IMG/VR virus record: IMGVR_UViG_3300033148_002693
Location: 34,717-98,716 of that record
Direction: 5' to 3' (one strand)
DNA from: a virus
DNA length: 64,000 bases
Part shown: positions 1 through 64,000 of the stretch, one piece after another
Position numbering within the stretch: the first letter of the stretch is position 1
Layout of the letters: each line of letters opens with the position of its first letter
The notes under the pieces: generated by a model
What the model saw: the letters and a program-made list of their open reading frames with translations, nothing else
Told to the model about the DNA's origin: nothing
Database searches by the model: none
Made by a program: the position numbers and the translations under genes

Positions 1-2
1 GC

Positions 3-653
3 GGCGACGTAGTGGTGTACACTGATTTTAAGCCGTGGTTTGGCGGGAATAAATTCGAGAAGGATGTTGCCTTGCCGGACTATGACTTCGATCAGTTGGT
101 AGTGAGGCATCACATTACGCCGGCAGCGATGTTCCCCAAACGAAGGTGGGAAGAGGTTGGCGGGTACGCAGAACATTTCATCTACGGCATGGAGGATTGG
201 GACTTCTGGCTGCGATTGGGTGCGGTCGGTTGCTGCGGGGTTCGGATAGCAGAACCGCTGTTTTACTACAGACAACACGACAAGTCAATGAGGACGGTAA
301 TGCTGGGTCAGTACAAATTCGAGGCGAAGGCCCAGCTTGTGGCAAACAATGAAGAGATTTTCAGGGGAGGAAGACCTATGGGATGTTGTGGTAAAAGTAA
401 GAGCGTGAGACGCGAGATAACTTCGGAGGAAAGAGCTATACTCGCCGCTCAAGGGATGGGGATAGAGAATCCAGAAGAATTGGTAAAGACTGACAATGGA
501 CTGGTGAGAATGAGATATACCGGCAACCGCAACGCTTCGGTTCAGTTCAAGGGGTACAAGGTATCTTCAAGGCGACCGTTCTTCATGGCGAAAGTTAGCG
601 ATGTACCAGACCTACTCGAAGCTGGGCACTTCGAGTTGATACGTGATGAATGA
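3..653 (+). CDS. Family 2 glycosyltransferase, C-terminal part, continuous with a small connector-like domain (5' truncated)
   Basis: The frame is open to the left edge, so the real start lies outside the window. The visible part begins at the metal-binding region (DVVVYTDF) and continues with the GT2 pattern GGY, then EDWDFWLRL, then YRQHDKSM, as in GT-A enzymes that transfer a sugar from a nucleotide donor. After about residue 120 the frame runs without a stop into a second segment starting MGCCGKSK, about 91 residues, unlike a glycosyltransferase. A strong Shine-Dalgarno (GGGGAGGAA) precedes an in-frame ATG at 378, so that segment may also be made alone. The likely target of the transferase (virion protein, DNA or host surface) cannot be read from the sequence. 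Confidence 0.75.
   Translation, partial: GDVVVYTDFKPWFGGNKFEKDVALPDYDFDQLVVRHHITPAAMFPKRRWEEVGGYAEHFIYGMEDWDFWLRLGAVGCCGVRIAEPLFYYRQHDKSMRTVMLGQYKFEAKAQLVANNEEIFRGGRPMGCCGKSKSVRREITSEERAILAAQGMGIENPEELVKTDNGLVRMRYTGNRNASVQFKGYKVSSRRPFFMAKVSDVPDLLEAGHFELIRDE
378..653 (+). CDS. Possible internally initiated small protein (91 aa) within the glycosyltransferase frame
   Basis: ATG at 378 has a near-perfect ribosome binding site (GGGGAGGAA, 5-nt spacing) and starts a Cys-rich MGCCGKSK segment. The remainder includes VRMRYTGNR and a C-terminal DVPDLLEAGHFELI stretch of the type seen at the end of small phage head or connector proteins. No stop separates it from the upstream glycosyltransferase, so it could be a fused domain, a separately translated product, or both. 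Function not recognised. Confidence 0.45.
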   Translation: MGCCGKSKSVRREITSEERAILAAQGMGIENPEELVKTDNGLVRMRYTGNRNASVQFKGYKVSSRRPFFMAKVSDVPDLLEAGHFELIRDE

Positions 654-954
654 GTGTTTGAAGTTCGTCGTAGCGGTGCTGTTCACGTTCCGCTTGACGC
701 ACCTGCTGGTTTTTGATTATGGCCCTGGACACGTGTTTGAGAGATTGCGTGAGATTGTTGGCGTCATAGAATACGAAAACGGAATGACCGAATACAGGAC
801 TTGGGTTGCTGAGCTTTTTGGTTGTCACTGGTGCATGTCTGTATGGATAGCCTTGATACCGGCGATCTGGTTTGCAGGATTGACAATTCAAATGATATTC
901 TCATGGCTTGCTATAGCGGGGGCTGCTTCTTTGCTGGAGGAATTACATGGGTAG
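646..954 (+). CDS. DUF1360-like small membrane protein
   Basis: 102-103 residues. The N-terminal hydrophobic helix ends in FRLTHLLVFDYGP, followed by a soluble stretch with FERLRE, then LFGCHWCMSVWIALIP and a second hydrophobic region. The order FRLTxLLxxDxGP, then CxxCxSxW, is what I associate with DUF1360 proteins of phages and Bacillus. The start is GTG 643 or ATG 646; it overlaps the stop of the upstream gene, so translation is probably coupled. Family function is unknown; a membrane location is inferred from the hydrophobic segments. Confidence 0.65.
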   Translation: MNECLKFVVAVLFTFRLTHLLVFDYGPGHVFERLREIVGVIEYENGMTEYRTWVAELFGCHWCMSVWIALIPAIWFAGLTIQMIFSWLAIAGAASLLEELHG

Positions 955-2185
955 GAAATGGAAAGACCTAACCGATGCTGAAAAAGATTGGGCGGTTGAA
1001 CAGCGATTGATTGGCATGATTTACGATGAGATATTCGGTAAACTTGGGGTAACAGAGGGACATGTAACAGCAGCGAGGAAACTCAGGGCAAGAGTAAGTG
1101 AACACAAAGGGAGTGTGGGAAAGGATGAAGAGGCTGAAGCACTATCAGATTTAGAAAAAGATGTACTTGTCAAATTAAGAGCAAGCCCGTGTAAGTTGGA
1201 GGAATTGAGCAACATACTTGATAGGGGACAAGATACAATTCGCGACTGTATCGAAGAATTAAAACAGAAGGGGTTTGCGATTTATGAAGCGGCAGAACGG
1301 GTTTCTGTTCCAGCTACTCCGCCAATCGTTACAAGGGAAGTTCCGCCATTGTGGGATAAAAGCGCGAGAAGAATCAAGTGGGCGTCTGGGAGTGATTTAC
1401 ATTACGGAAGTAAGTATGTTCAAAAGACAGCTATCAAACATTTCGTCAAAAGGGCTTATGAGGGGTTTGGGATCAAACATATCCTTTGGTCAGGTGATAT
1501 AGTTGCTGGTCAGCACATGTACAGAGGGCAAGAATACGACTTGTACGCTCATGGCGTCGATGAGCAGGTAGATGATGTAGCAAATAGTTTACCAATGTAT
1601 GATGGGCTAACCCATTATGTGATGGGTGGTAATCATGATGCCAGCTTCTTCCGTAAGTCTGGTGTAGATATATTGATAAAGCTGGCGAGCATAAGAAAAG
1701 ACATTATTCATTGTGGTTGGGCGTCTGTAGATGTTCCACTAACCGAAAACGTTTATGTTAAGATGTGGCATCCGAGAGGGTCGCCGGCATATGCCGTTTC
1801 ATATCGAGGGCAGAAGTACGCTGAGCAGATCGCCTTCGATGAGTTATTGAAACTGGTATTCAGGGATGGGGATTTACAATCGGCAGTTAGGATGTTACAG
1901 GTCGGGCACTTTCATGTGGTTGGCGGCCCGTTCACACAGGGGCCAATTGAGGTGTTCAATGCTGGTGGATTCGAGGGACAGAATTCCTATCTCAAAGAGT
2001 TGGGAAGGATACCTACCGTCGGGGGGTATATATTCGAGGCGGAGATAACCGAAGATGGGGTTATGAGAGAGCTTGTAACAAGAAGATATTTGGCAGGAGC
2101 GATTGAAGATGATTGGAGACCAGGGCCAAACGAGAAGAAGGTGGACGAGGTGAAAATCGTTCCGTTGTTCAAGTTGGTAGAATAG
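947..2185 (+). CDS. Calcineurin-like metallophosphoesterase with N-terminal helical domain
   Basis: 412 residues. Metallophosphoesterase motifs occur in order: SDLHYG (about 149-154), SGDIV (182-186), GNHD (228-231), WHP (His near 275) and GHFH (320-323), so both metal sites look complete. Residues 1-120 are charged and helical (a turn resembling HTH near YDEIFGKLGVTEGHV, and a second near LEELSNILDRGQDTIRDCIEELK), suggesting DNA binding. Such genes often sit beside terminase or portal genes in phages and may act on DNA or nucleotides; the substrate is not readable. It overlaps the upstream gene by 8 bases. Confidence 0.85.
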   Translation: MGRKWKDLTDAEKDWAVEQRLIGMIYDEIFGKLGVTEGHVTAARKLRARVSEHKGSVGKDEEAEALSDLEKDVLVKLRASPCKLEELSNILDRGQDTIRDCIEELKQKGFAIYEAAERVSVPATPPIVTREVPPLWDKSARRIKWASGSDLHYGSKYVQKTAIKHFVKRAYEGFGIKHILWSGDIVAGQHMYRGQEYDLYAHGVDEQVDDVANSLPMYDGLTHYVMGGNHDASFFRKSGVDILIKLASIRKDIIHCGWASVDVPLTENVYVKMWHPRGSPAYAVSYRGQKYAEQIAFDELLKLVFRDGDLQSAVRMLQVGHFHVVGGPFTQGPIEVFNAGGFEGQNSYLKELGRIPTVGGYIFEAEITEDGVMRELVTRRYLAGAIEDDWRPGPNEKKVDEVKIVPLFKLVE

Positions 2186-2194
2186 GAGAGAGCG

Positions 2195-2872
2195 ATGTAC
2201 GATATGGACCCACAGAATCAGAATCGTAATAAATGGCTGGACGTGTTGACATACGTCATATCTGCACTGTTGATCGTTGGCGCAATTGCGTTATTGTTGA
2301 TCACTAACACGGGTTGTGTACAACCATGTGAGACGCCTGTACCTACGCCAACGGCTACGCCGATTCCAGGTATAGATGTTCGGACAGACCCGCGCATCCA
2401 TGACTTTCTTGGGGATGGGCCACTCAATGTCAAATTATATCCTTGCGATGATTGCCGCTACAAGGTGATTGAAATCTTCATTACGGTTGATGGGATATTC
2501 GACGGCGCGCCCGATTGGGCTTGGGACTACGTTGGTATAGATGGAGCAGGCGGAGCAACGCATACGTTTGCTGTCGTGAAGAAGTTTGATGGATTGCCGC
2601 TTAACAACAAAACGGTTGTTTTGTCGTGGCCGGGAACTGAGGTTGGTGGCAAAACGAAAAGTGATGGTTCTGTGAACTGGTTCACGAACTGCATATACTT
2701 TCCAGATCAGGGCCAGACAGGGCCGTACTGTGTTCAGCCATTGAACGGAGAAAAGGTTTGTGGGGGTGGGTTGCCCTACAATGTTCACGTCAGCCTTTGG
2801 GTGGTCTACGAGTCTCAGTGGCCTGACACGGCATTTGATGTCATATTGGGGGCTTTTGGAATTGTGGATTAA
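2195..2872 (+). CDS. Exported or membrane-anchored protein with PT-rich linker
   Basis: 225 residues. A charged N-terminus is followed by a hydrophobic helix (about 19-40) ending NTGC, a possible lipobox, then the linker TPVPTPTATPIPG and a folded domain rich in aromatic residues and paired cysteines (YPCDDCRYK, TNCIYF, GPYCVQP, EKVCGGG). This is the layout of a surface protein tethered through a proline/threonine linker, a style common in Chloroflexota. The domain is not recognised. It sits between the phosphoesterase and connector genes in the late operon. Confidence 0.6.
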   Translation: MYDMDPQNQNRNKWLDVLTYVISALLIVGAIALLLITNTGCVQPCETPVPTPTATPIPGIDVRTDPRIHDFLGDGPLNVKLYPCDDCRYKVIEIFITVDGIFDGAPDWAWDYVGIDGAGGATHTFAVVKKFDGLPLNNKTVVLSWPGTEVGGKTKSDGSVNWFTNCIYFPDQGQTGPYCVQPLNGEKVCGGGLPYNVHVSLWVVYESQWPDTAFDVILGAFGIVD

Positions 2873-2884
2873 GGGGGGATAATC

Positions 2885-3028
2885 ATGAGCGTAGTGACGA
2901 CTTGTCCGAAATGTCATGGTAAATCATTCAAGCCGGCAAAAGGCGGTCTAAAACCATGTCCAAAGTGTTGTGGAACTGGATATGTAGATTCAAAGGGTAA
3001 AGCTGCCTACGCCTACGGTTATAGGTAA
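2885..3028 (+). CDS. 47-residue DnaJ-type zinc-finger peptide
   Basis: Starts at ATG 2885 after GGGGGATAATC. Contains CPKCHGKSF and CPKCCGTGYV, the CxxCxGxx repeat of the DnaJ central zinc domain, one pair of motifs, so one zinc site. The C-terminus is short and basic. Probably a single zinc-binding module; role unknown. Confidence 0.6.
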   Translation: MSVVTTCPKCHGKSFKPAKGGLKPCPKCCGTGYVDSKGKAAYAYGYR

Positions 3029-3039
3029 GGGAGAGCGAT

Positions 3040-3951
3040 ATGGCTTGTAAAGATTACTTGACGGTTGACCAATTGAAAGCGATGCCAGGGTATGATCCTG
3101 GTACAGCTACAGATGCGGGGCTTGCGTTTTTGATAATGGCTGCAAGTGATTGGATTGATAAAGAGATTCTGGGACACACGTACAATCGCGCCATTCGCAT
3201 CTATGAGGACAACGACGATTCAACTGCGGCAACCGTTCAGGTAACTTCTACATCAGTCATCGTCGTAATAACTGGCGGGGCGAACGCAGGGACATACCCG
3301 TATACGTTTGCAGATTATGATGAGCTTGCCGATCTGGTAGCGGCGATGAACGAGAACAATGTTCATGCTACGCTTCTGGGCGAGGGGTTCACTGATTGGA
3401 TGTCAAGCCAGCCATCTACTAACTTGGCGGTGGCGGCAACTCAGTCGATCCATAACATAGAGAATTGGAAGGTTCTCTGCTTGACTCAGTTGACAATGAC
3501 TCTAAGTGGCGGTGGCGATCCATATCTGTTCTTGCCGTTAAAGATTAGGACGGTGAACGGAGTTAACGTTGAAGGAACAGACCTTACGGCTGGCGATGAC
3601 TATTACATTAAGAAGGGCGGCTATCTCATCAAGCGCGGGTGCAGGGGGTACTCCGATATTCTGGGGGTATGCTCTACAACTGCGTGTATATGTCATAAGC
3701 CTGGGTGTTGGGCGTGTGCATATCCTTGTAATGTTGTGGTGAGCTTCATCCCGTTGGTATGGACGCCGCAATATCATTTGTTGGCATCGGCGATAACTCA
3801 GTTCATCGCCAACTTTACTGTTTCTGGCGGATTCGTGTCAGAGAGAATCGGGCGGTATAGCTATAAACTGGGAGAAGATTCGTTCACGATGATGGGTATC
3901 TTGCTATCGCCATTGCAGGGTGAGGGGTTGGCGATGTACGCCTTCCCGTGA
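3040..3951 (+). CDS. Putative head-tail adaptor protein
   Basis: 303 residues. The N-terminus (YLTVDQLKAMPGYD then LAFLIMAASDWIDKEIL) resembles gp6/gp15-type adaptor proteins that dock under the portal, and the C-terminus has ERIGRYSYKLGE. The middle (about 55-240) is an extra beta-rich insertion with a Cys cluster (CRGYSDILGVCSTTACICHKPGCWACAYPC), which would make it longer than the usual 100-200 residues. Position directly before the head-closure gene supports the call. Confidence 0.55.
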   Translation: MACKDYLTVDQLKAMPGYDPGTATDAGLAFLIMAASDWIDKEILGHTYNRAIRIYEDNDDSTAATVQVTSTSVIVVITGGANAGTYPYTFADYDELADLVAAMNENNVHATLLGEGFTDWMSSQPSTNLAVAATQSIHNIENWKVLCLTQLTMTLSGGGDPYLFLPLKIRTVNGVNVEGTDLTAGDDYYIKKGGYLIKRGCRGYSDILGVCSTTACICHKPGCWACAYPCNVVVSFIPLVWTPQYHLLASAITQFIANFTVSGGFVSERIGRYSYKLGEDSFTMMGILLSPLQGEGLAMYAFP

Positions 3952-3952
3952 C

Positions 3953-3981
3953 CGCTCTCCCTAATAAGTCGGGGAGTTTCT
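3953..3981 (+). terminator. Small hairpin after the adaptor gene
   Basis: CTCTCCC, a short loop, then GGGGAG followed by TTTCT lies between the adaptor and head-closure genes. It is weak for a full terminator and may only attenuate transcription or stabilise the mRNA end. Confidence 0.3.
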
Positions 3982-4003
3982 ACGGATTGGTTTAGGAGAA
4001 ATT

Positions 4004-4357
4004 ATGGCATTTGATACGCTATTGGCACATACATGCTCAATATTAGAAAGGACACGTACAGGCACAGATGATTCGAACCAGCCTATCTATACTTGGTCGG
4101 TTGTTCAGTCGTCTTGGGATTGCCGGTTTCAAAGGTTCTTGCGTGAAGAGGTTGAACAGTCATTGTCGCATACGACCATTCAGGCAGATTATCTTGTGTT
4201 CGGCAGAGAACCCAATGTTACGTTGAATGAGACTGACTACAGGCTGCGATGGAACGGTGATGACTACAAGATCGAGCGAGTTGATCCAGAAACGGATTTC
4301 GGAGCAAAGCACCATATTGAAGTGTTCGTGTCTAAGATCAAGAAGAGGAATGTTTGA
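4004..4357 (+). CDS. Head-tail joining / head closure protein
   Basis: 117 residues with LLAHTCSILERTRTGTDDSNQP, a beta-strand pattern near WDCRFQRF, and a final YKIERVDPETDFGAKHHIEVFVSKI. The size and pattern fit the SPP1 gp16 / phage head-tail joining family, which closes the portal channel. The Shine-Dalgarno is TAGGAG. The stop overlaps the next start (TGATG). Confidence 0.65.
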   Translation: MAFDTLLAHTCSILERTRTGTDDSNQPIYTWSVVQSSWDCRFQRFLREEVEQSLSHTTIQADYLVFGREPNVTLNETDYRLRWNGDDYKIERVDPETDFGAKHHIEVFVSKIKKRNV

Positions 4358-4893
4358 TGACTAAAATGAAGATGCGAACCGTACAAGTAGGCAGTTGGAA
4401 CAAGGGTGTTTCGCCCTGGGGATTTGACATTACCATCAAAGAGGGCACTGATATGGGTGGAGTGTTTACGGCGGTCTGGAAAACTGGCGATGCGTTTTGC
4501 AAAGTATATGCCAGATTGACGGCTGACCAGATGAAGTTGAGCGTTTGGCCTGGTAAAGGGCCTGGGCCACATCCACACAGGACTTCACACGAAGACACTG
4601 GATGGGCGTTCAAGTCGATAACGATTCGTAGGAGAAAACACGGTGTGTCTGGTCCTAGTCCTGGCTGGTTCGCTGGTGTCTTTTCGGATAGAAGGGTAGG
4701 AAAACCTGGCGGCAGAGCGAAGCGAGGGGCGACTCCTCCGTGGAAGTATTTATTCTTTTTGGAATTTGGCTGGACATCTAGAAGTGGTAAGAGGTACAGG
4801 TATCCCTGGGCGCAACCGGCGTATGCTTGGGCGGCCAAGAAGCGCGTGGGAAGAATCGCAGGCCCTAGCGGGCTGTTCATATCATCGAGGTAA
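4357..4893 (+). CDS. HK97 gp10-like tail completion protein
   Basis: 178 residues from ATG 4357, which overlaps the preceding stop; an upstream TTG at 4354 is less likely. Late in the chain is LFFLEFGWTSRSGKRYRYPWAQPAY, the 'E-G-T ... P-PA' signature of gp10-like proteins that help connect head and tail. The middle is very basic (RRRKHGVSG, GGRAKRGATPP). Position between head closure and tail terminator is exactly as expected. Confidence 0.6.
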   Translation: MTKMKMRTVQVGSWNKGVSPWGFDITIKEGTDMGGVFTAVWKTGDAFCKVYARLTADQMKLSVWPGKGPGPHPHRTSHEDTGWAFKSITIRRRKHGVSGPSPGWFAGVFSDRRVGKPGGRAKRGATPPWKYLFFLEFGWTSRSGKRYRYPWAQPAYAWAAKKRVGRIAGPSGLFISSR

Positions 4894-4896
4894 ATC

Positions 4897-5361
4897 ATGG
4901 GAACGATGTTGAAACCACACGAGGTTTTCTTGCATTGGCTAGAGAGTGACCCCGTGTTCATGGCGGAGATTCACGATCCTGTTAGTGGCGATGATCTGTT
5001 GTGGCATGGCGGGATACCAGATATATTGATGAGCAGTTGGATGAATGATGATCTCGTTCCGTTGAAGTGTGTCAATATTATTGTAGAGGCGGGTGACACA
5101 GATGTATACATTAAGTTTGACCGTCCTGTCTTTTTGGTAGAGTGTTATGGGCCAACACTATCACAAGCTTGGGACGTGTACAATGTGTTGAGAGAGCGGA
5201 GCGAGCGGCAGTTCAACAATCAGGTGGCGGTTCCTGACGGCACGGCATATGTGTACAGGTTGCACATGATTTCTGGCGGCCAGGACGTGATAGAACCAGA
5301 GCTACAATGGCCGAAGGTCATCAGCAGGTGGGAAATGATATTGTGGAGGGAGACGGTTTGA
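4897..5361 (+). CDS. Putative tail terminator protein
   Basis: 154 residues, mixed alpha/beta, starting LKPHEVFLHWLESDPVF and containing VFLVECYGPTLSQAWDVYNVLRERSERQ, the helix-after-strand pattern of gpU/gp17-like tail terminators that cap the tail tube. No diagnostic motif; the call rests on size and its place after the gp10-like gene. It overlaps the next start. Confidence 0.5.
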   Translation: MGTMLKPHEVFLHWLESDPVFMAEIHDPVSGDDLLWHGGIPDILMSSWMNDDLVPLKCVNIIVEAGDTDVYIKFDRPVFLVECYGPTLSQAWDVYNVLRERSERQFNNQVAVPDGTAYVYRLHMISGGQDVIEPELQWPKVISRWEMILWRETV

Positions 5362-6203
5362 AAATCGGCTGGGTGAACGACTACGGCCCAGGAGAACATC
5401 CTGGGGGGAGTTTGACAACACAGATTCAGGCCGTGAAATCTATGCCCTGTGAGCATGAGATTGTTTGGTGTCTGCCAGGGAAGATGTATGATGATTGTGA
5501 TTTGTACGTGGTGAACAATCACATGCGATTCGATGAAAACGAATTGGCGTTCGTCGCTGATTCTCAACATGTATACTGGTCTCACGATGTGACCCCTGGA
5601 CCACACAAATTGAAGGAGATATTGAACAATTCTAAGCGGGTCGTATTCTTATCAGCTCTGCATAAAGATGTGTTCATGTGGATGTTTGGAAAGATCGGCA
5701 AGAGGCGAACAAGGTTGATCCCTGCTATGGTCAATCCGATTCCATTCATGGGATTAGAACCAATACAAGATAGAGAGGCTTTGTGGGTTGGTACGTATGA
5801 AAGGCATAGGGGTGTCAGGTCTGCAATGGAGTGGGCTGAGGAGAACGAAACAGAAGTAGACTTCTACGGATTGGGGAGACCATTTAGCTATCTCAGGAAC
5901 AGCGAGTATTGTCATATCAAGAATCCTGTTCCAGTAGTGGAAATACCGAAACTTATGGCCCATTACAAAAAGTTGGTGATATTCCCATTAGAGATTGATG
6001 GGCATGATGGATTGCCGGTATATTGTGAGGCTTGTAGTCGTGTGGCAATTGAAGCGGCCATGGCTGGCTGTGAAGTAATTCATAATGATAGATTGGGGGT
6101 AGCGTCTTGGGAATGGTTCAGAGCTGGGAGAAAAGCAACGTTACGAGCGATGGCGAATGCTCCAAGAAATTTCTGGTATATGATCGAGGCTGTCAATGAT
6201 TAA
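5358..6203 (+). CDS. GT4-like glycosyltransferase (first of a pair)
   Basis: About 281 residues from TTG 5358, which follows GGAGGGAG and overlaps the preceding stop. The N-terminus (KIGWVNDYGPGEHPGGS) is the glycine-rich nucleotide-sugar fold start of GT-B enzymes; later come ALWVGTYERHRG and CSRVAIEAAMAGCEVIHN, the E-rich C-terminal donor site of GT4. The sequence stays in register to its stop at 6203, 8 bases inside the next gene. It lies between tail terminator and tail tube genes, so particle decoration is one possibility. Confidence 0.7.
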   Translation: MKIGWVNDYGPGEHPGGSLTTQIQAVKSMPCEHEIVWCLPGKMYDDCDLYVVNNHMRFDENELAFVADSQHVYWSHDVTPGPHKLKEILNNSKRVVFLSALHKDVFMWMFGKIGKRRTRLIPAMVNPIPFMGLEPIQDREALWVGTYERHRGVRSAMEWAEENETEVDFYGLGRPFSYLRNSEYCHIKNPVPVVEIPKLMAHYKKLVIFPLEIDGHDGLPVYCEACSRVAIEAAMAGCEVIHNDRLGVASWEWFRAGRKATLRAMANAPRNFWYMIEAVND

Positions 6204-7218
6204 AATCATGAGCATACCCATAGCAGATGAGGATAGCTATGGATATGGGGTTGTTACAAAAGAAATCAGAAATGGATTGAATCTTGCCGGCGCAAACATG
6301 CTTGGCTTGAGGGATTGGAATTGGGATTGGAGAATGATAATCTCAACTCCGGTTTCGTGGCCCGTGCCAGAAGATAGAATCTATCACGATTTAGTTTGGC
6401 ATACAATGTTCGATACAGATTTGCTCCCGCAGGTATGGGTTGACATTTTGAACAGGGTAGGGTTGATATGGGTTCCATCCCAATGGTGCAAAGAAGTATT
6501 CGAGTTCTCTGGTGTAGAGAGACCAATCATGGTTGCGGGATACGGCGTCGATCCAGAGATGTTCGATTATGCGCCACGTGGATGGACTGACGATGAGGAT
6601 GATGTTTTCCAAAACGATAAGTACACCTTCCTGACTGTCTGTGGAGCATACGGCGATAGGAAAAACGAGAGGTTGATACGGAGGGCGTTCTACGATCTTA
6701 ACCTGCCAGATGCAAGACTGGTGATCAAAATGCGCTCCGACCAGATAGTGAAAAGCACTACCGTTTCCAACAAGGGAGTGACCTTCATTGCTCGAAAGAT
6801 GAGCAGAGAGGAGTACGCAACCTTGCTGGCAAGGGCAGATTGCTTTGTGAACGTGTCAAGCGGGGAAGGATTCTCACTGACACCTTTGGAGGCCATGGCG
6901 ACGGGACTGCCCGCAATCGTCTTAGATTGGGGCGGCCCGCGTGATTACATAGATGATTGCAAGGCTCTTCCGGTAGCAGTAAAACGGCTGGTCTGGGCTG
7001 AGCAATACAATCGAGCATTCAACTGCGAGGGGCGGTGGGCTGAACCTGATAAAGAATCCTTGATGCACTGGATGCGCTGGTGCTACGAGAATCGCGATGC
7101 TGCTGCAAAGCGAGGTCGAGAAGCAAACCGCGTCATCATGGACCGGTATACCTGGGAAACTACGATGGGTAAAGCCGTTAAACTGCTCACTCACCACTTG
7201 GAGGTAAGAGAAAAATGA
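6196..7218 (+). CDS. GT4 glycosyltransferase (second of the pair)
   Basis: 340 residues. Clear GT-B signs: WVPSQWCKEVF, YGVDPEMFD, LTVCGAYGDRKNERL, and the donor-binding EX7E element GEGFSLTPLEAMATGLPA followed by DWGGPRDYI. The pattern is that of family 4 retaining transferases. Start overlaps the upstream gene and its stop overlaps the tail tube start (ATGA), so it is co-translated with structural genes. Acceptor unknown: virion protein, DNA base or host polymer are all possible. Confidence 0.82.
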   Translation: MIKIMSIPIADEDSYGYGVVTKEIRNGLNLAGANMLGLRDWNWDWRMIISTPVSWPVPEDRIYHDLVWHTMFDTDLLPQVWVDILNRVGLIWVPSQWCKEVFEFSGVERPIMVAGYGVDPEMFDYAPRGWTDDEDDVFQNDKYTFLTVCGAYGDRKNERLIRRAFYDLNLPDARLVIKMRSDQIVKSTTVSNKGVTFIARKMSREEYATLLARADCFVNVSSGEGFSLTPLEAMATGLPAIVLDWGGPRDYIDDCKALPVAVKRLVWAEQYNRAFNCEGRWAEPDKESLMHWMRWCYENRDAAAKRGREANRVIMDRYTWETTMGKAVKLLTHHLEVREK

Positions 7219-7739
7219 GTCTATCGGCAAATACTCCCGGACGGGTAATATTCCAGGCCGGGACAGTCACTATCGGCGCTGTTGATGTTGGGGCGACAAT
7301 GGAAGGCAATGTTTTCCGCTGGGAGATGGATACGGCCCAGCCGCACTTTCATGGTGCTCGCGGCCCTGTGACCGAACTCATGTTCGTCTACAGGTTCGTG
7401 GCGTATCTGGAAGTGGTCGTTGCTGAACTCGTCGGTTCCAACTTCGCCCATGCGTTCCCTGGTCTGGATTTGGTCTCAGATGTTAGTTCTGAGACGATTT
7501 CTGGTTGGGACGTCGGGTGTCTGGACAGCGCCGATTATGCTGACGTCGTTCTGACTGTTACGAAGTGCACCGGATTCACTCAAGTCTTGACACTCTACGA
7601 CGCCATTGTAGTTGAGGCGTCTGAGATCACGTTCCATGACGAGGGTGATCCTGCTCGGATGCGACTGGTGTTCATGGCAACTTATGACCCAGCCGACCCC
7701 GACCGTGCTCCGTTCAGCATCGTGAACAACATAGCGTAG
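7215..7739 (+). CDS. Major tail tube protein (predicted)
   Basis: 174 residues, beta-rich, with alternating hydrophobic strands, the EMDTAQPHFHGARGPVTELMFVYR stretch and a C-terminal strand ITFHDEGDPARMRLVFMATYDP. The fold pattern, size and location just before chaperone-like genes and the tape measure fit a tail tube subunit. A strong hairpin follows it, as often seen after abundantly expressed structural genes. Confidence 0.6.
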   Translation: MSLSANTPGRVIFQAGTVTIGAVDVGATMEGNVFRWEMDTAQPHFHGARGPVTELMFVYRFVAYLEVVVAELVGSNFAHAFPGLDLVSDVSSETISGWDVGCLDSADYADVVLTVTKCTGFTQVLTLYDAIVVEASEITFHDEGDPARMRLVFMATYDPADPDRAPFSIVNNIA

Positions 7740-7746
7740 TGGCTTT

Positions 7747-7780
7747 GGGGGAGGGGGGCTTCGGTTTCCCTCCCAACACA
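7747..7780 (+). terminator. Strong hairpin after the tail tube gene
   Basis: TTTGGGGGAGGG, a CTTCGG-type apex, then CCCTCCCAA forms a stable stem just after the stop. There is no T-run, so it more likely protects the upstream mRNA end or partly attenuates read-through into the less abundant chaperone genes than fully terminates. Confidence 0.5.
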
Positions 7781-7793
7781 GAAAGGAGTAATG

Positions 7794-8276
7794 ATGGCTA
7801 AGAAATGGCAGGGAGAAGTTCTGAAAGCAGGCGACCCACGACTCGGTATGCCGGATGTAAAGATCGTCGAGGTCCCGATTGTTGAGAAGCGGTATCTGGC
7901 ATTGGGGTACGATGATGAGGGAAATCAATTGTATCATCCCATGATTCAGATGAACGCCAATAATTACAAAGGGGTAATTGCTGCCTTTACGTTGTTGGCT
8001 GAGAATGTCGGTAATATTGATGAAGAAGATGAGACAGCCGGTCTCGATGCTGCAATAGCGGTCATCAATGCAGCTTATCCGACCGTAGGTGAGAAAGAGG
8101 TGAGAGGGCTTCACTTCGCTACGTTGCTTCCGCTTGCGTATGATGCGGTCAATGGGATCATGGAGCAGGGTGAAATTATCGAATCCATGATGGAAGAACA
8201 GGGAGTGTCCTCCAAACTTGATGAAAGGGTCGCAAAGGCTATCGCAGGAGTAACCGTGAATGCCAATTCTAAGTAG
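7794..8276 (+). CDS. Tail assembly chaperone-like protein 1
   Basis: About 160 residues from one of two tandem ATGs after GAAAGGAG. Acidic and helical, with KRYLALGYDDEGNQLYHPM near residue 38, and located between tail tube and tape measure, where tail chaperones (gpG-like) sit. No slippery heptamer is evident before its stop. It ends 17 bases inside the next gene. Confidence 0.5.
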   Translation: MAKKWQGEVLKAGDPRLGMPDVKIVEVPIVEKRYLALGYDDEGNQLYHPMIQMNANNYKGVIAAFTLLAENVGNIDEEDETAGLDAAIAVINAAYPTVGEKEVRGLHFATLLPLAYDAVNGIMEQGEIIESMMEEQGVSSKLDERVAKAIAGVTVNANSK

Positions 8277-9072
8277 TGGCAAAGAAATAGAAGTAAAACA
8301 GCATAAAGCGCCTTCATCGACGTTCAATATTGATGATCTGAGCAATCTCGTCCCGAAGCAAAGGTATACGTCGATTGGGAAGGGTCGTGACGCCTCATAT
8401 CATCCTATGGATAGGATAACGGTTGGGGTGTATCTTGAATTGCTGGCCTACTACGATGAGTTGATGAAGTGTATTGCTGAAGATGCAAGTGACGACCAGA
8501 AAAGAACGCTCGTAGCAAACATACTTTGCTGTTCACATTCGACGATGGATTATTTGGAGGTGTTCGAACTACCGCTAAACGAGTCACTTCCAATGGTTTA
8601 TCGGGTATTTGATTTGTTGTTGGCAAGCCGAATACCGGATGCTGGGAAGGGTGGGGTAGGGATGGCCCAGCCCTTCTCAGCAGATTCAATAAAGTTCGGG
8701 CAGATAGTGGCCGACTTGGTAGCCGTTTATAGATTTCCACACAGTGATGTTATGGATATGGAAATAGGGTGGTTTTGGAACTATGTGGCTAACACGCCTG
8801 CTGTGAGGGCGCAATGGAAACTCGATATGATTGATGCGATGATGATGGCCGTGATTCCCGCGTTCAGCGGTGATGAGAAAAAGGTTATTCAATCACATGT
8901 TAAATCACTGATGAGGATTGCGAATAGAAATAACATTAAATCTCATGACGATATTCAAGATAAAATGGAACAGGAACGCATGACTGATTTAGATATTCAG
9001 GCATGGACACACCATCCGTTCATGGGGAAATTTATCAAGGTTCGTAGGCGGGGAGACCGCAAGGGGAACTGA
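8260..9072 (+). CDS. Tail assembly chaperone-like protein 2
   Basis: 270 residues, starting at an ATG inside the end of the preceding gene. It contains QRYTSIGKGRDASYHPMDR, which parallels the YHPM segment of its neighbour, suggesting the two share a domain. The C-terminal part is helical and basic. Position before the tape measure suggests the second chaperone, made here from its own start rather than by frameshift. Confidence 0.45.
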   Translation: MPILSSGKEIEVKQHKAPSSTFNIDDLSNLVPKQRYTSIGKGRDASYHPMDRITVGVYLELLAYYDELMKCIAEDASDDQKRTLVANILCCSHSTMDYLEVFELPLNESLPMVYRVFDLLLASRIPDAGKGGVGMAQPFSADSIKFGQIVADLVAVYRFPHSDVMDMEIGWFWNYVANTPAVRAQWKLDMIDAMMMAVIPAFSGDEKKVIQSHVKSLMRIANRNNIKSHDDIQDKMEQERMTDLDIQAWTHHPFMGKFIKVRRRGDRKGN

Positions 9073-9073
9073 T

Positions 9074-12000
9074 ATGTCTCCAGCCGGAATGCAACTCGGT
9101 GGAATCTACGCCGAAGTGGAAATGAAGGTAAATAAGTTCAAGGGACAACTCAACAAGAGTGTGTCCGATTTCAAGCACGCATCGAAGCAAATGGCTTCAT
9201 CTGCAAAGAACTTTGGTGAGACGGCCGCATTGTCTGGAATATATGCGGCAGATGGCATTAAGAAATTTGGTGTCAGTGTTAGCGGTTTCATGAAGAAACA
9301 TGGTGATGCAATAAAGAAATGGGCGAAGAGGGGAGTGGTTGCACTTACTGCGCTCATAGCATTATCAGTCAAGACTGCCGCGACATTCGACAAGGAAATG
9401 CGGAATGTCAATGCTATTGCTCAACTCAGCGAGGATCGATTCCAGAGTCTTCAGCAAAGGGTTGTCGATTTCTCCATGACAACTCGTGCATCGTCTGCCG
9501 ATGTAGCCAAATCACTGTATAACGTTGTATCTGCTGGATTCGAGACTGAGAAAGCGTTCGTGGTCATGAGTCAAGCCTCTAGGGCTGCTGGTGCTGGATT
9601 GGCGAACGCCGAAGATGTATCTAGATTGCTTATCGCGACTTTGCGATCCTACAACTTGGAGGTTAAGGAGTCTGGATATATTACAGATGTATTCCTCCAA
9701 GCAGTGAATCAAGGTATTACTACATTGCCTGAACTTGCTCAGGGATTGGGTCGTGTATTTCCGCTTGCGTCCAAGGTCGGAATCTCCTTCGAGGAGGTTG
9801 CCTTCTCGATTGCCCGCATGACTCAGACTGGTCTCTCCACTGACGAGGCAGTTACCCGGCTGATGGGTACAATCACTGGAATGATCAAACCCACTGAGGC
9901 ATTAGATGATGTGTTGGCAAGGTTGGGCGTCAAATCCGCCACTGAAGCGGTTGAAAAGTTTGGCGGCTTGAATGGAATTCTCAGAGAATTTAGGGAACGT
10001 GGTATAGAAAGTGCTGAATCAGTCAGCGAATTGTTTGGCAACATCAGGGGCATGACCGGCGTCATGGCGCTGATGGGCGATGAGACGGCGATGACAGCCG
10101 GAGCGTTGGAGGAGTTCAAGAAGGCGTCCGAAGGGGCCGTTGAGAGGGCCAGGGAGCAGCAGTACAAATCCCTGTCGGCCCAGCTTGCAAGATTGAAATC
10201 AGCTTTTGAGGTCGTGCAGATCGAGATCGGCACGAAAGTCATTCCCAGCCTCGTCGATCTGATCAAGAAAGTGGTTCCGATAATTCGCAAATTCTCTGAA
10301 CTTGACGATAACACTGTTAAGTTGGGACTGGCTATTGCTGGCCTTGTAATAGTTTTAACGAGTGTAGCCACAGCCATAGGTTCTGTGTTGGCTGTATTGA
10401 GTCCGTGGGCGCTTGCTATTATCGCTGTTGTGGCTGCCATTGGTGGCGTTGTGGCGGCGATGAAAATCCAAGAAGATAAGTTGAAAAAACAGTCTGATGA
10501 ATTATTCAAGGCCGCGTTGAAGTATAAAGATTATGTTGAAATGATGGAAGCGGCTGGCCTTGCAAATCGTACTGTGGCTGAAGATATTTTTGATTTGCGC
10601 GTTGAGTTACAGAAACAGGGTTTTGCCTTGGAAGATGCCGCGATGAAAGCCCTGGAATATAATGAAATTATGGAAAGGGTTAGGCAGGCGGAGGAGGATT
10701 TGGCTAAGGGTGACACGATGGTACGCCCGATTGAGGCCAAAGAAGCTGCATTAGAAAAGGCAAATATGAGATTAGCTGAATTTGCATCAACTAATGAAAC
10801 TGTCCTCAAATGGGTGAGAAAAACACATCCAGAAGTAGCTGAACTCGCAGATGAATTAATCCGTGTTGCCGATATGGCTGAGGCAGATGTTGAATACTTT
10901 GAAAGAATGGGTAAACAGCTTCAGCCGTTGCCGGAATCTTTTGATAAGGCAACTATGGCAATAGATAAGACTCGTATCGCAATGGAGAAACTTGTCGAAG
11001 CGGATCAAGCGTTTGAGGAGATTGTTGCTGCAGAACGGAAAGTAGTGGATGATGCCCGTGCATCCCTGGAACGTAAGCGTGATATGCTTGAAGATGTTGA
11101 AGTTGGCCTGGATGAAGCAACCAGTGGGGCGTATGCTTGGATCAAGGCCAATGAGGAAGAGAAGAAAAAAGTAGATGATGCAAAGGAAGCTCTTGATAAC
11201 AAGCGCAAGGCTTTGAACAATCTAGCTAGTTCTTTTCTGGATTTACGTGAGAAATTGAATGGTGTGATTCAGGGATACAAAGATTTCCAGGCCGAGATGA
11301 AGGGCATAGAAGAAGGGAAGAAAAAGGATATTGGAAAAGAGCAAGAGGCCGCGGCAAAAAAACGGAAGGATCTTGAGAAACAACTGACCAAAGACTTAGA
11401 AAAACTTGAGCAAGAGCGCGCTGATAAACTACATTGGGTGATGACTGGTGCTCATACTAGAAGTGCTGAGGAAAATGAAGCCGCACTAAAATGGTGGAAC
11501 GACATCTACGATCAAAAGGTGCAAGAGCTTCAAGGTACTTATGATGATGAATTAAAGATAGTCAATGCGGGAGAGGCCGCACAGATAAAAGTTATTAAAG
11601 ATTCTGCCCAACAACAAACTGATATTGCCAAAGATGCCCGCGAGAAACAACTTGAGGCGCAAAGGCAGGGTCTGGCTGATATGCTCACGCAAATGGCTCT
11701 CAGCATCATGGAGCAGCAGGGCGTTTTGGACGATTTCTTCGGCGGTCTCCCCGTCACTGCTGACGAGGCGTGGGCTTTGATAAGTTCCGGCATGAAGAAG
11801 GTCACGCCGGAGATGGCTGGGGCCATCCAGAAATTGTCCAGTATCCTGGTGGATGATTTCGGCGAGGGCATGACGACGGCGAAGGACAACTCTGAATTGT
11901 TGTATGATGCATTGAAGGAATTCTTCCCAGAACTCGTCAAAATGGCTGACGGTTCGGAAGAAGCCGCGGATGCGGTTAAGGACGTTGGAGAAGAGGCCGA

Positions 12001-14746
12001 CGACGTGAAAACTAGTCTCACTGACGCGTCGGAAGCGGCCAAAGAAATGAAGAAGAAAACGAAAGACATGCAGACGGCTATCGAAGACGGCCAGGACGCG
12101 ATGGGAGATTTAGATACTAAAGCAGATGATTCGGCAACGGCGATAAAGGACATGGCCGCCGACATGCTCACTGCGATTACCGATGATTTAGGGGCTATGC
12201 CCGACAAGGTCAAGGAGATAATCGACGCGGCGGTAGTGGGGCAGAAGCAAGATTTCATAAACAAAGCAATCAGTTTGGGAAAAGACATCGCCGGCGGTTT
12301 GATCAAGGGAACGCTCAGCGGGCTGCAAGAATACGTCAACGCGTTGGTAGCCGTGATCCAGGCGGCTTATGCCGGCGCGGCGGCTGCTGCTGGTGCCCAG
12401 TCTCCTTCCAGGCTTTTCGCCGAGTTGGGGCACGATCTCGTGGCGGGACTTGCGATGGGTGTCAAGGACGCTGGCACTTCCCAGGTGGTCGGGATCCCCG
12501 CGATCCTCAACACGTTCACGACCATCATAAACAAATTAATAGGCCTGTTCTGGGAACTTGGCGGGAGCCCAAACCTGGAGCGCGCGAAAGAGGTCGCGGA
12601 CACCATGTCGGCCATCGTGTCGTTCTTGACGCAGGGGATGGAGGCCTTCGAGAAACTGAAAGATTATCGCGGATTCGCTGGCCTGGGTGACGCGGTGATT
12701 GATTTATTGAAAGAAATGCACGACGCGGTGAACAAAGCGATCTCGTTGGCGTGGGGCTGGTGGGAGGCCGAGCTGAAGCGCGCCCAGGACGTTGCAAATC
12801 TGATAGGGTCTGTGATCGACGTCATCATCAAGGCGCTTGACATGGGGACGGCCCTCGCAGAATATGAGGGAATCGAATTTGCTAATCTTGCAGAGAGGGT
12901 GGCTCCCGTATTCAAGCAAATTGGCATAGTGATGAAGGAAATCAAGAATCTGGTAGGTGTATGGACTATCGGGGAACTCCAGGGAGTTGCTGCATTTGCC
13001 GAGTCTGCGAATCAGGTGGTGGGGTTGATCAAGGGAGCTGTCGATGCTTTGGCTGCGTTGGCAGATTATGAGCATGTGAGCGGGCTGGAAGACAAGATGT
13101 TCCAGCTTACAGTAGGGTTGCAGATAATCGTTCAATCTCTTCTTGATATGGCAGACTATTGGGAATCCGAAGCGGTGAAGGCTGTGGCGGTGTTTGCTGA
13201 AAGTGCGGGGAAGATTGTTGATGTAGTGAAACCTGCTGTAGATGCTCTCACGGCTTTGGGTGAATACGAACGGGCCAGGACATTAACAAGCGCATGGAAG
13301 GCCCTGGTGCTTGATTTGCCGGTTGCCGCCAAAGATGAATTCGGTGAAGAGGCTCTTAAAGCTGCCGTTGTGTTCTCAGAAAACGCAGGTAAGATTGTTG
13401 GAGTCATCAAGATAGGCGTCGACGCGCTGACTGCTCTTGGCGACTATGTGAGCGCAGAGAATCTAAAGGGCGCTTGGATTATGTTCGTCAAGGATTTGCA
13501 GATGATTGTTCGCTGGATGAAGAACATAGCTGCAAAGAAGGAGTTCGGGGGAGAGGGAGTTGAGGCAGCCGCTACGTTCTCTGAGAATGCTGGCAAGATC
13601 GTCGGCATGTTGAAAGATGGCGTGGATGGTTTGACTGCCCTCGGTTCATATGTGAGCAAGGCGAATCTAAAATCGGTTTGGATCACATTCGTGAAAGACC
13701 TGCAAATGGTCGTTCGATGGATCAAGAACATTGCTGCTAAGAAAGAGTTTGGAGAGGAAGCTATCAAAGCCGCCGCCGTGTTTTCCGAGAATGTGACCCG
13801 GATCGTCGGTATGATAAAACCCGCTGTGGATGCTATGCGTGAGTTGATAACCTACGGGGCCGAAGTCGAAGGCGGACGGATAATGGGCATGGCCGATGCT
13901 ATGGCCGACTTCGTTGGGGATTTGAAAGAGGTCATCAAGCAAATGGTCAAACTTGCCGGTGAGTTTGAGGAGGAAGGGATCAAAGCCGCCGCAGATTTCT
14001 CGGATGCTGTGAAACGCATTGTGGATGCCGTGTCTGGGGCACTCAGCTTTTTGAACGAGTTGACGAAGTTCACAGGTGGTAAGTATATCTCTCCTGCCAA
14101 GATAGACACGATGGTCGATATGATTCGGTACATTCTGTGGAGGATAATCTGGCTTGCTGTTGAATACTCACCAGAAGCGTTGAAGGCCGCCGATGTGTTT
14201 GCAGAGCACATGAAGGAAGTATTCGAGTCGATGAAATCTGCCCTTGATTTCCTGAATGAGCTTGGTGATTCTGTCATGCCCGATGAGGCAAAGATCACGG
14301 CATTCTTCAATGCGTTGGACAGGATAGCGGGTCAGTTTTCTAATGGTGTTGGGACATCTAGAAATATGTTAGATTCGGCAATGCAGATAGCCAATAACAT
14401 CGCTTCGGCGAAAACATTGATGGGTGGGAGATCGCCATATGGTGGATACATTGAGGGCGGCATAGCTGAACAAGTTGATGGTAATCCGTGGCCTGAATTC
14501 AATGCCCCACCTGTAAGTGGGGGAGGAGGAGGCGGTGGCGGAGGAGGCGGTGGTAGTGCCAACGATGATCGGCGCGACCAGATACTTGCCGACATCCGCG
14601 ACTCCAACCTTGACACCTTGGATGTATTGCTGTATTTGGGTGAGCAATTCCTTGGAACGGATATTTGGAGCATGATGGATGAATTCATAGGATCACAGGC
14701 ACGGCGTGATGGGAGTTTCTTTGGTGGGAGGAGAGTATTTAGTTAG
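9074..14746 (+). CDS. Tape measure protein with internal repeat array
   Basis: 1,890 residues. Residues about 100-330 match the TP901-type tape measure domain (TFDKEMRNVNAIA, SSADVAKSLYNVVSAGF, MTQTGLSTDEAVTRLMG). A hydrophobic segment lies near 415-465, followed by long coiled-coil. From about 1170 to 1735 there are roughly nine imperfect units of about 70 residues built around FSENAGKIVG and VDALTALGDY. A run of 13 glycines precedes the C-terminal DDRRDQILADIRDSNLDTLD. At about 0.15 nm per residue this predicts a tail near 280 nm. It guides tail length and forms part of the DNA ejection path. Confidence 0.92.
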   Translation: MSPAGMQLGGIYAEVEMKVNKFKGQLNKSVSDFKHASKQMASSAKNFGETAALSGIYAADGIKKFGVSVSGFMKKHGDAIKKWAKRGVVALTALIALSVKTAATFDKEMRNVNAIAQLSEDRFQSLQQRVVDFSMTTRASSADVAKSLYNVVSAGFETEKAFVVMSQASRAAGAGLANAEDVSRLLIATLRSYNLEVKESGYITDVFLQAVNQGITTLPELAQGLGRVFPLASKVGISFEEVAFSIARMTQTGLSTDEAVTRLMGTITGMIKPTEALDDVLARLGVKSATEAVEKFGGLNGILREFRERGIESAESVSELFGNIRGMTGVMALMGDETAMTAGALEEFKKASEGAVERAREQQYKSLSAQLARLKSAFEVVQIEIGTKVIPSLVDLIKKVVPIIRKFSELDDNTVKLGLAIAGLVIVLTSVATAIGSVLAVLSPWALAIIAVVAAIGGVVAAMKIQEDKLKKQSDELFKAALKYKDYVEMMEAAGLANRTVAEDIFDLRVELQKQGFALEDAAMKALEYNEIMERVRQAEEDLAKGDTMVRPIEAKEAALEKANMRLAEFASTNETVLKWVRKTHPEVAELADELIRVADMAEADVEYFERMGKQLQPLPESFDKATMAIDKTRIAMEKLVEADQAFEEIVAAERKVVDDARASLERKRDMLEDVEVGLDEATSGAYAWIKANEEEKKKVDDAKEALDNKRKALNNLASSFLDLREKLNGVIQGYKDFQAEMKGIEEGKKKDIGKEQEAAAKKRKDLEKQLTKDLEKLEQERADKLHWVMTGAHTRSAEENEAALKWWNDIYDQKVQELQGTYDDELKIVNAGEAAQIKVIKDSAQQQTDIAKDAREKQLEAQRQGLADMLTQMALSIMEQQGVLDDFFGGLPVTADEAWALISSGMKKVTPEMAGAIQKLSSILVDDFGEGMTTAKDNSELLYDALKEFFPELVKMADGSEEAADAVKDVGEEADDVKTSLTDASEAAKEMKKKTKDMQTAIEDGQDAMGDLDTKADDSATAIKDMAADMLTAITDDLGAMPDKVKEIIDAAVVGQKQDFINKAISLGKDIAGGLIKGTLSGLQEYVNALVAVIQAAYAGAAAAAGAQSPSRLFAELGHDLVAGLAMGVKDAGTSQVVGIPAILNTFTTIINKLIGLFWELGGSPNLERAKEVADTMSAIVSFLTQGMEAFEKLKDYRGFAGLGDAVIDLLKEMHDAVNKAISLAWGWWEAELKRAQDVANLIGSVIDVIIKALDMGTALAEYEGIEFANLAERVAPVFKQIGIVMKEIKNLVGVWTIGELQGVAAFAESANQVVGLIKGAVDALAALADYEHVSGLEDKMFQLTVGLQIIVQSLLDMADYWESEAVKAVAVFAESAGKIVDVVKPAVDALTALGEYERARTLTSAWKALVLDLPVAAKDEFGEEALKAAVVFSENAGKIVGVIKIGVDALTALGDYVSAENLKGAWIMFVKDLQMIVRWMKNIAAKKEFGGEGVEAAATFSENAGKIVGMLKDGVDGLTALGSYVSKANLKSVWITFVKDLQMVVRWIKNIAAKKEFGEEAIKAAAVFSENVTRIVGMIKPAVDAMRELITYGAEVEGGRIMGMADAMADFVGDLKEVIKQMVKLAGEFEEEGIKAAADFSDAVKRIVDAVSGALSFLNELTKFTGGKYISPAKIDTMVDMIRYILWRIIWLAVEYSPEALKAADVFAEHMKEVFESMKSALDFLNELGDSVMPDEAKITAFFNALDRIAGQFSNGVGTSRNMLDSAMQIANNIASAKTLMGGRSPYGGYIEGGIAEQVDGNPWPEFNAPPVSGGGGGGGGGGGGSANDDRRDQILADIRDSNLDTLDVLLYLGEQFLGTDIWSMMDEFIGSQARRDGSFFGGRRVFS

Positions 14747-14752
14747 GGAAAT

Positions 14753-14781
14753 TTAACAAATGTATGTTATTATGATATACT
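14753..14781 (+). promoter_or_regulatory. Promoter for the RHH/TnpB pair
   Basis: TTAACA and TATACT are separated by exactly 17 bases (14753-14758 and 14776-14781). The RHH start codon lies only 8 bases after the -10, so the transcript would be leaderless or nearly so. It is the only such promoter inside the tail gene block. Confidence 0.6.
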
Positions 14782-14788
14782 TATTATT

Positions 14789-14944
14789 ATGAAACGGACA
14801 ACGATTTGGTTGGGGAGTGCAGACAAAGAAGCTATTGAAATCATTAAGGTAAAATATGGCATGAAATCTGATAGTGCTGTTATAAGATTTGCTTTGCGTA
14901 TTATAGCATCTTCTAAAGTAGGAATAAGTAATAATGAAAATTAA
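14789..14944 (+). CDS. Ribbon-helix-helix-like small protein upstream of tnpB
   Basis: 51 residues (MKRTTIWLGSADKEAI, then KYGMKSDSAVIRFALRIIAS). A short strand then two helices with a serine-rich turn is the Arc/CopG layout. It overlaps the tnpB start by 11 bases, so the two are co-translated. Likely a DNA-binding autoregulator of the unit; that is inference. A similar small protein occurs at 39018. Confidence 0.6.
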   Translation: MKRTTIWLGSADKEAIEIIKVKYGMKSDSAVIRFALRIIASSKVGISNNEN

Positions 14945-16031
14945 GCGATCAGTAAAGTGTAGTCTAAAATTTACTAACAAGCGCAAGTTGCAAACATTAG
15001 ATATGATTCGTCAAGAATATGTACAAGTTGTCAATGGCTATATAGATTTGTGGTGGGATGATACGCCTGTAAAGGCAGAGCTAAAAAAGGATAAAATAGA
15101 TTTAATTGTAGATACTTGGTTCTCACAACGCATGAAACAAACCGCAGCTAGGGAAGCGGTAGATATGATTGCATCTGCTAGGCAATTGGCTAAGAAATGT
15201 AGTAAGGAACCGTCGAAGCCTGTACATACTGGAAAGCGAATGGCTTGGACTTCTAGCACTGCTAATCTTGTACTATCTAAGACTTCAGAATTTGATGCTT
15301 GGTTACAGATACGCTCTGTTGGCAATAAGGTTAAATTGGATATACCTATCCAATTTCATAGGCAATTTAATAAGTGGAATGCACGAGGCCGCCGCCTTAA
15401 TTTCTATGTGATTTTGCAAGATGCGATTCAATTTGTATTTGAAATCGAAACTGGCCCTAAACAGGAACCAGATCGTTGTGTAGGTGTAGATACTGGCATT
15501 AAGAAGTTGGCTACACTAAATACAGGGGTTATGTTTGGTGAAGATATTGAACAGATAGTTGCGAAGATTAAGCGGTGTGAATGGGGGAGTAAAGGACAGA
15601 AACGAGCAAGGTCTCATTTACGTCAAAGGATGGGAGAGGTTGCTAAAAAGGTTTGCGGGATTGCTTCATTGGTTGTAGTAGAAGATTTACAAAAGATGAA
15701 TCATAAGACGAAGGTCAAACGTCGCTTGACCAAAAACATGCGGCGCGCGCTTGGTGCATGGGCATATTCATACTGGTTAAATCGACTACAAATGACTTCT
15801 GAAGAAACGAACGTTTCGTTCCGTAGAGTCAGTCCTTACTATACCAGTCAAAGATGTAATGCATGTGGTCACACTGAGCGGAGCAATCGCAATGGCGAGA
15901 GTTTTCTTTGTCGAGATTGTGGCCATATTGATGATGCGGATATTAATGCCGCAAAGAATATTCTTGAGCGATTTCTCACCGGACGATATGGTGCCGGTTG
16001 TAAAGCCTTAATAGAACAAAATACTATCTAG
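14934..16031 (+). CDS. tnpB: TnpB RNA-guided nuclease (stand-alone, no transposase)
   Basis: 365 residues. RuvC residues are present: D186 in GVDTGIKKLA, E250 in LVVVEDL, D336 in DADINAAKNI. The zinc knuckle CNAC (308-311) and CRDC (326-329) is intact. By family knowledge TnpB is cut-competent with an omega RNA encoded over its 3' end. No TnpA is nearby; instead an RHH gene precedes it. It is inserted cleanly between the tape measure and the next tail gene, whose start is only 9 bases away, so the RNA 3' end and guide would reach into that gene. Confidence 0.85.
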   Translation: MKIKRSVKCSLKFTNKRKLQTLDMIRQEYVQVVNGYIDLWWDDTPVKAELKKDKIDLIVDTWFSQRMKQTAAREAVDMIASARQLAKKCSKEPSKPVHTGKRMAWTSSTANLVLSKTSEFDAWLQIRSVGNKVKLDIPIQFHRQFNKWNARGRRLNFYVILQDAIQFVFEIETGPKQEPDRCVGVDTGIKKLATLNTGVMFGEDIEQIVAKIKRCEWGSKGQKRARSHLRQRMGEVAKKVCGIASLVVVEDLQKMNHKTKVKRRLTKNMRRALGAWAYSYWLNRLQMTSEETNVSFRRVSPYYTSQRCNACGHTERSNRNGESFLCRDCGHIDDADINAAKNILERFLTGRYGAGCKALIEQNTI

Positions 16032-16040
16032 GGGGTAACT

Positions 16041-19000
16041 ATGCTGAGTATCAAGTTCAAGCAAGGTAATGATGAATTTATCGTTCAAGATTTGACATCT
16101 GGAATTGGTTTGCTGGAAAACGGCGTGCGGATAAATGGCAATCGTATATCGCTCAATTTCCAGATGATAAAGAAAAGTTCAACCGGTCAGTCACCAGACG
16201 AACAGGTGTCACGTTTGACACGTCAGATTGATTGGTGGCTGGATAAGGCTAGACTTGCCTCTAAACTAAGACAAGACGCTCCGGTGGAGTTGTGGTTGAA
16301 ACAAGGAGCTATACTTGAAGAGGCAACGTTTGGGCGCGATTATATCAAGTGGATAATTGTGGATGGAACAGTTGATCAGGGCAGGTATCCATCTACTGTT
16401 CCAGGTGAGAGATTGTTCACGATCAATTTGACCGTTCAATCGCGAGAGGGACGTGGGTCAGAATACCCTGTTTTGAGGTCTGGTGGTTCCGCTTGCAGGA
16501 CTGCCGGCGCCGGTGGCGAGCTGGGTCACATCACGGCCATAGATGATGGTGGATTAGAGATAACAGGTGGGGCGAGGGCTTGGCAGCAAAACGCTTTGTT
16601 TGACAGGAAGGCCGGAACCATCGGGATGTTCTGGGAGCCTTCTTGCGCTCAGTTGGCCTATGGGACTTCTGGTGATCCTGTAGGCCATCAGGTGATTTAT
16701 GACATCCGCCAGGATATTGATGGGGGTGATTGGTGGACATCGAAGGAAGCGGAACAGACTTCTTGGCACGACGAGTTGGGGGATTTCCCGACCGTCACGG
16801 TTTGGGAATGGGATGCTACTAATGTATATGTCAGAGATGCTTCCGACCAATCAATTTATATGCAGTTTACACGGGGAGCGACAAACATATTGTCAACCGG
16901 TACAAATCCTGTCACTGAGGCGATTCATGTTTTGAACAGACGGGCATACATCATTGAGCACGATTCAGCTGTCAATTTCGCGAGGTTAATAGTTGTAGAT
17001 TTTGAAAATGATAGAGCGCGATCTTTTGGTACTTATACAATGGAATATGAGGGTTCGTTGAGTGAACGTAATGGTAGCAAAAATTGGGAAATCTTTGATG
17101 ATTTGGACACTTTCAATTTAGCTGAGCATATGTGGGATGTCAGGGCCGCTTATATTGATGGGAAAGGTCAGGTGGTAGTCGTCGGAACGGATGTGGGCGT
17201 ATATATGCTCTTCGAGTCTGTATTCAGTCGTTACCCCGAAAGCGCGACGATTCGTTTCATGCTCACGACTTACACGGATGTCTATCACGTTTGGCTCACA
17301 TCAGAGGGACGGTTGTATTGGAATGCCACGACCGCCGGGGATGTGAACAGCGTCTACATGTTAGAGCGGGCCGCGTTTTATACATCTGATCAAACTGACG
17401 TTTATACCAAAATATATGATACTATTACCGATCCTGCATTGTTAGGTGTTGCTGCAACCAACATTAATGACATCTTCGTACTTCCAAAACAAGGATTCTA
17501 CGAGAAATCGCAAGGATTTAAGACTGGCGATATTTTGATAGGATATGAGGCCGGCGATATTTTGGTGGTTGCCAGTAACCTTGGCATAACCATCATAGAG
17601 CAGAAGTTTGGCAATGAATATGATGGAGCAGTTCAATACATCACAACAGATTACAGCACGGGTCCGATGGTCGGGAATATCTTGGGTTGGTGGATCGGCG
17701 GTGAGGAAAACGCCGCCACTCTCAATGATAGGAGCAGGCAGAATAATGATTTGACTGTGCATGGATTCGGGGGTGGCGGCTCTACAATTGCGGCGGATTG
17801 GTCGAACATTGAATCTATCAGGGGTAAGGCATTGATATTTGATGGGGCGAATGATTGGTTGAGTTCTGTTGATGCTGATTTCAATGTGAATAATCAAACC
17901 CTCACATGGGGGGCATTTTTCAAAAAGGATTTGGTGTATACTGAACAGTACATAATCAATAAGGGTTGGACGGCGGGACAACGATCATATTATCTCAAAA
18001 CGACTGATTTAGGTATAATCGAAGCCGCTGTATCAGTGGATGGAACAAATTGGGTCACTGCCACGGGCACTTTGGGTCTTGCTGCGGCTGGAAATTGGGT
18101 ATGTGCTATTGCAACATATGATGGCACAAATGTGAAGGTAACGGTATGGGATATGTATGGCAATAGGGATTCTGCCATCAGCGCGGGCACTGCTGGAAAC
18201 ATCGCGACTTCCACCGATCCATTGATAATTGGAGCAAGGGCCGACACAACGTTGAAATGGGATGGATTGTTGGCAGGCGTGTTCATTGCTAAAGAGCTAT
18301 ACACGGATGAAGAGATAGAATGGCAGATGAGAACCGGACTCACGGCAGGTCGGCAAGCATATACCGAACATGTTTTGGGCGGAGCCTCTAATCAATGTAA
18401 TTCAGTTTGTATGTCGGAAGATGGGAATCTGTTATTGGTCGCAACCGGGGACGGGAATCCCGGGGTGATAACTTATTGGCGATATAGGTGGAATCACAAG
18501 GACAGAGCGGATTTGCAGATTGACGCGGGAGTTCATACTTCCGTCGCCGTTTTATCTAATGTGATGGTGGGAAGTACTGTAACGAATCGAGCTTATGAAT
18601 CGCCATATCACGATGTTTTTTTGTTTGATTATGGCACGTTTGCCGATGATTATAATGAACAATTCGATAGGAATACTTATCTGAGAGGCTCTACACAAGT
18701 TTATGCTTATTATCGCCAATCAGACGGCAAGATCGTGTTTTTGGTTGGGGATACCACGTTGGTGTCTTCGGCTCTCGCGACTTGGAATCAAGGGGACATC
18801 ATACCGTTGACGTTCAGATATGGATTTGATAACGGATTGCAGATATGGCGTAATCGTGTGAGCATCGGATCATCTGCGACATATGATGGATTTCACGCAT
18901 ACAGAGATTTGCCCTCGACAGACGATGGCCCGGCATGGTGGTTCGGGATGAATTACGACCGTTCATACCCCGCCGGGAGAATCTACGATTTCAGATATTG

Positions 19001-20096
19001 GCCCGTCGAATTGACCGACGCCCAGGTGGCAGTCATAGAGAGGGGGCGCGGCGAAGCCCCGTTCGCGTGGACGCAGGCAAAAGATTGTAAGGTGTTCAAC
19101 AGAAGTAATGAACGAGGCAGATCGGAAATTGTGTTCGGGAATATCCCCGGCGATATTCCGGCAGGTTTACGGATGATATATACCATTGGAAATGATTATG
19201 AATGGTTCATCGGTTTGAGAGGACTTGACGCAACTCATTTTCAAACGTATTACGATGCCGAAGATTATGAGTACATCGAGGCCGCTCACACCGTCGTAAC
19301 CGGCGATCCCACGACCATCAGCGGAAACAAGGTTTTGATAACTCCGGCTACGACCGATAATATCCGGCGCGTCGACATCAGGTTGCAGAGAGACTATATT
19401 GAATGGTTGAGGCATTTCGGGCGTTTCAGGTTGTTGGCAAGGGTCTATGAGACGGGGACAACGCCGTGTTGCAAGGTGCAATTTGCTGTGGGGTATGGTG
19501 ACGGCAAATATAACTATCAAACAGACCAAGTCGTACTTCCCTGCACGCAAGATTCTAATGAATGGTTATTGATAGACTTTGGTGAAATTGTGTTGCCACC
19601 AACCCCCTTAATGGAATTCCAGAGGCGAACCGGCAGAGATGAGATCGTCGAGAATTTCGGCGATCTCCAGGATACGTGGAGCGTGTTGATGATGTTCCTG
19701 GAGAGGCCGGCGGCCTGCTCGAATGATTACGCAATAGACGGCGTGTGGCTGATACCGTCCGACCTCGCGATAGGATTGGCGTCATGGGTTCCGGATTCGG
19801 GTGATGATGTGGCCATGATGATTTCGTTCCTTCGCAACAGCGACTTCGGGGCTTTGAAGGTCGGGACCGCAACCGATCAGTCGTGGGCGTTCAGCACGTT
19901 GACCACCCAGAGCGGTGCGAGTTGGGCCGGTGACAGGATTTACGTTCCCACGGGCCAGGATTCCGTCCTGACCATGGTGGGCAGGGGTTCCGGGCTTAGC
20001 GCCTGCCCGGACACATACAAGCAGACCGTTGACAACGCTTCCGATTATTTTAGCATTTTTGCTTGGATCACACCGTATTTTAGGTATGTGCGATGA
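16041..20096 (+). CDS. Large distal tail / tail tip protein with LamG-like domain
   Basis: 1,351 residues, start after GGGGG. The N-terminus (SIKFKQGNDEFIVQDLTSGIG) is strand-rich like distal tail proteins. Residues about 535-755 form a concanavalin/LamG-type module (ILGWWIGGEENAATLNDRS, ALIFDGANDWLSS, NWVCAIATYDGTNVKVTVWD), a common carbohydrate-binding fold. Later regions repeat similar lectin-like patterns (LPLTFRYGFDNG type). Probably the host-contacting tip, joining the tail tube to receptor binding. It overlaps the next gene by 4 bases. Confidence 0.65.
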   Translation: MLSIKFKQGNDEFIVQDLTSGIGLLENGVRINGNRISLNFQMIKKSSTGQSPDEQVSRLTRQIDWWLDKARLASKLRQDAPVELWLKQGAILEEATFGRDYIKWIIVDGTVDQGRYPSTVPGERLFTINLTVQSREGRGSEYPVLRSGGSACRTAGAGGELGHITAIDDGGLEITGGARAWQQNALFDRKAGTIGMFWEPSCAQLAYGTSGDPVGHQVIYDIRQDIDGGDWWTSKEAEQTSWHDELGDFPTVTVWEWDATNVYVRDASDQSIYMQFTRGATNILSTGTNPVTEAIHVLNRRAYIIEHDSAVNFARLIVVDFENDRARSFGTYTMEYEGSLSERNGSKNWEIFDDLDTFNLAEHMWDVRAAYIDGKGQVVVVGTDVGVYMLFESVFSRYPESATIRFMLTTYTDVYHVWLTSEGRLYWNATTAGDVNSVYMLERAAFYTSDQTDVYTKIYDTITDPALLGVAATNINDIFVLPKQGFYEKSQGFKTGDILIGYEAGDILVVASNLGITIIEQKFGNEYDGAVQYITTDYSTGPMVGNILGWWIGGEENAATLNDRSRQNNDLTVHGFGGGGSTIAADWSNIESIRGKALIFDGANDWLSSVDADFNVNNQTLTWGAFFKKDLVYTEQYIINKGWTAGQRSYYLKTTDLGIIEAAVSVDGTNWVTATGTLGLAAAGNWVCAIATYDGTNVKVTVWDMYGNRDSAISAGTAGNIATSTDPLIIGARADTTLKWDGLLAGVFIAKELYTDEEIEWQMRTGLTAGRQAYTEHVLGGASNQCNSVCMSEDGNLLLVATGDGNPGVITYWRYRWNHKDRADLQIDAGVHTSVAVLSNVMVGSTVTNRAYESPYHDVFLFDYGTFADDYNEQFDRNTYLRGSTQVYAYYRQSDGKIVFLVGDTTLVSSALATWNQGDIIPLTFRYGFDNGLQIWRNRVSIGSSATYDGFHAYRDLPSTDDGPAWWFGMNYDRSYPAGRIYDFRYWPVELTDAQVAVIERGRGEAPFAWTQAKDCKVFNRSNERGRSEIVFGNIPGDIPAGLRMIYTIGNDYEWFIGLRGLDATHFQTYYDAEDYEYIEAAHTVVTGDPTTISGNKVLITPATTDNIRRVDIRLQRDYIEWLRHFGRFRLLARVYETGTTPCCKVQFAVGYGDGKYNYQTDQVVLPCTQDSNEWLLIDFGEIVLPPTPLMEFQRRTGRDEIVENFGDLQDTWSVLMMFLERPAACSNDYAIDGVWLIPSDLAIGLASWVPDSGDDVAMMISFLRNSDFGALKVGTATDQSWAFSTLTTQSGASWAGDRIYVPTGQDSVLTMVGRGSGLSACPDTYKQTVDNASDYFSIFAWITPYFRYVR

Positions 20097-21925
20097 TGAA
20101 TGTGATGATTCTGAGACATACGGATATGGGCAACGATAGGTACGTTGCCAAGCCGTTGATCACGCTGTTTGACTCTAGGATAACAGGGTTGGGGGTTAAG
20201 CACGGCATCCAGAACTGGATTGGCGGTGACCAGGAGCTGTCATTCACCATAGAGGATTTTCTCTCCGTTAACGAGCTAACGTTCGGGAAGGGCGATCTGG
20301 CGTTCGTGTATGCTGATGGATCAGACAATCCGATCTGGGCCGGCCGCGTGGCCGAAACGTCGCGCGTGTGGAAGGAAGGGCGCTTCAGCAGCGTCAACGT
20401 CGTCGCCAGGGGGTTCTGGGTGACGCTCATGGAGCATCTGCTCGACGAGGCGGTCAATAACCCGAACACGCAACCCAATGTGACGGAGCCAATAGCTTAC
20501 GCCGTCAGGGAGCTCGGAATATCGGGCCAGATAGCGATGGACCTGTCGGATATACAGTACTTCACGACGGACTTGGGCAACAATGCGTTCACGTTCGCTC
20601 AATACAGCAAGTATCTGGGAGACATCGTGAAGCATTTCGTTCAGTTCGGCTCTGACGACGCCCCGCCGAAGCCGGCGATGTTCTTGGTGTCGGGATGGAC
20701 GAACGGAAGGATGGGGATCAGGGTGGACAGCGATTACGACGTGTCTTTGCTTCCCCCTTGGCAGGGCGTGAGCGTGGGCGGCGGCGGGTCTTACGACATC
20801 GACGTGGCCGCGAGTTTCATGCGTCATGATTATAACGCCGCCGTCACCGAGGCGGCCATGTCGTACGACAAAACGATGATAGAGAAAGACGATTATGAAC
20901 GTGATGTTAGGATACGATATGTCACTAAAGCTAAGAGAGCAACGTCAGGAGCAAACGCTTGGGCTGGGTTTTTCGGATTGTGGTCGGGGAACGCTGCTCC
21001 GTCAGTGACCACCTCTGGCGGATTCTATGCCAACCTGATAATGCAGGTGGTTCAGGACAACGCAGACGACATAAGGATCATGTATAATGACGATGGGTTG
21101 AACTGGTTTACCTGGAACCATGCAGCATTGGCATGGCAGGCCGGAAGCGGTCAGGTGGCACACACCGGGTCGGCAAACACATTTTACCAGGTAGTATACG
21201 AGCATGACGATACAGGTTGGTGGGTAGAAATTTGGGATGCTGCGGGAACAACCAGACACACCAGGACCGACAAAGTTTTGTGGACTGTTTGGACAACGAA
21301 AGATATTGGTCAATTGTGGGCGTGGTGGGGGTGTCCCTACACGGATATCTGGGATTCGATAATGACGGTAGATTTCATCAAGGGATGGCGCTGGACATCA
21401 GGCGCAATCCCCAAGCTGAAAGAAATCGATACGTCCGACTGGGAATGGGAAATCAATGTCTCCAATCTCGACAGCTACAAGCTGATGAATCCGGACGAGT
21501 CTATGGCGAATCGGGTCGTCGCATCGTACGGTGATCCAGTGGCGTACACCGCGATGGCCTCGGACACGGACAGCGTCGATGAGTTCGGGCAGAGGGATTT
21601 ATTGGTCGAGGCCGGGGACGAGGCCACGGGCACCGCCGCCCTGAGATTGAGGGACTTAAAACTAGATTCGTCGAAAGACGAGGTGTGGCGTGGGGCATCC
21701 ATCAAGTTGAAGGGTAAGGTGCGGCGTAAGGGCGGCACGATGGTCCCGGTCTACAATGTGAAGATCGGTGACAGGATGAAGGTTCTGAACGTTCTGTTCC
21801 CCGATGGGTTGGTTTTCGTGGTGGGAAGCACGGTGTATAATCACGAGGATGAAACATTGTCGATAACACCCTTGGACATGCCGGACAGCGTGGAGTTGTG
21901 GATCACTCAATTGGCAAAGGAGTAA
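20093..21925 (+). CDS. Tail hub / minor tail protein
   Basis: 610 residues. It begins with strand-rich sequence (LITLFDSRITGLGVKHGIQNWIGGD and ELSFTIEDFLSVNELTFGKGDLAFVYADG), as in hub proteins with an N-terminal beta domain, and ends KIGDRMKVLNVLFPDGLVFVVG then LSITPLDMPDSVELWI. The middle contains a jelly-roll-like insert. No protease or lysozyme motif seen. Position after the distal tail gene supports a baseplate or tip role. Confidence 0.5.
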   Translation: MMNVMILRHTDMGNDRYVAKPLITLFDSRITGLGVKHGIQNWIGGDQELSFTIEDFLSVNELTFGKGDLAFVYADGSDNPIWAGRVAETSRVWKEGRFSSVNVVARGFWVTLMEHLLDEAVNNPNTQPNVTEPIAYAVRELGISGQIAMDLSDIQYFTTDLGNNAFTFAQYSKYLGDIVKHFVQFGSDDAPPKPAMFLVSGWTNGRMGIRVDSDYDVSLLPPWQGVSVGGGGSYDIDVAASFMRHDYNAAVTEAAMSYDKTMIEKDDYERDVRIRYVTKAKRATSGANAWAGFFGLWSGNAAPSVTTSGGFYANLIMQVVQDNADDIRIMYNDDGLNWFTWNHAALAWQAGSGQVAHTGSANTFYQVVYEHDDTGWWVEIWDAAGTTRHTRTDKVLWTVWTTKDIGQLWAWWGCPYTDIWDSIMTVDFIKGWRWTSGAIPKLKEIDTSDWEWEINVSNLDSYKLMNPDESMANRVVASYGDPVAYTAMASDTDSVDEFGQRDLLVEAGDEATGTAALRLRDLKLDSSKDEVWRGASIKLKGKVRRKGGTMVPVYNVKIGDRMKVLNVLFPDGLVFVVGSTVYNHEDETLSITPLDMPDSVELWITQLAKE

Positions 21926-21989
21926 CAAAACGTAATTCTCGGCATTATTGATGACGATGTTTTTTCTTGTGCACAGTACTCCAAGACCG

Positions 21990-22004
21990 GTTTTACGGTA
22001 AAAC
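21990..22004. promoter_or_regulatory. Operator-like palindrome GTTTTACGGTAAAAC (site 1 of 4)
   Basis: A 15-base near-perfect palindrome with 7-base arms. The same motif appears at 28600, 38689 and 53623 with only the centre or one base changed. Here it is about 105 bases upstream of the glycosidase-like gene. It is probably a binding site for a phage repressor or activator. Confidence 0.5.
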
Positions 22005-22009
22005 TGATT

Positions 22010-22082
22010 TTGCACATGGTGTGCATAAAACGATATGCACACATGCTATAAGATAGTTCTATGAGCAAAAGTTTGCTCATAG
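22010..22082 (+). promoter_or_regulatory. Regulated promoter region with stacked dyads before the exported glycosidase-like gene
   Basis: Three inverted repeats follow one another: TGCACA-N3-TGTGCA; GTGTGCATA-N6-TATGCACAC (9-base arms, overlapping the first); and CTATGAGCAAA-AG-TTTGCTCATAG (22059-22082, 11-base perfect arms). A TATAAG -10-like element lies at about 22047-22052. The last dyad falls around the expected transcript start, ideal for repression or for a 5' RNA hairpin. Confidence 0.55.
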
Positions 22083-22110
22083 GAAGATTCATAGAGTTCG
22101 GGGAGAGACA

Positions 22111-23967
22111 ATGAGCAAGTGCGTGAAGATATTATTGGTCATCGGCTTGCTGGTGGCCTGTACGAATTATGTTATCAATGAGGGAGCTACAATTGATGAG
22201 TTTCGCGTACCCCTGCGCGGATTGGGGTATTTCCACGGTGAGGCAATTGACCTAGTCCCGCTTAACGACCCCAATCTATCCCTGATTCAAGTAGAGTTCA
22301 CGTGGGGACAGCTTGATGATGGTAATAGAGGGGTACGTAGGAACGTTCTTGATCCTATCATATCCCAGATAACTGCTGCCGGCAAAGGGTACGTTCTGCG
22401 TATACCGGTCTATCAAAACAGAAGTAAAGCCAATCCTGGGCTTCCATCAAGCTTGTTGGGGATGACATGGAAGCATCCGGATGGGTGGCTGATACCACGA
22501 TATGATAATCCGTTACTGTTGATCGAATATTCCAAATTCTTGGACAATCTCGCAAGAGAATACAGCTCTGATCCATACTTGGCCGGCATACAGATTCCTG
22601 TCGGGTTGTACGGAGAGACACACCCCGACAGAAATGATGCTGAGTGCGCTTGTTCTGTATGGTTGTACAGTGCCGATCCAAACACGGGTGAGCGTCACAG
22701 GTTAGAACCATGTGAATGGTTTGTTTGGACATTTGGTGTCATGGAAGCATACAGGGAAGCCTTCCCAGACGCTCCGTTGGTGCTGATGAACGCTACGCAG
22801 TATGGGTATCCCTGCATCATTCCAGAACCGCCATACGACCGTAGAAATGAGCGGGTAGAATTCCAGGACAAGGCGATTGAGCTTGGCATCGGGTTCCAAA
22901 ATAACTCCCTTGATGAATGGGATGCCAACTGGCTCACGTGTGAGGTTACTGGCACGCATGGCACTTACACTATAGATGGTTCCGTTCAAGCGATCATCGA
23001 CAATCCACAACTGATAAGTGGGTTTGAGCGTGGAAGCTGGCTCAGACCGTTCGATAAGTTTTTCAGGGCGGGTGATTACCAGACCTGGTGGAGCTACCTC
23101 AATGCTCTTGACAAAGGGGTAGACTTCATCTTCCCTCCACAATGGGCGGGAGAGGTGACTGGTGGTGCATATCCTGCTGGTGTGTTTGCCTATCCAGATG
23201 ACTTGCCGTATGCTGAAGAACTTGCCTGGATGAATAGATTCACCAGCGAACATCTATCAAACCCACAAACGGCTTGGATCGCCATGTTTTCTGCCCCTGC
23301 TCCTGGGGAATATTCCTGGGGGACTGTAGACAACTATTGGTACTGTACGGCTGTTCACAATAACTACAAACAGCTTTTGGATTCGGATGAGAAGCTGGTC
23401 CCCGTGTATCGTATCGGGCCTGTAGTTGCACCATTCTATGAGGGCAAGTATGCGAGGCGTACAGATCAAATCAACGGTATTAACTCTGTAACATTGATAA
23501 CAGATGAAGACTTTGCTCCAGGCGTTATAGGATGGGAGGTAGAGCTATGGTTCCTGGACAACGGAACGGACGAAATAGGTTTGGATTACGACGGGGGAAG
23601 TTACAGGATCAGAAAGTTGGGAAGCGGGGAATGGGTACACAAGCGTGTCGCTCTAGGAAGGGCGGAGCTAGGTGGAGGCGGCGCGCTCACTATCAATTCC
23701 CTAAACGACGGGCCTGATGAGGTATTCAGTTTCGTAGAACTGATTCCTGCGCCAGGGAGTACGCCAACAGCTACGCCAACAGTTGCGCCGACCGCTACGG
23801 GTACACCTACGGGTACATTCACAAGTACACCTACATTTACGAGTACACCTACAAGCACGCCGACGCCTGAGGGCAGTTGGTTCCCGTTGAGGTTTTGTGC
23901 AATGAAGGGGGTAGGGTATTTCGGGATAGCGGTTCAATGGGAGGGGCCAGGTCCTTGCGGAGATTGA
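22111..23967 (+). CDS. Exported TIM-barrel glycoside hydrolase-like protein with PT-rich tail
   Basis: 618 residues. A signal/lipoprotein start (KILLVIGLLVAC, a lipobox LVAC) is followed by an alpha/beta barrel-like domain with IQVEFTWGQLDDGNRG, GYVLRIPVYQNRS, LAGIQIPVGLYGETHPD (a glutamate at a strand end, as in retaining glycosidases) and WWSYLNALDKGVDFIFPPQW. A beta module follows (about 450-545), then a PTATPT/TFTSTPT linker and a short Cys domain. Family cannot be named. It has its own regulated promoter within the late region. Could remodel host surface polymers; a role in receptor processing or in altering infected cells is inference. Confidence 0.6.
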   Translation: MSKCVKILLVIGLLVACTNYVINEGATIDEFRVPLRGLGYFHGEAIDLVPLNDPNLSLIQVEFTWGQLDDGNRGVRRNVLDPIISQITAAGKGYVLRIPVYQNRSKANPGLPSSLLGMTWKHPDGWLIPRYDNPLLLIEYSKFLDNLAREYSSDPYLAGIQIPVGLYGETHPDRNDAECACSVWLYSADPNTGERHRLEPCEWFVWTFGVMEAYREAFPDAPLVLMNATQYGYPCIIPEPPYDRRNERVEFQDKAIELGIGFQNNSLDEWDANWLTCEVTGTHGTYTIDGSVQAIIDNPQLISGFERGSWLRPFDKFFRAGDYQTWWSYLNALDKGVDFIFPPQWAGEVTGGAYPAGVFAYPDDLPYAEELAWMNRFTSEHLSNPQTAWIAMFSAPAPGEYSWGTVDNYWYCTAVHNNYKQLLDSDEKLVPVYRIGPVVAPFYEGKYARRTDQINGINSVTLITDEDFAPGVIGWEVELWFLDNGTDEIGLDYDGGSYRIRKLGSGEWVHKRVALGRAELGGGGALTINSLNDGPDEVFSFVELIPAPGSTPTATPTVAPTATGTPTGTFTSTPTFTSTPTSTPTPEGSWFPLRFCAMKGVGYFGIAVQWEGPGPCGD

Positions 23968-23968
23968 A

Positions 23969-24262
23969 ATGGAAGCGATTGTTGAGAGTATTTGGATTCA
24001 GCTAGGTGCAGTTGGGTTGTTTTCGGTAGTGATGGCGGCTATAGCGTGGGCATTATGGCGTTCATTATGTGAATGTCAGAAAGCCAGAACAGATGATGAT
24101 TCGGAGCGTGTTCGTATGTGTACAGATGCAATGCAGGAGATGGCGCTTGCACTCAGGGAAGTAAATGAGACGATGCGCGCTGGATTCGAGAGCATGAATC
24201 ATACGCTGGATTTGAAGGGTCAGCTTGATGGTTTGAGAGAGGAAATTCGTAGGAAGGGGTAG
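23969..24262 (+). CDS. Holin-like membrane protein with coiled coil
   Basis: 97 residues: one hydrophobic helix at about 10-32 (LGAVGLFSVVMAAIAWALW), then a charged coiled coil (MQEMALALREVNETMRAGFESMN). One membrane helix plus a coiled tail resembles XhlA-type lysis helpers. It directly follows the glycosidase-like gene. Confidence 0.5.
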   Translation: MEAIVESIWIQLGAVGLFSVVMAAIAWALWRSLCECQKARTDDDSERVRMCTDAMQEMALALREVNETMRAGFESMNHTLDLKGQLDGLREEIRRKG

Positions 24263-24264
24263 TC

Positions 24265-24444
24265 ATGTTTGGATGGTTGATAAAGCGTAAAGCCAACAAA
24301 CCAAATGGGGTGTTAGAGAAGTCTGATGAATACTTCGACCAATTGGGCGAAATCATCAGAGAGACCAGGATACTTCGTGGCGTATTTGCTGACATTCAAA
24401 AACGTGTGGAGATCATAGATGCCGAACTGAATGGGAAATCTTGA
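24265..24444 (+). CDS. 59-residue hypothetical protein
   Basis: MFGWLIKRKANKPNG followed by an amphipathic helix (EYFDQLGEIIRETRILRGVF). The Shine-Dalgarno is AGGAAGGGG. Possibly membrane-associated through its N-terminus. Not recognised; located in the putative lysis cluster. Confidence 0.5.
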   Translation: MFGWLIKRKANKPNGVLEKSDEYFDQLGEIIRETRILRGVFADIQKRVEIIDAELNGKS

Positions 24445-24469
24445 CCCCTGTTAGGTTTTCTGCTATAGT
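24441..24469 (+). promoter_or_regulatory. Extended -10 promoter
   Basis: TTGACC, 17-base spacer, TATAGT preceded by TGC (24464-24469). It overlaps the stop of the upstream gene and would transcribe the HTH gene at 24538 and the membrane genes after it. Confidence 0.55.
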
Positions 24470-24537
24470 TATCCCTAGATTGACGGGTAATATGACTATC
24501 TTTGCCGCCAACAGGCTTTAAGAAAGGAAATGGGGCA

Positions 24538-24810
24538 ATGGTTCAAAGTATTCATGAGACGCTCCTGGGGCTGCACAGCGATTTTAGGACGTGGAGAGCG
24601 GTTGCAAAGGAGTTGGGAGCATACAGCGGAGCGTATTGGAGTAGTGTAGCGTCTGGCAAAATCAATCCTACCGTGACAGCAATTGATGTTGTGAGAAGTT
24701 ACCAGGGGCTGCCCTCATTGAAAACGCCCAGACGCATCAGTAGTATGAAGACAAGGGTTTTAGCCAAGATGATCAGAGACAGGGTTGAGATATGTTTGAC
24801 ATCCCGATAG
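24538..24810 (+). CDS. Small HTH DNA-binding protein
   Basis: 90 residues from ATG 24538 (AAGGAAATGGGG upstream); a TTG at 24502 in the same frame has no ribosome site. WRAVAKELGAYSGAYWSSVASGKINPTVTAIDVVR reads as a helix-turn-helix of the Cro/XRE type. The C-terminus is basic. It has its own promoter in the middle of the late region, so it may control late or lysis expression. Confidence 0.6.
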   Translation: MVQSIHETLLGLHSDFRTWRAVAKELGAYSGAYWSSVASGKINPTVTAIDVVRSYQGLPSLKTPRRISSMKTRVLAKMIRDRVEICLTSR

Positions 24811-24887
24811 GTGCGTGGTTGATTCCAGCTATCATTGGTGGTATGTTTGCGCTGATAGTTTGGAGTGGAATGCGAAGAAGGCCATGA
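24792..24887 (+). CDS. 31-residue single-helix membrane peptide
   Basis: MFDIPIGAWLIPAIIGGMFALIVW then SGMRRRP: one transmembrane helix with a basic end, as in many tiny holin-like peptides. It overlaps the genes on both sides (24810 and 24884), which supports translation. Confidence 0.5.
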   Translation: MFDIPIGAWLIPAIIGGMFALIVWSGMRRRP

Positions 24888-25459
24888 AGCGATATGATTC
24901 AGTAGTGGAAAGACGAATACCGACAAGAGAACCCTCATTACAGTCAGATGTGGGGGTTCCGATTCTGTCTGCCGTGTTTGTGGGTATCATCGGAGGGGCA
25001 TTCCTGGGGGCGGTCGTTTGGATGCTGTTCGATGTGTGGGTTTGGAAGTTGGTAGTTGTTGCGGGCCTGGGGGCTTGTCTGATTGTTTACTTCTGGCGGG
25101 CGAACATGGCTGAGGAATCTACCTGGGCAGATGAATCCATAGAGACGCCTCGACCAGAGTTACCAGAGTTACCCAAACCGCCATCTATGCCGGTTCTACT
25201 GAATTCGTATCAGGGAAGGGAAAGACTGGCCGCTGACACGAAAAGGGTCAACAAGGTTGAGTTTGAGTGGTTCATTTCGGAATGTGAAAACGACACGAGC
25301 ATGAGAAGGTTCGAGAAGGAAATCAGTAGAGACCAGTATCGAAGATATCGTCAATCGTTGATGACTCAGGGCTGGGCACGATGGAAGAATCCGCAAATTC
25401 CAAGATTGGGATGGGAATTAACGGCTTCGGCCAGGGAGATCATTTCACACTTGAAATAG
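24884..25459 (+). CDS. Two-helix membrane protein with C-terminal winged-helix-like region
   Basis: 191 residues from ATG 24884, which overlaps the preceding stop. Two hydrophobic helices (VPILSAVFVGIIGGAFLGAVVW and WKLVVVAGLGACLIVYFW) are followed by a proline-rich linker (RPELPELPKPP) and a basic helical domain ending QGWARWKNPQIPRLGWELTASAREII, which resembles a small winged helix. A membrane-linked DNA-binding protein is possible. Confidence 0.5.
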   Translation: MKRYDSVVERRIPTREPSLQSDVGVPILSAVFVGIIGGAFLGAVVWMLFDVWVWKLVVVAGLGACLIVYFWRANMAEESTWADESIETPRPELPELPKPPSMPVLLNSYQGRERLAADTKRVNKVEFEWFISECENDTSMRRFEKEISRDQYRRYRQSLMTQGWARWKNPQIPRLGWELTASAREIISHLK

Positions 25460-25478
25460 TGCGTTGCGGTGTGGTGCG

Positions 25479-25498
25479 GTGCGTTACGCACGTGTTTT
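25479..25498 (+). terminator. Weak hairpin plus T-run
   Basis: GTGCGT-T-ACGCAC then GTGTTTTTG. The loop is too tight for all pairs to form, so this is a weak candidate. It sits in the gap before the last late gene. Confidence 0.25.
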
Positions 25499-25543
25499 TG
25501 GGGAGACCGCACAAACAGAGTAGGGTAGAAAGGGGTGATTCGG

Positions 25544-25855
25544 ATGACGTTGGAACAATTGCTTTTACTGGTTGTCGATGGGGGAGCAGGTCTGTTCATC
25601 TACAGCCGACTTGAGAAGGCTGAGTGGTATCAGTCTATCGAGGAGTCAGATTACAAGCGATGGATAGCAGCAGGTCTCACAGCTTTGTTTGCCATCCTTG
25701 CTTGGGGGGTTGGGGTGGCTCTCGAAGTCTTCGAACTGCCAACGGGTGACTGGCGAACATGGGTTATTAAGTTGGCGGAGATTGGCATTGGAGCTTTCGT
25801 TGCTTTTGGATCCGCTACATTGGGTCACACGAAGGTGTTGAAGAAGCGAAGATAA
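25544..25855 (+). CDS. Two-helix membrane protein, holin candidate
   Basis: 103 residues from ATG 25544 (AAAGGGGTG upstream). Hydrophobic LEQLLLLVVDGGAGLFIY, then a charged stretch, then WIAAGLTALFAILAWGVGVALE and IKLAEIGIGAFVAFGSATLG, and a basic tail (KVLKKRR). Membrane topology, basic tail and location at the end of the late operon suit a holin, but no endolysin partner is obvious. Confidence 0.5.
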   Translation: MTLEQLLLLVVDGGAGLFIYSRLEKAEWYQSIEESDYKRWIAAGLTALFAILAWGVGVALEVFELPTGDWRTWVIKLAEIGIGAFVAFGSATLGHTKVLKKRR

Positions 25856-25873
25856 TCCCCACCTCTCACAAAG

Positions 25874-25907
25874 AGACTGCTTGGTGAAAGCCAGGCGGTC
25901 TTTTTTT
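25874..25907 (+). terminator. Strong intrinsic terminator closing the late operon
   Basis: AGACTGCTTGG and CCAGGCGGTCT form an 11-base stem (two G-U pairs) around a 6-base loop, followed by seven T. It separates the late operon from the promoter-rich region on the right. Confidence 0.9.
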
Positions 25908-25999
25908 ATTCCGTTTGTGAAATAATATTTATCAGATGAATAAATTGTAATAATTGAAAAACTGATAAAATTTTAAGGTAAATTGATCCCAAAAACCTA

Positions 26000-26028
26000 T
26001 TGACAATGTATTGTTTACCTGCTATAAT
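26000..26028 (+). promoter_or_regulatory. Consensus sigma-70 promoter with extended -10
   Basis: TTGACA, 17-base spacer ending TGC, TATAAT. Upstream is AATTTTAAGGTA followed by AAACCTA, an arrangement shared with the promoters at 28697 and 53639. It drives the gene at 26064. Confidence 0.85.
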
Positions 26029-26063
26029 GTATATAAGATAAATTATACTAAGGAGGCAGTAAA

Positions 26064-26474
26064 ATGACGGAGTTAACGAAGGCACAGGCAGAGCAGTACG
26101 TGAGAGAGTACATCGAAGGGGTCATCAATAAAGCCGCAGAGCAAAGGAAGAGGAAGGCGGAGGAATTGGCGAGCAGTCCAGCAGCAGCATTGAGTGTATT
26201 TGAGTGGGCCAACAATATTGCAGTAACCCAAGAACGGGCGCTCATTTATACCAAGATACTCAAGGCTTGGGATAAGGGAACCACCGGAATCTTGGATATA
26301 ATTGATAGGGCTATCAGGGACATCACTGAAGGATTACTGGAAGGGTACGATCTTCCTACCAGTACGAGCGCGTTCTCCAACGCGACGATGATGGCGAAGA
26401 ACGAAGCCTACAGGCAGTTCCTGAAGGATATGAGGGTGGTGATGCCCGCCGTCAAGGAGACCCTCAGCGAGTAG
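26064..26474 (+). CDS. Hypothetical 136-residue helical protein
   Basis: Start after AAGGAGG. Almost all helix, with a basic N-terminal third (INKAAEQRKRKAEELA) and an acidic middle. First gene behind a consensus promoter, so probably expressed early and strongly. No family recognised. Confidence 0.6.
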   Translation: MTELTKAQAEQYVREYIEGVINKAAEQRKRKAEELASSPAAALSVFEWANNIAVTQERALIYTKILKAWDKGTTGILDIIDRAIRDITEGLLEGYDLPTSTSAFSNATMMAKNEAYRQFLKDMRVVMPAVKETLSE

Positions 26475-26502
26475 CCGAAAGCCGGTAGAGAGGATCAAGA
26501 CG

Positions 26503-26682
26503 ATGAAACTCGAATATTACGAAACGCACACCAACGCATGGAATGATATCACAGAAGAAGAAGCGCGACGATGGCTGGCAGACATGTATGAAGCTATTGA
26601 CATGGCCTGGAAAGAAATCGAAGCGGGCTACGAAGTCCCAACTCGATTCTCGATTATCAGACGCAAGGAGGCATCATGCTAG
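26503..26682 (+). CDS. 59-residue hypothetical protein
   Basis: Acidic, Trp-rich helical peptide (TNAWNDITEEEARRWLADMYEAIDMAW). Preceded by GCCGGTAGAGAGG, a leader similar to that before the gene at 29682. Overlaps the next small gene. Confidence 0.5.
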   Translation: MKLEYYETHTNAWNDITEEEARRWLADMYEAIDMAWKEIEAGYEVPTRFSIIRRKEASC

Positions 26683-26798
26683 AACTCATAACAGTATTGC
26701 CGATGGTTGAAAACGCTATGATGATCCCCGGCTTGTTGTTTGCTATCGTCATTCTGGGCCTTGCGGGCCTGGCAGTACTCACATTAAGGAGGATGTGA
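26676..26798 (+). CDS. 40-residue single-helix membrane peptide
   Basis: MLELITVLPMVENAMMIPG then a hydrophobic helix ending LGLAGLAVLTLRRM. Start overlaps the preceding gene after CAAGGAGG. Its last coding segment recurs with only synonymous changes near 27670. Confidence 0.45.
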   Translation: MLELITVLPMVENAMMIPGLLFAIVILGLAGLAVLTLRRM

Positions 26799-26800
26799 CA

Positions 26801-26992
26801 ATGAATAGACTAGCAAGGGTAGGCGATATAATCATCATTAAGCAAAAGAGAGAACCATACCCACCCTGCAATATCACATCAAGGGTAATTGACCTGACAG
26901 AATCTACACTTTACCTTGAAACCGGACGCCCCAGATCGCGCACGCCTGGCGCATCTTGGAAACTTGCCAATCTTTCAGGGTATGTGAGGTGA
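26801..26992 (+). CDS. 63-residue hypothetical protein
   Basis: Strand-rich (RVGDIIIIKQKREPYPP, then ESTLYLETGR), like a small SH3-like barrel. The ATG at 26801 follows AAGGAGGATGTGAC. Unknown role. Confidence 0.5.
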   Translation: MNRLARVGDIIIIKQKREPYPPCNITSRVIDLTESTLYLETGRPRSRTPGASWKLANLSGYVR

Positions 26993-26996
26993 ACCA

Positions 26997-27224
26997 ATGA
27001 AAACAATTTCAATGTCCTGGGAATTAACATCATTACTCTGTGACAACGTTCAATACTACTTTGACGCCCTGCTAGGTTGGGATGACGTGGACAGAGCAAA
27101 TGGTTACCTCCACACGATGGCCGATACCTGCCATGCTTACAACGTTCACCATTACCACTATATCCATTGTGTTATGGTTGCGCTTTTCCACCTACACTCA
27201 GCACACCACACAGAAATTTACTAG
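26997..27224 (+). CDS. 75-residue histidine-rich protein
   Basis: Helical start (SWELTSLLCDNVQYYF) and a C-terminal half with nine His and two Cys (HAYNVHHYHYIHC, HLHSAHH), suggesting metal binding. No family recognised. Confidence 0.45.
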   Translation: MKTISMSWELTSLLCDNVQYYFDALLGWDDVDRANGYLHTMADTCHAYNVHHYHYIHCVMVALFHLHSAHHTEIY

Positions 27225-27332
27225 ACTATGGGGGCCACGCATCCTACACGCGGAGGAGAGCTATATTGAAAAGGCTACCCGCGGATAATCCGTAGGGAGG
27301 AGCAAAATAGTTAAGATTGAAAGGAGGGGGTG
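27225..27332 (+). other. Short non-coding gap
   Basis: No gene, promoter or long dyad stands out, apart from a GGAGGAG sequence and the strong ribosome site of the next gene. Confidence 0.5.
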
Positions 27333-27659
27333 ATGAAACTGCTTGATGAATACTTTGCAATTCAGAAACAGATTTATGAATACTTCGGCTATGTAGAGGA
27401 TTGGGTAATCATTCCGATTGATGATGCCAGGCAATATTTCTGGTATGAGGATGGCAAATGTGTTCACTTCGCCGAAACGGAAGAGGAATTGGAATCTAAG
27501 TCTGGGCGATATTTCATGAACGAGATTTACACACAACGATTTCTGCCGAGGTGGGTGTATCAGGCGGATGACTATACTATGATTTGTGTTGACACTCGCA
27601 CCGACGGCAACAAATTTTTGCAGATATTCGATAATGCTAAGTCGAGAGCACAGAGCTGA
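27333..27659 (+). CDS. Hypothetical 108-residue acidic protein
   Basis: ATG 27333 follows AAAGGAGGGGGTG, a very strong site. Mixed strands and helices, with an acidic middle (FAETEEELESKSGRYFMNE). Not recognised. Confidence 0.55.
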   Translation: MKLLDEYFAIQKQIYEYFGYVEDWVIIPIDDARQYFWYEDGKCVHFAETEEELESKSGRYFMNEIYTQRFLPRWVYQADDYTMICVDTRTDGNKFLQIFDNAKSRAQS

Positions 27660-27741
27660 ATGGGATGAGCTTGCAGGACTAGCAGTGCTCACACTAAGGA
27701 GAAGTGGAGGACGATGGTCAACAATGCTTGCTGGAACATAG
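27634..27741 (+). CDS. Possible 35-residue overlapping peptide carrying LAGLAVLTLRR
   Basis: ATG 27634 lies inside the end of the preceding gene. Eleven residues (LAGLAVLTLRR) are identical to the end of the peptide at 26676, while six of the eleven codons differ, all synonymously. This implies selection on the peptide, or a duplicated coding piece. Not certain to be translated. Confidence 0.3.
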   Translation: MLSREHRAEWDELAGLAVLTLRRSGGRWSTMLAGT

Positions 27742-27857
27742 CCGGTTTGTCGATTGACGATCTGCCCGATTGTCCATTCTGTGACTGGCACGAAGATGGC
27801 GTGGGATGGGTGGCAGCGGCCCGAAGGGCTCTCAGGAACGCTGACTATCATGGATGA
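27714..27857 (+). CDS. 47-residue Cys-containing peptide
   Basis: MVNNACWNIAGLSIDDLPDCPFCDWHEDG: one CPFC pair plus a separate Cys and a His could bind metal. Overlaps the next gene (ATGGATGA). Unknown. Confidence 0.45.
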   Translation: MVNNACWNIAGLSIDDLPDCPFCDWHEDGVGWVAAARRALRNADYHG

Positions 27858-28077
27858 TCTTTTTGGAGAATCAGATCTGCCGCTATTCAGCCAAACAGCA
27901 CAACACAGTAAGGTTCAGAAATTCGAGCCAAAGCCCGTGGTCAAGAACTTGTCGATGTTCAACTGTCCGATTTGTCGTGATACTGGACAGGTGCGAATTG
28001 GAAAGAAAATCATCACATGCTTTTGTAAGAAAGGGGAAACCAATGAAGGGGCAATTCAGGGCAAACAATCTAAGTAA
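27850..28077 (+). CDS. 75-residue zinc-ribbon protein
   Basis: ATG 27850 sits in the stop region of the upstream peptide. CPICRDTGQVRIGKKIITCFC is a compact zinc ribbon. The N-terminus is acidic (MDDLFGESDLPLF), resembling protein-docking peptides. Unknown partner. Confidence 0.5.
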   Translation: MDDLFGESDLPLFSQTAQHSKVQKFEPKPVVKNLSMFNCPICRDTGQVRIGKKIITCFCKKGETNEGAIQGKQSK

Positions 28078-28315
28078 CGCGGCGAGGAGAGCGATCTGGG
28101 CGCAGGGGATGAAATCCGTGTATTCATACGACATCGTTTCGGATTGCGTCATAAGGTCCGAGGAGAAGTTTTATGAGAGCCCCCATACAGACCGCACGGT
28201 CATCGTTGCCTACACACGCAAGGGCAAAAAAACCGCCACAGTATCCGCAGGAGACTTGTGGTGGTATGATTCTTGCAACTCACATCAAACGATGCCGATG
28301 GCAAGGATCAGATGA
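28043..28315 (+). CDS. Hypothetical 90-residue basic protein
   Basis: ATG 28043 after AAAGGGG, overlapping the zinc-ribbon gene. Basic, strand-rich (SYDIVSDCVIRSEEKF, TVIVAYTRKGKKTATVS). Unknown; overlaps the HNH gene by 4 bases. Confidence 0.5.
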   Translation: MKGQFRANNLSNAARRAIWAQGMKSVYSYDIVSDCVIRSEEKFYESPHTDRTVIVAYTRKGKKTATVSAGDLWWYDSCNSHQTMPMARIR

Positions 28316-28611
28316 ATAGTTTTGAGTTAAAAGTCTGGAATTGTGTGGTTGAACGTGATGGCGCAAGATGTTTGCGATGTGGTGAGCGTGGTGATCATGT
28401 TCACCATGTCATTCCCAGATCACACTTTGGCAAGAGCGGGCACGATGTTTGTTGGGACGAACGCAACATGATGTGTCTGTGCATGGACTGCCATCTTGGG
28501 ATAGTCTGGGCACACACGTATGACGGGCGCATCGAGCAACTTCGAGTATTGGCAGAACTATACGATTATGAGTATGACGATTCCCCATTTAACGAATATG
28601 TTTTATCGTAA
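28312..28611 (+). CDS. HNH endonuclease
   Basis: 99 residues. RCLRCGERGDHVHHVIP, then DERNMMCLCMDCHLGIVW: a zinc-binding CxxC/CxxC pair around the HH core of the beta-beta-alpha metal finger. Small free-standing HNH nucleases often nick DNA for packaging or spread as homing genes. Start overlaps the upstream gene. Confidence 0.8.
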   Translation: MNSFELKVWNCVVERDGARCLRCGERGDHVHHVIPRSHFGKSGHDVCWDERNMMCLCMDCHLGIVWAHTYDGRIEQLRVLAELYDYEYDDSPFNEYVLS

Positions 28612-28614
28612 AAC
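28600..28614. promoter_or_regulatory. Operator-like palindrome GTTTTATCGTAAAAC (site 2 of 4)
   Basis: One base from the perfect palindrome. It overlaps the HNH stop codon and lies about 80 bases before the -35 of the next promoter. Confidence 0.45.
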
Positions 28615-28696
28615 CGGAATCGGAGAACACGAGTGTTGAAAGTAATGGCCATCTGAAAACGTTCAAAATTTTAAGGTTATTTATGTAAACTAAACC

Positions 28697-28725
28697 TTGA
28701 CAATATACTGTCTATCTGCTATAAT
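28697..28725 (+). promoter_or_regulatory. Consensus sigma-70 promoter with extended -10
   Basis: TTGACA, 17-base spacer ending TGC, TATAAT. Upstream AATTTTAAGGTT and AAACC (abutting the -35) repeat the arrangement at 26000. Confidence 0.88.
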
Positions 28726-28757
28726 GTATATACAATAGATTATACGGAGACAGGCAA

Positions 28758-29114
28758 ATGAAACGGACAGTCACAGTAAACACAAGAAATCTCAGAGAAA
28801 AGGCAAAGACCCACAAGGTAGAACGTACAGCATACGCCGCCTGGAACGTCAAATCTGGCGGGTCTGACAAGATTTACAAAGTGACCTACGATACTCGCAG
28901 AAAAGAATTTTATTGTGAATGTGATTGGGCCGGACATGGCGGCGGTGGTTGCTCACACGTGATGGCAGTAGTAATGTGGGCGGATGAGATCAGGAACAGG
29001 AAAGCATACTTTCAGAATTCAGAGGAATCGGCAAAACGACAACATCGACCCCGTAAGATTCTGGAAACTGGACTGGACGGCAAGGAAGTTTGGGTCACGA
29101 GCAGGGCATCGTAG
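28758..29114 (+). CDS. SWIM zinc-finger protein
   Basis: 118 residues. YCECDWAGHGGGGCSHVMAV fits CxCx(n)CxH of SWIM domains (around residues 54-72), which bind DNA or proteins. The N- and C-termini are basic. First gene after a consensus promoter. Confidence 0.75.
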   Translation: MKRTVTVNTRNLREKAKTHKVERTAYAAWNVKSGGSDKIYKVTYDTRRKEFYCECDWAGHGGGGCSHVMAVVMWADEIRNRKAYFQNSEESAKRQHRPRKILETGLDGKEVWVTSRAS

Positions 29115-29126
29115 CAATGCCCTGCT
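29100..29126 (+). terminator. 10-bp hairpin at the end of the SWIM gene
   Basis: AGCAGGGCAT, a CGTAGCA loop that contains the stop codon, then ATGCCCTGCT. No T-run follows, so it may be an mRNA stabiliser or attenuator. Confidence 0.45.
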
Positions 29127-29157
29127 AAAAGGGAACTCAACATAGGAGGAAGACAAA

Positions 29158-29589
29158 ATGGAAAATGCAGTGAAGGTGCGATGGGTATCAGATGCGAAAA
29201 CGAAATTTGTTATCAAACCAGCGATGATTCGTATTCGCAGGAGTGATGATAACAGCGAATTGGTCGAGTACTATCCAACCAATGAAAAGCCACTCCCGGT
29301 GGATGTCTTCCAGATGATTGAATACAGGGTTGCAAACGACTGGCTTCCGCTCAGGGAGGAGCTTGTGAGCACGAGCATGGATGACATTGAGACTCGTCTC
29401 AGATTGTCTCGCGAAGCAGAAGACGTTTTGGCGGACATCGCGGCGGAAGCGGGAGCAATGCTCTCAGTTCCGGTATTCGATGAATACCGAGAACAGCGAG
29501 GCTATAAGCCAGGGTGGACGTTCTACAAAATCAAAGAATCTCTTGGATATGACATTGCCACGAGGGTTTGCGGCAGAGAGGGGCAGTAA
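29158..29589 (+). CDS. Hypothetical 143-residue protein
   Basis: Start after TAGGAGGAAG. Strand-rich N-terminus (VKVRWVSDAKTKFVIKPAMIRIRR) and an acidic helical second half (TRLRLSREAEDVLADIAAE). Not recognised. Confidence 0.6.
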   Translation: MENAVKVRWVSDAKTKFVIKPAMIRIRRSDDNSELVEYYPTNEKPLPVDVFQMIEYRVANDWLPLREELVSTSMDDIETRLRLSREAEDVLADIAAEAGAMLSVPVFDEYREQRGYKPGWTFYKIKESLGYDIATRVCGREGQ

Positions 29590-29612
29590 GCAAAGCGCAT
29601 CCAGGAACATGC

Positions 29613-29618
29613 TATAAT
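29613..29618 (+). promoter_or_regulatory. Extended -10 promoter element
   Basis: TGCTATAATG matches an extended -10; no good -35 is present at 17 bases. Between it and the next gene lies the hairpin ACCGGC-AAG-GCCGGT. Confidence 0.45.
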
Positions 29619-29681
29619 GTATGTAGAGTCGAGAACACAACTGTAGGGCTAACCGGCAAGGCCGGTAGAGGGGGAAAGGCG

Positions 29682-30011
29682 ATGATAAAAATGGAGCTTC
29701 GGATCGGTGACCGAGTTCGTGTCGTTGACGGCAGAACCCATGAGGTTCTGGGGAGCGGCAGGGTATTAGTGCTCCCCTTTCGCCCCTTCCCCTACCTGCC
29801 TACTATTGATGAGGTTGGTATATCGGCTCTGAAGGGTCGAGAGTTGATCAGTAACGCGATCCATGTGCACGTAGATGGCCGCGAGCGGCTGGTATGTTAT
29901 GTACCAGTTGCGTGGATAGAGTTTGACAATAATATTATCCCACCGGTGGCGTCACAACCAGCAGAAAGGAACGAGAACGGTGAAGATAAATTACTCGGAG
30001 GGTCAAAATGA
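29682..30011 (+). CDS. Hypothetical 109-residue barrel-like protein
   Basis: ATG 29682 after GGGGGAAAGG. MELRIGDRVRVVDGRTHEVL suggests a KOW/SH3-type barrel; the C-terminus is polar. Unknown. Confidence 0.5.
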   Translation: MIKMELRIGDRVRVVDGRTHEVLGSGRVLVLPFRPFPYLPTIDEVGISALKGRELISNAIHVHVDGRERLVCYVPVAWIEFDNNIIPPVASQPAERNENGEDKLLGGSK

Positions 30012-30238
30012 TGAAAAACGAGAATCTTCTCAAGGCTTACAAAATCGATGAAGCGAACAAAAGGGCTTTTTTCAGCCCAGACGAGAGGGCAGCCGCGAAG
30101 CGTGTAGCCTACCAGAAACCTGGTTGGGTGATCATCATCGAAGAGCGCGAGTGTGATGTGGGATGGTTGGCCCCCCGCTGTCGATGGGTTTGCAGCAGTA
30201 ACGGTAGGACAGTCGACAGATTGCCAAATGCGAAATAA
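30008..30238 (+). CDS. 76-residue hypothetical protein
   Basis: Helix then strands with two Cys pairs spread out (ECDVGWLAPRCRWVCSS). Start overlaps the upstream gene (ATGATG after CGGAGGGTC). Unknown. Confidence 0.5.
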   Translation: MMKNENLLKAYKIDEANKRAFFSPDERAAAKRVAYQKPGWVIIIEERECDVGWLAPRCRWVCSSNGRTVDRLPNAK

Positions 30239-30252
30239 AAAAGGAAAGGGAA

Positions 30253-30720
30253 ATGAATGTCGTTGAGAAAGAAGTTGTAGAAGCGTATCAATTGCAGATG
30301 AGGGAAGTTGCGAATTGCAAGGCAGAGGTTGATAAATTGGAGTATCGATCTTCGCAACTTCGAAATAAGCTTGCAGAAGAGTGTATGGAATATCAATGGC
30401 TCATCGAAACCAATGAGGCCCTTGAGTTTGCAAGACAGAAGATGGCTGATGAGTTAGCGATAGCCAAAGACATTCGGGTGAATATCTTCAATCTGGACGG
30501 AGTGAAGGCGAAGATTATGGGTCTCGGTATCCGAGTTATGCGCCGGCTTGTGATGGACGAGAGGGAGGTGATCGAGTGGTGCAGACACAATGCTCCCCAG
30601 CATCTTGGCTTGAAATCATCGTTCAAGAAGGCTGCGTTGAAGTCTGATGAAGACGTTCGATGGGCTCCGTTTGGCATCGAAGAAGCCCCTGTCACAACGG
30701 TCGGGAAGGAGTGGAAATGA
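30253..30720 (+). CDS. Coiled-coil protein, possibly Gp157/Gam-like
   Basis: 155 residues. A long coiled coil (about 1-85) is followed by VIEWCRHNAPQHLG and FKKAALKSDED. A coiled coil followed by a short basic end is the layout of siphovirus Gp157 and Mu Gam-type DNA-end proteins, but key motifs are not clear. Located directly before a ParB-like gene. Confidence 0.45.
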   Translation: MNVVEKEVVEAYQLQMREVANCKAEVDKLEYRSSQLRNKLAEECMEYQWLIETNEALEFARQKMADELAIAKDIRVNIFNLDGVKAKIMGLGIRVMRRLVMDEREVIEWCRHNAPQHLGLKSSFKKAALKSDEDVRWAPFGIEEAPVTTVGKEWK

Positions 30721-31493
30721 CTGTTAAAGTGATACTGGAAGTTCCCCTAGAAGACATTATTCTTGGAGATAATCCCAGAGGTCGAGTTGGGAATACAACA
30801 GACCTTCAAGCGAGTATCAAAGAGCGCGGGTTGCTTCAACCGTTAACTGTACGCTCTGAGGGTGAAAAGTTTATGCTCCTAAGCGGGTACCGTCGCTTGA
30901 AGGCTGTCAAGGCGTTGGGATGGGAAACAGTGCCCATAGCCATCATCCCAGAATCAGATGAAGTCGATCTGGCGGATATGCTTGCGGCGAATCTGTACAA
31001 GGCTCCCGACTTACTATCAGAGGCGATGGCTGTTCGGGAATTGATGAAGAAAAAGGGCTGGTCAGTGAGTCGTGCGGGAAGGGTTATCGGCCGTAGCGTC
31101 AACGACATCAAGACTATGGCAGATTTGCTTGAGGCCGACGAATCTGTCCAGAACGCAGTTGTAGAGGGACGCATGTCGCTAACGGCGTTTCGAGCCATCT
31201 GCAAGGAAAGCAAGGAACGCCAAAGGGCAATTGTTGAAGATGCAAAGCCGCGAAATAAAGATGGAAAGTTGACTATCACTACGGTCAAGGCTGCCAGGGA
31301 CAAGGTACGGGGTCAAACGGAGAAGCGCATTGAGGGGCTTGACACTGATGGCCCTGTCCAGCTTCTAAACGCTGCTCTTGCTCTTGTGGGGTCTGTGAAG
31401 GGGCCATTCGACAGCACAATCGGCAATCGAGTCGAGCATGTACTTGACAAGATTATCAGTGAAGCTACAGCATTGAAAGGAGAATTGAAATGA
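30717..31493 (+). CDS. ParB/Spo0J-like nuclease-fold DNA-binding protein
   Basis: 258 residues from ATG 30717. EVPLEDIILGDNPRGRV, SIKERGLLQPLTVR, LLSGYRRLKAVKALGWETVP and LAANLYKAPDLL match the ParB N-terminal domain; the GYRRLKA box is the phosphate-binding arginine patch. An HTH follows (GWSVSRAGRVIGRSVNDIKT). No ParA is adjacent, so a role in plasmid-like partitioning or as a transcription factor or nuclease are both possible. Confidence 0.8.
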   Translation: MTVKVILEVPLEDIILGDNPRGRVGNTTDLQASIKERGLLQPLTVRSEGEKFMLLSGYRRLKAVKALGWETVPIAIIPESDEVDLADMLAANLYKAPDLLSEAMAVRELMKKKGWSVSRAGRVIGRSVNDIKTMADLLEADESVQNAVVEGRMSLTAFRAICKESKERQRAIVEDAKPRNKDGKLTITTVKAARDKVRGQTEKRIEGLDTDGPVQLLNAALALVGSVKGPFDSTIGNRVEHVLDKIISEATALKGELK

Positions 31494-32083
31494 GACAGAT
31501 AGTCCTGGATGGGACGCCACGAGGTTGCGGAACGCTGAAAGAGAGGGCTTGCTACGCTGTAGGTACACCTGGGGATATCGGCAAATTCAAGTCATGGTAT
31601 TGGCTCTCTGGTTCTCTATTTCCCTGTGAAGAAGAGATGATTTGGTGCGAGGTCCCGGCGAGAACACAGGTTGTAATCAATCCAATTGCTACGCTCAAGT
31701 ATGGTCAATTGTGGGAAGCGCATTGGGCATCTCCTACTAGTGTCCTTGACGGATTGGTCAGCTTCGGTCGGAATGGCATTGCGGATCATGTCGGCAGGCA
31801 GTACACGCCGTTTGGGTTTGCTTTCGAGTGTTTTGAGAGGGGTCCTAGCAGGAGGATTTCGCCAGAGATAGCGAAGAAGCTAGCTGGATGTGTTCCGTTC
31901 CCGATATTCTTCTCTCACAAAGACATACCGCAATTGCTCATACCGAGGACTACTTGCATTGGGCATTTGAGCAAGGACTGTGTTACGACAAATTGGATTT
32001 TACTGAATTTGACTGGTCACGCATGTGGAAGAACAGCAAGTTCAGTCCGTTGGTTTTTGGTCTTGGGGATTGGGTGCATATAA
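31490..32083 (+). pseudogene. Hypothetical gene, first part (frame broken near 31,900-31,960)
   Basis: 197 residues in this frame, but the last about 45 (IPRTTCIGHLSKDCVTT) look like random reading. A well-formed continuation (HTEDYLHWAFEQGLCYDKLDF) lies in the neighbouring frame. No classic slippery heptamer is seen. Either a true frameshift mutation or a sequencing/assembly error. Function unknown. Confidence 0.45.
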
Positions 32084-32271
32084 CACAGGTCATCTTGGAA
32101 ATCGATCACATTGCCAGAACGCCAGGGGACAAGGTAATAAACTCGTGGTATGAGCATGAACGGCAAGAGGCGATTTTCGGGGGATCGTGGATCACTGACA
32201 TTGCATACATCGGTGAAGACGTTCCAGATGACTTGGCTGAAGCTGGTGTGGTTTCTGCTAGAATTGAATGA
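31888..32271 (+). pseudogene. Hypothetical gene, second part in the shifted frame
   Basis: The convincing part starts near base 31,945 and runs to the stop; it has WSRMWKNSKFSPLVFGLGDW and an acidic end. It has no ribosome site of its own, which supports it being the tail of the gene begun at 31490. Confidence 0.45.
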
Positions 32272-32286
32272 AGCTAAGGAATTACA

Positions 32287-32829
32287 ATGGATCAGTTACA
32301 ACAATTGACACAGGCATTGAATTATCTTGATAAGGTTTGTGATGGTGCTTATAAGCGTGACGTCACTGGTTTCAATGGTGCTGATTCTGGATTTGGCAAA
32401 TGGCTGTCCTTCCAAGCACGCACCGTTGGCCTCGACAATCATCGTCAAATTCAGGCTGTAAACCTGTTACAGAAATACCGTGGACAGATTGAGTCTGCTG
32501 GGTTAGAACTCCCCACTATCGATGAGTATCAGGTCACTGGAGATTCTGGGGAATCAATATCTGTGAAGATCACAGTTGAAGATGGTCAAATTGCTATCAG
32601 GTTTGGTAAGGACAATCCGGCATTCAAACAGCTTTTGGACAAGGCTAGAGGGCTTTCCAAAAGGCGGTTTGATTGGGACCTCAAAGCTTGGCTTTGTCCC
32701 ATGAGCATTGCCGGTGAGATTGTTGCGGCATTCCCCGAAGCCGATATAGATGAAGCGATCAAAAGCGTTCCGGTTGAGAGTAAACCAAAGTGTGAGGTTG
32801 TGATTTCTCGTGAGAAATTGTTGGTGTAG
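32287..32829 (+). CDS. HARP-like / helicase N-terminal-like domain, free-standing
   Basis: 180 residues. The start (GADSGFGKWLSFQARTVGLDNHRQIQAV) resembles the N-terminal region of phage SNF2/DEAD helicases, and RRFDWDLKAWLCPMS near residue 128 resembles the HARP motif of SMARCAL1-type helicases. No helicase motor follows in this frame, so it may be a detached accessory domain. Confidence 0.45.
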   Translation: MDQLQQLTQALNYLDKVCDGAYKRDVTGFNGADSGFGKWLSFQARTVGLDNHRQIQAVNLLQKYRGQIESAGLELPTIDEYQVTGDSGESISVKITVEDGQIAIRFGKDNPAFKQLLDKARGLSKRRFDWDLKAWLCPMSIAGEIVAAFPEADIDEAIKSVPVESKPKCEVVISREKLLV

Positions 32830-32860
32830 CTATAATTGGAATTGTTTGGAGCATAAAACG

Positions 32861-33142
32861 GTGAGAATCAGACTGAACGACAAACAATGCAGGCCGACAT
32901 TGAGAAATAGGTTGGAGCTTCACGAGTTGTATCCAGATACAATCTTGCTGTTTCGTATCGGGGATTTTTATGAAGCGTTTGATGACGATGCAAAAGTGGT
33001 AGCTGAGGAATGCCGGATCATGCTCACCGGCGGAGTGATTTGTATCGCTGGTTTTCCATGTACATCCTCTGAGAAATACGTCAAGATGCTGGTTGATTCT
33101 GGTTTCAAAGTAGGATTGATAGATAATAGAATAAGTACTTGA
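32861..33142 (+). CDS. Free-standing MutS domain I-like protein
   Basis: 93 residues from GTG 32861 (a TTG at 32846 is possible). RNRLELHELYPDTILLFRIGDFYEAFDDDAKVVAEE matches the mismatch-recognition domain I of MutS, including the Phe-X-Glu (FYE) that stacks on a mismatched base, and continues LTGGVICIAGFPCTSSEKYVKMLVDSGFKVGLID. The rest of MutS (clamp, ATPase) is absent. Could sense damaged or mismatched DNA, or block host MutS; the latter is inference. Confidence 0.75.
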   Translation: MRIRLNDKQCRPTLRNRLELHELYPDTILLFRIGDFYEAFDDDAKVVAEECRIMLTGGVICIAGFPCTSSEKYVKMLVDSGFKVGLIDNRIST

Positions 33143-33167
33143 CAATATAATCACAATATGTTATAAT
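33139..33167 (+). promoter_or_regulatory. Consensus sigma-70 promoter
   Basis: TTGACA, 17-base spacer, TATAAT. The -35 overlaps the end of the MutS-I-like gene; the promoter drives the HTH gene at 33192. Confidence 0.88.
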
Positions 33168-33191
33168 AACTACAAGGAAGGGGGTGATTGC

Positions 33192-33446
33192 ATGGAGGAA
33201 CTTTACACAGCACAGCAAGTGAGCCAGATTTTGGGGTTGGATGGAACTGGAACTCAAGTGCTTTATATGAGACGCAATGGGTTCTGGATTCAGACAGATA
33301 GTGGGTTAATACGTGTCAGTCCTGGAACGATTGGGAAACAGTTTAGCCCACGTAAGATAATGTTCACAAAGCAAGACATCGCTTTGATGCGATTGCGGAA
33401 GGGGCGTGGGGCTGTACCGAAATCTGTGAAGCAGGCTGTAGCATAA
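33192..33446 (+). CDS. Small excisionase/MerR-like DNA-binding protein
   Basis: 84 residues. LYTAQQVSQILGLDGTGTQVLYMRRNGFW is the winged-helix start typical of MerR/Xis-type regulators. The C-terminus is basic. It follows a consensus promoter and AGGAAGGGGG. Confidence 0.65.
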   Translation: MEELYTAQQVSQILGLDGTGTQVLYMRRNGFWIQTDSGLIRVSPGTIGKQFSPRKIMFTKQDIALMRLRKGRGAVPKSVKQAVA

Positions 33447-33466
33447 TAGAGAAAGGGGGTGTGGAA

Positions 33467-33601
33467 ATGGCTACAACCAAAGAAGTCAATGTCGAGCTGA
33501 ATTGTGCGTTCTATCTTGACAATCCAGATTTGCCGACGCCAGATGAGGTCGATTGTATTGGCGACCCCATCGCCGTCGCAGAAGAGATCGAGGAGATGTA
33601 A
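33467..33601 (+). CDS. 44-residue acidic peptide
   Basis: MATTKEVNVELNCAFYLDNPD then an acidic end (AEEIEEM). Start after GAAAGGGGGTG. Unknown; too small for a fold call. Confidence 0.5.
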   Translation: MATTKEVNVELNCAFYLDNPDLPTPDEVDCIGDPIAVAEEIEEM

Positions 33602-33602
33602 A

Positions 33603-33956
33603 GTGGAAAAAGTCGGTAAGTCAGTTGAAGAAATCATCGGAGATGAAATCAAAGTTGTAAGTATCCCGGTGACTTCTAGCATCAAGATGGACCTAGGGGC
33701 ACTTGTCCCAGAATTGGGTATTGCATTCTCCAATGCGATGCCTGCTGTTGCTCAGTTGATAGCATCCGTAGAAATACAGATGCGCGTACCGCCTGGGTAT
33801 AGCCCTGGCGAGAAATTCACTGAGGATCAAGAACGACTACATCGAGCGGTACGTTACGTTGCTGATGTGGTCGATGTTGCAAACACGGAGAGATTGGAGG
33901 TGATAGCCGAAACTTTGAGAGACCTGTTCAGCCCTGGCACGGCTGACGAACTGTAA
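33603..33956 (+). CDS. Hypothetical 117-residue protein ending TADEL
   Basis: GTG 33603 after GAGGAGATGTAAA. Begins KVGKSVEEIIGDEIKVV and is helical in its second half. The last residues TADEL match the SADEL end of the next gene, hinting at a shared docking tail. Confidence 0.55.
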   Translation: MEKVGKSVEEIIGDEIKVVSIPVTSSIKMDLGALVPELGIAFSNAMPAVAQLIASVEIQMRVPPGYSPGEKFTEDQERLHRAVRYVADVVDVANTERLEVIAETLRDLFSPGTADEL

Positions 33957-33995
33957 GGCGAAACCTGAAATCGCAGAATGATAAGGAGAATGAAA

Positions 33996-34805
33996 ATGAG
34001 TTGGGCAGACAAAAGAGGAAAAGTATCCGAGACATGGTATGGAGCGAAATTGGACGAGGGTGTCTATTGTGCGACACTTGTCCGCATCGGAGAGCCGTTT
34101 GTAGTCCACAATAGACAGTATGGAACATCAATCAAGGTATCATTCGATTGGTGGCCCGATGTTTGCGACGATCCCAAACACTTGATCAGTGATGCCGTGA
34201 ACCTTCCGATGGTCCCCGGAGCATCAGAACAATTGGCCGAAACCAAAGGCCGACTCCCCGAAGATATGTACAATCTCATTGCAGATGAGTACGGATCACG
34301 TATGGCTATTTGCCAACTTGCATCCGTCCTTGGAGGTTATGAGATGGTCAAGGGGAAGGATGGTAAAGTGGAAAAAGAGTTGCTTCCATCGAAGATGCTC
34401 GGAGCGCGGGCATACATCACTGTGACGAAAGGCGAGAACAGGATGTATATCAAGCGTGAGGAGATCATGGCCGTCGAGTCAGACGATGAGCCGCCCGATA
34501 GGGTTTGGAAGAATCCCTGGACAGATAAGGGACAGAAGGAATCACGAGAGACCGCTCCTAAAGAGATCGTCGAGTATATACGGGAGTTGGCAACAACGAT
34601 GAAGAAAGCCTTCGGTGGGAAAGAGGGTGAGCAGTTCATCAAACGGGTAAATCGTGCCCGCACAGAGTTCGATCCAAAAAGTACCAAACTCAACAATGTG
34701 AGCGTAGAAGGGGCAAACAGGTTAATAACCTGGATGCGCGATGAATACGCAAAGGCTGAGATCGAATTCCCAGAACCGCCCGTCGATAGTGCGGATGAAT
34801 TGTAG
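33996..34805 (+). CDS. Hypothetical 269-residue DNA-metabolism-type protein ending SADEL
   Basis: ATG 33996 after AAGGAGAATGAAA. Strand-rich N-terminal half (EGVYCATLVRIGEPFVV, GTSIKVSFDWWPD), which could be an OB-like fold, then a basic and helical C-terminal half. The acidic tip PPVDSADEL is reminiscent of SSB-type tails that recruit partners, but the family is not recognised. Confidence 0.5.
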   Translation: MSWADKRGKVSETWYGAKLDEGVYCATLVRIGEPFVVHNRQYGTSIKVSFDWWPDVCDDPKHLISDAVNLPMVPGASEQLAETKGRLPEDMYNLIADEYGSRMAICQLASVLGGYEMVKGKDGKVEKELLPSKMLGARAYITVTKGENRMYIKREEIMAVESDDEPPDRVWKNPWTDKGQKESRETAPKEIVEYIRELATTMKKAFGGKEGEQFIKRVNRARTEFDPKSTKLNNVSVEGANRLITWMRDEYAKAEIEFPEPPVDSADEL

Positions 34806-34832
34806 TTTGTGAGATACCGCTATGGCAGGGGA

Positions 34833-34948
34833 CATAGTGCATGGGTTGAGCTTGATTCGACGTAATGAATCCGGTGCGCCTGCAATGTATCGGGCATAGG
34901 CACTGTAAGGGGTTAATATAGAATACACAATGATACTCATGCACTATG
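34833..34948. repeat. 116-bp inverted-repeat-bounded element, copy 1
   Basis: CATAGTGCATGGGT at one end pairs with ACTCATGCACTATG at the other (one G-U). The inside is nearly identical to copy 2 at 35306 (about 75 bases almost unchanged, including GATTC and GAATC arms). Either a MITE-like element or a structured RNA. Confidence 0.75.
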
Positions 34949-34968
34949 CAACACAGGGAGGTTAGGCA

Positions 34969-35223
34969 ATGAAAACAGTAATAACAAAAAGGATTGAAAT
35001 GGCAACACAGGAAATACGCTTTGGCTATTGGGACATGGCCAGGCACAAATTTATCCCGCTTTATGACCTGAATGAGGATGAGAGCGCGGAGGCTGCCACC
35101 AAGCTAGGCGTTTCTGAGTTGTTGCTAGACTCACTTACGGTATTCTCAGACACAATAGCGGAACTGGTTGGCAGGGATTTGGCAAATATCTGGGAACGTC
35201 TGGATCGCATTGAGAAGAAATAG
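34969..35223 (+). CDS. 84-residue hypothetical protein between the two repeats
   Basis: Helical and acidic (AAEAATKLGVSELLLDSLTVF type). ATG after GGGAGGTTAGGCA; an internal ATG at 34999 is possible. Bracketed by two direct copies of the 115-bp element, so it may be a mobile passenger. Confidence 0.5.
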   Translation: MKTVITKRIEMATQEIRFGYWDMARHKFIPLYDLNEDESAEAATKLGVSELLLDSLTVFSDTIAELVGRDLANIWERLDRIEKK

Positions 35224-35305
35224 GTAACAACCGCTACGCCATTCGTGACGGGAGAGGCCCGCAGCAGACACTTGGTTCTGGAATGACGGTGGCGCGGCGG
35301 TAAGG

Positions 35306-35420
35306 CATAGTGCATGGGTTGAGCTTGATTCGACGTAATGAATCCGGTGCACCTGCAATGTATCGGGCATAGGCACTGTATAGGTTAATATGGGATACCC
35401 AATGATACCCATGCACTATG
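35306..35420. repeat. 115-bp inverted-repeat-bounded element, copy 2
   Basis: CATAGTGCATGGGT and ACCCATGCACTATG are fully complementary (14 bp). Same orientation as copy 1, 473 bases apart start to start. It ends only 6 bases before the tRNA-like sequence. Confidence 0.75.
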
Positions 35421-35426
35421 TAATAT

Positions 35427-35499
35427 GGCTGGTGTAGCTCATTGGGGTGATAGAGCACCGCTTTGCGGAGGTAGTGGGTTCGACTCTCACCATCAGCCA
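35427..35499 (+). tRNA. tRNA-like sequence lacking a normal anticodon arm
   Basis: 73 bases. An 8-base acceptor stem (GGCTGGTG with CATCAGCC, one G-U), TA, D stem GCTC/GAGC with GG in the loop, and T arm GTGGG-TTCGACT-CTCAC are all present. Between A26 and the variable region there are only 11 bases (CCGCTTTGCGG), which fold as a 4-bp stem with a 3-base loop, not the 17-base arm. Compared with an Ala(TGC)-type arm it lacks about 6 bases. It is likely a tRNA pseudogene or a tRNA mimic. Confidence 0.6.
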
Positions 35500-35516
35500 A
35501 TATAATGGAGGGTGAA

Positions 35517-36023
35517 ATGATGTGGTATAGCAATCGCACGATGATCGTCAAGGAAGACTTGGAACCTATCGAATGGCATGGTATGCCAGGGATGGAGCCA
35601 CGTATTGGTGATAGGGTAGTCTCTGACGCAATCATTCATTTTGGAAAGAGCAAAGACCAATACCTGAGTCAGCAGAATTCCCATTGGCTATCGTTCGTGT
35701 TTAGGAGTCAATCAAGACCAGGGTGGCAGCTTCAGTTGATTTGGGATATGGGGATGGCCTTGCTGTCCAGAGAACGAGTGAAAAAGGGAAGTCAGAGCGA
35801 TCCTTTATTAAATCTGTGGTGTTCGCTACGAAGGCAGAATTACGATCCTGGGATGATATGGGCCAGCATTGAAATTTGGACGGAAGAAGAGATGAACGAG
35901 GTTGTTCAAGACTTGATAGATAAATACGCAAGGCGTGTGCATCCATATGTTATACGTTCACCTTTGGGCGAACATGCTCAGGATGCCGTAGACATGGAAG
36001 CGCAAATGTTTGATGAATTCTAA
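35517..36023 (+). CDS. Hypothetical 168-residue protein
   Basis: ATG 35517 after TGGAGGGTG (earlier ATG 35505 possible). Mixed fold with an acidic helical C-terminal third (AQDAVDMEAQMFDEF). Begins 17 bases after the tRNA-like sequence. Not recognised. Confidence 0.55.
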   Translation: MMWYSNRTMIVKEDLEPIEWHGMPGMEPRIGDRVVSDAIIHFGKSKDQYLSQQNSHWLSFVFRSQSRPGWQLQLIWDMGMALLSRERVKKGSQSDPLLNLWCSLRRQNYDPGMIWASIEIWTEEEMNEVVQDLIDKYARRVHPYVIRSPLGEHAQDAVDMEAQMFDEF

Positions 36024-36059
36024 GAGGCCAGCCCGTAGACTGACCTCTCAGATAGAAGA

Positions 36060-36443
36060 GTGGAAGTGGCAGATTCATTATATCACACGGAATTGGAAAA
36101 GTCAAGCGATTCAGGAATGATTTCTAACACGGCTCTCTATATTGCTTTGATTTCTGGAAACAGGATTGATCCTGTGACTTGGAAAATCGAGCATGGTCGA
36201 TTGACTATTGTTGCCACCTCTTTACCATTAGACAAACTCTATCGTTGGCGTTGTTGTATATCCTATGATGGCAAGCTGGTATTGCGCGCTCTCAAAACTG
36301 CTGATGGGAGGTATGATCTGAAATGGTACAATGATGGAGATTGGGTAGAAGAGTTGGAAAATCTGCGGTTGCATGTGCTTGACAAGCTAGTGCGGCGCGC
36401 ACCGAAAGGAGGTGAGAATAGTGAACGCAAAACAACATCATGA
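36060..36443 (+). CDS. Hypothetical 127-residue protein
   Basis: GTG 36060, or ATG 36117. Strand-rich middle (LTIVATSLPLDKLYRWRCCISY, DGKLVLRALKTADGRYDLKWY). Basic C-terminus. It overlaps the next gene. Unknown. Confidence 0.5.
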   Translation: MEVADSLYHTELEKSSDSGMISNTALYIALISGNRIDPVTWKIEHGRLTIVATSLPLDKLYRWRCCISYDGKLVLRALKTADGRYDLKWYNDGDWVEELENLRLHVLDKLVRRAPKGGENSERKTTS

Positions 36444-36816
36444 GATGATGAACTACGACCGAAAGGAATTGCGGCGTGAAATCAAAGAGACACTATCCGT
36501 TTTGGTCAAGAGTGCAGACGGTTCGTCTCGTTGGGTATCTTTCAGGGACCCTGTGGTTGATTCTAAGGGCAAAGGGAATCAAACAGTGATGGTCGCCCGT
36601 GCGCTTGTCAATGGTCAACATCATTTCGCCAGGGTTCAAGTGAAGTGTGGACCTGGGGATGAATGGAGCGATACAGTTGCATATGAATTGCTCCTTGAGC
36701 GAGCCATCGTCGAGATCATCAATCAGGTCATGGACAGGATTGCCTGGGAAGATAGTCGCTATTTCATTAAGAGTAGCATGTGGGAAATACTGTTCGGGAG
36801 GCTACTGAGAGAATGA
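36421..36816 (+). CDS. Hypothetical 131-residue protein
   Basis: GTG 36421 follows AAAGGAGGTGAGAATA. Begins KQHHEMMNYDRKELRREIKETL, then strands (VMVARALVNGQHHFARVQVK) and a helix. Overlaps the next peptide (ATGA). Unknown. Confidence 0.55.
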   Translation: MNAKQHHEMMNYDRKELRREIKETLSVLVKSADGSSRWVSFRDPVVDSKGKGNQTVMVARALVNGQHHFARVQVKCGPGDEWSDTVAYELLLERAIVEIINQVMDRIAWEDSRYFIKSSMWEILFGRLLRE

Positions 36817-36887
36817 AAGTAGCAAGGTGTCCTAAGTGCAAGAGGCCCCTTGACAAAGATGGTCATTGTCCGAGAGGTTGTGTGTAG
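36813..36887 (+). CDS. 24-residue zinc-knuckle peptide
   Basis: MKVARCPKCKRPLDKDGHC then PRGCV: two CxxC-type pairs. Start overlaps the upstream stop. Very small; could be a leader peptide for the structured region that follows. Confidence 0.4.
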   Translation: MKVARCPKCKRPLDKDGHCPRGCV

Positions 36888-36889
36888 AT

Positions 36890-37100
36890 TTGTGCCAGCG
36901 CAGCGCCATTCTGGTGAGGTTTCGGAAAGCTGAAACTAAGAGGAGAAATCCGAGGTGCAAATCCTCCCGCTGGCATTGATATGGATCGTCGTGAGACGAC
37001 TTAACCGTACGCCAGGAGCGGTATAGCAAGTATCCGGGACGCCGAAGACTGATGGGGTGCGTGGAAAATCAGGCGGCACGGCTCAGAGAATAGTGTCGAG
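36890..37100 (+). ncRNA. Structured RNA candidate, with cobalamin-riboswitch-like or tRNA-like features
   Basis: TGCCAGCG pairs perfectly with CGCTGGCA across about 80 bases. Within it are GTTTC/GAAAC, GGA-GAAA-TCC and GAGG-TGCAAAT-CCTC hairpins; further on, TCGTC-GTGA-GACGA has a GNRA loop. GGTGCAAATCC and CGCCAGGAG recall conserved parts of cobalamin riboswitches, while the closed clover-like arms recall a tRNA; neither fit is complete (no U-turn anticodon loop, no full B12 box). Lies before the J-domain gene. Confidence 0.35.
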
Positions 37101-37149
37101 GCTCATCGGTAAACATCAGAGATTAAAGCCAACGCATGAAAGGAAACCA

Positions 37150-37665
37150 ATGAAGCGGAGATTCACAGCACAAGCATCCACAATTCAAAGAGACCTGATG
37201 AACGTGGTACGGAAGATGGGGACGACAAGCTTGCACGTCACCCAAGACATTTTCAGTGGCAAAGCTGAGATCGTATTCGACCGCGATGGTCAGAGGTACA
37301 TATTTCGATGCGACAGGTATCAAGATGCCCTTGACAATATGAGGGCCGCACAATTGACTATAACGTACCTGTGGCGCGCCTTGGAAGAGTATGGCGTTCA
37401 AAGTGAAACCGAGGATTTTGGGCAGTTGTTCTCTCAGTTCTTTCTTGGGTTCTCGGTTATGCCAGATGATTCGACTTTGCTATTGTCAGATGGATCACAG
37501 GAATGGCATGAGGTTCTTGGTATAGAACCAGATGCAGAAAAGGTAGCGATCATCAATGCGTACAGGGCTTTGGCAAGGATATACCACCCCGATGCTGGTG
37601 GGGACCCCGCGATGTTCAGGCGACTTAGGGAAGCATACGAAGAGGGAATGGAGCAATGGAACTGA
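37150..37665 (+). CDS. J-domain (DnaJ-like) co-chaperone
   Basis: 171 residues from ATG 37150 (GAAAGGAAACC). C-terminal J domain: WHEVLGIEPDAEK, AYRALARIYHPDAGGDPAMFRRLREAYEEG, with the essential HPD and a helix III/IV pattern. The N-terminal 110 residues are a separate domain, strand then helices. The J domain recruits host DnaK; the N-terminal part would choose the target. It overlaps the next gene by 10 bases. Confidence 0.8.
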   Translation: MKRRFTAQASTIQRDLMNVVRKMGTTSLHVTQDIFSGKAEIVFDRDGQRYIFRCDRYQDALDNMRAAQLTITYLWRALEEYGVQSETEDFGQLFSQFFLGFSVMPDDSTLLLSDGSQEWHEVLGIEPDAEKVAIINAYRALARIYHPDAGGDPAMFRRLREAYEEGMEQWN

Positions 37666-38024
37666 GAAAGGCAGCACAAGCGGTAGTCGATGCGTGTCAG
37701 TTGCCGGCTGGATTCAGGCATAAAGGTTACTTTCCAACCGACTCCGGGATAAAACTAGAGTACTACGTGAGCAAAGAGATTGTAGATGCTCTGCGTGATG
37801 TGCTGGAGAAAACCGGATGGACTAAGACTAAAGATAGATTACCTTCTGTCCCTAAGATGCTTGCGTTTGTCGTGTACCAAATGAAACAAAACGAGTATTA
37901 CGTTGTGTTGGTACAATGGAAAGATGGTACGTGGTGGTGGAGTTCTGAACTACAGATGAGAAGGGAAGTTTTGTACTGGCAACCATTGTACTATCCTGAA
38001 TTGCCGGAGATAAGCAATGAATGA
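37656..38024 (+). CDS. DUF551-like protein, paralogue 1
   Basis: 122 residues. After a helical start, GWTKTKDRLPSVPKMLAF, YYVVLVQWKDGTWWW and VLYWQPLYYPELPE follow the 'W..v.d.LP ... W.P.P..P' pattern of DUF551, common in phages and of unknown role. Two relatives sit at 38017 and 62348. Confidence 0.65.
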   Translation: MELRKAAQAVVDACQLPAGFRHKGYFPTDSGIKLEYYVSKEIVDALRDVLEKTGWTKTKDRLPSVPKMLAFVVYQMKQNEYYVVLVQWKDGTWWWSSELQMRREVLYWQPLYYPELPEISNE

Positions 38025-38493
38025 ATTGAAAGTGACAGCAGAAGCATTACTTGAATTGTTGGAGCGCGACTTCGGCTATAATGAAGAGGCACGCAAAACA
38101 GCATTGGAAATTAATGATATGGCTGAACCCTGGGACAGTATGAATGCACTACGCCTAGCATTGGCAAGGTTTGAGTGGATTAGCGTTGATGATGACTTGC
38201 CCAAAATTCCAGGTATGATGACATTCGTTGCATACAAGTCGGGCTGGATTGCAGGCAATGTGTACAACGTAGTGTTAGCACGATGGAAAGAGGGCAAGTG
38301 GTGGTGGAATTCTAGTCAACCAATAACAGTAAGGATTCTGTATTGGCAACCAGTGTATTGGCCCGATCCACCTGAGATTGAAAAAGGAGGTATGGCTATT
38401 TTTGGCGGGAAGCCGCCATTAGTCGGCTGGCCTCACACATCTTGTCGCGATGGCGGCTTCTATGTAAATTGGAAACGGAAATTTGACATTTAA
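38017..38493 (+). CDS. DUF551-like protein, paralogue 2
   Basis: 158 residues; WISVDDDLPKIPGMMTFVAY, NVVLARWKEGKWWWNSS, VLYWQPVYWPDPPEIEK-like order matches the upstream paralogue. It begins MNELKV, as does a fragment at 42451. A C-terminal extension (GWPHTSCRDGGFYVNWKRK) is extra. It overlaps its neighbour by 8 bases. Confidence 0.65.
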   Translation: MNELKVTAEALLELLERDFGYNEEARKTALEINDMAEPWDSMNALRLALARFEWISVDDDLPKIPGMMTFVAYKSGWIAGNVYNVVLARWKEGKWWWNSSQPITVRILYWQPVYWPDPPEIEKGGMAIFGGKPPLVGWPHTSCRDGGFYVNWKRKFDI

Positions 38494-38511
38494 TAACTTA
38501 TATGTTATAAT
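38483..38511 (+). promoter_or_regulatory. Consensus sigma-70 promoter for the ncRNA
   Basis: TTGACA, 17-base spacer, TATAAT; the -35 overlaps the end of the DUF551 gene. Transcript start is expected near 38518, at the first RNA stem. Confidence 0.88.
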
Positions 38512-38512
38512 A

Positions 38513-38690
38513 GGATCATAAGAGGCCCATAGGGGGGCAACCGATGATCCGCTTGGCAAACGGGGAGGATGTAGATGAGGACAGGCAAGCAAAAAGTCTC
38601 ACTCATGTGGGCTGATCGGCCCTTTGCCTTTGCCAGAGGCAAAAGTCTTGCCTGTCAGCCGTATCAGCTCACATGAATGAGGCTTTTTGT
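38513..38690 (+). ncRNA. Orphan structured RNA with pseudoknot and terminator
   Basis: No ORF of its own. P1: GGATCAT (38513) with ATGATCC (38544). P2: GACAGGCAAG (38580-38589) with CTTGCCTGTC (38647-38656). P3: 38596-38616 with 38663-38683, 20 of 21 positions paired (two G-U), followed by TTTTTG. P2 and P3 interleave, so they form a pseudoknot or act as alternatives. A hairpin TTTGCCT/AGGCAAA lies inside. A promoter upstream and a terminator downstream mark a separate transcript of about 170-180 bases. Its role is unknown. Confidence 0.75.
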
Positions 38691-38703
38691 TTTACAGTAA
38701 AAC
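38689..38703. promoter_or_regulatory. Operator-like palindrome GTTTTACAGTAAAAC (site 3 of 4)
   Basis: Directly after the ncRNA terminator and 15 bases before the HNH start. Arms identical to site 4. Confidence 0.45.
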
Positions 38704-38717
38704 TAGAAAGGGTTTGT

Positions 38718-38963
38718 ATGTTTTTCAAACGTTGGCGAGTCAACAGACTCAAGAACCTCACATACGACAAATACCTCCAAACACGTCATTGGAGGCGTCT
38801 CCGCAATAAAGCACTCGAAAGAACATTGCATCGTTGCCAATTGTGCAATGGTAGAAATCGGCTTGAAGTCCATCATAGAACATACGAGAGGCTTGGCGAG
38901 GAGCGGTTGGAAGATTTGACCGTTCTATGCCACAAGTGCCACATACTGTATCATGGGAAATGA
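38718..38963 (+). CDS. Small HNH endonuclease
   Basis: 81 residues from ATG 38718. YLQTRHWRRLRNKALERTLHRCQLCNGRNRLEVHHRTYERLGEERLEDLTVLCHKCH contains the CxxC, HH and CxxC core of terS/terL-associated HNH enzymes. The basic N-terminus is for DNA contact. Confidence 0.82.
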   Translation: MFFKRWRVNRLKNLTYDKYLQTRHWRRLRNKALERTLHRCQLCNGRNRLEVHHRTYERLGEERLEDLTVLCHKCHILYHGK

Positions 38964-38967
38964 GTTT

Positions 38968-38996
38968 TTGACAAACATAAATTATTATTGTATAAT
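38968..38996 (+). promoter_or_regulatory. Consensus sigma-70 promoter
   Basis: TTGACA, 17-base spacer, TATAAT. Drives the RHH peptide and the replication gene. Confidence 0.88.
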
Positions 38997-39017
38997 TACA
39001 ACACAAGGGATAAGGAA

Positions 39018-39161
39018 ATGGAACATACGACAATCAAGATTTGGGTTACTACAAGACGCAAGCTCAAACTTTTGGCCGCGCTCAGAGATAAGGCGATGGT
39101 TAAAATCCTGGATGAGTTGATTGATGAGGCAATGGCGAAGGAAAAGAAACAGAATAAATAG
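39018..39161 (+). CDS. 47-residue ribbon-helix-helix-like protein
   Basis: MEHTTIKIWVTTRRKLKLLAALRD then helix: short strand followed by two helices. Resembles the RHH peptide before the first tnpB. Likely a transcription regulator of the replication gene behind it. Confidence 0.6.
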   Translation: MEHTTIKIWVTTRRKLKLLAALRDKAMVKILDELIDEAMAKEKKQNK

Positions 39162-39173
39162 CTAGGAGTCATT

Positions 39174-40358
39174 ATGGATCAGTCAGTCATTGATGCTATA
39201 CTCAGCGAAGAAATTGTAGCTTATCGCTCTATTCTTGGAAGGGCTTTGAAGGGAGCAACAACCGCTTTACTTTTAAGTCAATTGCTTTACATGCGAAGAT
39301 ATTTTGGTGGAGATGATGGATGGTTCTACGTCACACAGGAAAGGCTTCAATATAAAACAGGGCTTACACGTTACGAGCAAAGCACCGCTAGACGAAATCT
39401 AAAAGACGCTGGCGTAATGACTGAGAAGCGAGCCGGTGTCCCATGTAGATTGTGGTATAAATTGAATGATAAAGCTATTGCCGACTTGGTAGTTGAACAA
39501 GCTAGAATCGACAAAGAGCTACAATCTAGTTTGCTGGAAACCCACAAACTAGATAGCGGAAAATCCACGAACAAGACAAAGGGTTTATCGCGAACAATTA
39601 ATAGTAATAAAAAAGAAGAAATAAAAAGTAAAAAGAATCCCCCCACAATCACAACTGAAGAAACTGTTTCGGATATTGCTGAGAGTAATCTTGTTGGTGA
39701 TCCTTTAGCAGATATTGCGTCAGCTAACGCTGCTATGGGCATCAAGCAAGACAATATCAGAGGGAGACATAGAACCGTTAAGGAGATACGAGAGAGTGTA
39801 GCTAAGGCCATTCTTGGTGGGGCTGAACCGGAAAACGAATCTCCTGCCGCTATTCGTAAAGGAGTCAAGAATTGGTTGCTTGGCGGGTATGGGGAATTGT
39901 TTTGTAACTTGAACGGTTCTTCGCAACCTGATTCTGTTATCAATGGTTGGGTAGGGACGGGTGTTGAGATTGTGAAGGCGGCCAAGTTCCATACTAAGAC
40001 CTGGGCTGAGGCATATTCATTGGTAGAAGAAGCTACGATGGCATTGTTCACTTGTGAAGATGAGATATTGAACCCGATGGCATGGCTTGTGAAAAACAAG
40101 GATAAGGCAGTTACGTTCACTGGATTGTCTGGGGCAAGGGTTCGGCTAATAGACATGATTGGTCGTATAGCAGAGAACAGGGCAAAATTCAGCCAGTCGG
40201 TTGCGAAACGGGAGAGACCACCCAAAAAGAGCAGGGCGGAGGAATTGGCGAACACTACGTTCGGCCATAGGGTTGCGAAGCGGGAGGGCATACTTGATGA
40301 GGTGTTGAGGATTGAGAAGGAGGAAGCAACTGCTGACGGGAAGCGTATCAAACTATGA
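39174..40358 (+). CDS. Phage replication initiation-type protein with winged helix
   Basis: 394 residues. Residues about 20-110 (TTALLLSQLLYMRRYFGGDDGWFYVTQERLQYKTGL, then SARRNLKDAG) form the winged helix of phage DnaD/RepA-like initiators; a polar linker (NKKEEIKSKKNPP) leads to a helical C-terminal part with an arginine-rich end (ERPPKKSRAEELAN). Located just before the first IS607 element. It probably loads the helicase or primase on the origin. Confidence 0.65.
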   Translation: MDQSVIDAILSEEIVAYRSILGRALKGATTALLLSQLLYMRRYFGGDDGWFYVTQERLQYKTGLTRYEQSTARRNLKDAGVMTEKRAGVPCRLWYKLNDKAIADLVVEQARIDKELQSSLLETHKLDSGKSTNKTKGLSRTINSNKKEEIKSKKNPPTITTEETVSDIAESNLVGDPLADIASANAAMGIKQDNIRGRHRTVKEIRESVAKAILGGAEPENESPAAIRKGVKNWLLGGYGELFCNLNGSSQPDSVINGWVGTGVEIVKAAKFHTKTWAEAYSLVEEATMALFTCEDEILNPMAWLVKNKDKAVTFTGLSGARVRLIDMIGRIAENRAKFSQSVAKRERPPKKSRAEELANTTFGHRVAKREGILDEVLRIEKEEATADGKRIKL

Positions 40359-40376
40359 CAACCCGTACCAACGCAT

Positions 40377-40405
40377 TTGACGAGTTTCTAATTCTGTGCT
40401 ATACT
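40377..40405 (+). promoter_or_regulatory. Promoter of IS607 element A
   Basis: TTGACG, 17-base spacer, TATACT. Same spacing and -10 in element B. Confidence 0.75.
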
Positions 40406-40418
40406 TGGAGGTGAGAAA

Positions 40419-40601
40419 GTGAGGGTTCAAGAAGTGACCAAAGACTATGCAATCGTAGACGGCGAGAAAATCTATTTCGATCAGCCATTTGATGAGGAGC
40501 CCGACAAGGCTGACTTCGAGCAGTGGTTGCATCGGATAGAGGACTTGCTGGAAACGCTCTTTTATTCAAAGGCAACCGATGAAGCTGTATACGCAAGCTG
40601 A
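40419..40601 (+). CDS. Small IS607-associated protein A (60 aa)
   Basis: GTG 40419 after TGGAGGTGAG. YAIVDGEKIYFDQPFDEEPDK then FEQWL matches YVVVNGGRIEVDPPFESVPDK then YENWL in element B at the same relative position. It overlaps tnpA by 23 bases. I do not know this protein from published IS607 layouts. Confidence 0.65.
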   Translation: MRVQEVTKDYAIVDGEKIYFDQPFDEEPDKADFEQWLHRIEDLLETLFYSKATDEAVYAS

Positions 40602-41226
40602 AGCCGCCGAGAGATTCGGCCTTAGTCGCCGTTCCCTCATTCGCTACGAGGCAGACGGGCTGATAGAACCAGTACGTACCCCTGGTGGTCAGCGGCGTTA
40701 TCCTGAGTCTGAGCTTCTGCGGCTCTACGGGCTTGAGACGAAAACCAAGCCGGATGGCGATAGAGCGGGATTGTACAGCCGTGTTTCTACCCGCAAGCAA
40801 GCCGACTCAGGCAATCTTGACCGACAAACGCAGCGGCTAAAGGACTATGCTCAAGCTGCTGGCTTCGACACTGTTGAGGTATATGAGGAAATCGCCAGTG
40901 GCTTGAACGAAAACCGCCGTCAGTTGCGGAAGTTGCTGAAGACAATCATTGCGGGTAAGGTTAATGTCGTGGTCGTGGAGTACAAAGACCGCCTTGCCCG
41001 CTTCGGCTATGCTTATCTTGAGTTGTTCTGTGAGTCTCACGGGGCGCGGATCGTAGCCATTGAAGAAAAAGCGTCTGACGACGAGAATGAAGAATTGGTC
41101 AAGGATTTGATTTCTGTTGTGACAAGTTTTTCAGCGAGACTTTATGGGCGGCGTGGGGGCCGTAAAGCAAAGAAGGAACTTGAGGAACAGTTGCGTGGCG
41201 AAGGTAAAGAGAGCGCACAAAATTAG
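40579..41226 (+). CDS. tnpA: IS607 serine recombinase TnpA
   Basis: 215 residues. N-terminal MerR-type HTH (YTQAEAAERFGLSRRSLIRYEADGLI, then TPGGQRRY), then YSRVSTRKQ with the catalytic serine (S70), ASGLNENRRQ and EYKDRLARFG. Complete. It overlaps tnpB by 32 bases. Confidence 0.92.
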   Translation: MKLYTQAEAAERFGLSRRSLIRYEADGLIEPVRTPGGQRRYPESELLRLYGLETKTKPDGDRAGLYSRVSTRKQADSGNLDRQTQRLKDYAQAAGFDTVEVYEEIASGLNENRRQLRKLLKTIIAGKVNVVVVEYKDRLARFGYAYLELFCESHGARIVAIEEKASDDENEELVKDLISVVTSFSARLYGRRGGRKAKKELEEQLRGEGKESAQN

Positions 41227-42439
41227 ATTGAATCCTACCACAGAGCAGGCGCAATGGTTGCTCCGGGCTTGCGGTGTGGCTAGGTTTTGTTACAACTGGG
41301 GACTCGAAAGATGGCGCGAGCAATACGAGGCCGGCGGGAAGCCGTCCGCCTATAAGCTCAAGAAGCAGTTCAACGCCATCAAGTCGGGGGAATATCCCTG
41401 GGTTTACGAGGTTGACAAGTGCGCTCAGGACACAGGGTTCCGCAATCTCGATATGGCCTTCAAGAACTTCTTTCGTCGGTGCAAGGGCGGTGATGCTAAG
41501 AAGGGCTATCCCCGCTTCAAATCTCGCAAGCATAGCAAGTTGTCATATCGGATAGATGGTTGTCGTGTTAGGTTAGACGGTCACTGGATCAAACTTCCCA
41601 AGTTGGACAAACCAATCAACATGACCGAGACCTTGCGATTTGACGGCGAAGTCAAATCGGTCACGATCTCCAAAGATGGTAAGCATTGGTATGCGGCAAT
41701 CAATGTAGAAGTCGAACCGCCAGAGCACGAGCATCTGCAAGGATCGGTTGGGATAGATTTGGGTATAAAGACGTTAGCTGTTCTCTCGGATGGCATACAG
41801 TATGAGAATCAAAGACTGCTACGCTCAGAACTGGGAAAGCTAAAGCGTCTGAACCGTGAGTTATCTCGTCGATCACAGGGCAGTAATCGCTGGAAGCGCA
41901 CCAAAGCAAAGCTGGCAAGATTGCACCGACGCATAGCCAATCGCCGATCAGACTACCAGCACAAGATGACGACAAAGATCGCTAGTACATACCGAGTTGT
42001 TGGCATTGAAGATTTGAACGTGGCGGGGATGCTCAGGAATCATCGTCTGGCCCTGTCTATCAGCGATGCGGGGTTTGGAGAAATTCGTCGCCAGCTATTA
42101 TACAAGAGCAAATGGTATGGTGGCGAGTTGGTGGAGATTGACCGCTTTTTTCCATCTAGTAAGCTCTGTCGGTTTTGCGGTTGCATCAATGATGGCTTAA
42201 CGCTGGCAGATCGGGAATGGGCTTGCGACTGTGGTGCTGTATTAGACCGGGATCGAAACGCGGCTATCAATATCGAAATGAAAGCACTGAGAATTTTGGG
42301 CCGGAGTGGGTTCACGGACCAAGTAAAAAACGGACGTGGACAGAATGTCAGACCCTTCGGGGCAGTTCTGAATGAAACGTCAAAAATGGTCGAGGAAAGG
42401 CGACCGTCCAAGCCGTGTCAGTTTGGCACAATTTGGTAA
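41195..42439 (+). CDS. tnpB: IS607 TnpB nuclease A
   Basis: 414 residues from GTG 41195 (AGGAACAG upstream); a longer frame from 41144 overlaps tnpA more. RuvC D188 (GIDLGIKTLA), E272 (GIEDLNV) and D353 (DRDRNAAINI) are present; zinc site C325, C328, C344, C346. By family knowledge it is an RNA-guided nuclease that also helps retain the element. The guide RNA would end at the right end and read into 42445 onward. Confidence 0.9.
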   Translation: MAKVKRAHKIRLNPTTEQAQWLLRACGVARFCYNWGLERWREQYEAGGKPSAYKLKKQFNAIKSGEYPWVYEVDKCAQDTGFRNLDMAFKNFFRRCKGGDAKKGYPRFKSRKHSKLSYRIDGCRVRLDGHWIKLPKLDKPINMTETLRFDGEVKSVTISKDGKHWYAAINVEVEPPEHEHLQGSVGIDLGIKTLAVLSDGIQYENQRLLRSELGKLKRLNRELSRRSQGSNRWKRTKAKLARLHRRIANRRSDYQHKMTTKIASTYRVVGIEDLNVAGMLRNHRLALSISDAGFGEIRRQLLYKSKWYGGELVEIDRFFPSSKLCRFCGCINDGLTLADREWACDCGAVLDRDRNAAINIEMKALRILGRSGFTDQVKNGRGQNVRPFGAVLNETSKMVEERRPSKPCQFGTIW

Positions 42440-42498
42440 ACCAGCAGAAATGAACGAACTTAAGGTACGATTCGACGAGGCATTGAAAGGGGTGCAAT

Positions 42499-43038
42499 GT
42501 GACAGAGATTGGTGAGAAAATAATTGAACAGCATCGATACAAGTGTATAGATTGTGGGAGGGAAGAGTTATCTGATAAGTGTAATTCACCCCCTGATGGG
42601 TGGTGGGCTATAGGGAGTTTTGATTCTTTCGGTATTGAAGGTTATCGGTGTCCAAAATGTGCAAAAAAGGAGAAGATGCGAATGATGGAAAGTAAGGTTG
42701 ATTCAACCCGGCTTGATGAATTGGAAGCGAGGCTTGATAGGCATGATGCCAAGCTAGAGAATATCTGGCATTCAAGACAGCGTCATGCTCCTACTATTGC
42801 AATTATCATAAGACGTCTTGATGAGTTGGCAAGCAAGGTTGATAGGCTAGAGAAATATAACGTATTGACTGGTATTAATGAAAAGGTAGAGAAATATCTA
42901 TATGAGTGTGGCGATTGCGGGGATATGGAATTGTCTGATGTATGCGATCTGCCTCCGCTTGGATGGTGGACGATAGAGAGAGATTCGTGTGGGAACAAAA
43001 GTTACAGATGTCCAAAATGTACAGAGGAGAAAATGTAA
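42499..43038 (+). CDS. Protein with zinc ribbons at both ends and a central coiled coil
   Basis: 179 residues from GTG 42499. YKCIDCGREELSDKCNSPP then YRCPKC near the N-terminus, and YECGDCGDMELSDVCDLPP then YRCPKC near the C-terminus: a duplicated module with ELSDxC and PPxGWW. Between them is a coiled coil (LDELEARLDRHDAKLEN, LDELASKVDRLEKY). A dimeric bivalent binder is implied. Unknown ligand. Confidence 0.6.
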   Translation: MTEIGEKIIEQHRYKCIDCGREELSDKCNSPPDGWWAIGSFDSFGIEGYRCPKCAKKEKMRMMESKVDSTRLDELEARLDRHDAKLENIWHSRQRHAPTIAIIIRRLDELASKVDRLEKYNVLTGINEKVEKYLYECGDCGDMELSDVCDLPPLGWWTIERDSCGNKSYRCPKCTEEKM

Positions 43039-43521
43039 ATGACAGAGAGTAAAGTTGATTACGGAAAAGTGAATAACGAATTACGAGAGCGCTTCAACAA
43101 GGCGCTGAAGTCGCTGTACTTGGCGGTAGAGGAATTGGTCGAAAAGAATAAAGATGTTGGCTTACGTCACGCATGGTATCTGGATTCTGGAAGGACGGGG
43201 TTCAACCTGGAGATGCGCCGACCGGAAGAGGTCGTGGAAGTGATGTTTGACTCGTTCAACTGGCCCGATGAGTATTGGGCGTATGTCGATGCCGCCTTAA
43301 AACATCAAGCCGAACTTGTCGATGAGTATCAGGCTATTTCCAAGCGGCACGGCAGAACGAGCGAGCAGGCGATGGCTGCGAAGGCCAGGGTCAACGGGTT
43401 CAAGTTGTTTATGACTTGTCCGGTTTGGGAAGAGGCAAGAGCGGAATTTGCAGACCTTGAGAGATGTGGCGGTGACGACAAGCGGCGTCTTGATTTGAGG
43501 GATTGGCTATTGGAGGCCTAG
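43039..43521 (+). CDS. Hypothetical 160-residue helical protein
   Basis: Mostly helix with acidic and basic patches (SLYLAVEELVEKNKD, LVDEYQAISKRHGRTSEQ). Start immediately follows the stop of the preceding gene. Unknown. Confidence 0.55.
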   Translation: MTESKVDYGKVNNELRERFNKALKSLYLAVEELVEKNKDVGLRHAWYLDSGRTGFNLEMRRPEEVVEVMFDSFNWPDEYWAYVDAALKHQAELVDEYQAISKRHGRTSEQAMAAKARVNGFKLFMTCPVWEEARAEFADLERCGGDDKRRLDLRDWLLEA

Positions 43522-43522
43522 T

Positions 43523-43957
43523 ATGCGCTTGTACGGATTGGAAGAACGCCTTGATTGGCTGGTACGAGATAGCAGGTGGCAGATTGAGATAATTGGTGAG
43601 GGGTGTTTGTGGACGGTCAATGTCAGTGAGCGTGAGTGGTCATACGATTTGCAAAGATACATGTACAAGCAAGTATCTGGAATGACTACCCCATCGTTCC
43701 TTGCTGTCATCGATCATGTTTTTGATACCATCGGTATGCAGGAAGATGAAACGATGCCGGCAGAACAACAAAACTTCACGACAGAGCCATCTGATGGATT
43801 GATAGAACAACTACCATTCGATATTGTAAATCAGATGGTATCCTTGATAATAGATGTCCATCCTGTGGTGGGTACAAAAGTGACAAAGGATTGGAGCGTT
43901 CGGGATCAACTTCGTACGCTGGACATACACCTGGTTGTTCGCTGGATGCTGTGTTGA
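43523..43957 (+). CDS. Hypothetical 144-residue protein
   Basis: WQIEIIGEGCLWTVNVSEREWSYD suggests beta strands; the second half is helical (FDIVNQMVSLIIDVH). Start 1 base after the upstream stop. Unknown. Confidence 0.55.
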   Translation: MRLYGLEERLDWLVRDSRWQIEIIGEGCLWTVNVSEREWSYDLQRYMYKQVSGMTTPSFLAVIDHVFDTIGMQEDETMPAEQQNFTTEPSDGLIEQLPFDIVNQMVSLIIDVHPVVGTKVTKDWSVRDQLRTLDIHLVVRWMLC

Positions 43958-43978
43958 GAAAATGGAGAAAGATGAATA

Positions 43979-44113
43979 ATGAAAAAGTACAAGTTAAGGA
44001 AGTCTGATGATCGCCGCCACACAAGACCAAATCTAACGACTCGCAAAGCCAGGAAACGGAGATTGCAAAGGCGAAACATGGCGAAGGCGAGCAGAAAGAG
44101 AAATAGAACATGA
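43979..44113 (+). CDS. 44-residue highly basic peptide
   Basis: About half of the residues are Lys or Arg (RKARKRRLQRRNMAK). Overlaps the next gene (ATGA). Possibly DNA- or RNA-binding, as in small arginine-rich phage peptides. Confidence 0.5.
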   Translation: MKKYKLRKSDDRRHTRPNLTTRKARKRRLQRRNMAKASRKRNRT

Positions 44114-45111
44114 CGGAGCGTGCTCGGATTGAGAAGGGATTATATTGGTCGAGGGCTTGGTCATTGGTAGAGGGCTGTACTCCAGTATCTGAGGGTTGCG
44201 ATAACTGCTGGGCGGCGAGTCAGACGCATATGCGTGCAAAACAATCGAATAAGAAGATTCGGGCACGCTATGGGGGATTGACGGATGCCGGCGGGCGGTT
44301 CAATGGTACGGTCAGGTTGATGGAGGAGTCGCTGAATTTGCCGTTGAGTGTGAGGAAGCCGACGGTATGGGCGGCGTGGAATGATCTGTTTCATGAGGAT
44401 GTGCCGGCGGATTTCATCCAGTCGGCATATGATGTGATGGGAATGGCCCGCCGGCATACATTCGTCGTTTTGACGAAGAGACCGGGACGGATTGTGCCGG
44501 TTTTGTATGGCCAGGAGCATGGGTTTCATCTAGGCGGCGGGGATTATTGGCCGAATATCTGGCATCTGACTACAGTTGAGAATCAAAAGCGCGCCGATGA
44601 ACGGATTCCCGAATTATTGAAATTAAGGGATCACTCAGAGGGGTGGCCGGTGTTGGGCGTGAGCTATGAACCAGCATTAGGGCCAGTGAACTTTACACAG
44701 GCTTTGATTGGTGAATTGCATTGCGAGCGATGTGGGGATGTCTTTTCATTGCCTGCGATACGAGAGTGCCCATCGTGCAATTATCTTGGTGTCAATGAGC
44801 GAAGTATTGATTGGGTTATCGCTGGCGGAGAGACGGGGCGCAATGCTCGACCGGCGCACCCTGATTGGTTTGGAGATGTGTCGGAGCAATGTCAGGCGAA
44901 TAGCGTCCCGTTCTTTTTCAAGCAATGGGGGGAATGGGCTCCTCCGAACCAGATCGAGAATGTAGGATATTGGCACGCTCGCAATACACCTGAACCGAAT
45001 TACCGGAGCTTTGAGGATGGTGTTCAGGTTTGGAGAGTGGGGAAAAAGCGTGCTGGCAGGCGATTGAACGGACGTGTATGGAACCAGATACCGGAGATTG
45101 ATAATGGTTGA
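44110..45111 (+). CDS. DUF5131 (phage Gp37/Gp68) family protein
   Basis: 333 residues. GCTPVSEGCDNCWA, FVVLTKRPGRI, LGVSYEPALGPV, WVIAGGETGRNARP and FFFKQWGEW follow the Gp37/Gp68 pattern. A Cys triplet near residue 23 and a distal C-rich insert (CERCGDVFSLPAIRECPSC) suggest an iron-sulfur or zinc site; relation to radical SAM enzymes has been suggested but is not shown here. No biochemical role established. Confidence 0.8.
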   Translation: MTERARIEKGLYWSRAWSLVEGCTPVSEGCDNCWAASQTHMRAKQSNKKIRARYGGLTDAGGRFNGTVRLMEESLNLPLSVRKPTVWAAWNDLFHEDVPADFIQSAYDVMGMARRHTFVVLTKRPGRIVPVLYGQEHGFHLGGGDYWPNIWHLTTVENQKRADERIPELLKLRDHSEGWPVLGVSYEPALGPVNFTQALIGELHCERCGDVFSLPAIRECPSCNYLGVNERSIDWVIAGGETGRNARPAHPDWFGDVSEQCQANSVPFFFKQWGEWAPPNQIENVGYWHARNTPEPNYRSFEDGVQVWRVGKKRAGRRLNGRVWNQIPEIDNG

Positions 45112-45488
45112 ACGAACTGTATATTTTGTGCCCTGGCAGGTTCATGCTTCTCTGCAAAGAGGCATGGGGGATGTGGGCGGGAAAGTTCATATACAGAACT
45201 GATTCTGGCAGTGCCGATTGGGGCTGGCGTTCCCCCGTTCACATGCCCCGCAAGGCTGTCAGAATCAAGTTCACCGTCAAGGGCGTGGCGGCGGTGCAGG
45301 TGTGCAAGGTAACGGTTGACGATGTGGTTGCGGCCGGCATCTCGAAGGCCGAGTGCGGCAATTGTGTACACGAGGGCTATTGGCCTGTGAAGGCGTTCGC
45401 GGAGAAGTGGGAGACTCGCTACAGAGACCGCTATCCCTGGGGCACAGCCTGGGCATGGCGTTTGGAGGTGAAACGTGAAACCATCTAA
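45108..45488 (+). CDS. ASCH-like phage protein
   Basis: About 126 residues. W..SPVHMPRKAVRIKFTVKGVAAVQVCKV, then VAAGISKAEC and RYPWGTAWAWRLEVKRE match the phage ASCH/PUA-like pattern (WxPSxHMPR ... EGI ... NPWVW). Such proteins are predicted to bind RNA. Start TTG 45108 overlaps the upstream stop. Confidence 0.6.
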   Translation: MNELYILCPGRFMLLCKEAWGMWAGKFIYRTDSGSADWGWRSPVHMPRKAVRIKFTVKGVAAVQVCKVTVDDVVAAGISKAECGNCVHEGYWPVKAFAEKWETRYRDRYPWGTAWAWRLEVKRETI

Positions 45489-45723
45489 AACACAACGATG
45501 CGCTTTAGAGCGCATGGCGACAGGGAGCAAGATGAATTCACGCATTAATGATGACATGGATGGGGGTGAATTCTGGGTTGATGATATTGACATTACTGAG
45601 GACTCTTTCTACCAATTGTTTGACGCTGGTTTCATTGAGATGATTCCCAGGAGAGACCTTTGGGGACACCCAGTCTATATAATCACCGATGCTGGCAGCG
45701 GTGCGATTGGAGGTAAAACATGA
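45475..45723 (+). CDS. Small winged-helix protein, paralogue 1
   Basis: 82 residues. MKPSKTQRCALERMATG then FYQLFDAGFIEMIPR and YIITDAG: a compact winged-helix pattern. Paralogue next door at 45720. Regulatory role likely. Confidence 0.55.
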   Translation: MKPSKTQRCALERMATGSKMNSRINDDMDGGEFWVDDIDITEDSFYQLFDAGFIEMIPRRDLWGHPVYIITDAGSGAIGGKT

Positions 45724-45947
45724 AACTATCTGATACACAGCGGCGCGTACTAGAGCGCATGAACGACGGTGAGGTCCTGAGATATTACATCTGGGGTGGC
45801 GTTCACTATTATATTAGAGGCATTGGTACTGTTTTGTCCGCCACGGCTGCCGCTCTAGAACGCCGGCAATTCATCAAGTTGGCTGAACGGGAAGGGCTTA
45901 CGGGCTCATACGAGATCACAGACGCAGGACGCGAGGCGGTGCGATGA
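45720..45947 (+). CDS. Small winged-helix protein, paralogue 2
   Basis: 75 residues. MKLSDTQRRVLERMNDG and LERRQFIKLAEREGL with YEITDAGREAV: same layout as the preceding gene. Tandem duplication. Confidence 0.55.
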   Translation: MKLSDTQRRVLERMNDGEVLRYYIWGGVHYYIRGIGTVLSATAAALERRQFIKLAEREGLTGSYEITDAGREAVR

Positions 45948-46771
45948 AAACACTTCTTATACTCCCTATATTCCTTGTCGGTGTTTGGTTTCAGGGCGCG
46001 GAAATGCGCGCCAGCCCTGACCTGAAACTGCAATATATCAATATGTCCGGCATGCCAGGATACCACTTAATCCACTTCGGCACGGGCACGACGCACTTCG
46101 ACGAATGGATTGATACGCTTGTCGCCGCTATGCCAGAGGGCAACGAGTTAATGATGTCATGCTCCTCATTGCGCAAGTGTGAATTGGCAATTGACAGGCT
46201 TCCCGATGGCGTCCAATGGATTGCATATGACTTGGAAGCGTGGGCCAACTCCGAAGGCGACGACGATGACATTCAGGCGTCAGTTATCGCCGCGGCCGCA
46301 CTCGCACACGCACACGGCAAGAGGTTAATGTTCATCCCGTGTAGCAAGATGATGTACGACGATAACTACTGGCTGATACCGATTGTGGCTCAGTACGTGG
46401 ACGGTTGGATCATACAAGGGCAACTCTATGAGTTAACAGAATACGACTTTTTAGAAAACGTCGCGGGCTATCATAAATTGATTGTTTCTGGCAATCCATC
46501 AATCCCTATTTTAATCCAATTGCGGCTGAATCGCTATGATTGGAAGGGCAACATCGGATGGGATCCATACTTTCCAGAGGATACATATACAGGAATTGGA
46601 CTGTATGAGCATTATTGGCTACCCGTCGCGCAGATATTCGACGGGGTGTTGATTGCCGACTACGCCGATGACAACAATCCCGTCGCTGCATGGCATCGAC
46701 CAGGGACATACTATTGGTTCGCCATACAGCAGCGGCGCGTTGAGTATATAGGGCCGGTGGTGATACGTTAG
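45944..46771 (+). CDS. Secreted barrel-type glycosidase-like protein
   Basis: 275 residues. Signal peptide-like start (KTLLILPIFLVGVWFQGAEM). The mature part has barrel-like strand-helix alternation (IQYINMSGMPGYHLIHFG-like start, QWIAYDLEAWANSE with an E/D pair at a strand end, HGKRLMFIPCS, DGWIIQGQLYEL, DGVLIADYADDN). Resembles the catalytic strand of chitinase or endoglycanase folds, but the family is not certain. It sits in a non-structural region, so it may act from infected cells. Confidence 0.5.
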   Translation: MKTLLILPIFLVGVWFQGAEMRASPDLKLQYINMSGMPGYHLIHFGTGTTHFDEWIDTLVAAMPEGNELMMSCSSLRKCELAIDRLPDGVQWIAYDLEAWANSEGDDDDIQASVIAAAALAHAHGKRLMFIPCSKMMYDDNYWLIPIVAQYVDGWIIQGQLYELTEYDFLENVAGYHKLIVSGNPSIPILIQLRLNRYDWKGNIGWDPYFPEDTYTGIGLYEHYWLPVAQIFDGVLIADYADDNNPVAAWHRPGTYYWFAIQQRRVEYIGPVVIR

Positions 46772-46802
46772 ATTGTATATCGCGTGAAAAAGGAAGACAT
46801 TG

Positions 46803-48158
46803 ATGGAGTATATCGCTAAAGACCTAGATTTGGAACGTTCGATTTGTGCAATCTTGATGCACGATCCGGCTGCTCGCAGGGCTTCTTTGGAAATAGCCCC
46901 ATCGTTTCTTGATGCGTTCGTTCTCAAGAGCACGACTAAACTTGCCAGGATTTGCATGGAGAGCGACGGGTTGGTCACTCCGATATTCGCCCTGTCGTTT
47001 GGGGGGTGGGAAGAGGGCTGGCTTGACAAGATATTCGATTCGTATGCAAAGCAGAGGCCAGAGCACGTTACGCTGATGGTGACCAGATTGGTGAACCTAT
47101 GGCGACAGCGCAGGCTCATGGAGCACGTCGAGAAGATCGATGCCGACTTGGAACGTGAGCGCGAGGACATAGACGATCTTGCTGTGAAACACATAGATTC
47201 TGTGTCGGCTATTCTGTCGAATGGCGCAGATATTCGGGATGCCAAAGTTGCTGCAAGGATTCAGTCAATTAAGGAGTCTATCGAAAAGGGCAACATACAA
47301 AGCCTCGTTCCTACTGGTTTGGGTTCGCTGGATTCAGAGTACATTGGTGGTATTGACTTGTCCGGTGCTGACTACTGGATAATTGCGGGTAAGAAGGGCG
47401 TAGGCAAAACCAGATTGACGGTTAATGTCGTGAGAAATCTTCTCGGTATGTTAGATGATTTGCGCGTTTGTTGGATTTCTACCGAGTCTGGATTTACTCC
47501 AAACAAACTTGCGGCGTTGATGATTTGCCAAGAGGCTACCGCAAGCATGAACGAGGACGGGCTTCAAAGCATAGATGGAAAACGTTGGTGGGTTCATCCC
47601 AGGGATTATATGGCGGGGATAGAAAACAGCTCGTTTTATGAGGTTACGGGCGATTATGTCAGAGAGGCAGAGGAACGTATATCGAAGTGGAATTTGTGGG
47701 TGTATGGCCCTGCTAGAGACGATGGGGGTGCAAGGAGCCTGTCTAATGCGTTGGCATTAATGCAAAGAGCCGTCGATGTTCATGGTTGCAATCTTGTCAT
47801 CTTGGACAACTATCAGCAGATTGAGGTCGATGGTCTCAGACCAGGGGAGAATCCCGATTATGCGATAATGAAGGCGGTTGTAGGTCGTGTGTCTGGATTG
47901 GTATCAAGCAGGGGTGTTGCACACATCGGAGTTCTTCAGCTTGGACGGTCTGGAAAAGTGTTGGGGGGAGATGCTGCTGGATACGAGACAAATGTAGAAT
48001 TGTTTGTCGAGCGAGAGGACAAGAAGGGAAACGACCTGCCAGACGATGAGTTCAATCTTGTCGCCACCAAAGCCAGAGATGGCCCACGATTCAGGATTAG
48101 GTTTCAATGGGAACCAGTGACCGGATTGATTGTAGATAGTTGGAATGATATGGATTAA
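46803..48158 (+). CDS. DnaB-like replicative helicase
   Basis: 451 residues from ATG 46803. N-terminal helical domain, then TGLGSLDSEYIGGI, Walker A GKKGVGKT (196-203), WISTESGFTPNKLAAL, NLVILDNYQQIEVDG and the C-terminal KARDGPRFRIRF. Sequence order matches the RecA-like DnaB core, the ring that unwinds DNA at the fork. Partners: primase at 52669 and initiator at 39174. Confidence 0.85.
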   Translation: MEYIAKDLDLERSICAILMHDPAARRASLEIAPSFLDAFVLKSTTKLARICMESDGLVTPIFALSFGGWEEGWLDKIFDSYAKQRPEHVTLMVTRLVNLWRQRRLMEHVEKIDADLEREREDIDDLAVKHIDSVSAILSNGADIRDAKVAARIQSIKESIEKGNIQSLVPTGLGSLDSEYIGGIDLSGADYWIIAGKKGVGKTRLTVNVVRNLLGMLDDLRVCWISTESGFTPNKLAALMICQEATASMNEDGLQSIDGKRWWVHPRDYMAGIENSSFYEVTGDYVREAEERISKWNLWVYGPARDDGGARSLSNALALMQRAVDVHGCNLVILDNYQQIEVDGLRPGENPDYAIMKAVVGRVSGLVSSRGVAHIGVLQLGRSGKVLGGDAAGYETNVELFVEREDKKGNDLPDDEFNLVATKARDGPRFRIRFQWEPVTGLIVDSWNDMD

Positions 48159-48167
48159 GGGGGTATC

Positions 48168-48413
48168 ATGGAATACGGCGAACCGTGGATGGTCTCTTTT
48201 GACGGAGTACAGATATGGGATGCGCATGAAAAGAGCGTTCTGCAATGGCTTAATGAAAACGGTATATTGCCACACATCGTGCGGTGTGTGAATGCTTGTG
48301 CTGGCATGAGTGATGAGGAGCTAGATGACGCAATCGAGTTCGGTGGTATCAAGACAATCCTTGATTCGTTTGAGAGTGAAGTCGAAATGGTTCGCAAATT
48401 AGTGAGCGTGTGA
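48168..48413 (+). CDS. Small conserved phage protein, VNAC type, paralogue 1
   Basis: 81 residues. IVRCVNACAGMSDEELDDAIEFGGIKT: a VNAC-type helix-turn seen in many phages. A relative is at 60474. Unknown role. Confidence 0.6.
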   Translation: MEYGEPWMVSFDGVQIWDAHEKSVLQWLNENGILPHIVRCVNACAGMSDEELDDAIEFGGIKTILDSFESEVEMVRKLVSV

Positions 48414-48424
48414 AAGGAGAAGTC

Positions 48425-48718
48425 ATGAACGTAAAGCGTATGCCGATCAAAGAGTTTCGTGAGTTTGGGTTCTTGCAAGAGGTGAATCGTCAATTCTTCC
48501 ATCCGATTGGGCTTGCGTTGGAAGTCTTGGTTGACGAAGATGGTAATGAGTACCTGGGTGGTGTTTGGGATTGTCGTGACGATCCAGAGGGTATCAAGTT
48601 CGATAAGATTGACATCGAAAAGATGAATCGTGTGCGCGAGTTTCAGGTGAAACGTTGGGGAATTCGTTATGATGTGTTGGGGTATCTCTATCAGGAGGGT
48701 GAAACAGTTTCCGAATAA
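48425..48718 (+). CDS. Conserved phage protein of the FHPxGLALE type
   Basis: 97 residues from ATG 48425 (AAAGGAGAAGTC). FREFGFLQEVNRQFFHPIGLALEVLVDEDG, then GGVWDCRDDPEGI: a pattern I have seen in many phage early regions. Function unknown. Confidence 0.6.
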   Translation: MNVKRMPIKEFREFGFLQEVNRQFFHPIGLALEVLVDEDGNEYLGGVWDCRDDPEGIKFDKIDIEKMNRVREFQVKRWGIRYDVLGYLYQEGETVSE

Positions 48719-48751
48719 CTGACTATACCGCCACAAACCTACCCATACCAT

Positions 48752-48780
48752 TTGACAAGGAGTGAGAGATGTGTTATACT
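48752..48780 (+). promoter_or_regulatory. Promoter of IS607 element B
   Basis: TTGACA, 17-base spacer, TATACT. It overlaps an ATG at 48769, so that ATG cannot start the small ORF if this promoter is used. Confidence 0.78.
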
Positions 48781-48804
48781 GTAGATGAGATTGGTGAGAA
48801 TTAC

Positions 48805-48990
48805 GTGGTGGTTAACGGTGGGCGAATTGAAGTTGATCCGCCATTTGAATCTGTACCAGACAAGCAAAATTATGAAAATTGGCTGAACGGGGTTATAACT
48901 GATGCTCTTACGGCAGTCAGAAGTCGAGCAGAAATACCGAATCTCCAAGACTACCTTGCACAGATGGATCGAGGATGGGGTTCTGACTAA
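48805..48990 (+). CDS. Small IS607-associated protein B (61 aa)
   Basis: The frame is open from 48769, but the promoter's transcript start falls near 48787, so GTG 48805 (after GGTGAG) is chosen. VVVNGGRIEVDPPFESVPDK and YENWL match the element A protein. Overlaps tnpA by 89 bases. Confidence 0.6.
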   Translation: MVVNGGRIEVDPPFESVPDKQNYENWLNGVITDALTAVRSRAEIPNLQDYLAQMDRGWGSD

Positions 48991-49510
48991 TCATCGCACG
49001 GTAGGCGGTCATAGGCGGTATGACAGCTCAGAGATCGAGCAACTTCTATCTATATCAAATGGCGTCAAAGTTACGGATGAAGATGTGGCGATCTACGCGA
49101 GGGTTAGTACACGGAAGCAAGCCGAAAATCTGACACGACAACACAAACGATTGACTGAAGCCTGTGGAGATCGCGGCTATTGCATTGTTCTTGATTGTTC
49201 TGAAATCGCTTCGGGCCTGAACGATAATCGTCGTCAGTTTTTCAAGATTATAGACGCAGCTTGCAAGGGCGAAGTCAAGCGAGTGGTAGTTGAGCATCGA
49301 GATAGATTAACCCGCTTTGGGTACAAGACAATAGAAAGGTTCCTCAACGGCGTAGGCTGTACTGTTGAGGTGCTCGAACAGAAAGAGGGTAGAGACGAAC
49401 ACAAAGAACTAGTTGAAGACATTCTGACTATCATCGTGAGCTTTAGTTCAAGAATCTATGGGAAGCGTGGCGGGCGCAAGCGCAAAGAGGTGAACGATGT
49501 TGGTGACTAA
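48902..49510 (+). CDS. tnpA: IS607 serine recombinase TnpA (element B)
   Basis: 202 residues. MerR-type HTH (KYRISKTTLHRWIEDGVL, TVGGHRRY), YARVSTRKQ with catalytic S69, ASGLNDNRRQ and EHRDRLTRFG. Complete. It overlaps tnpB by 14 bases. Confidence 0.92.
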   Translation: MLLRQSEVEQKYRISKTTLHRWIEDGVLTNHRTVGGHRRYDSSEIEQLLSISNGVKVTDEDVAIYARVSTRKQAENLTRQHKRLTEACGDRGYCIVLDCSEIASGLNDNRRQFFKIIDAACKGEVKRVVVEHRDRLTRFGYKTIERFLNGVGCTVEVLEQKEGRDEHKELVEDILTIIVSFSSRIYGKRGGRKRKEVNDVGD

Positions 49511-50723
49511 GGCTCACAAAATCCTCTTGGATGTTAGCCCTGAAACCGGGAAGCTCTTTATTTCTTGGTGTGGTGCTGCTCGATGGTCATACAATTACGG
49601 CCTTGAGCGGAAAAAGATCGAATATGAAGTTACGGGCAAAAGTCCTGGTAGTTATGCTTTGATGAAAGAGGTTGTGGCTCTCAAGAGAACCAATGAGCAC
49701 GCCTGGCTCAAAGAAGTACCGAAGAGTGTGCCTAGAATGGCCTTGATACAGCTTGAGACAGCCTACGCCAATTTCTTTAGGCGTGTGAAGGGCGATAATG
49801 CTAAGAAAGGATTCCCGCGATTCAAGTCAAAAAAGAGATCAAAGCTAGCTTTCCATCTGGAGACTGATACTATTGCCGTGAATGGCAACCGAGTGCGTAT
49901 TCCTAAAGTTGGCTGGCTCAAAATGCACCAAGTAATCAGATTTGAGGGCCGACTAGTTGACACAGTCTGTATCAGTCAAACGGCAGGTAGGTGGTATATC
50001 TCATTTTCCGTCGAGACCGAAGTTGCTGGCTCGGTCGAGAAACAAGAACGGGAAGCGGTCGGTGTAGATGTAGGCATAAAGCTTCTGGCAGTACTTAGCG
50101 ATGGAAAAAAATTTGATAATCCCAAAGCATTCTATCGTCTTGAGAAGCTACTTACCAGAGCACAGCGCCAAGTAAATCGCAAGCAGAAGGACAGTAAACG
50201 ATGGCAAAAGGCAAAGCTCAGGGTTCAACGTATCCATAAACGAATCGCTGATTTGCGAGCCAATGCTACTCACCACGTCTCGGCCTATGTCGCTTCGAAT
50301 TATGATGGCGTGGCGATAGAGGACTTGAATGTGCAAGGGATGAGCCGTAACCACTACTTGGCAAAATCTGTACTGGATGCAAACATGGCAGAGTTGCATC
50401 GGCAATTACTATACAAGATGGCCTGGGTAGGTGGTGAGGCTCGGCAGGTAGATCGCTTCTTTCCAAGTAGCAAGCTGTGTTCGGTCTGCGGTTATATCAA
50501 TGATGGACTTACTCTTACTGACAGAGAGTGGACGTGTGGTTGCGGCGCACATCACAACCGCGATGAGAATGCAGCGGTAAATCTCGCTAATAAATGTTTT
50601 GGGCCGGTGGTGGACGGTCCCTGTGCGTGGACGGTTAGGCGAAGTAATGCCCCGGATGAAACGCGAACTGAAATCATTTCAGATCGGGTGAAGAAAGGCG
50701 CCCTTCCGGGCTTGGCGATTTAG
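49497..50723 (+). CDS. tnpB: IS607 TnpB nuclease B
   Basis: 408 residues. RuvC D191 (GVDVGIKLLAVL), E275 (GVAIEDLNV) and D356 (NRDENAAVNL); zinc Cys 328, 331, 347 and 349. All key residues are intact, so probably active. The guide part of its RNA would read into the start of the downstream gene. Confidence 0.9.
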   Translation: MLVTKAHKILLDVSPETGKLFISWCGAARWSYNYGLERKKIEYEVTGKSPGSYALMKEVVALKRTNEHAWLKEVPKSVPRMALIQLETAYANFFRRVKGDNAKKGFPRFKSKKRSKLAFHLETDTIAVNGNRVRIPKVGWLKMHQVIRFEGRLVDTVCISQTAGRWYISFSVETEVAGSVEKQEREAVGVDVGIKLLAVLSDGKKFDNPKAFYRLEKLLTRAQRQVNRKQKDSKRWQKAKLRVQRIHKRIADLRANATHHVSAYVASNYDGVAIEDLNVQGMSRNHYLAKSVLDANMAELHRQLLYKMAWVGGEARQVDRFFPSSKLCSVCGYINDGLTLTDREWTCGCGAHHNRDENAAVNLANKCFGPVVDGPCAWTVRRSNAPDETRTEIISDRVKKGALPGLAI

Positions 50724-50746
50724 TTAGGTTCGGTAAACCAGGAATG

Positions 50747-51313
50747 ATGACTTGTATCGTTGGATTGGTTGATGATGGAAAGGTATACATCGGCGGAGAT
50801 AGCGCCGGTGTTGCGGGCTATGAAATAACCGTAAGAGCAGATCGGAAGGTTTTTAAGAATAGCGAGTTTTTGATGGGTTGTACTGGGTCGTTTCGGATGG
50901 GGCAACTTCTACGCTATAGATTCATTCCACCAAAGCGACATCCTAGCGTGGATATCTATGAATACATGGTGACTGACTTTATAGATATTGTTCGTGATTG
51001 CTTAAAGGCTGGCGGGTTCGCAAAGAAAAAAGAAGAAGAAGAAATTGGGGGTACATTCCTTGTTGGCTATCAAGGAAAACTGTTTGTTATCTGGGACGAC
51101 TATCAGGTTGGGGAACCAGTCGATCCCTTTGAGGCTGTTGGTTGTGGAAGAGATATAGCACTTGGCGTGATGTATGCAACTAGAGATCGGCCACCGAAGG
51201 AGCGAATCAAGATTGCTCTGGAAGCTGCGGAGCGGTTTAGCGGCGGCGTTTGTGGCCCATTTGTAATTGAGGTGTTAGATGGTTCCGAGATGGTTTTACA
51301 AACCCGAAAGTGA
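50747..51313 (+). CDS. HslV/proteasome-like Ntn hydrolase
   Basis: 188 residues from the second of two ATGs, so removal of Met exposes Thr. With Thr as residue 1: T1, then GGD with D17, then RK with K33 (TCIVGLVDDGKVYIGGD, then RADRKVF). T1, D17 and K33 are the catalytic set of HslV and proteasome beta subunits; a glycine-rich FLMGCTGSFRMGQLL matches the next conserved loop. No HslU is visible. Could be a peptidase, or a decoy that alters host HslV. The ribosome site is supplied by the IS end (CAGGA). Confidence 0.75.
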   Translation: MTCIVGLVDDGKVYIGGDSAGVAGYEITVRADRKVFKNSEFLMGCTGSFRMGQLLRYRFIPPKRHPSVDIYEYMVTDFIDIVRDCLKAGGFAKKKEEEEIGGTFLVGYQGKLFVIWDDYQVGEPVDPFEAVGCGRDIALGVMYATRDRPPKERIKIALEAAERFSGGVCGPFVIEVLDGSEMVLQTRK

Positions 51314-51407
51314 ATGGTTGAAACGTCTCGTTTGGTTGGTAGTCAGGCTGAGCGATAGGATCGAACCAGCAAATAAGACGAGATACAAGAAATCGGTTGA
51401 TGATTGA
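51279..51407 (+). CDS. 42-residue hydrophobic/basic peptide
   Basis: MVPRWFYKPESEWLKRLVW then VVRLSDRIEP: amphipathic helix. Overlaps the end of the Ntn gene. Possible but unproven. Confidence 0.3.
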   Translation: MVPRWFYKPESEWLKRLVWLVVRLSDRIEPANKTRYKKSVDD

Positions 51408-51462
51408 CTGAAGATTATAATAATAGTCTGCGAGAAATGGTTAGAAATGAGGAGGTGGAAAG

Positions 51463-51867
51463 GTGAACGAGTTGATGATAAATGAGTTGACGATATACGT
51501 ATATGTTAATTCAGATGTTAGAAGAGAATTATTTATCAAGATGGGCAGAGTTTTGCCTTCCCCAGTAAAGCTTGCTGTTCCCGTCATAAACCTGACTGAG
51601 ATTGATAGGGCGCGTTTATTCCCGCTCATAAAATATGGTAATTGTGGGCCGTACGTATGGCTTGAATATCCTAGATATGTTCCTAGACCGTTTGACTCAG
51701 TAGAGTTTGATCGTACTTTTGAAGCTCGTTTGATTCCAGAAACTAATGAAGATTGGCGGGTGATTCTGGATGAATGGTGGGCAGTAGTCAGTCGGGAGGC
51801 CAGGGGATTAATCGAAAAAGGTCTGACTATTCCGCATTATGCTGTAGAGATGTTTGATGAATCTTAA
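51463..51867 (+). CDS. Hypothetical 134-residue protein
   Basis: GTG 51463 after GAGGTGGAAAG. Strand-rich start (LTIYVYVNSDVRRELFIK), then aromatic, then helical. Overlaps the HAD gene by 11 bases. Unknown. Confidence 0.5.
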   Translation: MNELMINELTIYVYVNSDVRRELFIKMGRVLPSPVKLAVPVINLTEIDRARLFPLIKYGNCGPYVWLEYPRYVPRPFDSVEFDRTFEARLIPETNEDWRVILDEWWAVVSREARGLIEKGLTIPHYAVEMFDES

Positions 51868-52282
51868 TGGTATTAGGATCGCGGTTGACATAGATGGTTG
51901 CATCGCAGACCACGACAATCTGTTTTGTCAGAGGCATAACGCGATAGTTATTCCGATGGGGTTGGATTCTATTGGCACGAGGCAGCTTGTTGATTATGAT
52001 AGCAAGCAGCTACGAAATGTCAAGGCTCAGATTTTCACGAATGAGTATTGGGCTGAGCTTCCGCTAGTCGAGCACGTGAAGGAAGTTTTCGGGATATTGA
52101 CTGCTGCTGGTTGTAAGATAGACTTATTCACAGCAAGGCCAGAAGGGGCACGGGAATACACGCTGCAATGGCTGAGGAAGAATGGGATTTGGGAACTCAT
52201 TCACACTTGGTATAGTGATATGTCAGCGGTTGACAGGGCGGTGGCTGCTCATTCCTATCACGTATTTGTGGATGATGCGTAG
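51857..52282 (+). CDS. HAD-superfamily phosphatase-like protein, ended early by TAG
   Basis: 141 residues from ATG 51857. VDIDGCIADHD gives the HAD nucleophile pair DxD, then LFTARPEGAREY (motif II Thr region) and the final FVDDA (motif IV), resembling 5'-nucleotidase-type HADs. The frame stops at TAG 52280, but reads on sensibly afterwards (see 52283-52447). Confidence 0.65.
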   Translation: MNLNGIRIAVDIDGCIADHDNLFCQRHNAIVIPMGLDSIGTRQLVDYDSKQLRNVKAQIFTNEYWAELPLVEHVKEVFGILTAAGCKIDLFTARPEGAREYTLQWLRKNGIWELIHTWYSDMSAVDRAVAAHSYHVFVDDA

Positions 52283-52447
52283 GAGAATGTTGAGCAACTA
52301 CAGTGGCGGGTGTTTACCTTGATGCCTGCACATCCGTACAATGTTCATGTTAAGGGTGTGCAGAGAGTTGGTTGGACGGCTTTAGACGGAACTATGAAAG
52401 GTGTCTGGCCGCAGATTTTGGGGATAATTCAGGAGCGATATGGATGA
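52283..52447 (+). pseudogene. Continuation of the HAD frame after the amber codon
   Basis: ENVEQLQWRVFTLMPAHPYN then IIQERYG ends at TGA 52445-52447, which overlaps the ATG (52444) of the next gene. HAD motif IV normally continues in this way, so the TAG looks secondary: a nonsense mutation, read-through or suppression. Confidence 0.55.
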
Positions 52448-52653
52448 TAAATTATGAGAATTTGCGCTCTCTTTGCGTTTGGTGTGGTAGTAGTTTATTG
52501 AGTGCAGAATATGTTAATGGTAAGTGCCCTAATTGTGGTGGTCCGAGAGATAGTGTAAATGATGTCCCGCAAGGAATTATAGTTGTGGTTGGAGGAACTA
52601 AAGGTGTTGTGGCTCAGATAAAAGACGAACGAGCTGGGGGTAGCAAAAGATAG
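52444..52653 (+). CDS. 69-residue zinc-ribbon protein
   Basis: ATG 52444 overlaps the extended HAD stop. LCVWCGSSLLSAEYVNGKCPNCG is a four-Cys ribbon; the rest is strand-rich (GIIVVVGGTKGVVA). Unknown. Confidence 0.5.
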   Translation: MINYENLRSLCVWCGSSLLSAEYVNGKCPNCGGPRDSVNDVPQGIIVVVGGTKGVVAQIKDERAGGSKR

Positions 52654-52668
52654 GTGGTGGGTATGTAA

Positions 52669-53604
52669 ATGAATGATATTGAATTAATCAGATCATCGAT
52701 AGATTTGCGGGAAGTGTGGCCCTGGTACGTGGGGAATGAAAAGCGGACTAGTGATTGTGTCATCACTCGTTGTCCGCAGCCCGATCACAACGACTCAACT
52801 CCATCGTGTGCTGTTTATCGGGATGGGGCGTTCTGTTTTGGTTGTGGCAAGCGCATAGATGTTTTCGATGCGTACATGATGGTTCACGGTTGTGATTTCA
52901 AGGATGCTGTGAAGGCTTTGTCGAACGGTCACAAATGGGATACTGTGAAGGTCGTCAAAAGGGTTGTTGTCAAGTCGCAGGAATGGAAATCTCCGATGCA
53001 GTTGGAGGAGTTGGAGCAGTTCAAACCTCTTAGCAAGATGCTTGACGGATTGCTACCGGAAACAGCGAAAGAGTTTGACTTGCGTGAGTGGGGCAATAGA
53101 ATCATCGTTCCGGTTTGGCGACATGGAAACCTAGAGAATATCAAAGTATATCGGCCAGGGGGTACTCCGAAGTGGATGCCTTTGACGGAAGGGCGTGGCA
53201 AACAACTGTACGGAGCAGATAGGGCAAACGGACGGGTGTTTATCGTAGAATCCGAGAAAGATGTTTGGTACGCTTGGCAGATTGGGGTTTGCGCTGTGGC
53301 TACTGGCGGAGCAAGTGTGTTCAACAGGGAGATGCGTAGAGACCTTGATAACGTGAAAGAGGTTTTTGTTTTAGGTGATATGGACAAAGCAGGGCGAGAT
53401 TTCAACGTCAGGGTTCAATCAAAGATGAGAAGGGCAATTCCGGTTTGGTGGCGGCATCTTGGATCGTTCATGCAGGAAGGGTATGATTTGGCCGATTTTG
53501 TGAAGGATAAGGGCACGGCAGACCTACTCGATGAGATTGTAGAAAAGAGCAAGAGAGATGGCGGGTACTTCTATGATGAATTGGTAGATGCCGATGATTT
53601 GTGA
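52669..53604 (+). CDS. DNA primase (CHC2 zinc finger plus TOPRIM)
   Basis: 311 residues. Zinc finger C35, H40, C56, C59 (RCPQPDHNDSTPSC, then FCFGCGKRIDVFD). TOPRIM: VFIVESEKDVWYA with the catalytic Glu, and VFVLGDMDKAGRD with DxD. Length suits a phage primase without a fused helicase, working with the DnaB-like helicase. Ends LVDADDL. Confidence 0.85.
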   Translation: MNDIELIRSSIDLREVWPWYVGNEKRTSDCVITRCPQPDHNDSTPSCAVYRDGAFCFGCGKRIDVFDAYMMVHGCDFKDAVKALSNGHKWDTVKVVKRVVVKSQEWKSPMQLEELEQFKPLSKMLDGLLPETAKEFDLREWGNRIIVPVWRHGNLENIKVYRPGGTPKWMPLTEGRGKQLYGADRANGRVFIVESEKDVWYAWQIGVCAVATGGASVFNREMRRDLDNVKEVFVLGDMDKAGRDFNVRVQSKMRRAIPVWWRHLGSFMQEGYDLADFVKDKGTADLLDEIVEKSKRDGGYFYDELVDADDL

Positions 53605-53622
53605 AACCTTAAAATTCTGATT

Positions 53623-53637
53623 GTTTTACCGTAAAAC
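53623..53637. promoter_or_regulatory. Operator-like palindrome GTTTTACCGTAAAAC (site 4 of 4)
   Basis: One base before the -35 of the next promoter, so a bound protein would touch RNA polymerase. Upstream, AACCTTAAAATT is the reverse complement of the box before 28697. Confidence 0.55.
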
Positions 53638-53638
53638 C

Positions 53639-53667
53639 TTGACAATATAATCGTAATGTGATATAAT
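53639..53667 (+). promoter_or_regulatory. Consensus sigma-70 promoter
   Basis: TTGACA, 17-base spacer, TATAAT. Drives the gene at 53686 and the exonuclease-containing run behind it. Confidence 0.88.
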
Positions 53668-53685
53668 GATAATGAGGAGAGGTAT

Positions 53686-54126
53686 ATGCAGGGATTAAGC
53701 GAAGTAGATTTGGGTAATGCCATCATGTTATATCCTCAGCCGTATCGAGGGGAGAGTATCATCAAGGGTGGCGATTTTATCACTCTGCAATGGTTAAATT
53801 CCAACAAGGAGGCTATGGTGTTGTTGGGGCCAGCGACCATTGGCAACCACATGAAAGATGAGCGGTTCATTGAGTCTGTCACAGAGTCCTTTGGTTTCTG
53901 GGTAGGGTTGGCCTTGTTGGAGTTGGATATACCAGAGGCGACTAAAACGTGGGTAAAACAGGCCATCAGGAAATCTGCGAGGGAGCTTGCAGCAAGTGAA
54001 ATGGGTAAGGGCATCAGGATACAGAAGGCCAGTCAGGAATTGCTTGTTGGGGCGAGTTCAGAAGATGACAAGAATCTGGAATATCTGATGTGGGCGTTGA
54101 ATGAGTTGTACGGGGCATATGAATGA
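53686..54126 (+). CDS. Hypothetical 146-residue protein
   Basis: Start after GAGGAGAGGTAT. Begins with a strand region, then helices (TKTWVKQAIRKSARELAASEMG). First gene after the palindrome and promoter. Unknown; might be the regulator reading site 4, but nothing shows it. Confidence 0.55.
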   Translation: MQGLSEVDLGNAIMLYPQPYRGESIIKGGDFITLQWLNSNKEAMVLLGPATIGNHMKDERFIESVTESFGFWVGLALLELDIPEATKTWVKQAIRKSARELAASEMGKGIRIQKASQELLVGASSEDDKNLEYLMWALNELYGAYE

Positions 54127-54142
54127 TAGGAAGGATTGAACA

Positions 54143-55255
54143 TTGAAGATCATAGCATTTGACATAGAGACACAATTGGTTCCAGATGGCATCGAAGACC
54201 TCGCCATGCTGGAAAAGTCGCTTGACGTTTACTGCATTGCCACCGCCCAGTGGCCCCCTATTGAAGAACCAGAAAGTGGAAATTACGAAATCAGGTTATG
54301 GCATGGCGGATGGGGTTCTGTGTTGAGCCTAGAATCCGAGGTTGCGGATTCACTCAACAAAGGGGAACTTTCGGCGTTCTTGCATTTTCTTGATGAAAGA
54401 ATGACAGAAGGGTACATACCAGTCGGCTTTAATTCCACGCATTTTGATCTTCAAGCCCTTGCGATGTCCACAGGAGACTGGGTATTGGCTCGCAAGATCG
54501 CCAAAGGCCATTACGATATGATGTTGGAAATGGTTGCGCGTAAGGGCTTTGGGTGCAAGCTCCAACGCGCTGGCGAAGCTATAGGTAGTGGAAAATCACT
54601 TTCTGGGGGCGTCGTTGAAGAATATTGGGCTTTGGGTGATCAAGAAACACGTCAGAAGGTTCTTGATTATGTGAGGAGTGATGCTGTATTAACCGCCGAT
54701 GTTGCGATGAAGGCGATGCAGAGCGGGTCGTTCAAATGGATAACTTCGAAGGGCAACGTCGCCAATTGGGAACTGGATAGTGCTGATGGCGAATTCACAT
54801 TTCTGACCGTTGAAGAGATTATGAAGTTGAGAGACCCTGACACCTCGTGGATGGACAAGCCGCCGATGTTCACGAAAGAATCTTTGGCTGCTTGGGTGTT
54901 CGATGAGGGGTCTGTGTGGACTTCAAGAAATAGCTATGAAGATGATGACGGAATCAACATTGGAGATTTGGTTGATAAGTCTGGGGCGTTGATAGATTAC
55001 GGGATGGCCGTTGAACCAAACGACGAATGGGATTGCGTGTTCATTAGGCGGAGAGATGGTCAGTATGGCTATATCAATATTACTGGATACCGTGACCCTG
55101 GTTTCGTTCCGTTGGGTGAACTTTGGGCTAGGGGAAGACAGATGGAGATAGCTGAGGCGTCTATGGCTTTGGAGATCACTTTTAGAGAATTGTTTGATCC
55201 TGCGGCTAGAAGGGTAGAACAGGAAACAGAACCAATCAATCCAGAGGATTTATAG
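54143..55255 (+). CDS. DEDD-type 3'-5' exonuclease
   Basis: 370 residues; TTG start 54143. IIAFDIET (DxE), then PVGFNSTHFDLQAL (D), and VLDYVRSDAVLT (D) give the four acidic residues of DnaQ-like exonucleases within residues 1-185. The C-terminal part is an extra domain. No polymerase is attached, so it may proofread host synthesis or act in recombination. Confidence 0.75.
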   Translation: MKIIAFDIETQLVPDGIEDLAMLEKSLDVYCIATAQWPPIEEPESGNYEIRLWHGGWGSVLSLESEVADSLNKGELSAFLHFLDERMTEGYIPVGFNSTHFDLQALAMSTGDWVLARKIAKGHYDMMLEMVARKGFGCKLQRAGEAIGSGKSLSGGVVEEYWALGDQETRQKVLDYVRSDAVLTADVAMKAMQSGSFKWITSKGNVANWELDSADGEFTFLTVEEIMKLRDPDTSWMDKPPMFTKESLAAWVFDEGSVWTSRNSYEDDDGINIGDLVDKSGALIDYGMAVEPNDEWDCVFIRRRDGQYGYINITGYRDPGFVPLGELWARGRQMEIAEASMALEITFRELFDPAARRVEQETEPINPEDL

Positions 55256-55270
55256 ATTGGAGGCATTATA

Positions 55271-56038
55271 GTGGAAAGCGCGTTGATTATTTCTGATTTG
55301 CCGATTGTTGAGTTCTCAGACAGGTTGAAAAGCCTCACTCTTCCAGATCGCTCTCAGTTGCGGATAGAGCGGGTGCAGAAGCTGAACCAGTTACAAGACG
55401 CCGCTTGGATAGACATTATGGAACAGGTGTGGCATCTTCGGAATGATTTTGAGATTGTAGATGGGAGTCCGGTTTACGCATGGCAGCAGATATGCCCTGG
55501 GTACAATTGGACTCAGTTCGGTATGGACGTTTTGGGCCTTTGCAGGTCTGACACGAGTCTATTGCCGGCAATCTGGGATGTGTTCGTGGTCACGTTCGGT
55601 TATTCCAGGGAAGATTTGCTGAGGGCCGGCGTTGCACGGTTAAAACATTCAGTTGGATTGATTCGCCAGAAATGGGAAAACGAGATGAAACGAGTCGAAG
55701 TGCTCGAATCAGCCGTGTTCGGTGAGCTACCAGATGGGAATTGGGAGGAGGAAGCGCAAGAAGTGAATCCCCCAGAACCAGAAACGGTCGCAGTCGTCGA
55801 TAATCTGGTCGCTCAATTGCGTGAAGAGGAGAAAGGGGGGGTATCAATTTCGATAGCAATTGATCATGATGCAAGTACAAACGGCGGTTTGAAGATTATT
55901 GCATGGAATGATGGGCTTGCCTATGAGGTTGGCGAGTTCGTTCCTAACTATGATCAACAATGGGATCGAAATGACATTTCATGGCAACAGATTGTGGATG
56001 CTGCGATTGACAGGATAAGCGGAAGGGTGAAGTTTTAA
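55271..56038 (+). CDS. Hypothetical 255-residue protein
   Basis: GTG 55271 after TTGGAGGCAT. Helical first half, acidic middle (EEEAQEVNPPEPE), then strand-rich C-terminus (VSISIAIDHDASTNGGLKIIAW). Follows the exonuclease by 15 bases. Unknown. Confidence 0.55.
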   Translation: MESALIISDLPIVEFSDRLKSLTLPDRSQLRIERVQKLNQLQDAAWIDIMEQVWHLRNDFEIVDGSPVYAWQQICPGYNWTQFGMDVLGLCRSDTSLLPAIWDVFVVTFGYSREDLLRAGVARLKHSVGLIRQKWENEMKRVEVLESAVFGELPDGNWEEEAQEVNPPEPETVAVVDNLVAQLREEEKGGVSISIAIDHDASTNGGLKIIAWNDGLAYEVGEFVPNYDQQWDRNDISWQQIVDAAIDRISGRVKF

Positions 56039-56056
56039 GTTAAGGGGGGGTTTACT

Positions 56057-56260
56057 ATGGAAACTAAACGACGGCGGGGACGGCCAGTGGGTATGGTGTA
56101 CAAACACCAGGTCATGGTCCGGCTCACAGATGGGCAGGTGGGGCGACTGGACGCGGTTTGTGAAAAATACGATTTGAATCGATCCCTCGTGATTCGGGAT
56201 TGCGTAGCAAAATCTAATCTCGAAGAGGTGGCGCGGGAGATCGCCGAGAGTAGAGAATAG
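56057..56260 (+). CDS. Ribbon-helix-helix DNA-binding protein
   Basis: 67 residues. Basic tail (KRRRGRPVGM), strand HQVMVRLTDGQV, then helices RLDAVCEKYDLNRSLVIRDCV: an Arc/CopG layout. Start after AGGGGGGG. Probably a repressor. Confidence 0.75.
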   Translation: METKRRRGRPVGMVYKHQVMVRLTDGQVGRLDAVCEKYDLNRSLVIRDCVAKSNLEEVAREIAESRE

Positions 56261-56329
56261 TCGAATAACAGCAGCAGCGCCGTAGGTACTTCGACGCTCG
56301 TTCGCCCCATACACGCGTGGAGGTTTGGC

Positions 56330-56569
56330 ATGATAACACTAGAAATGAGATTAGGGTTTGCATTATTCTGGATTTGTTGGTCGGCCATCGTCACCGTAGC
56401 TTTTGGTGGCGCGCTTCTGATTGAGTTGAAAGATGCAAAAAAGAAAGGGCGTCATCCATCGGCCTTTGCGTATATTGGATTTACGTTTTTGAGTGCCGGA
56501 GGGTTGGCGTTCTTGATTATGCTTGGCTACTCTATCTTGACTCAAGTTCAGGTGTCTATCAATGGCTAG
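56330..56569 (+). CDS. Two-helix membrane protein
   Basis: 79 residues with hydrophobic segments near 5-32 and 44-70 and a charged loop (KDAKKKGRH) between. Overlaps the next gene. Unknown. Confidence 0.55.
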   Translation: MITLEMRLGFALFWICWSAIVTVAFGGALLIELKDAKKKGRHPSAFAYIGFTFLSAGGLAFLIMLGYSILTQVQVSING

Positions 56570-56786
56570 CTGCCGAACGTGCTGGTGGAGAGATTGCGAA
56601 TCCTGGTGTAGCAATCCTGATTGCCCTCATTACATAGATGACCTCGATCAGAGTTGTAGGGAATGGGTGAATCGACACATTGGTGAAGAACCAGGAATGA
56701 GGGAGCTTAGGGTTTCGCTAGATGGGTTGATGCGTATTGTGATGGAGGCTGAGGGTGACTACTTCCCGTTTAGTCGTTGGAGTTGA
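56562..56786 (+). CDS. 74-residue Cys-rich protein
   Basis: CRTCWWRDCESWCSNPDCPHY: five Cys in 18 residues, a probable zinc site. The C-terminus is helical and aromatic. Overlaps genes on both sides. Confidence 0.55.
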   Translation: MASCRTCWWRDCESWCSNPDCPHYIDDLDQSCREWVNRHIGEEPGMRELRVSLDGLMRIVMEAEGDYFPFSRWS

Positions 56787-57291
56787 TGTTGGAACGTCAA
56801 AAAACCTGGGGATAGCCATCGTCACAGATAAGGGCGAGTTGTGGGGGTATGGAAGTGTGTGGTACGCTGAGCCATTCGAGTTGAAGGGTAATGACTTGAT
56901 GGACAGGGTGGTTATGGCACGGGAGCGTACGAGGTATATACTGGACATTCTGGAACGCAACTTGTTTTTTGTCGATCACTCGTATTGGTTCATCGAGACC
57001 GCCCCACTGGTACGTGGTGGTAGGGCTAACGTGAGAACGTTGAAAGCACTGACCATGATCGAGGCCGCCGTTGAGATTGCGTTGCGGCTGAGGTATGTCC
57101 CGTTCGAGGCGTTGCACCCCTCTACTATCAAAAAGGGGTTCACGGGGAATGGTAGAGCAAAAAAGATTGATGTGCAGAACAAGGTGTATTCTATATTCGA
57201 TGAATTCAATGAGGATACCAAACCCATCGACGAGAATGTAGCTGACGCGCTTGCGGCGGCAATGACGGGGCTTGAGAGGTTGCAATTATGA
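56755..57291 (+). CDS. RuvC-like Holliday junction resolvase
   Basis: 178 residues, GTG 56755. GVDVGTSKNLGIAI (first Asp), YWFIETAPL (Glu), and DENVADALAAAMTGL (last Asp pair) follow the RuvC order. Probably resolves branched DNA before packaging. Confidence 0.8.
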   Translation: MTTSRLVVGVDVGTSKNLGIAIVTDKGELWGYGSVWYAEPFELKGNDLMDRVVMARERTRYILDILERNLFFVDHSYWFIETAPLVRGGRANVRTLKALTMIEAAVEIALRLRYVPFEALHPSTIKKGFTGNGRAKKIDVQNKVYSIFDEFNEDTKPIDENVADALAAAMTGLERLQL

Positions 57292-57431
57292 AGTGTCCAT
57301 TCTGCGGGAGTGATAGTGTTTATCGCAGAGCAGACGGCGAAGGCTGGTTTTGTTTGGATTGCATGAATACATGGATAAGGAGGTTAAAATGTCACCCGGA
57401 CAAATCTTGGGAGTTGTTATCATTGCGGTAG
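57288..57431 (+). CDS. 47-residue zinc-ribbon peptide
   Basis: MKCPFCGSDSVYRRADGEG then FCLDCMNTW: four-Cys ribbon. Overlaps its neighbours at 57291 and 57389. Confidence 0.55.
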   Translation: MKCPFCGSDSVYRRADGEGWFCLDCMNTWIRRLKCHPDKSWELLSLR

Positions 57432-57547
57432 TTCTGGCGGTGTGTGTTGTGATTTGTTTGGCTGCCATAATCAGGTCAAGTCAGATCAGCGCGATGGAGC
57501 GCAAGCGCGAGTTCGAGTTGTATAAGGAGCAGTTCAAGAATGATTAG
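57389..57547 (+). CDS. 52-residue membrane protein with coiled tail
   Basis: ATG 57389 after AAGGAGGTTAA. One helix (ILGVVIIAVVLAVCVVICLAA), then a charged helix (ERKREFELYKEQF). Overlaps the next gene. Confidence 0.55.
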   Translation: MSPGQILGVVIIAVVLAVCVVICLAAIIRSSQISAMERKREFELYKEQFKND

Positions 57548-57953
57548 CATATTCTTGGCAATCGTCATGATGAGGCAACCGGATTTGGATGGGTTGGCGA
57601 CTTATTACTATGAGCCTGGGGTGAGGTTCAGAAACGAGGAGATGTTTGATAATTTCGCTCCTGTGTGTGCAGTCGATGGGACTCTATGGAATGAGATGAA
57701 GGGCAAAACTCTTTTGGTTCAATCTGTTCGTGACAACAAGTTCGCCGTGTGTGTCGTGAAGGATAGCGGAAGGTTGTCATCTGGTGGAGATTGGAGGCAG
57801 TCACGTCGCACCTGGAAACGTTGGTTGCGACCGGACGACGCTGATGCCATTGGACCGATTCGCAGGAATGTCGTGGATATACCGCAGAGGATGTTCCTGG
57901 AATCGTTTGGGGATTTGGAAACCAGGCATGTGAGAGCATGGGTAGTACAATAA
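57540..57953 (+). CDS. RlpA-like double-psi barrel protein
   Basis: 137 residues. Short hydrophobic start (ISIFLAIVMM), then GLATYYYEPG, LLVQSVRDNKFAVCVVKDSG and VVDIPQRMFLESF: the pattern of DPBB proteins of the RlpA/expansin type. Family members act on peptidoglycan or bind it. Exported by inference. Confidence 0.55.
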   Translation: MISIFLAIVMMRQPDLDGLATYYYEPGVRFRNEEMFDNFAPVCAVDGTLWNEMKGKTLLVQSVRDNKFAVCVVKDSGRLSSGGDWRQSRRTWKRWLRPDDADAIGPIRRNVVDIPQRMFLESFGDLETRHVRAWVVQ

Positions 57954-57967
57954 GGATGTGATGATGA

Positions 57968-58156
57968 ATGGATTGGGAAAAGATCGTTCTTGAGCTTCCA
58001 GAAGACACACCATTGCCGTGCATCAGGAACAGATGGCACAGGTTGCAGGATGGGAGAATCGTAGCAACATACACAAGAAAGGAATTGATATGGGCACTTC
58101 TAGCGATAGGAAAATTAGATGAACGCATACTCGGTGGTACTCAAATTGAAGAATGA
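57968..58156 (+). CDS. 62-residue hypothetical protein
   Basis: Strand then helix (DWEKIVLELPEDTPL, ELIWALLAIGKLDE). Overlaps the next gene by 38 bases. Unknown. Confidence 0.5.
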   Translation: MDWEKIVLELPEDTPLPCIRNRWHRLQDGRIVATYTRKELIWALLAIGKLDERILGGTQIEE

Positions 58157-58379
58157 TAACATGATTATTTCTGTAGTTGCTGCCAGCGATGAAGGTGCCG
58201 CAATCATCGGTTTGATGAAGTTGGTATTCCAGGATCCAGTACATGCACTTTTGTTGGATGATGTTGCATGTCAAGAGATACCGGAAAGTGCCATCACAGA
58301 GATGTATGAGGCCGTTGTCTTGCAGAAGAAAGAGAGCTTGGGCCCATTCGAAGATTTTCTACAGAAATTGGAGGATTGA
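58119..58379 (+). CDS. 86-residue hypothetical protein
   Basis: Strands and helix with an acidic end (SVVLKLKNDNMIISVVAASDE). ATG 58119. Unknown. Confidence 0.5.
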   Translation: MNAYSVVLKLKNDNMIISVVAASDEGAAIIGLMKLVFQDPVHALLLDDVACQEIPESAITEMYEAVVLQKKESLGPFEDFLQKLED

Positions 58380-58380
58380 A

Positions 58381-58644
58381 ATGAGTGGTAGGGCAGTGTT
58401 TGCGTTGTTGATTCTGGTGCTCATATTGGCATTGGCCCTTGTGGTCGTATTGATGAGCAACCCGTCCACGACACCGGATAAGCTGTTCAAGGCATGGAAT
58501 AACCCCGTTGATCACAGCTTGAACAGCACGACTATTAATACGATGTATGCGTTGCGTGGGGACTTTGTGTTGACGGTGCTCTTTGCCATTCCGCTCTGTG
58601 TTGGTGGCTTGGCATTCTCTATGATATTGGGCAGGAAAAAGTGA
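58381..58644 (+). CDS. Two-helix membrane protein
   Basis: 87 residues. FALLILVLILALALVVVLM and LTVLFAIPLCVGGLAFSMIL, with GRKK at the end. Overlaps the next gene. Unknown. Confidence 0.55.
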   Translation: MSGRAVFALLILVLILALALVVVLMSNPSTTPDKLFKAWNNPVDHSLNSTTINTMYALRGDFVLTVLFAIPLCVGGLAFSMILGRKK

Positions 58645-58997
58645 ACGCGCCAGACATCATCAGGTACTACAGTGAACGGGGGTTAGTGTGGCCGAAGGAT
58701 GCCTTCGAGGCGTTGGCCTGGGCGCATACGGAGCTTGGTGAAGTCTATGAATTGTTGCTGGCACGCAAGGATTGGGTTCGAAACAATCCTGGTGATATAG
58801 AAGAATTCTCCCCGGTCAGGTTTGCGGAAGAGCTTGGTGACGTATTGATGATGGTTGTTGTTGCTGGTTTGGTCGAGAATGTTGACCCGTTCATTGCATT
58901 GCAACGGAAGATGGAGAGAAAATTACATGAGTTATCTACAGCGGATAGCGATGTTGACGGACAATGTGAGGATGTTGCGGGCGATCTTGGTCCGTGA
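58641..58997 (+). CDS. MazG-like NTP pyrophosphohydrolase
   Basis: 118 residues, GTG start. AWAHTELGEVYELLLARKDW and FAEELGDVLMMVVVAG give the EE..xxE and ExxD metal sites of MazG-like enzymes, which cut nucleoside triphosphates and are common in phages. Acidic tail. Confidence 0.7.
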   Translation: MNAPDIIRYYSERGLVWPKDAFEALAWAHTELGEVYELLLARKDWVRNNPGDIEEFSPVRFAEELGDVLMMVVVAGLVENVDPFIALQRKMERKLHELSTADSDVDGQCEDVAGDLGP

Positions 58998-59223
58998 GGT
59001 AACTTGCACAAAGTTGCAGAAGCAGAAGGACAGGAAGTGGTTGCTGGAGAATTATGGGGATTTGAGCGAAGAAGCGATGAGGAAGAAGGTCGTGCGATTG
59101 AACAGAGAGGTTCATGATCTTTGGAAGATGCATAATAGGGAAAGATACCATGACTACAAAGAAGAATCAATGGTCGGAAGTGTACGTAGAGCCAGGTATG
59201 TCGGTAAGGGCTATCACATCTAA
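58927..59223 (+). CDS. 98-residue basic helical protein
   Basis: ATG 58927, overlapping genes on both sides by about 70 bases. Basic helices (TKLQKQKDRKWLLENYGD, RKKVVRLNREVHDLWKM). The deep overlap is unusual. Unknown. Confidence 0.45.
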   Translation: MSYLQRIAMLTDNVRMLRAILVREVTCTKLQKQKDRKWLLENYGDLSEEAMRKKVVRLNREVHDLWKMHNRERYHDYKEESMVGSVRRARYVGKGYHI

Positions 59224-59827
59224 CAAAGTTCTTGAGGTATTACATTCTGAGGTCAAACGTCAGGGGGTATCTGTTACTACTCGTGATGTGGCGAATCGGT
59301 TACAATGGAACCTTGACCGTGTACGTAGGCAGTTGAAGAAGTTGGTTGATGAGGGCGTTGTTTGCTTTACTGGCAATGAATCGCTGGCCACATGGTGGGT
59401 TGACGATTTTAAGATGATCGACAATATTCCAGAATTAAGTTTTGACGATATGTCTTTGGAGGCCCTCAGCGACAGGGTTGCTTTGCTGATGGGATGGAGG
59501 ACGGTTCACCACCCTATACTGAAATACGAGTGGGTTGATGTCGATGGGCTGTCAACAGGGTATAATGGGGTTTGGTCGATATGGAATCCAGTCCTTGATA
59601 CTCCGTTCTACATCGGGCAGGCGGTGAAGGTTTGGGAATGGCTTGAAACCAATTGCCCGGAGGGAATTTACGACTTCGAGGTCGCCTACGTTGGCGATAG
59701 TAGAGGGGATTGGTGGGTTTGCTTCTACTCTGAGCAATTGGAAAGTTGTATCGAGTTCTACGGGGACTTTGGTGAAGTGATTTGCAAGGCGATGGTCAGG
59801 GCCGTCACTTTGGCTTCTGGTAATTGA
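59150..59827 (+). CDS. Winged-helix protein with C-terminal ABA-sandwich-like domain
   Basis: 225 residues from ATG 59150. KRQGVSVTTRDVANRLQWNLDRVRRQLKKLVDEGVV is a winged helix. The C-terminal part (DFEVAYVGDSRGDWWVCFY and AMVRAVTLA) fits the phage ABA sandwich pattern. Could be a fused regulator. Confidence 0.55.
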   Translation: MTTKKNQWSEVYVEPGMSVRAITSNKVLEVLHSEVKRQGVSVTTRDVANRLQWNLDRVRRQLKKLVDEGVVCFTGNESLATWWVDDFKMIDNIPELSFDDMSLEALSDRVALLMGWRTVHHPILKYEWVDVDGLSTGYNGVWSIWNPVLDTPFYIGQAVKVWEWLETNCPEGIYDFEVAYVGDSRGDWWVCFYSEQLESCIEFYGDFGEVICKAMVRAVTLASGN

Positions 59828-59839
59828 AATGGGACTGTC

Positions 59840-60220
59840 ATGACATTGTATGTAGAGTATGTAGATGAAAACAAATTCAGGGTTCATGATGCTTACAGGC
59901 TTCCAGGGGCGAATGTTTGTGATGTCGTAGTCGAGACTATAAACGATCTTGGAGATACTGTAGAACTCGTACTGTCAGGTGGTAGCAAGGGACTGAGAGC
60001 ACGTGTATACGATGGTAGGATGTTTTCAACAATTGTCGGTTCAGACCCAGGCGTGATGTTGTACCACGCCGTTGATCAACTGATGTTTTTCAAAATGATG
60101 CCTTATATAGATTATATAGATGTAGAGTTTGTGACAGGGATTGTTAGATGGGTAGGAAGGTCGGAACCGTGGTGGATTAGATTATTGAATAGATGGGGGA
60201 GCAAACATGGGAAATTTTAA
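59840..60220 (+). CDS. Hypothetical 126-residue protein
   Basis: Strand-rich (TLYVEYVDENKFRVHDAYRL, TVELVLSGGSKGLRARVYD) with a basic end. Overlaps the next peptide. Unknown. Confidence 0.5.
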   Translation: MTLYVEYVDENKFRVHDAYRLPGANVCDVVVETINDLGDTVELVLSGGSKGLRARVYDGRMFSTIVGSDPGVMLYHAVDQLMFFKMMPYIDYIDVEFVTGIVRWVGRSEPWWIRLLNRWGSKHGKF

Positions 60221-60293
60221 GCAAGTCGGTAAGGTTGAGGGTGTCAAGCTCTATACATGTGAATGTGATGGATGCCGGCGTAATGTGCCGTGA
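60207..60293 (+). CDS. 28-residue Cys peptide
   Basis: MGNFKQVGKVEGVKLYTCE then CDGCRRNVP: three Cys. Very small; uncertain. Confidence 0.35.
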   Translation: MGNFKQVGKVEGVKLYTCECDGCRRNVP

Positions 60294-60317
60294 TTTGAGA
60301 TTGAATTGTAATTGTCA

Positions 60318-60467
60318 ATGTATCCGAGATATGCAGATGATGAGGCGTGGTATCGGTATCTCTGTTATAGCTGTGTGGCCGGAAAGAGTTTAGCGCGTAG
60401 GCGGTTTGTAGATATGCTCACAGAGGCAGATGAGATAAAACGAGTAGAACATGAGGTACTAGAGTGA
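60318..60467 (+). CDS. 49-residue hypothetical peptide
   Basis: MYPRYADDEAWYRYLCYSC then KSLARRRF and an acidic helix. CYSC could bind metal. Unknown. Confidence 0.4.
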   Translation: MYPRYADDEAWYRYLCYSCVAGKSLARRRFVDMLTEADEIKRVEHEVLE

Positions 60468-60473
60468 GGGGAC

Positions 60474-60695
60474 ATGAATCACACAGTAGAACCGTGGGCG
60501 GCGGGAGTGGATCGACACATTAAGGCGGACGGGATGGTGATAGGCCGCTTCTTTTCGCCGGATGACTTAGCGCGTGCGCTGGCCTGCGTGAATGCCTGCG
60601 TGGGGTTGAGCGATGAGGAGCTAGAGTCTATCACAGAGCTTGGCGGCGTGAAGGTGCATATGGAGACATTGGAGGCCGAGATTGATGCCCAATAA
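60474..60695 (+). CDS. Small conserved phage protein, VNAC type, paralogue 2
   Basis: 73 residues. ALACVNACVGLSDEELESITELGG matches the protein at 48168. Start after GAGGGGAC. Duplicated family, unknown role. Confidence 0.6.
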   Translation: MNHTVEPWAAGVDRHIKADGMVIGRFFSPDDLARALACVNACVGLSDEELESITELGGVKVHMETLEAEIDAQ

Positions 60696-60939
60696 TACCT
60701 GGGACGTTTGCGAGGTGTGCGGCGTAGAAGTGACAAAGACACACGACGGTATGTGTGCTGTCTGTGCATTCATGGCCGAACAGGTAGAGGCCGGCGCGCT
60801 GAAGCTGGTGGCGGAGTTTAGGGATTGCCCGACATGCGGCACGCCGTGTCGCGTCGTGGTCGATGACATCGGATGCGGACTAGCGCAGATGCACTATGAG
60901 CCTATTAAGGCGGAGGGTGACGATGAAATCTTGGGATAA
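60685..60939 (+). CDS. Zinc-ribbon protein with two CxxC pairs
   Basis: 84 residues from ATG 60685. WDVCEVCGVEV, GMCAVCAFM and DCPTCGTPC: three pairs, so probably two zinc sites or one plus a spare. Acidic tail. Overlaps both neighbours. Confidence 0.55.
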   Translation: MPNNTWDVCEVCGVEVTKTHDGMCAVCAFMAEQVEAGALKLVAEFRDCPTCGTPCRVVVDDIGCGLAQMHYEPIKAEGDDEILG

Positions 60940-61291
60940 GCTGACACACAATGAGATCGACGCGCTAAGTGGCAATGAACTATCGCGTGCGGTATGGATG
61001 GCGATGGGGGTGCATGGATATATTCTACCCGATGATTTGGTGATATATATTGCTCAGGATAAGACGCGGAGCGTTTGGCATTCCCACGAAGACGCGAACC
61101 AGGCGCTAGAGGTGTGGGGTGCGCTGCTAGAGATTGATGATGATTTCTATTTGGTTATGGATAGCGAAGATGGAATCAATATCTATCATCGCTATTCGTT
61201 TCCGGCGATTGGCAGTGGTACATTCTGCGAAACAATATACCGCGCGTATCTGAAAGCACGGCAATGTGAGCGTGATGATAACGTTTTGTGA
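60923..61291 (+). CDS. Phage ABA-sandwich-like protein
   Basis: 122 residues from ATG 60923 (GAGGGTGAC). Acidic; HSHEDANQALEVWGALLE, then SFPAIGSGTFCETIYRAYLKAR follows the ABA sandwich layout, with E-xx-x-RAYLKA at the end. Unknown role. Confidence 0.6.
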   Translation: MKSWDKLTHNEIDALSGNELSRAVWMAMGVHGYILPDDLVIYIAQDKTRSVWHSHEDANQALEVWGALLEIDDDFYLVMDSEDGINIYHRYSFPAIGSGTFCETIYRAYLKARQCERDDNVL

Positions 61292-61466
61292 ACAGCTAGA
61301 GATTATCCGCGATTTGGTTGATAATGCGTTGAGCAAGGATTTACAGAACGATGCGATGCGCCGGCTGATATTGTTGGGATTGGAGGAGGAGTGCGAGACG
61401 CTGGCTGAAATTGACTTTGAGGCGTGGCTTGCCGAACACCCAGAGGAGTTGAATGATGCTAACTAA
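61266..61466 (+). CDS. 66-residue acidic helical protein
   Basis: GTG 61266, overlapping the preceding gene. EECETLAEIDFEAWLAEHPEEL. Unknown. Confidence 0.45.
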   Translation: MSVMITFCEQLEIIRDLVDNALSKDLQNDAMRRLILLGLEEECETLAEIDFEAWLAEHPEELNDAN

Positions 61467-61644
61467 CACAGATAAGGTATTGCTAGAATGGCGCTATCCA
61501 GATATTGATATGCTCAGGGCATTTGTGTATGACCTGGAGAGCATGGTAGAATCTCCTACCATTGATGACCAGGATGTAAGAGAATGGGCCGCCGACGTAT
61601 TCGCAGATGGCATTGAGAACTATCAGCCAATGAAGGAGGCTTGA
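61456..61644 (+). CDS. 62-residue acidic protein
   Basis: ATG 61456 (second of two). Helices (MLRAFVYDLESMVES, REWAADVFADGIENY). Overlaps neighbours by 4-11 bases. Unknown. Confidence 0.45.
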   Translation: MLTNTDKVLLEWRYPDIDMLRAFVYDLESMVESPTIDDQDVREWAADVFADGIENYQPMKEA

Positions 61645-61646
61645 CA

Positions 61647-61865
61647 ATGACTGAGGATGAACGAACCGTACTGGCGTATGTGGCCGATGTGGTGAATGGC
61701 GTGAGGGATTGCGGGCATATTTTGGGTGTTGCTACACCTGTCAAGATGGTGTTTCCCGATATTGCCCACTTCGCAACCGTCGTTGATGCTCTTGTGCGGC
61801 TAGACGGGGAAGCGATGAGGCGCGAGGCAAACGCCGAACGCTCGGAGGCATCTCGCGATGGCTAA
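61647..61865 (+). CDS. 72-residue hypothetical protein
   Basis: ATG 61647 or 61653 after AAGGAGG. TVLAYVADVVNGVRDCGH, with an Arg/Glu-rich end. Unknown. Confidence 0.45.
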   Translation: MTEDERTVLAYVADVVNGVRDCGHILGVATPVKMVFPDIAHFATVVDALVRLDGEAMRREANAERSEASRDG

Positions 61866-61980
61866 CCGCAAGTGTAAGGTTTGTGGCAAGCCGGTTGCAG
61901 GGAGCCGCGGTGCCTGGGTGAGCATTGGCGAAGTTGTGGGCTGGATATATTGGGCATGTATGCCGAAGGGGGAGCGATGA
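61858..61980 (+). CDS. 40-residue zinc-knuckle peptide
   Basis: MANRKCKVCGKPVAGSRG then WACMPKGER: CxxC plus a distant Cys. Overlaps on both sides. Confidence 0.45.
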   Translation: MANRKCKVCGKPVAGSRGAWVSIGEVVGWIYWACMPKGER

Positions 61981-62189
61981 AATTCGATTATCGTATATTG
62001 GGGTATATCCTGTTTTGGAGTGGTATTATTCTGCTATTCCCATATATCATTGAAAATGCTGTCCGCTTGTTTGGTGAAGTATTCTATGGCTGGGAGTATT
62101 ACGATAAAATCATACCGTCAATACCGTCAGTTCCATTGTTCGATTGTTTGATTGGGTTGTATCTTCTGAGATGGAAGGGGGAGCAATGA
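61977..62189 (+). CDS. 70-residue membrane protein
   Basis: ATG 61977 overlapping the preceding stop. Hydrophobic LGYILFWSGIILLFPYII, then a second weaker helix (LFDCLIGLYLLRW). Unknown. Confidence 0.5.
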   Translation: MKFDYRILGYILFWSGIILLFPYIIENAVRLFGEVFYGWEYYDKIIPSIPSVPLFDCLIGLYLLRWKGEQ

Positions 62190-62314
62190 AGTTTGTTAAA
62201 TATGAGAGTGAATTCATCAAGGATATACTCGCATCACATAGCACGCAGAGTTACCCGTTTACATTCATTGGCCTGAAAGTATTTGGTGGATTCTACATTA
62301 TTTATCTGGTGTAG
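62186..62314 (+). CDS. 42-residue hypothetical peptide
   Basis: MKFVKYESEFIKDILASHS then PFTFIGLKVFGGFYIIYLV, with a hydrophobic end. Overlaps the previous gene. Confidence 0.4.
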   Translation: MKFVKYESEFIKDILASHSTQSYPFTFIGLKVFGGFYIIYLV

Positions 62315-62347
62315 ATTAAATCGCAGAAAGCCCTATAGAGAGGGGGA

Positions 62348-62731
62348 ATGATTGTGGATGGACTGAGAGAAGCGGCGCGGGCGGTGATTGATGAAGTATC
62401 ACTTGATCCTGACGCAACGGACGCGGAGGGCAGGGATTGGTACTGGCTATCAGGCGAGGTGCTAGAGCAACTTCGCGACGCCCTGGCAGGGCCGGAATGG
62501 ACAAGCGTCGATGACGCGTTGCCGGATGCCGAGGGTGATTATCTGACCTGTTATGCTATTCATCGCCCATCGCAATATCAGAGATATACAATCAACCCAT
62601 TCATTTATGAACGAAGCTGGGATGGCGTATTAGCCGAGCATGAACCAGGTAGATTCCGATATGCCTGTACGCATTGGATGCGAATTGATTGGCCGAAGTG
62701 GCCTGACCCGCCGGAGGTGGACAATGGATAA
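62348..62731 (+). CDS. DUF551-like protein, paralogue 3
   Basis: 127 residues. EWTSVDDALPDAEGDYLTCYA and HWMRIDWPKWPDPPE match the DUF551 order of the two proteins near 38 kb. Start after AGAGGGGGA. Confidence 0.65.
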   Translation: MIVDGLREAARAVIDEVSLDPDATDAEGRDWYWLSGEVLEQLRDALAGPEWTSVDDALPDAEGDYLTCYAIHRPSQYQRYTINPFIYERSWDGVLAEHEPGRFRYACTHWMRIDWPKWPDPPEVDNG

Positions 62732-62801
62732 GCTCTTCTCGGATTGGGCGATGTGGGCGACGCTCATAGGCTTCTGCTTGTGGCGGCACTGGCATTCGTG
62801 A
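62724..62801 (+). CDS. 25-residue hydrophobic peptide
   Basis: MDKLFSDWAMWATLIGFCLW then RHWHS. Overlaps the DUF551 stop. Possible tiny membrane peptide. Confidence 0.35.
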   Translation: MDKLFSDWAMWATLIGFCLWRHWHS

Positions 62802-62820
62802 TAGTGGGTGACGGGTTGGG

Positions 62821-63153
62821 ATGGTGGGAATGACCGTGCTCCTGGCCCTTATGATGACGCCGCCGTTTGATTCGATGCGCGTGGGCTATGCCATGTTTAG
62901 CGTGTCGGCATACGTTGATGACCCGATATATGGTAACATCGCGGCGTCCGGTGCGCTTTTGCGCGAGGGCGATTGCGCGTGTGGCCCTGGCTATCCGTTC
63001 GGTACAGTGTTCGCATTGCCGGATCGTGTCGTGATATGTCGCGATAGGGGCGGCGCGATAACAGATGGGCATATCGATGTTTACACTCGGAGCAAGGCGT
63101 GGGCATTGGATGTGTGGGGCCGGCGACGATTGCCGGCGGTGGTAGTGAGGTGA
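62821..63153 (+). CDS. Secreted 3D-type barrel protein
   Basis: 110 residues. Hydrophobic start (VLLALMMTPPF), then GYPFGTVFALPDRVVICRDRGGAITDGHIDVYTRSKAWALDVWGRRRLPAVVV: the D..G..I...HiDvY...A...G pattern of 3D/MltA-like barrel domains that act on peptidoglycan. Could be a lytic or wall-binding enzyme. Confidence 0.55.
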   Translation: MVGMTVLLALMMTPPFDSMRVGYAMFSVSAYVDDPIYGNIAASGALLREGDCACGPGYPFGTVFALPDRVVICRDRGGAITDGHIDVYTRSKAWALDVWGRRRLPAVVVR

Positions 63154-63155
63154 GA

Positions 63156-63467
63156 ATGATGCGAGTGAAAGTGGAAGCGAGTGAGCCTTGGGAAACGGAA
63201 TATGGCTGGGAGGAGGTGGTTTGCGAAAGCGTGAAAGATTATCCAATGGCTCCGCGCTGGGCAAGGGAGATATTGGAAGTCGCCGGTCAGTTGTTCGATC
63301 AGGGGATAGAGAAGGATTTGATCGTCAGGGCGATGACGGGGCGAGTGGTTTTCCGGGAGTACGTGATATTGAAGTTAGCGTCGATGGCGGAGCCGGAAAA
63401 GAAGCGCTTTTTGGCCTCGGCGGCATCCAAGAAAAGAAAGATGGCAGGTGACGGAAATGACGAATGA
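63156..63467 (+). CDS. Hypothetical 103-residue protein
   Basis: ATG 63156 or 63159. Helical second half (AREILEVAGQLFDQGIEKDLIV) and a basic end (ASKKRKMAGDG). Unknown. Confidence 0.5.
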   Translation: MMRVKVEASEPWETEYGWEEVVCESVKDYPMAPRWAREILEVAGQLFDQGIEKDLIVRAMTGRVVFREYVILKLASMAEPEKKRFLASAASKKRKMAGDGNDE

Positions 63468-63756
63468 GCAGTTGCGAATCTTGCTGGAGGCTTGGCATAG
63501 ACTGTTTTGTGGCAAGTTGGAGGAGTTGAACAGGGCCTTGGCTGTGATTGCGGAGCTGGAACAGCACATAGATTGGGCTTGGGTCGGAGAGGAGCCGGTG
63601 AGTGTGACGGAATTGATGTTTGCCCCTTTTAATCGCCATGAGACTGATAAGTGGCGCATGGTACCAAATGGTGAGGTGGTTGTGCTGGATGGTATGCGCG
63701 AGTTTCAGGATATGCTGGCCGATGCGGTTGCAGAGTTGCCGGCGGAAGGTGACTGA
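63457..63756 (+). CDS. Hypothetical 99-residue protein
   Basis: ATG 63457 (GTG 63448 possible), overlapping the previous gene. Helical (RLFCGKLEELNRALAVIAELEQ), then mixed. Unknown. Confidence 0.45.
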   Translation: MTNEQLRILLEAWHRLFCGKLEELNRALAVIAELEQHIDWAWVGEEPVSVTELMFAPFNRHETDKWRMVPNGEVVVLDGMREFQDMLADAVAELPAEGD

Positions 63757-63758
63757 TT

Positions 63759-63935
63759 GTGCAAATCGTCGAGGATTTCAAAAGCGTATATTTCTGTGCT
63801 CTTGGGTTCCACGATTGGCGCTATGAGTTGGTGTGCAATCGCTGGCTGAAGGCGGAGTTGCGGCGGGTGTGCCGGCGGTGCGGCAAGGTTCAGACTCTGT
63901 CATTCGAGGTGGTGATGGATCGGGGCGAAAAATGA
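63759..63935 (+). CDS. 58-residue zinc-knuckle protein
   Basis: GTG 63759. YFCALGFHDWRYELVCNRW then RVCRRCGKVQT: Cys/His pairs of a small ribbon. Overlaps the last gene. Confidence 0.45.
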   Translation: MQIVEDFKSVYFCALGFHDWRYELVCNRWLKAELRRVCRRCGKVQTLSFEVVMDRGEK

Positions 63936-64000
63936 GGACGGCAGCGCAGATGGTGTATGAAGCAGCCGGCAGGCGTTGGAATTTATCGAGGCTGAGATAC
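63932..64000 (+). CDS. Partial gene running off the right edge
   Basis: ATG 63932 overlaps the preceding stop. Visible: MRTAAQMVYEAAGRRWN, basic helix. Too short to name. Confidence 0.4.
   Translation, partial: MRTAAQMVYEAAGRRWNLSRLRY

What the first reader, a model, noticed from the sequence alone, without database searches (positions are those of the whole stretch)
38483..38703. Orphan non-coding RNA with its own promoter, pseudoknot and terminator
A consensus promoter (TTGACA-N17-TATAAT) is followed by about 175 bases without a gene. Three long complementary pairings can be read: P1 (7 bp), P2 (10 bp, perfect) and P3 (20 of 21 positions paired), which ends in a T-run. P2 and P3 interleave, so either a pseudoknot forms or the two compete as an antiterminator/terminator switch. 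A palindrome matching three other sites follows directly. I know no RNA family with this order. Possible roles: regulatory sRNA, RNA decoy, or leader of the HNH gene.
Basis: partly seen in the sequence, partly recalled or inferred. Interest (0 to 1): 0.85.

Follow-up and report, generated by a model that had tools for sequence, protein, structure and literature searches.

The report
Phage promoter, leader ORF and terminator
In an uncultured phage genome a consensus promoter drives a roughly 175-base transcript that ends at a very stable terminator just before an HNH nuclease gene; it looks more like a regulated mRNA leader carrying a 23-codon ORF than a new kind of non-coding RNA, and no relative was found in the collections searched to prove either.

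Summary
The sequence features are real. The promoter (38483-38511, 12/12 with extended -10), the 10-bp P2 and the long P3 stem (26 of 27 positions paired, then a T-rich tail) are all there. The stretch folds far better than shuffles (z -4.5), and P3 is one of only three convincing + strand terminators found in the 98.7-kb phage record.

Two parts of the reading fail. The 5' arm of P1 (38513-38519) lies between the -10 and the likely +1 (38518), so P1 is probably not in the RNA. The stretch is also not clearly gene-free: a 23-codon ORF at 38544-38615 starts 32 nt after the -10 behind a strong SD (-9.8 kcal/mol), with gene-like codon use.

P2 and P3 use different bases, but full P3 would leave no loop to span 27 bp, so they should exclude each other. 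Folding predicts that P2 forms first and P3 replaces it.

Best reading: an attenuator-like mRNA leader controlling read-through into the HNH gene, which has no visible promoter of its own (0.45). Rivals: a stand-alone sRNA, or a small-protein mRNA with its own terminator. No homologue was found in phages, plasmids or IMG/VR, so covariation could not be tested.

The parts
38483..38511 (+). sigma-70-type promoter TTGACA-17-TATAAT with extended -10; the -35 overlaps the last codons of gene 38017-38493
   Evidence: 12/12 match, TG before -10; likely +1 near 38518 by spacing (inference)
38513..38519 (+). 5' arm of the proposed P1; lies between -10 and likely +1, so probably not transcribed in full
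   Evidence: sequence
38544..38615 (+). candidate leader ORF, 23 codons, MIRLANGEDVDEDRQAKSLTHVG
   Evidence: SD duplex -9.8 kcal/mol against a 1% background quantile of -7.4; codon score at the 72nd percentile of real gene segments, exceeded by 0.65% of off-frame segments; 32 nt after the -10, as in other units of this phage
38575..38676 (+). second SD-led ORF, 33 codons; weaker case
   Evidence: SD -10.5 kcal/mol but codon score only at the 14th percentile of real genes; no phage relative
38580..38589 (+). P2 5' arm GACAGGCAAG
38647..38656 (+). P2 3' arm CTTGCCTGTC; candidate transient antiterminator pairing with 38580-38589
   Evidence: pair probability 0.93 when the 3' end is at 38656, 0.02 at 38676
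38590..38616 (+). P3 5' arm of the long terminator stem
38663..38692 (+). P3 3' arm and T-rich tail (terminator)
38623..38643 (+). inner hairpin CTTTGCCT/AGGCAAAAG at the top of P3
38689..38703 (.). palindrome GTTTTACAGTAAAAC, one of five in the record; likely a protein-binding site in DNA
38718..38963 (+). small HNH endonuclease gene (81 aa) downstream of the terminator, weak SD, no promoter seen between terminator and start
   Evidence: PHROG HNH families, Pfam HNH just under cut-off, SD -3.8 kcal/mol, promoter scan

Best explanation
The stretch 38483-38692 is a promoter-driven mRNA leader that ends at an intrinsic terminator in front of the HNH gene. Transcription starts near 38518. A 23-codon leader ORF (38544-38615) is translated. 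P2 pairs as soon as its 3' arm is made and, while it lasts, holds P3's 5' arm in its loop, so P3 cannot close fully. If P2 gives way, P3 forms and transcription stops near 38690; if P2 persists, or a ribosome on the leader ORF covers P3's 5' arm, polymerase reads through into the HNH gene. Shown: the promoter and terminator sequence, the pairings, the SD and codon signal of the ORF, and the predicted folding order. Inferred: translation of the ORF, the amount of read-through, and that it is regulated. The signal, if any, is unknown.
For: 12/12 promoter placed upstream of, not downstream of, the terminator; elsewhere in this phage (25872-25903, then promoter 26000) the order is terminator then promoter. 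No promoter-like site between terminator and HNH start in the scan, so HNH expression needs read-through or an unseen promoter. ORF1 has a strong SD, gene-like codon use and the spacing from the -10 seen at other units; shuffles of the stretch give one or more such SD-led ORFs in 5.6% and two in 0.4%. P2 forms at 3' end 38656 (probability 0.93) and is displaced by 38676; final energies -71.6 free against -58.1 kcal/mol with P2 forced.
Against: One sequence only; no homologues, so no covariation or codon-conservation test. P2's predicted advantage is brief (it is already at 0.69 by 38660 and 0.24 by 38664) and the end state is strongly the terminator. Standard thermodynamic folding ignores kinetics, pseudoknots and ribosomes. 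A 23-codon ORF gives little codon statistics, and HNH itself scores as non-native in codon use. The HNH gene may simply be poorly expressed or read from upstream.
Confidence: 0.45

Rival explanations
1. A stand-alone short RNA of about 175 nt, made from its own promoter and ended by P3, acting in trans as sRNA, decoy or protein-binding RNA.
For: Promoter and terminator bracket the stretch; stable structure, z -4.47; RNA-related genes occur in the same phage, namely Ro60 with a candidate Y RNA.
Against: SD-led ORF with gene-like codons in the 5' half; no antisense targets above chance within the record; no Rfam match, including Y RNA (YrlA) models; host targets could not be tested.
Confidence: 0.25
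2. A tiny gene: the transcript is simply the mRNA of the 23-residue peptide with its own strong terminator, and P2 has no role. HNH is a passenger that is read weakly.
For: ORF1 spacing, SD and codon use; phages carry many very small genes (general knowledge).
Against: No relative of the peptide in phage records; does not explain P2, which is unusual at about 2% of shuffles, nor the lack of an HNH promoter.
Confidence: 0.17
3. An ordinary terminator that insulates the upstream operon from the HNH/replication genes; the promoter match and ORF are coincidence.
For: Strong dyad plus T tract, also T-rich on the other strand; replication genes downstream have their own 12/12 promoter at 38968.
Against: A 12/12 extended -10 promoter 80 bp ahead of the stem is very unlikely by chance; all seven other strong promoters checked lead into transcription units.
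Confidence: 0.08

Closest known systems
Leader-ORF transcription attenuators (trp-type; uORF leaders such as mdtU-mdtJI and speFL in E. coli, PMC7815308)
   Same: Promoter, short SD-led ORF, alternative pairings and premature termination ahead of the regulated gene.
   Different: mdtU and speFL are reported with Rho or structure-dependent effects and have conserved peptides; here the terminator is intrinsic, the antiterminator pairing does not share bases with the terminator, and neither peptide nor RNA has a known relative.
RNA structures that hold back phage homing-endonuclease genes (recalled: T4 I-TevI hairpin; not tested here)
   Same: A strong RNA hairpin directly ahead of a phage nuclease gene, limiting its expression.
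   Different: In T4 the hairpin hides the ribosome site; here the stem ends 29 nt before the start codon and carries a T tract, pointing to transcription termination.
Phage short promoter-terminator RNAs such as lambda oop (recalled)
   Same: Short terminated transcript next to replication genes.
   Different: oop is antisense to cII/O; this one runs in the direction of the replication gene and has no complementary target above chance.

Membership tests
Intrinsic-terminator transcription attenuator | promoter followed by intrinsic terminator ahead of the gene it controls | tested here: met
Intrinsic-terminator transcription attenuator | alternative pairing mutually exclusive with the terminator | tested here: inconclusive
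   P2 real and predicted to form first; exclusivity argued from loop length, not measured
Intrinsic-terminator transcription attenuator | regulated read-through in response to a signal | not testable with these tools
   needs RNA-seq or reporter data
Leader-peptide attenuator | translated short ORF overlapping the switch | tested here: inconclusive
   SD, codon use and spacing support it; translation not shown, no conserved peptide
Any Rfam 15 RNA family (riboswitches, HEARO, 6S, sRNAs) | match to the covariance model | tested here: not met
Y RNA / YrlA (Ro60 ligand) | match to YrlA model RF02553 and position next to the Ro60 gene | tested here: not met
   no YrlA hit at E<=10; the Ro60 gene is at L004:9326-10807, about 64 kb away, with its own structured RNA upstream. 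A related phage does have a YrlA-like RNA there
Conserved pseudoknotted ncRNA | compensatory changes in P2 and P3 across homologues | not testable with these tools
   no homologue in phages, plasmids or IMG/VR, nor in the five Ro60-bearing virus records

The most novel reading that the evidence does not exclude
A new phage regulatory RNA in which a leader ORF, a transient pairing that shares no bases with the terminator, and a DNA palindrome at the stop site together time expression of an HNH nuclease; a second promoter-hairpin-palindrome-terminator unit in the same phage (L004:10796-10980) would be a sister element.
Probability: 0.12. Interest if true: 0.6.

Novelty: new member of a known kind. 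Interest (0 to 1): 0.35.

Why it matters
If the attenuator reading holds, it would be a worked example of a phage timing an HNH nuclease by terminator read-through, with a topological rather than base-sharing switch. As it stands it is a well-formed but unproven leader in an orphan phage, and it shows that short SD-led ORFs should be checked before a promoter-terminator stretch is called non-coding.

Tried and rejected
Homologue searches without result: blastn in phages (one 33-nt hit at E 0.2) and plasmids; exact P3 19-mer and gapped P2 patterns in IMG/VR; neighbours' proteins in IMG/VR, where the HNH query gave two distant loci without the RNA; HNH in GTDB genomes. The one near-identical contig found (L006/L014, 99.8% over 10 kb) does not cover the locus. 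Y RNA idea rejected. Origin-of-replication idea: no iteron-like repeats found in 36000-41000 and no skew change in the window. Trans-acting antisense within the phage: not above chance. P1 rejected as an RNA helix by its position relative to +1. The 33-codon ORF was kept as a weaker alternative. Host assignment through TnpB was uninformative.

Full report
Setting. The window is bases 34717-98716 of a 98,716-base IMG/VR virus record, a tailed phage with terminase, tape-measure-size and replication genes. All genes near the finding run on the + strand. The stretch lies between a gene of unknown function (38017-38493) and a small HNH gene (38718-38963), followed by a candidate ribbon-helix-helix protein (39018-39161, weak match) and an O-like replication gene (39174-40358) behind a second 12/12 promoter at 38968.

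What is there. The promoter is a full consensus with extended -10. P2 is a perfect 10-bp complement and P3 pairs 26 of 27 positions. The RNA folds to -73.9 kcal/mol against -55.6 +/- 4.1 for shuffles, z -4.47. A uniform scan for stems of nine or more pairs with a T tract finds only three convincing + strand terminators in the three pieces of the record: L004:10949-10976, window 25872-25903 and this one, which is the longest (weaker candidates were set aside by eye). The T-rich tail and A-rich 5' base are typical of an intrinsic terminator (general knowledge).

What is not. With the -10 ending at 38511, the usual spacing puts +1 near 38518, so most of the P1 5' arm (38513-38519) would not be transcribed. 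ORF1 (38544-38615) has an SD duplex of -9.8 kcal/mol, when 1% of minus-strand ATGs reach -7.4. Its codon score is 4.21, higher than 72% of same-length pieces of real genes and exceeded by 0.65% of off-frame pieces. It starts 32 nt after the -10; the first SD-led starts of most other strong promoters in this phage are 18-35 nt away. A random minus-strand position has such an ORF 15-40 nt downstream 0.1% of the time, a random plus-strand position 2.3%. ORF2 (38575-38676) has an SD of -10.5 but ordinary codon use.

How P2 and P3 relate. P2's 5' arm ends at 38589 and P3's 5' arm starts at 38590. In a full pseudoknot a loop of 0 nt would have to cross 27 bp, which I judge impossible; a partial P3 would lack the base of the stem next to the T tract. 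So P2 and a working terminator should exclude each other although they use different bases. Stepwise folding agrees: P2 is the minimum-energy state when the 3' end is at 38656 (probability 0.93), falls to 0.24-0.69 over the next few bases, and is gone once the 3' arm of P3 reaches 38676; the final states are -71.6 (free) and -58.1 (P2 forced) kcal/mol. This makes P2 a possible transient antiterminator. These are equilibrium calculations without ribosomes or kinetics.

Function. A promoter placed ahead of a terminator, rather than behind it, means that the product is either a short RNA or a leader with conditional read-through. The HNH gene has a weak SD (-3.8) and no promoter-like site between terminator and start in the scan. 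With ORF1 in the leader, attenuation of HNH is the best-supported reading (0.45). A trans-acting RNA is not excluded, but complementarity to the rest of the record is not above chance (6 matches of 11 nt against a shuffled mean of 8.5). Host targets are untested because the host is unknown.

Relatives. None were found: phages and plasmids by blastn, IMG/VR by exact and gapped patterns and by neighbouring proteins, GTDB genomes by the HNH protein. The near-identical contig IMGVR_UViG_3300033149_001768 covers another part of the phage.

Verdict. Comparison with uORF leaders in E. coli rests on PMC7815308. It is most likely a new member of a known kind.

Noticed in passing
L004:8983-9300 and L004:9326-10807 (G000:C1, outside the window): The phage encodes a Ro60-type protein (TROVE plus vWA). 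Directly upstream, behind a promoter, is a structured region with three similar modules, the last holding a tRNA-like domain (Rfam tRNA 52.5 bits; ARAGORN tRNA-Tyr): a candidate phage Y RNA. A related phage (L015) has a YrlA-like RNA (44.3 bits, below the gathering score) in the same place.
   Followed up: partly
window 21990, 28600, 38689, 53623 and L004:10895: Five copies of the palindrome GTTTTACNGTAAAAC, at or just past gene ends, one directly abutting a promoter (53623/53639). Likely sites of a phage DNA-binding protein; the ParB-like protein (30660-31493) and the small RHH-like protein (39018-39161) are untested candidates.
   Followed up: partly
L004:10796-10980: A second promoter, hairpin, palindrome and terminator unit, sharing TTTTACMGTAAAACTAGAAA with the finding; the SD-led ORF is absent.
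   Followed up: partly
window 40579-42439 and 48902-50723: Two IS607-type elements (MerR-resolvase TnpA plus TnpB) in one phage genome.
   Followed up: no
window 34833-34951 and 35306-35423: A 119-bp repeat, 92% identical, the second copy directly before a tRNA-like sequence (Rfam 41 bits at 35428-35498; not called by ARAGORN).
   Followed up: no
L014:2378-2456 against L004:9198-9271: The only differences between the two near-identical phage contigs over 10 kb are small indels, one of 5 nt inside the tRNA-like domain of the candidate Y RNA.
   Followed up: no
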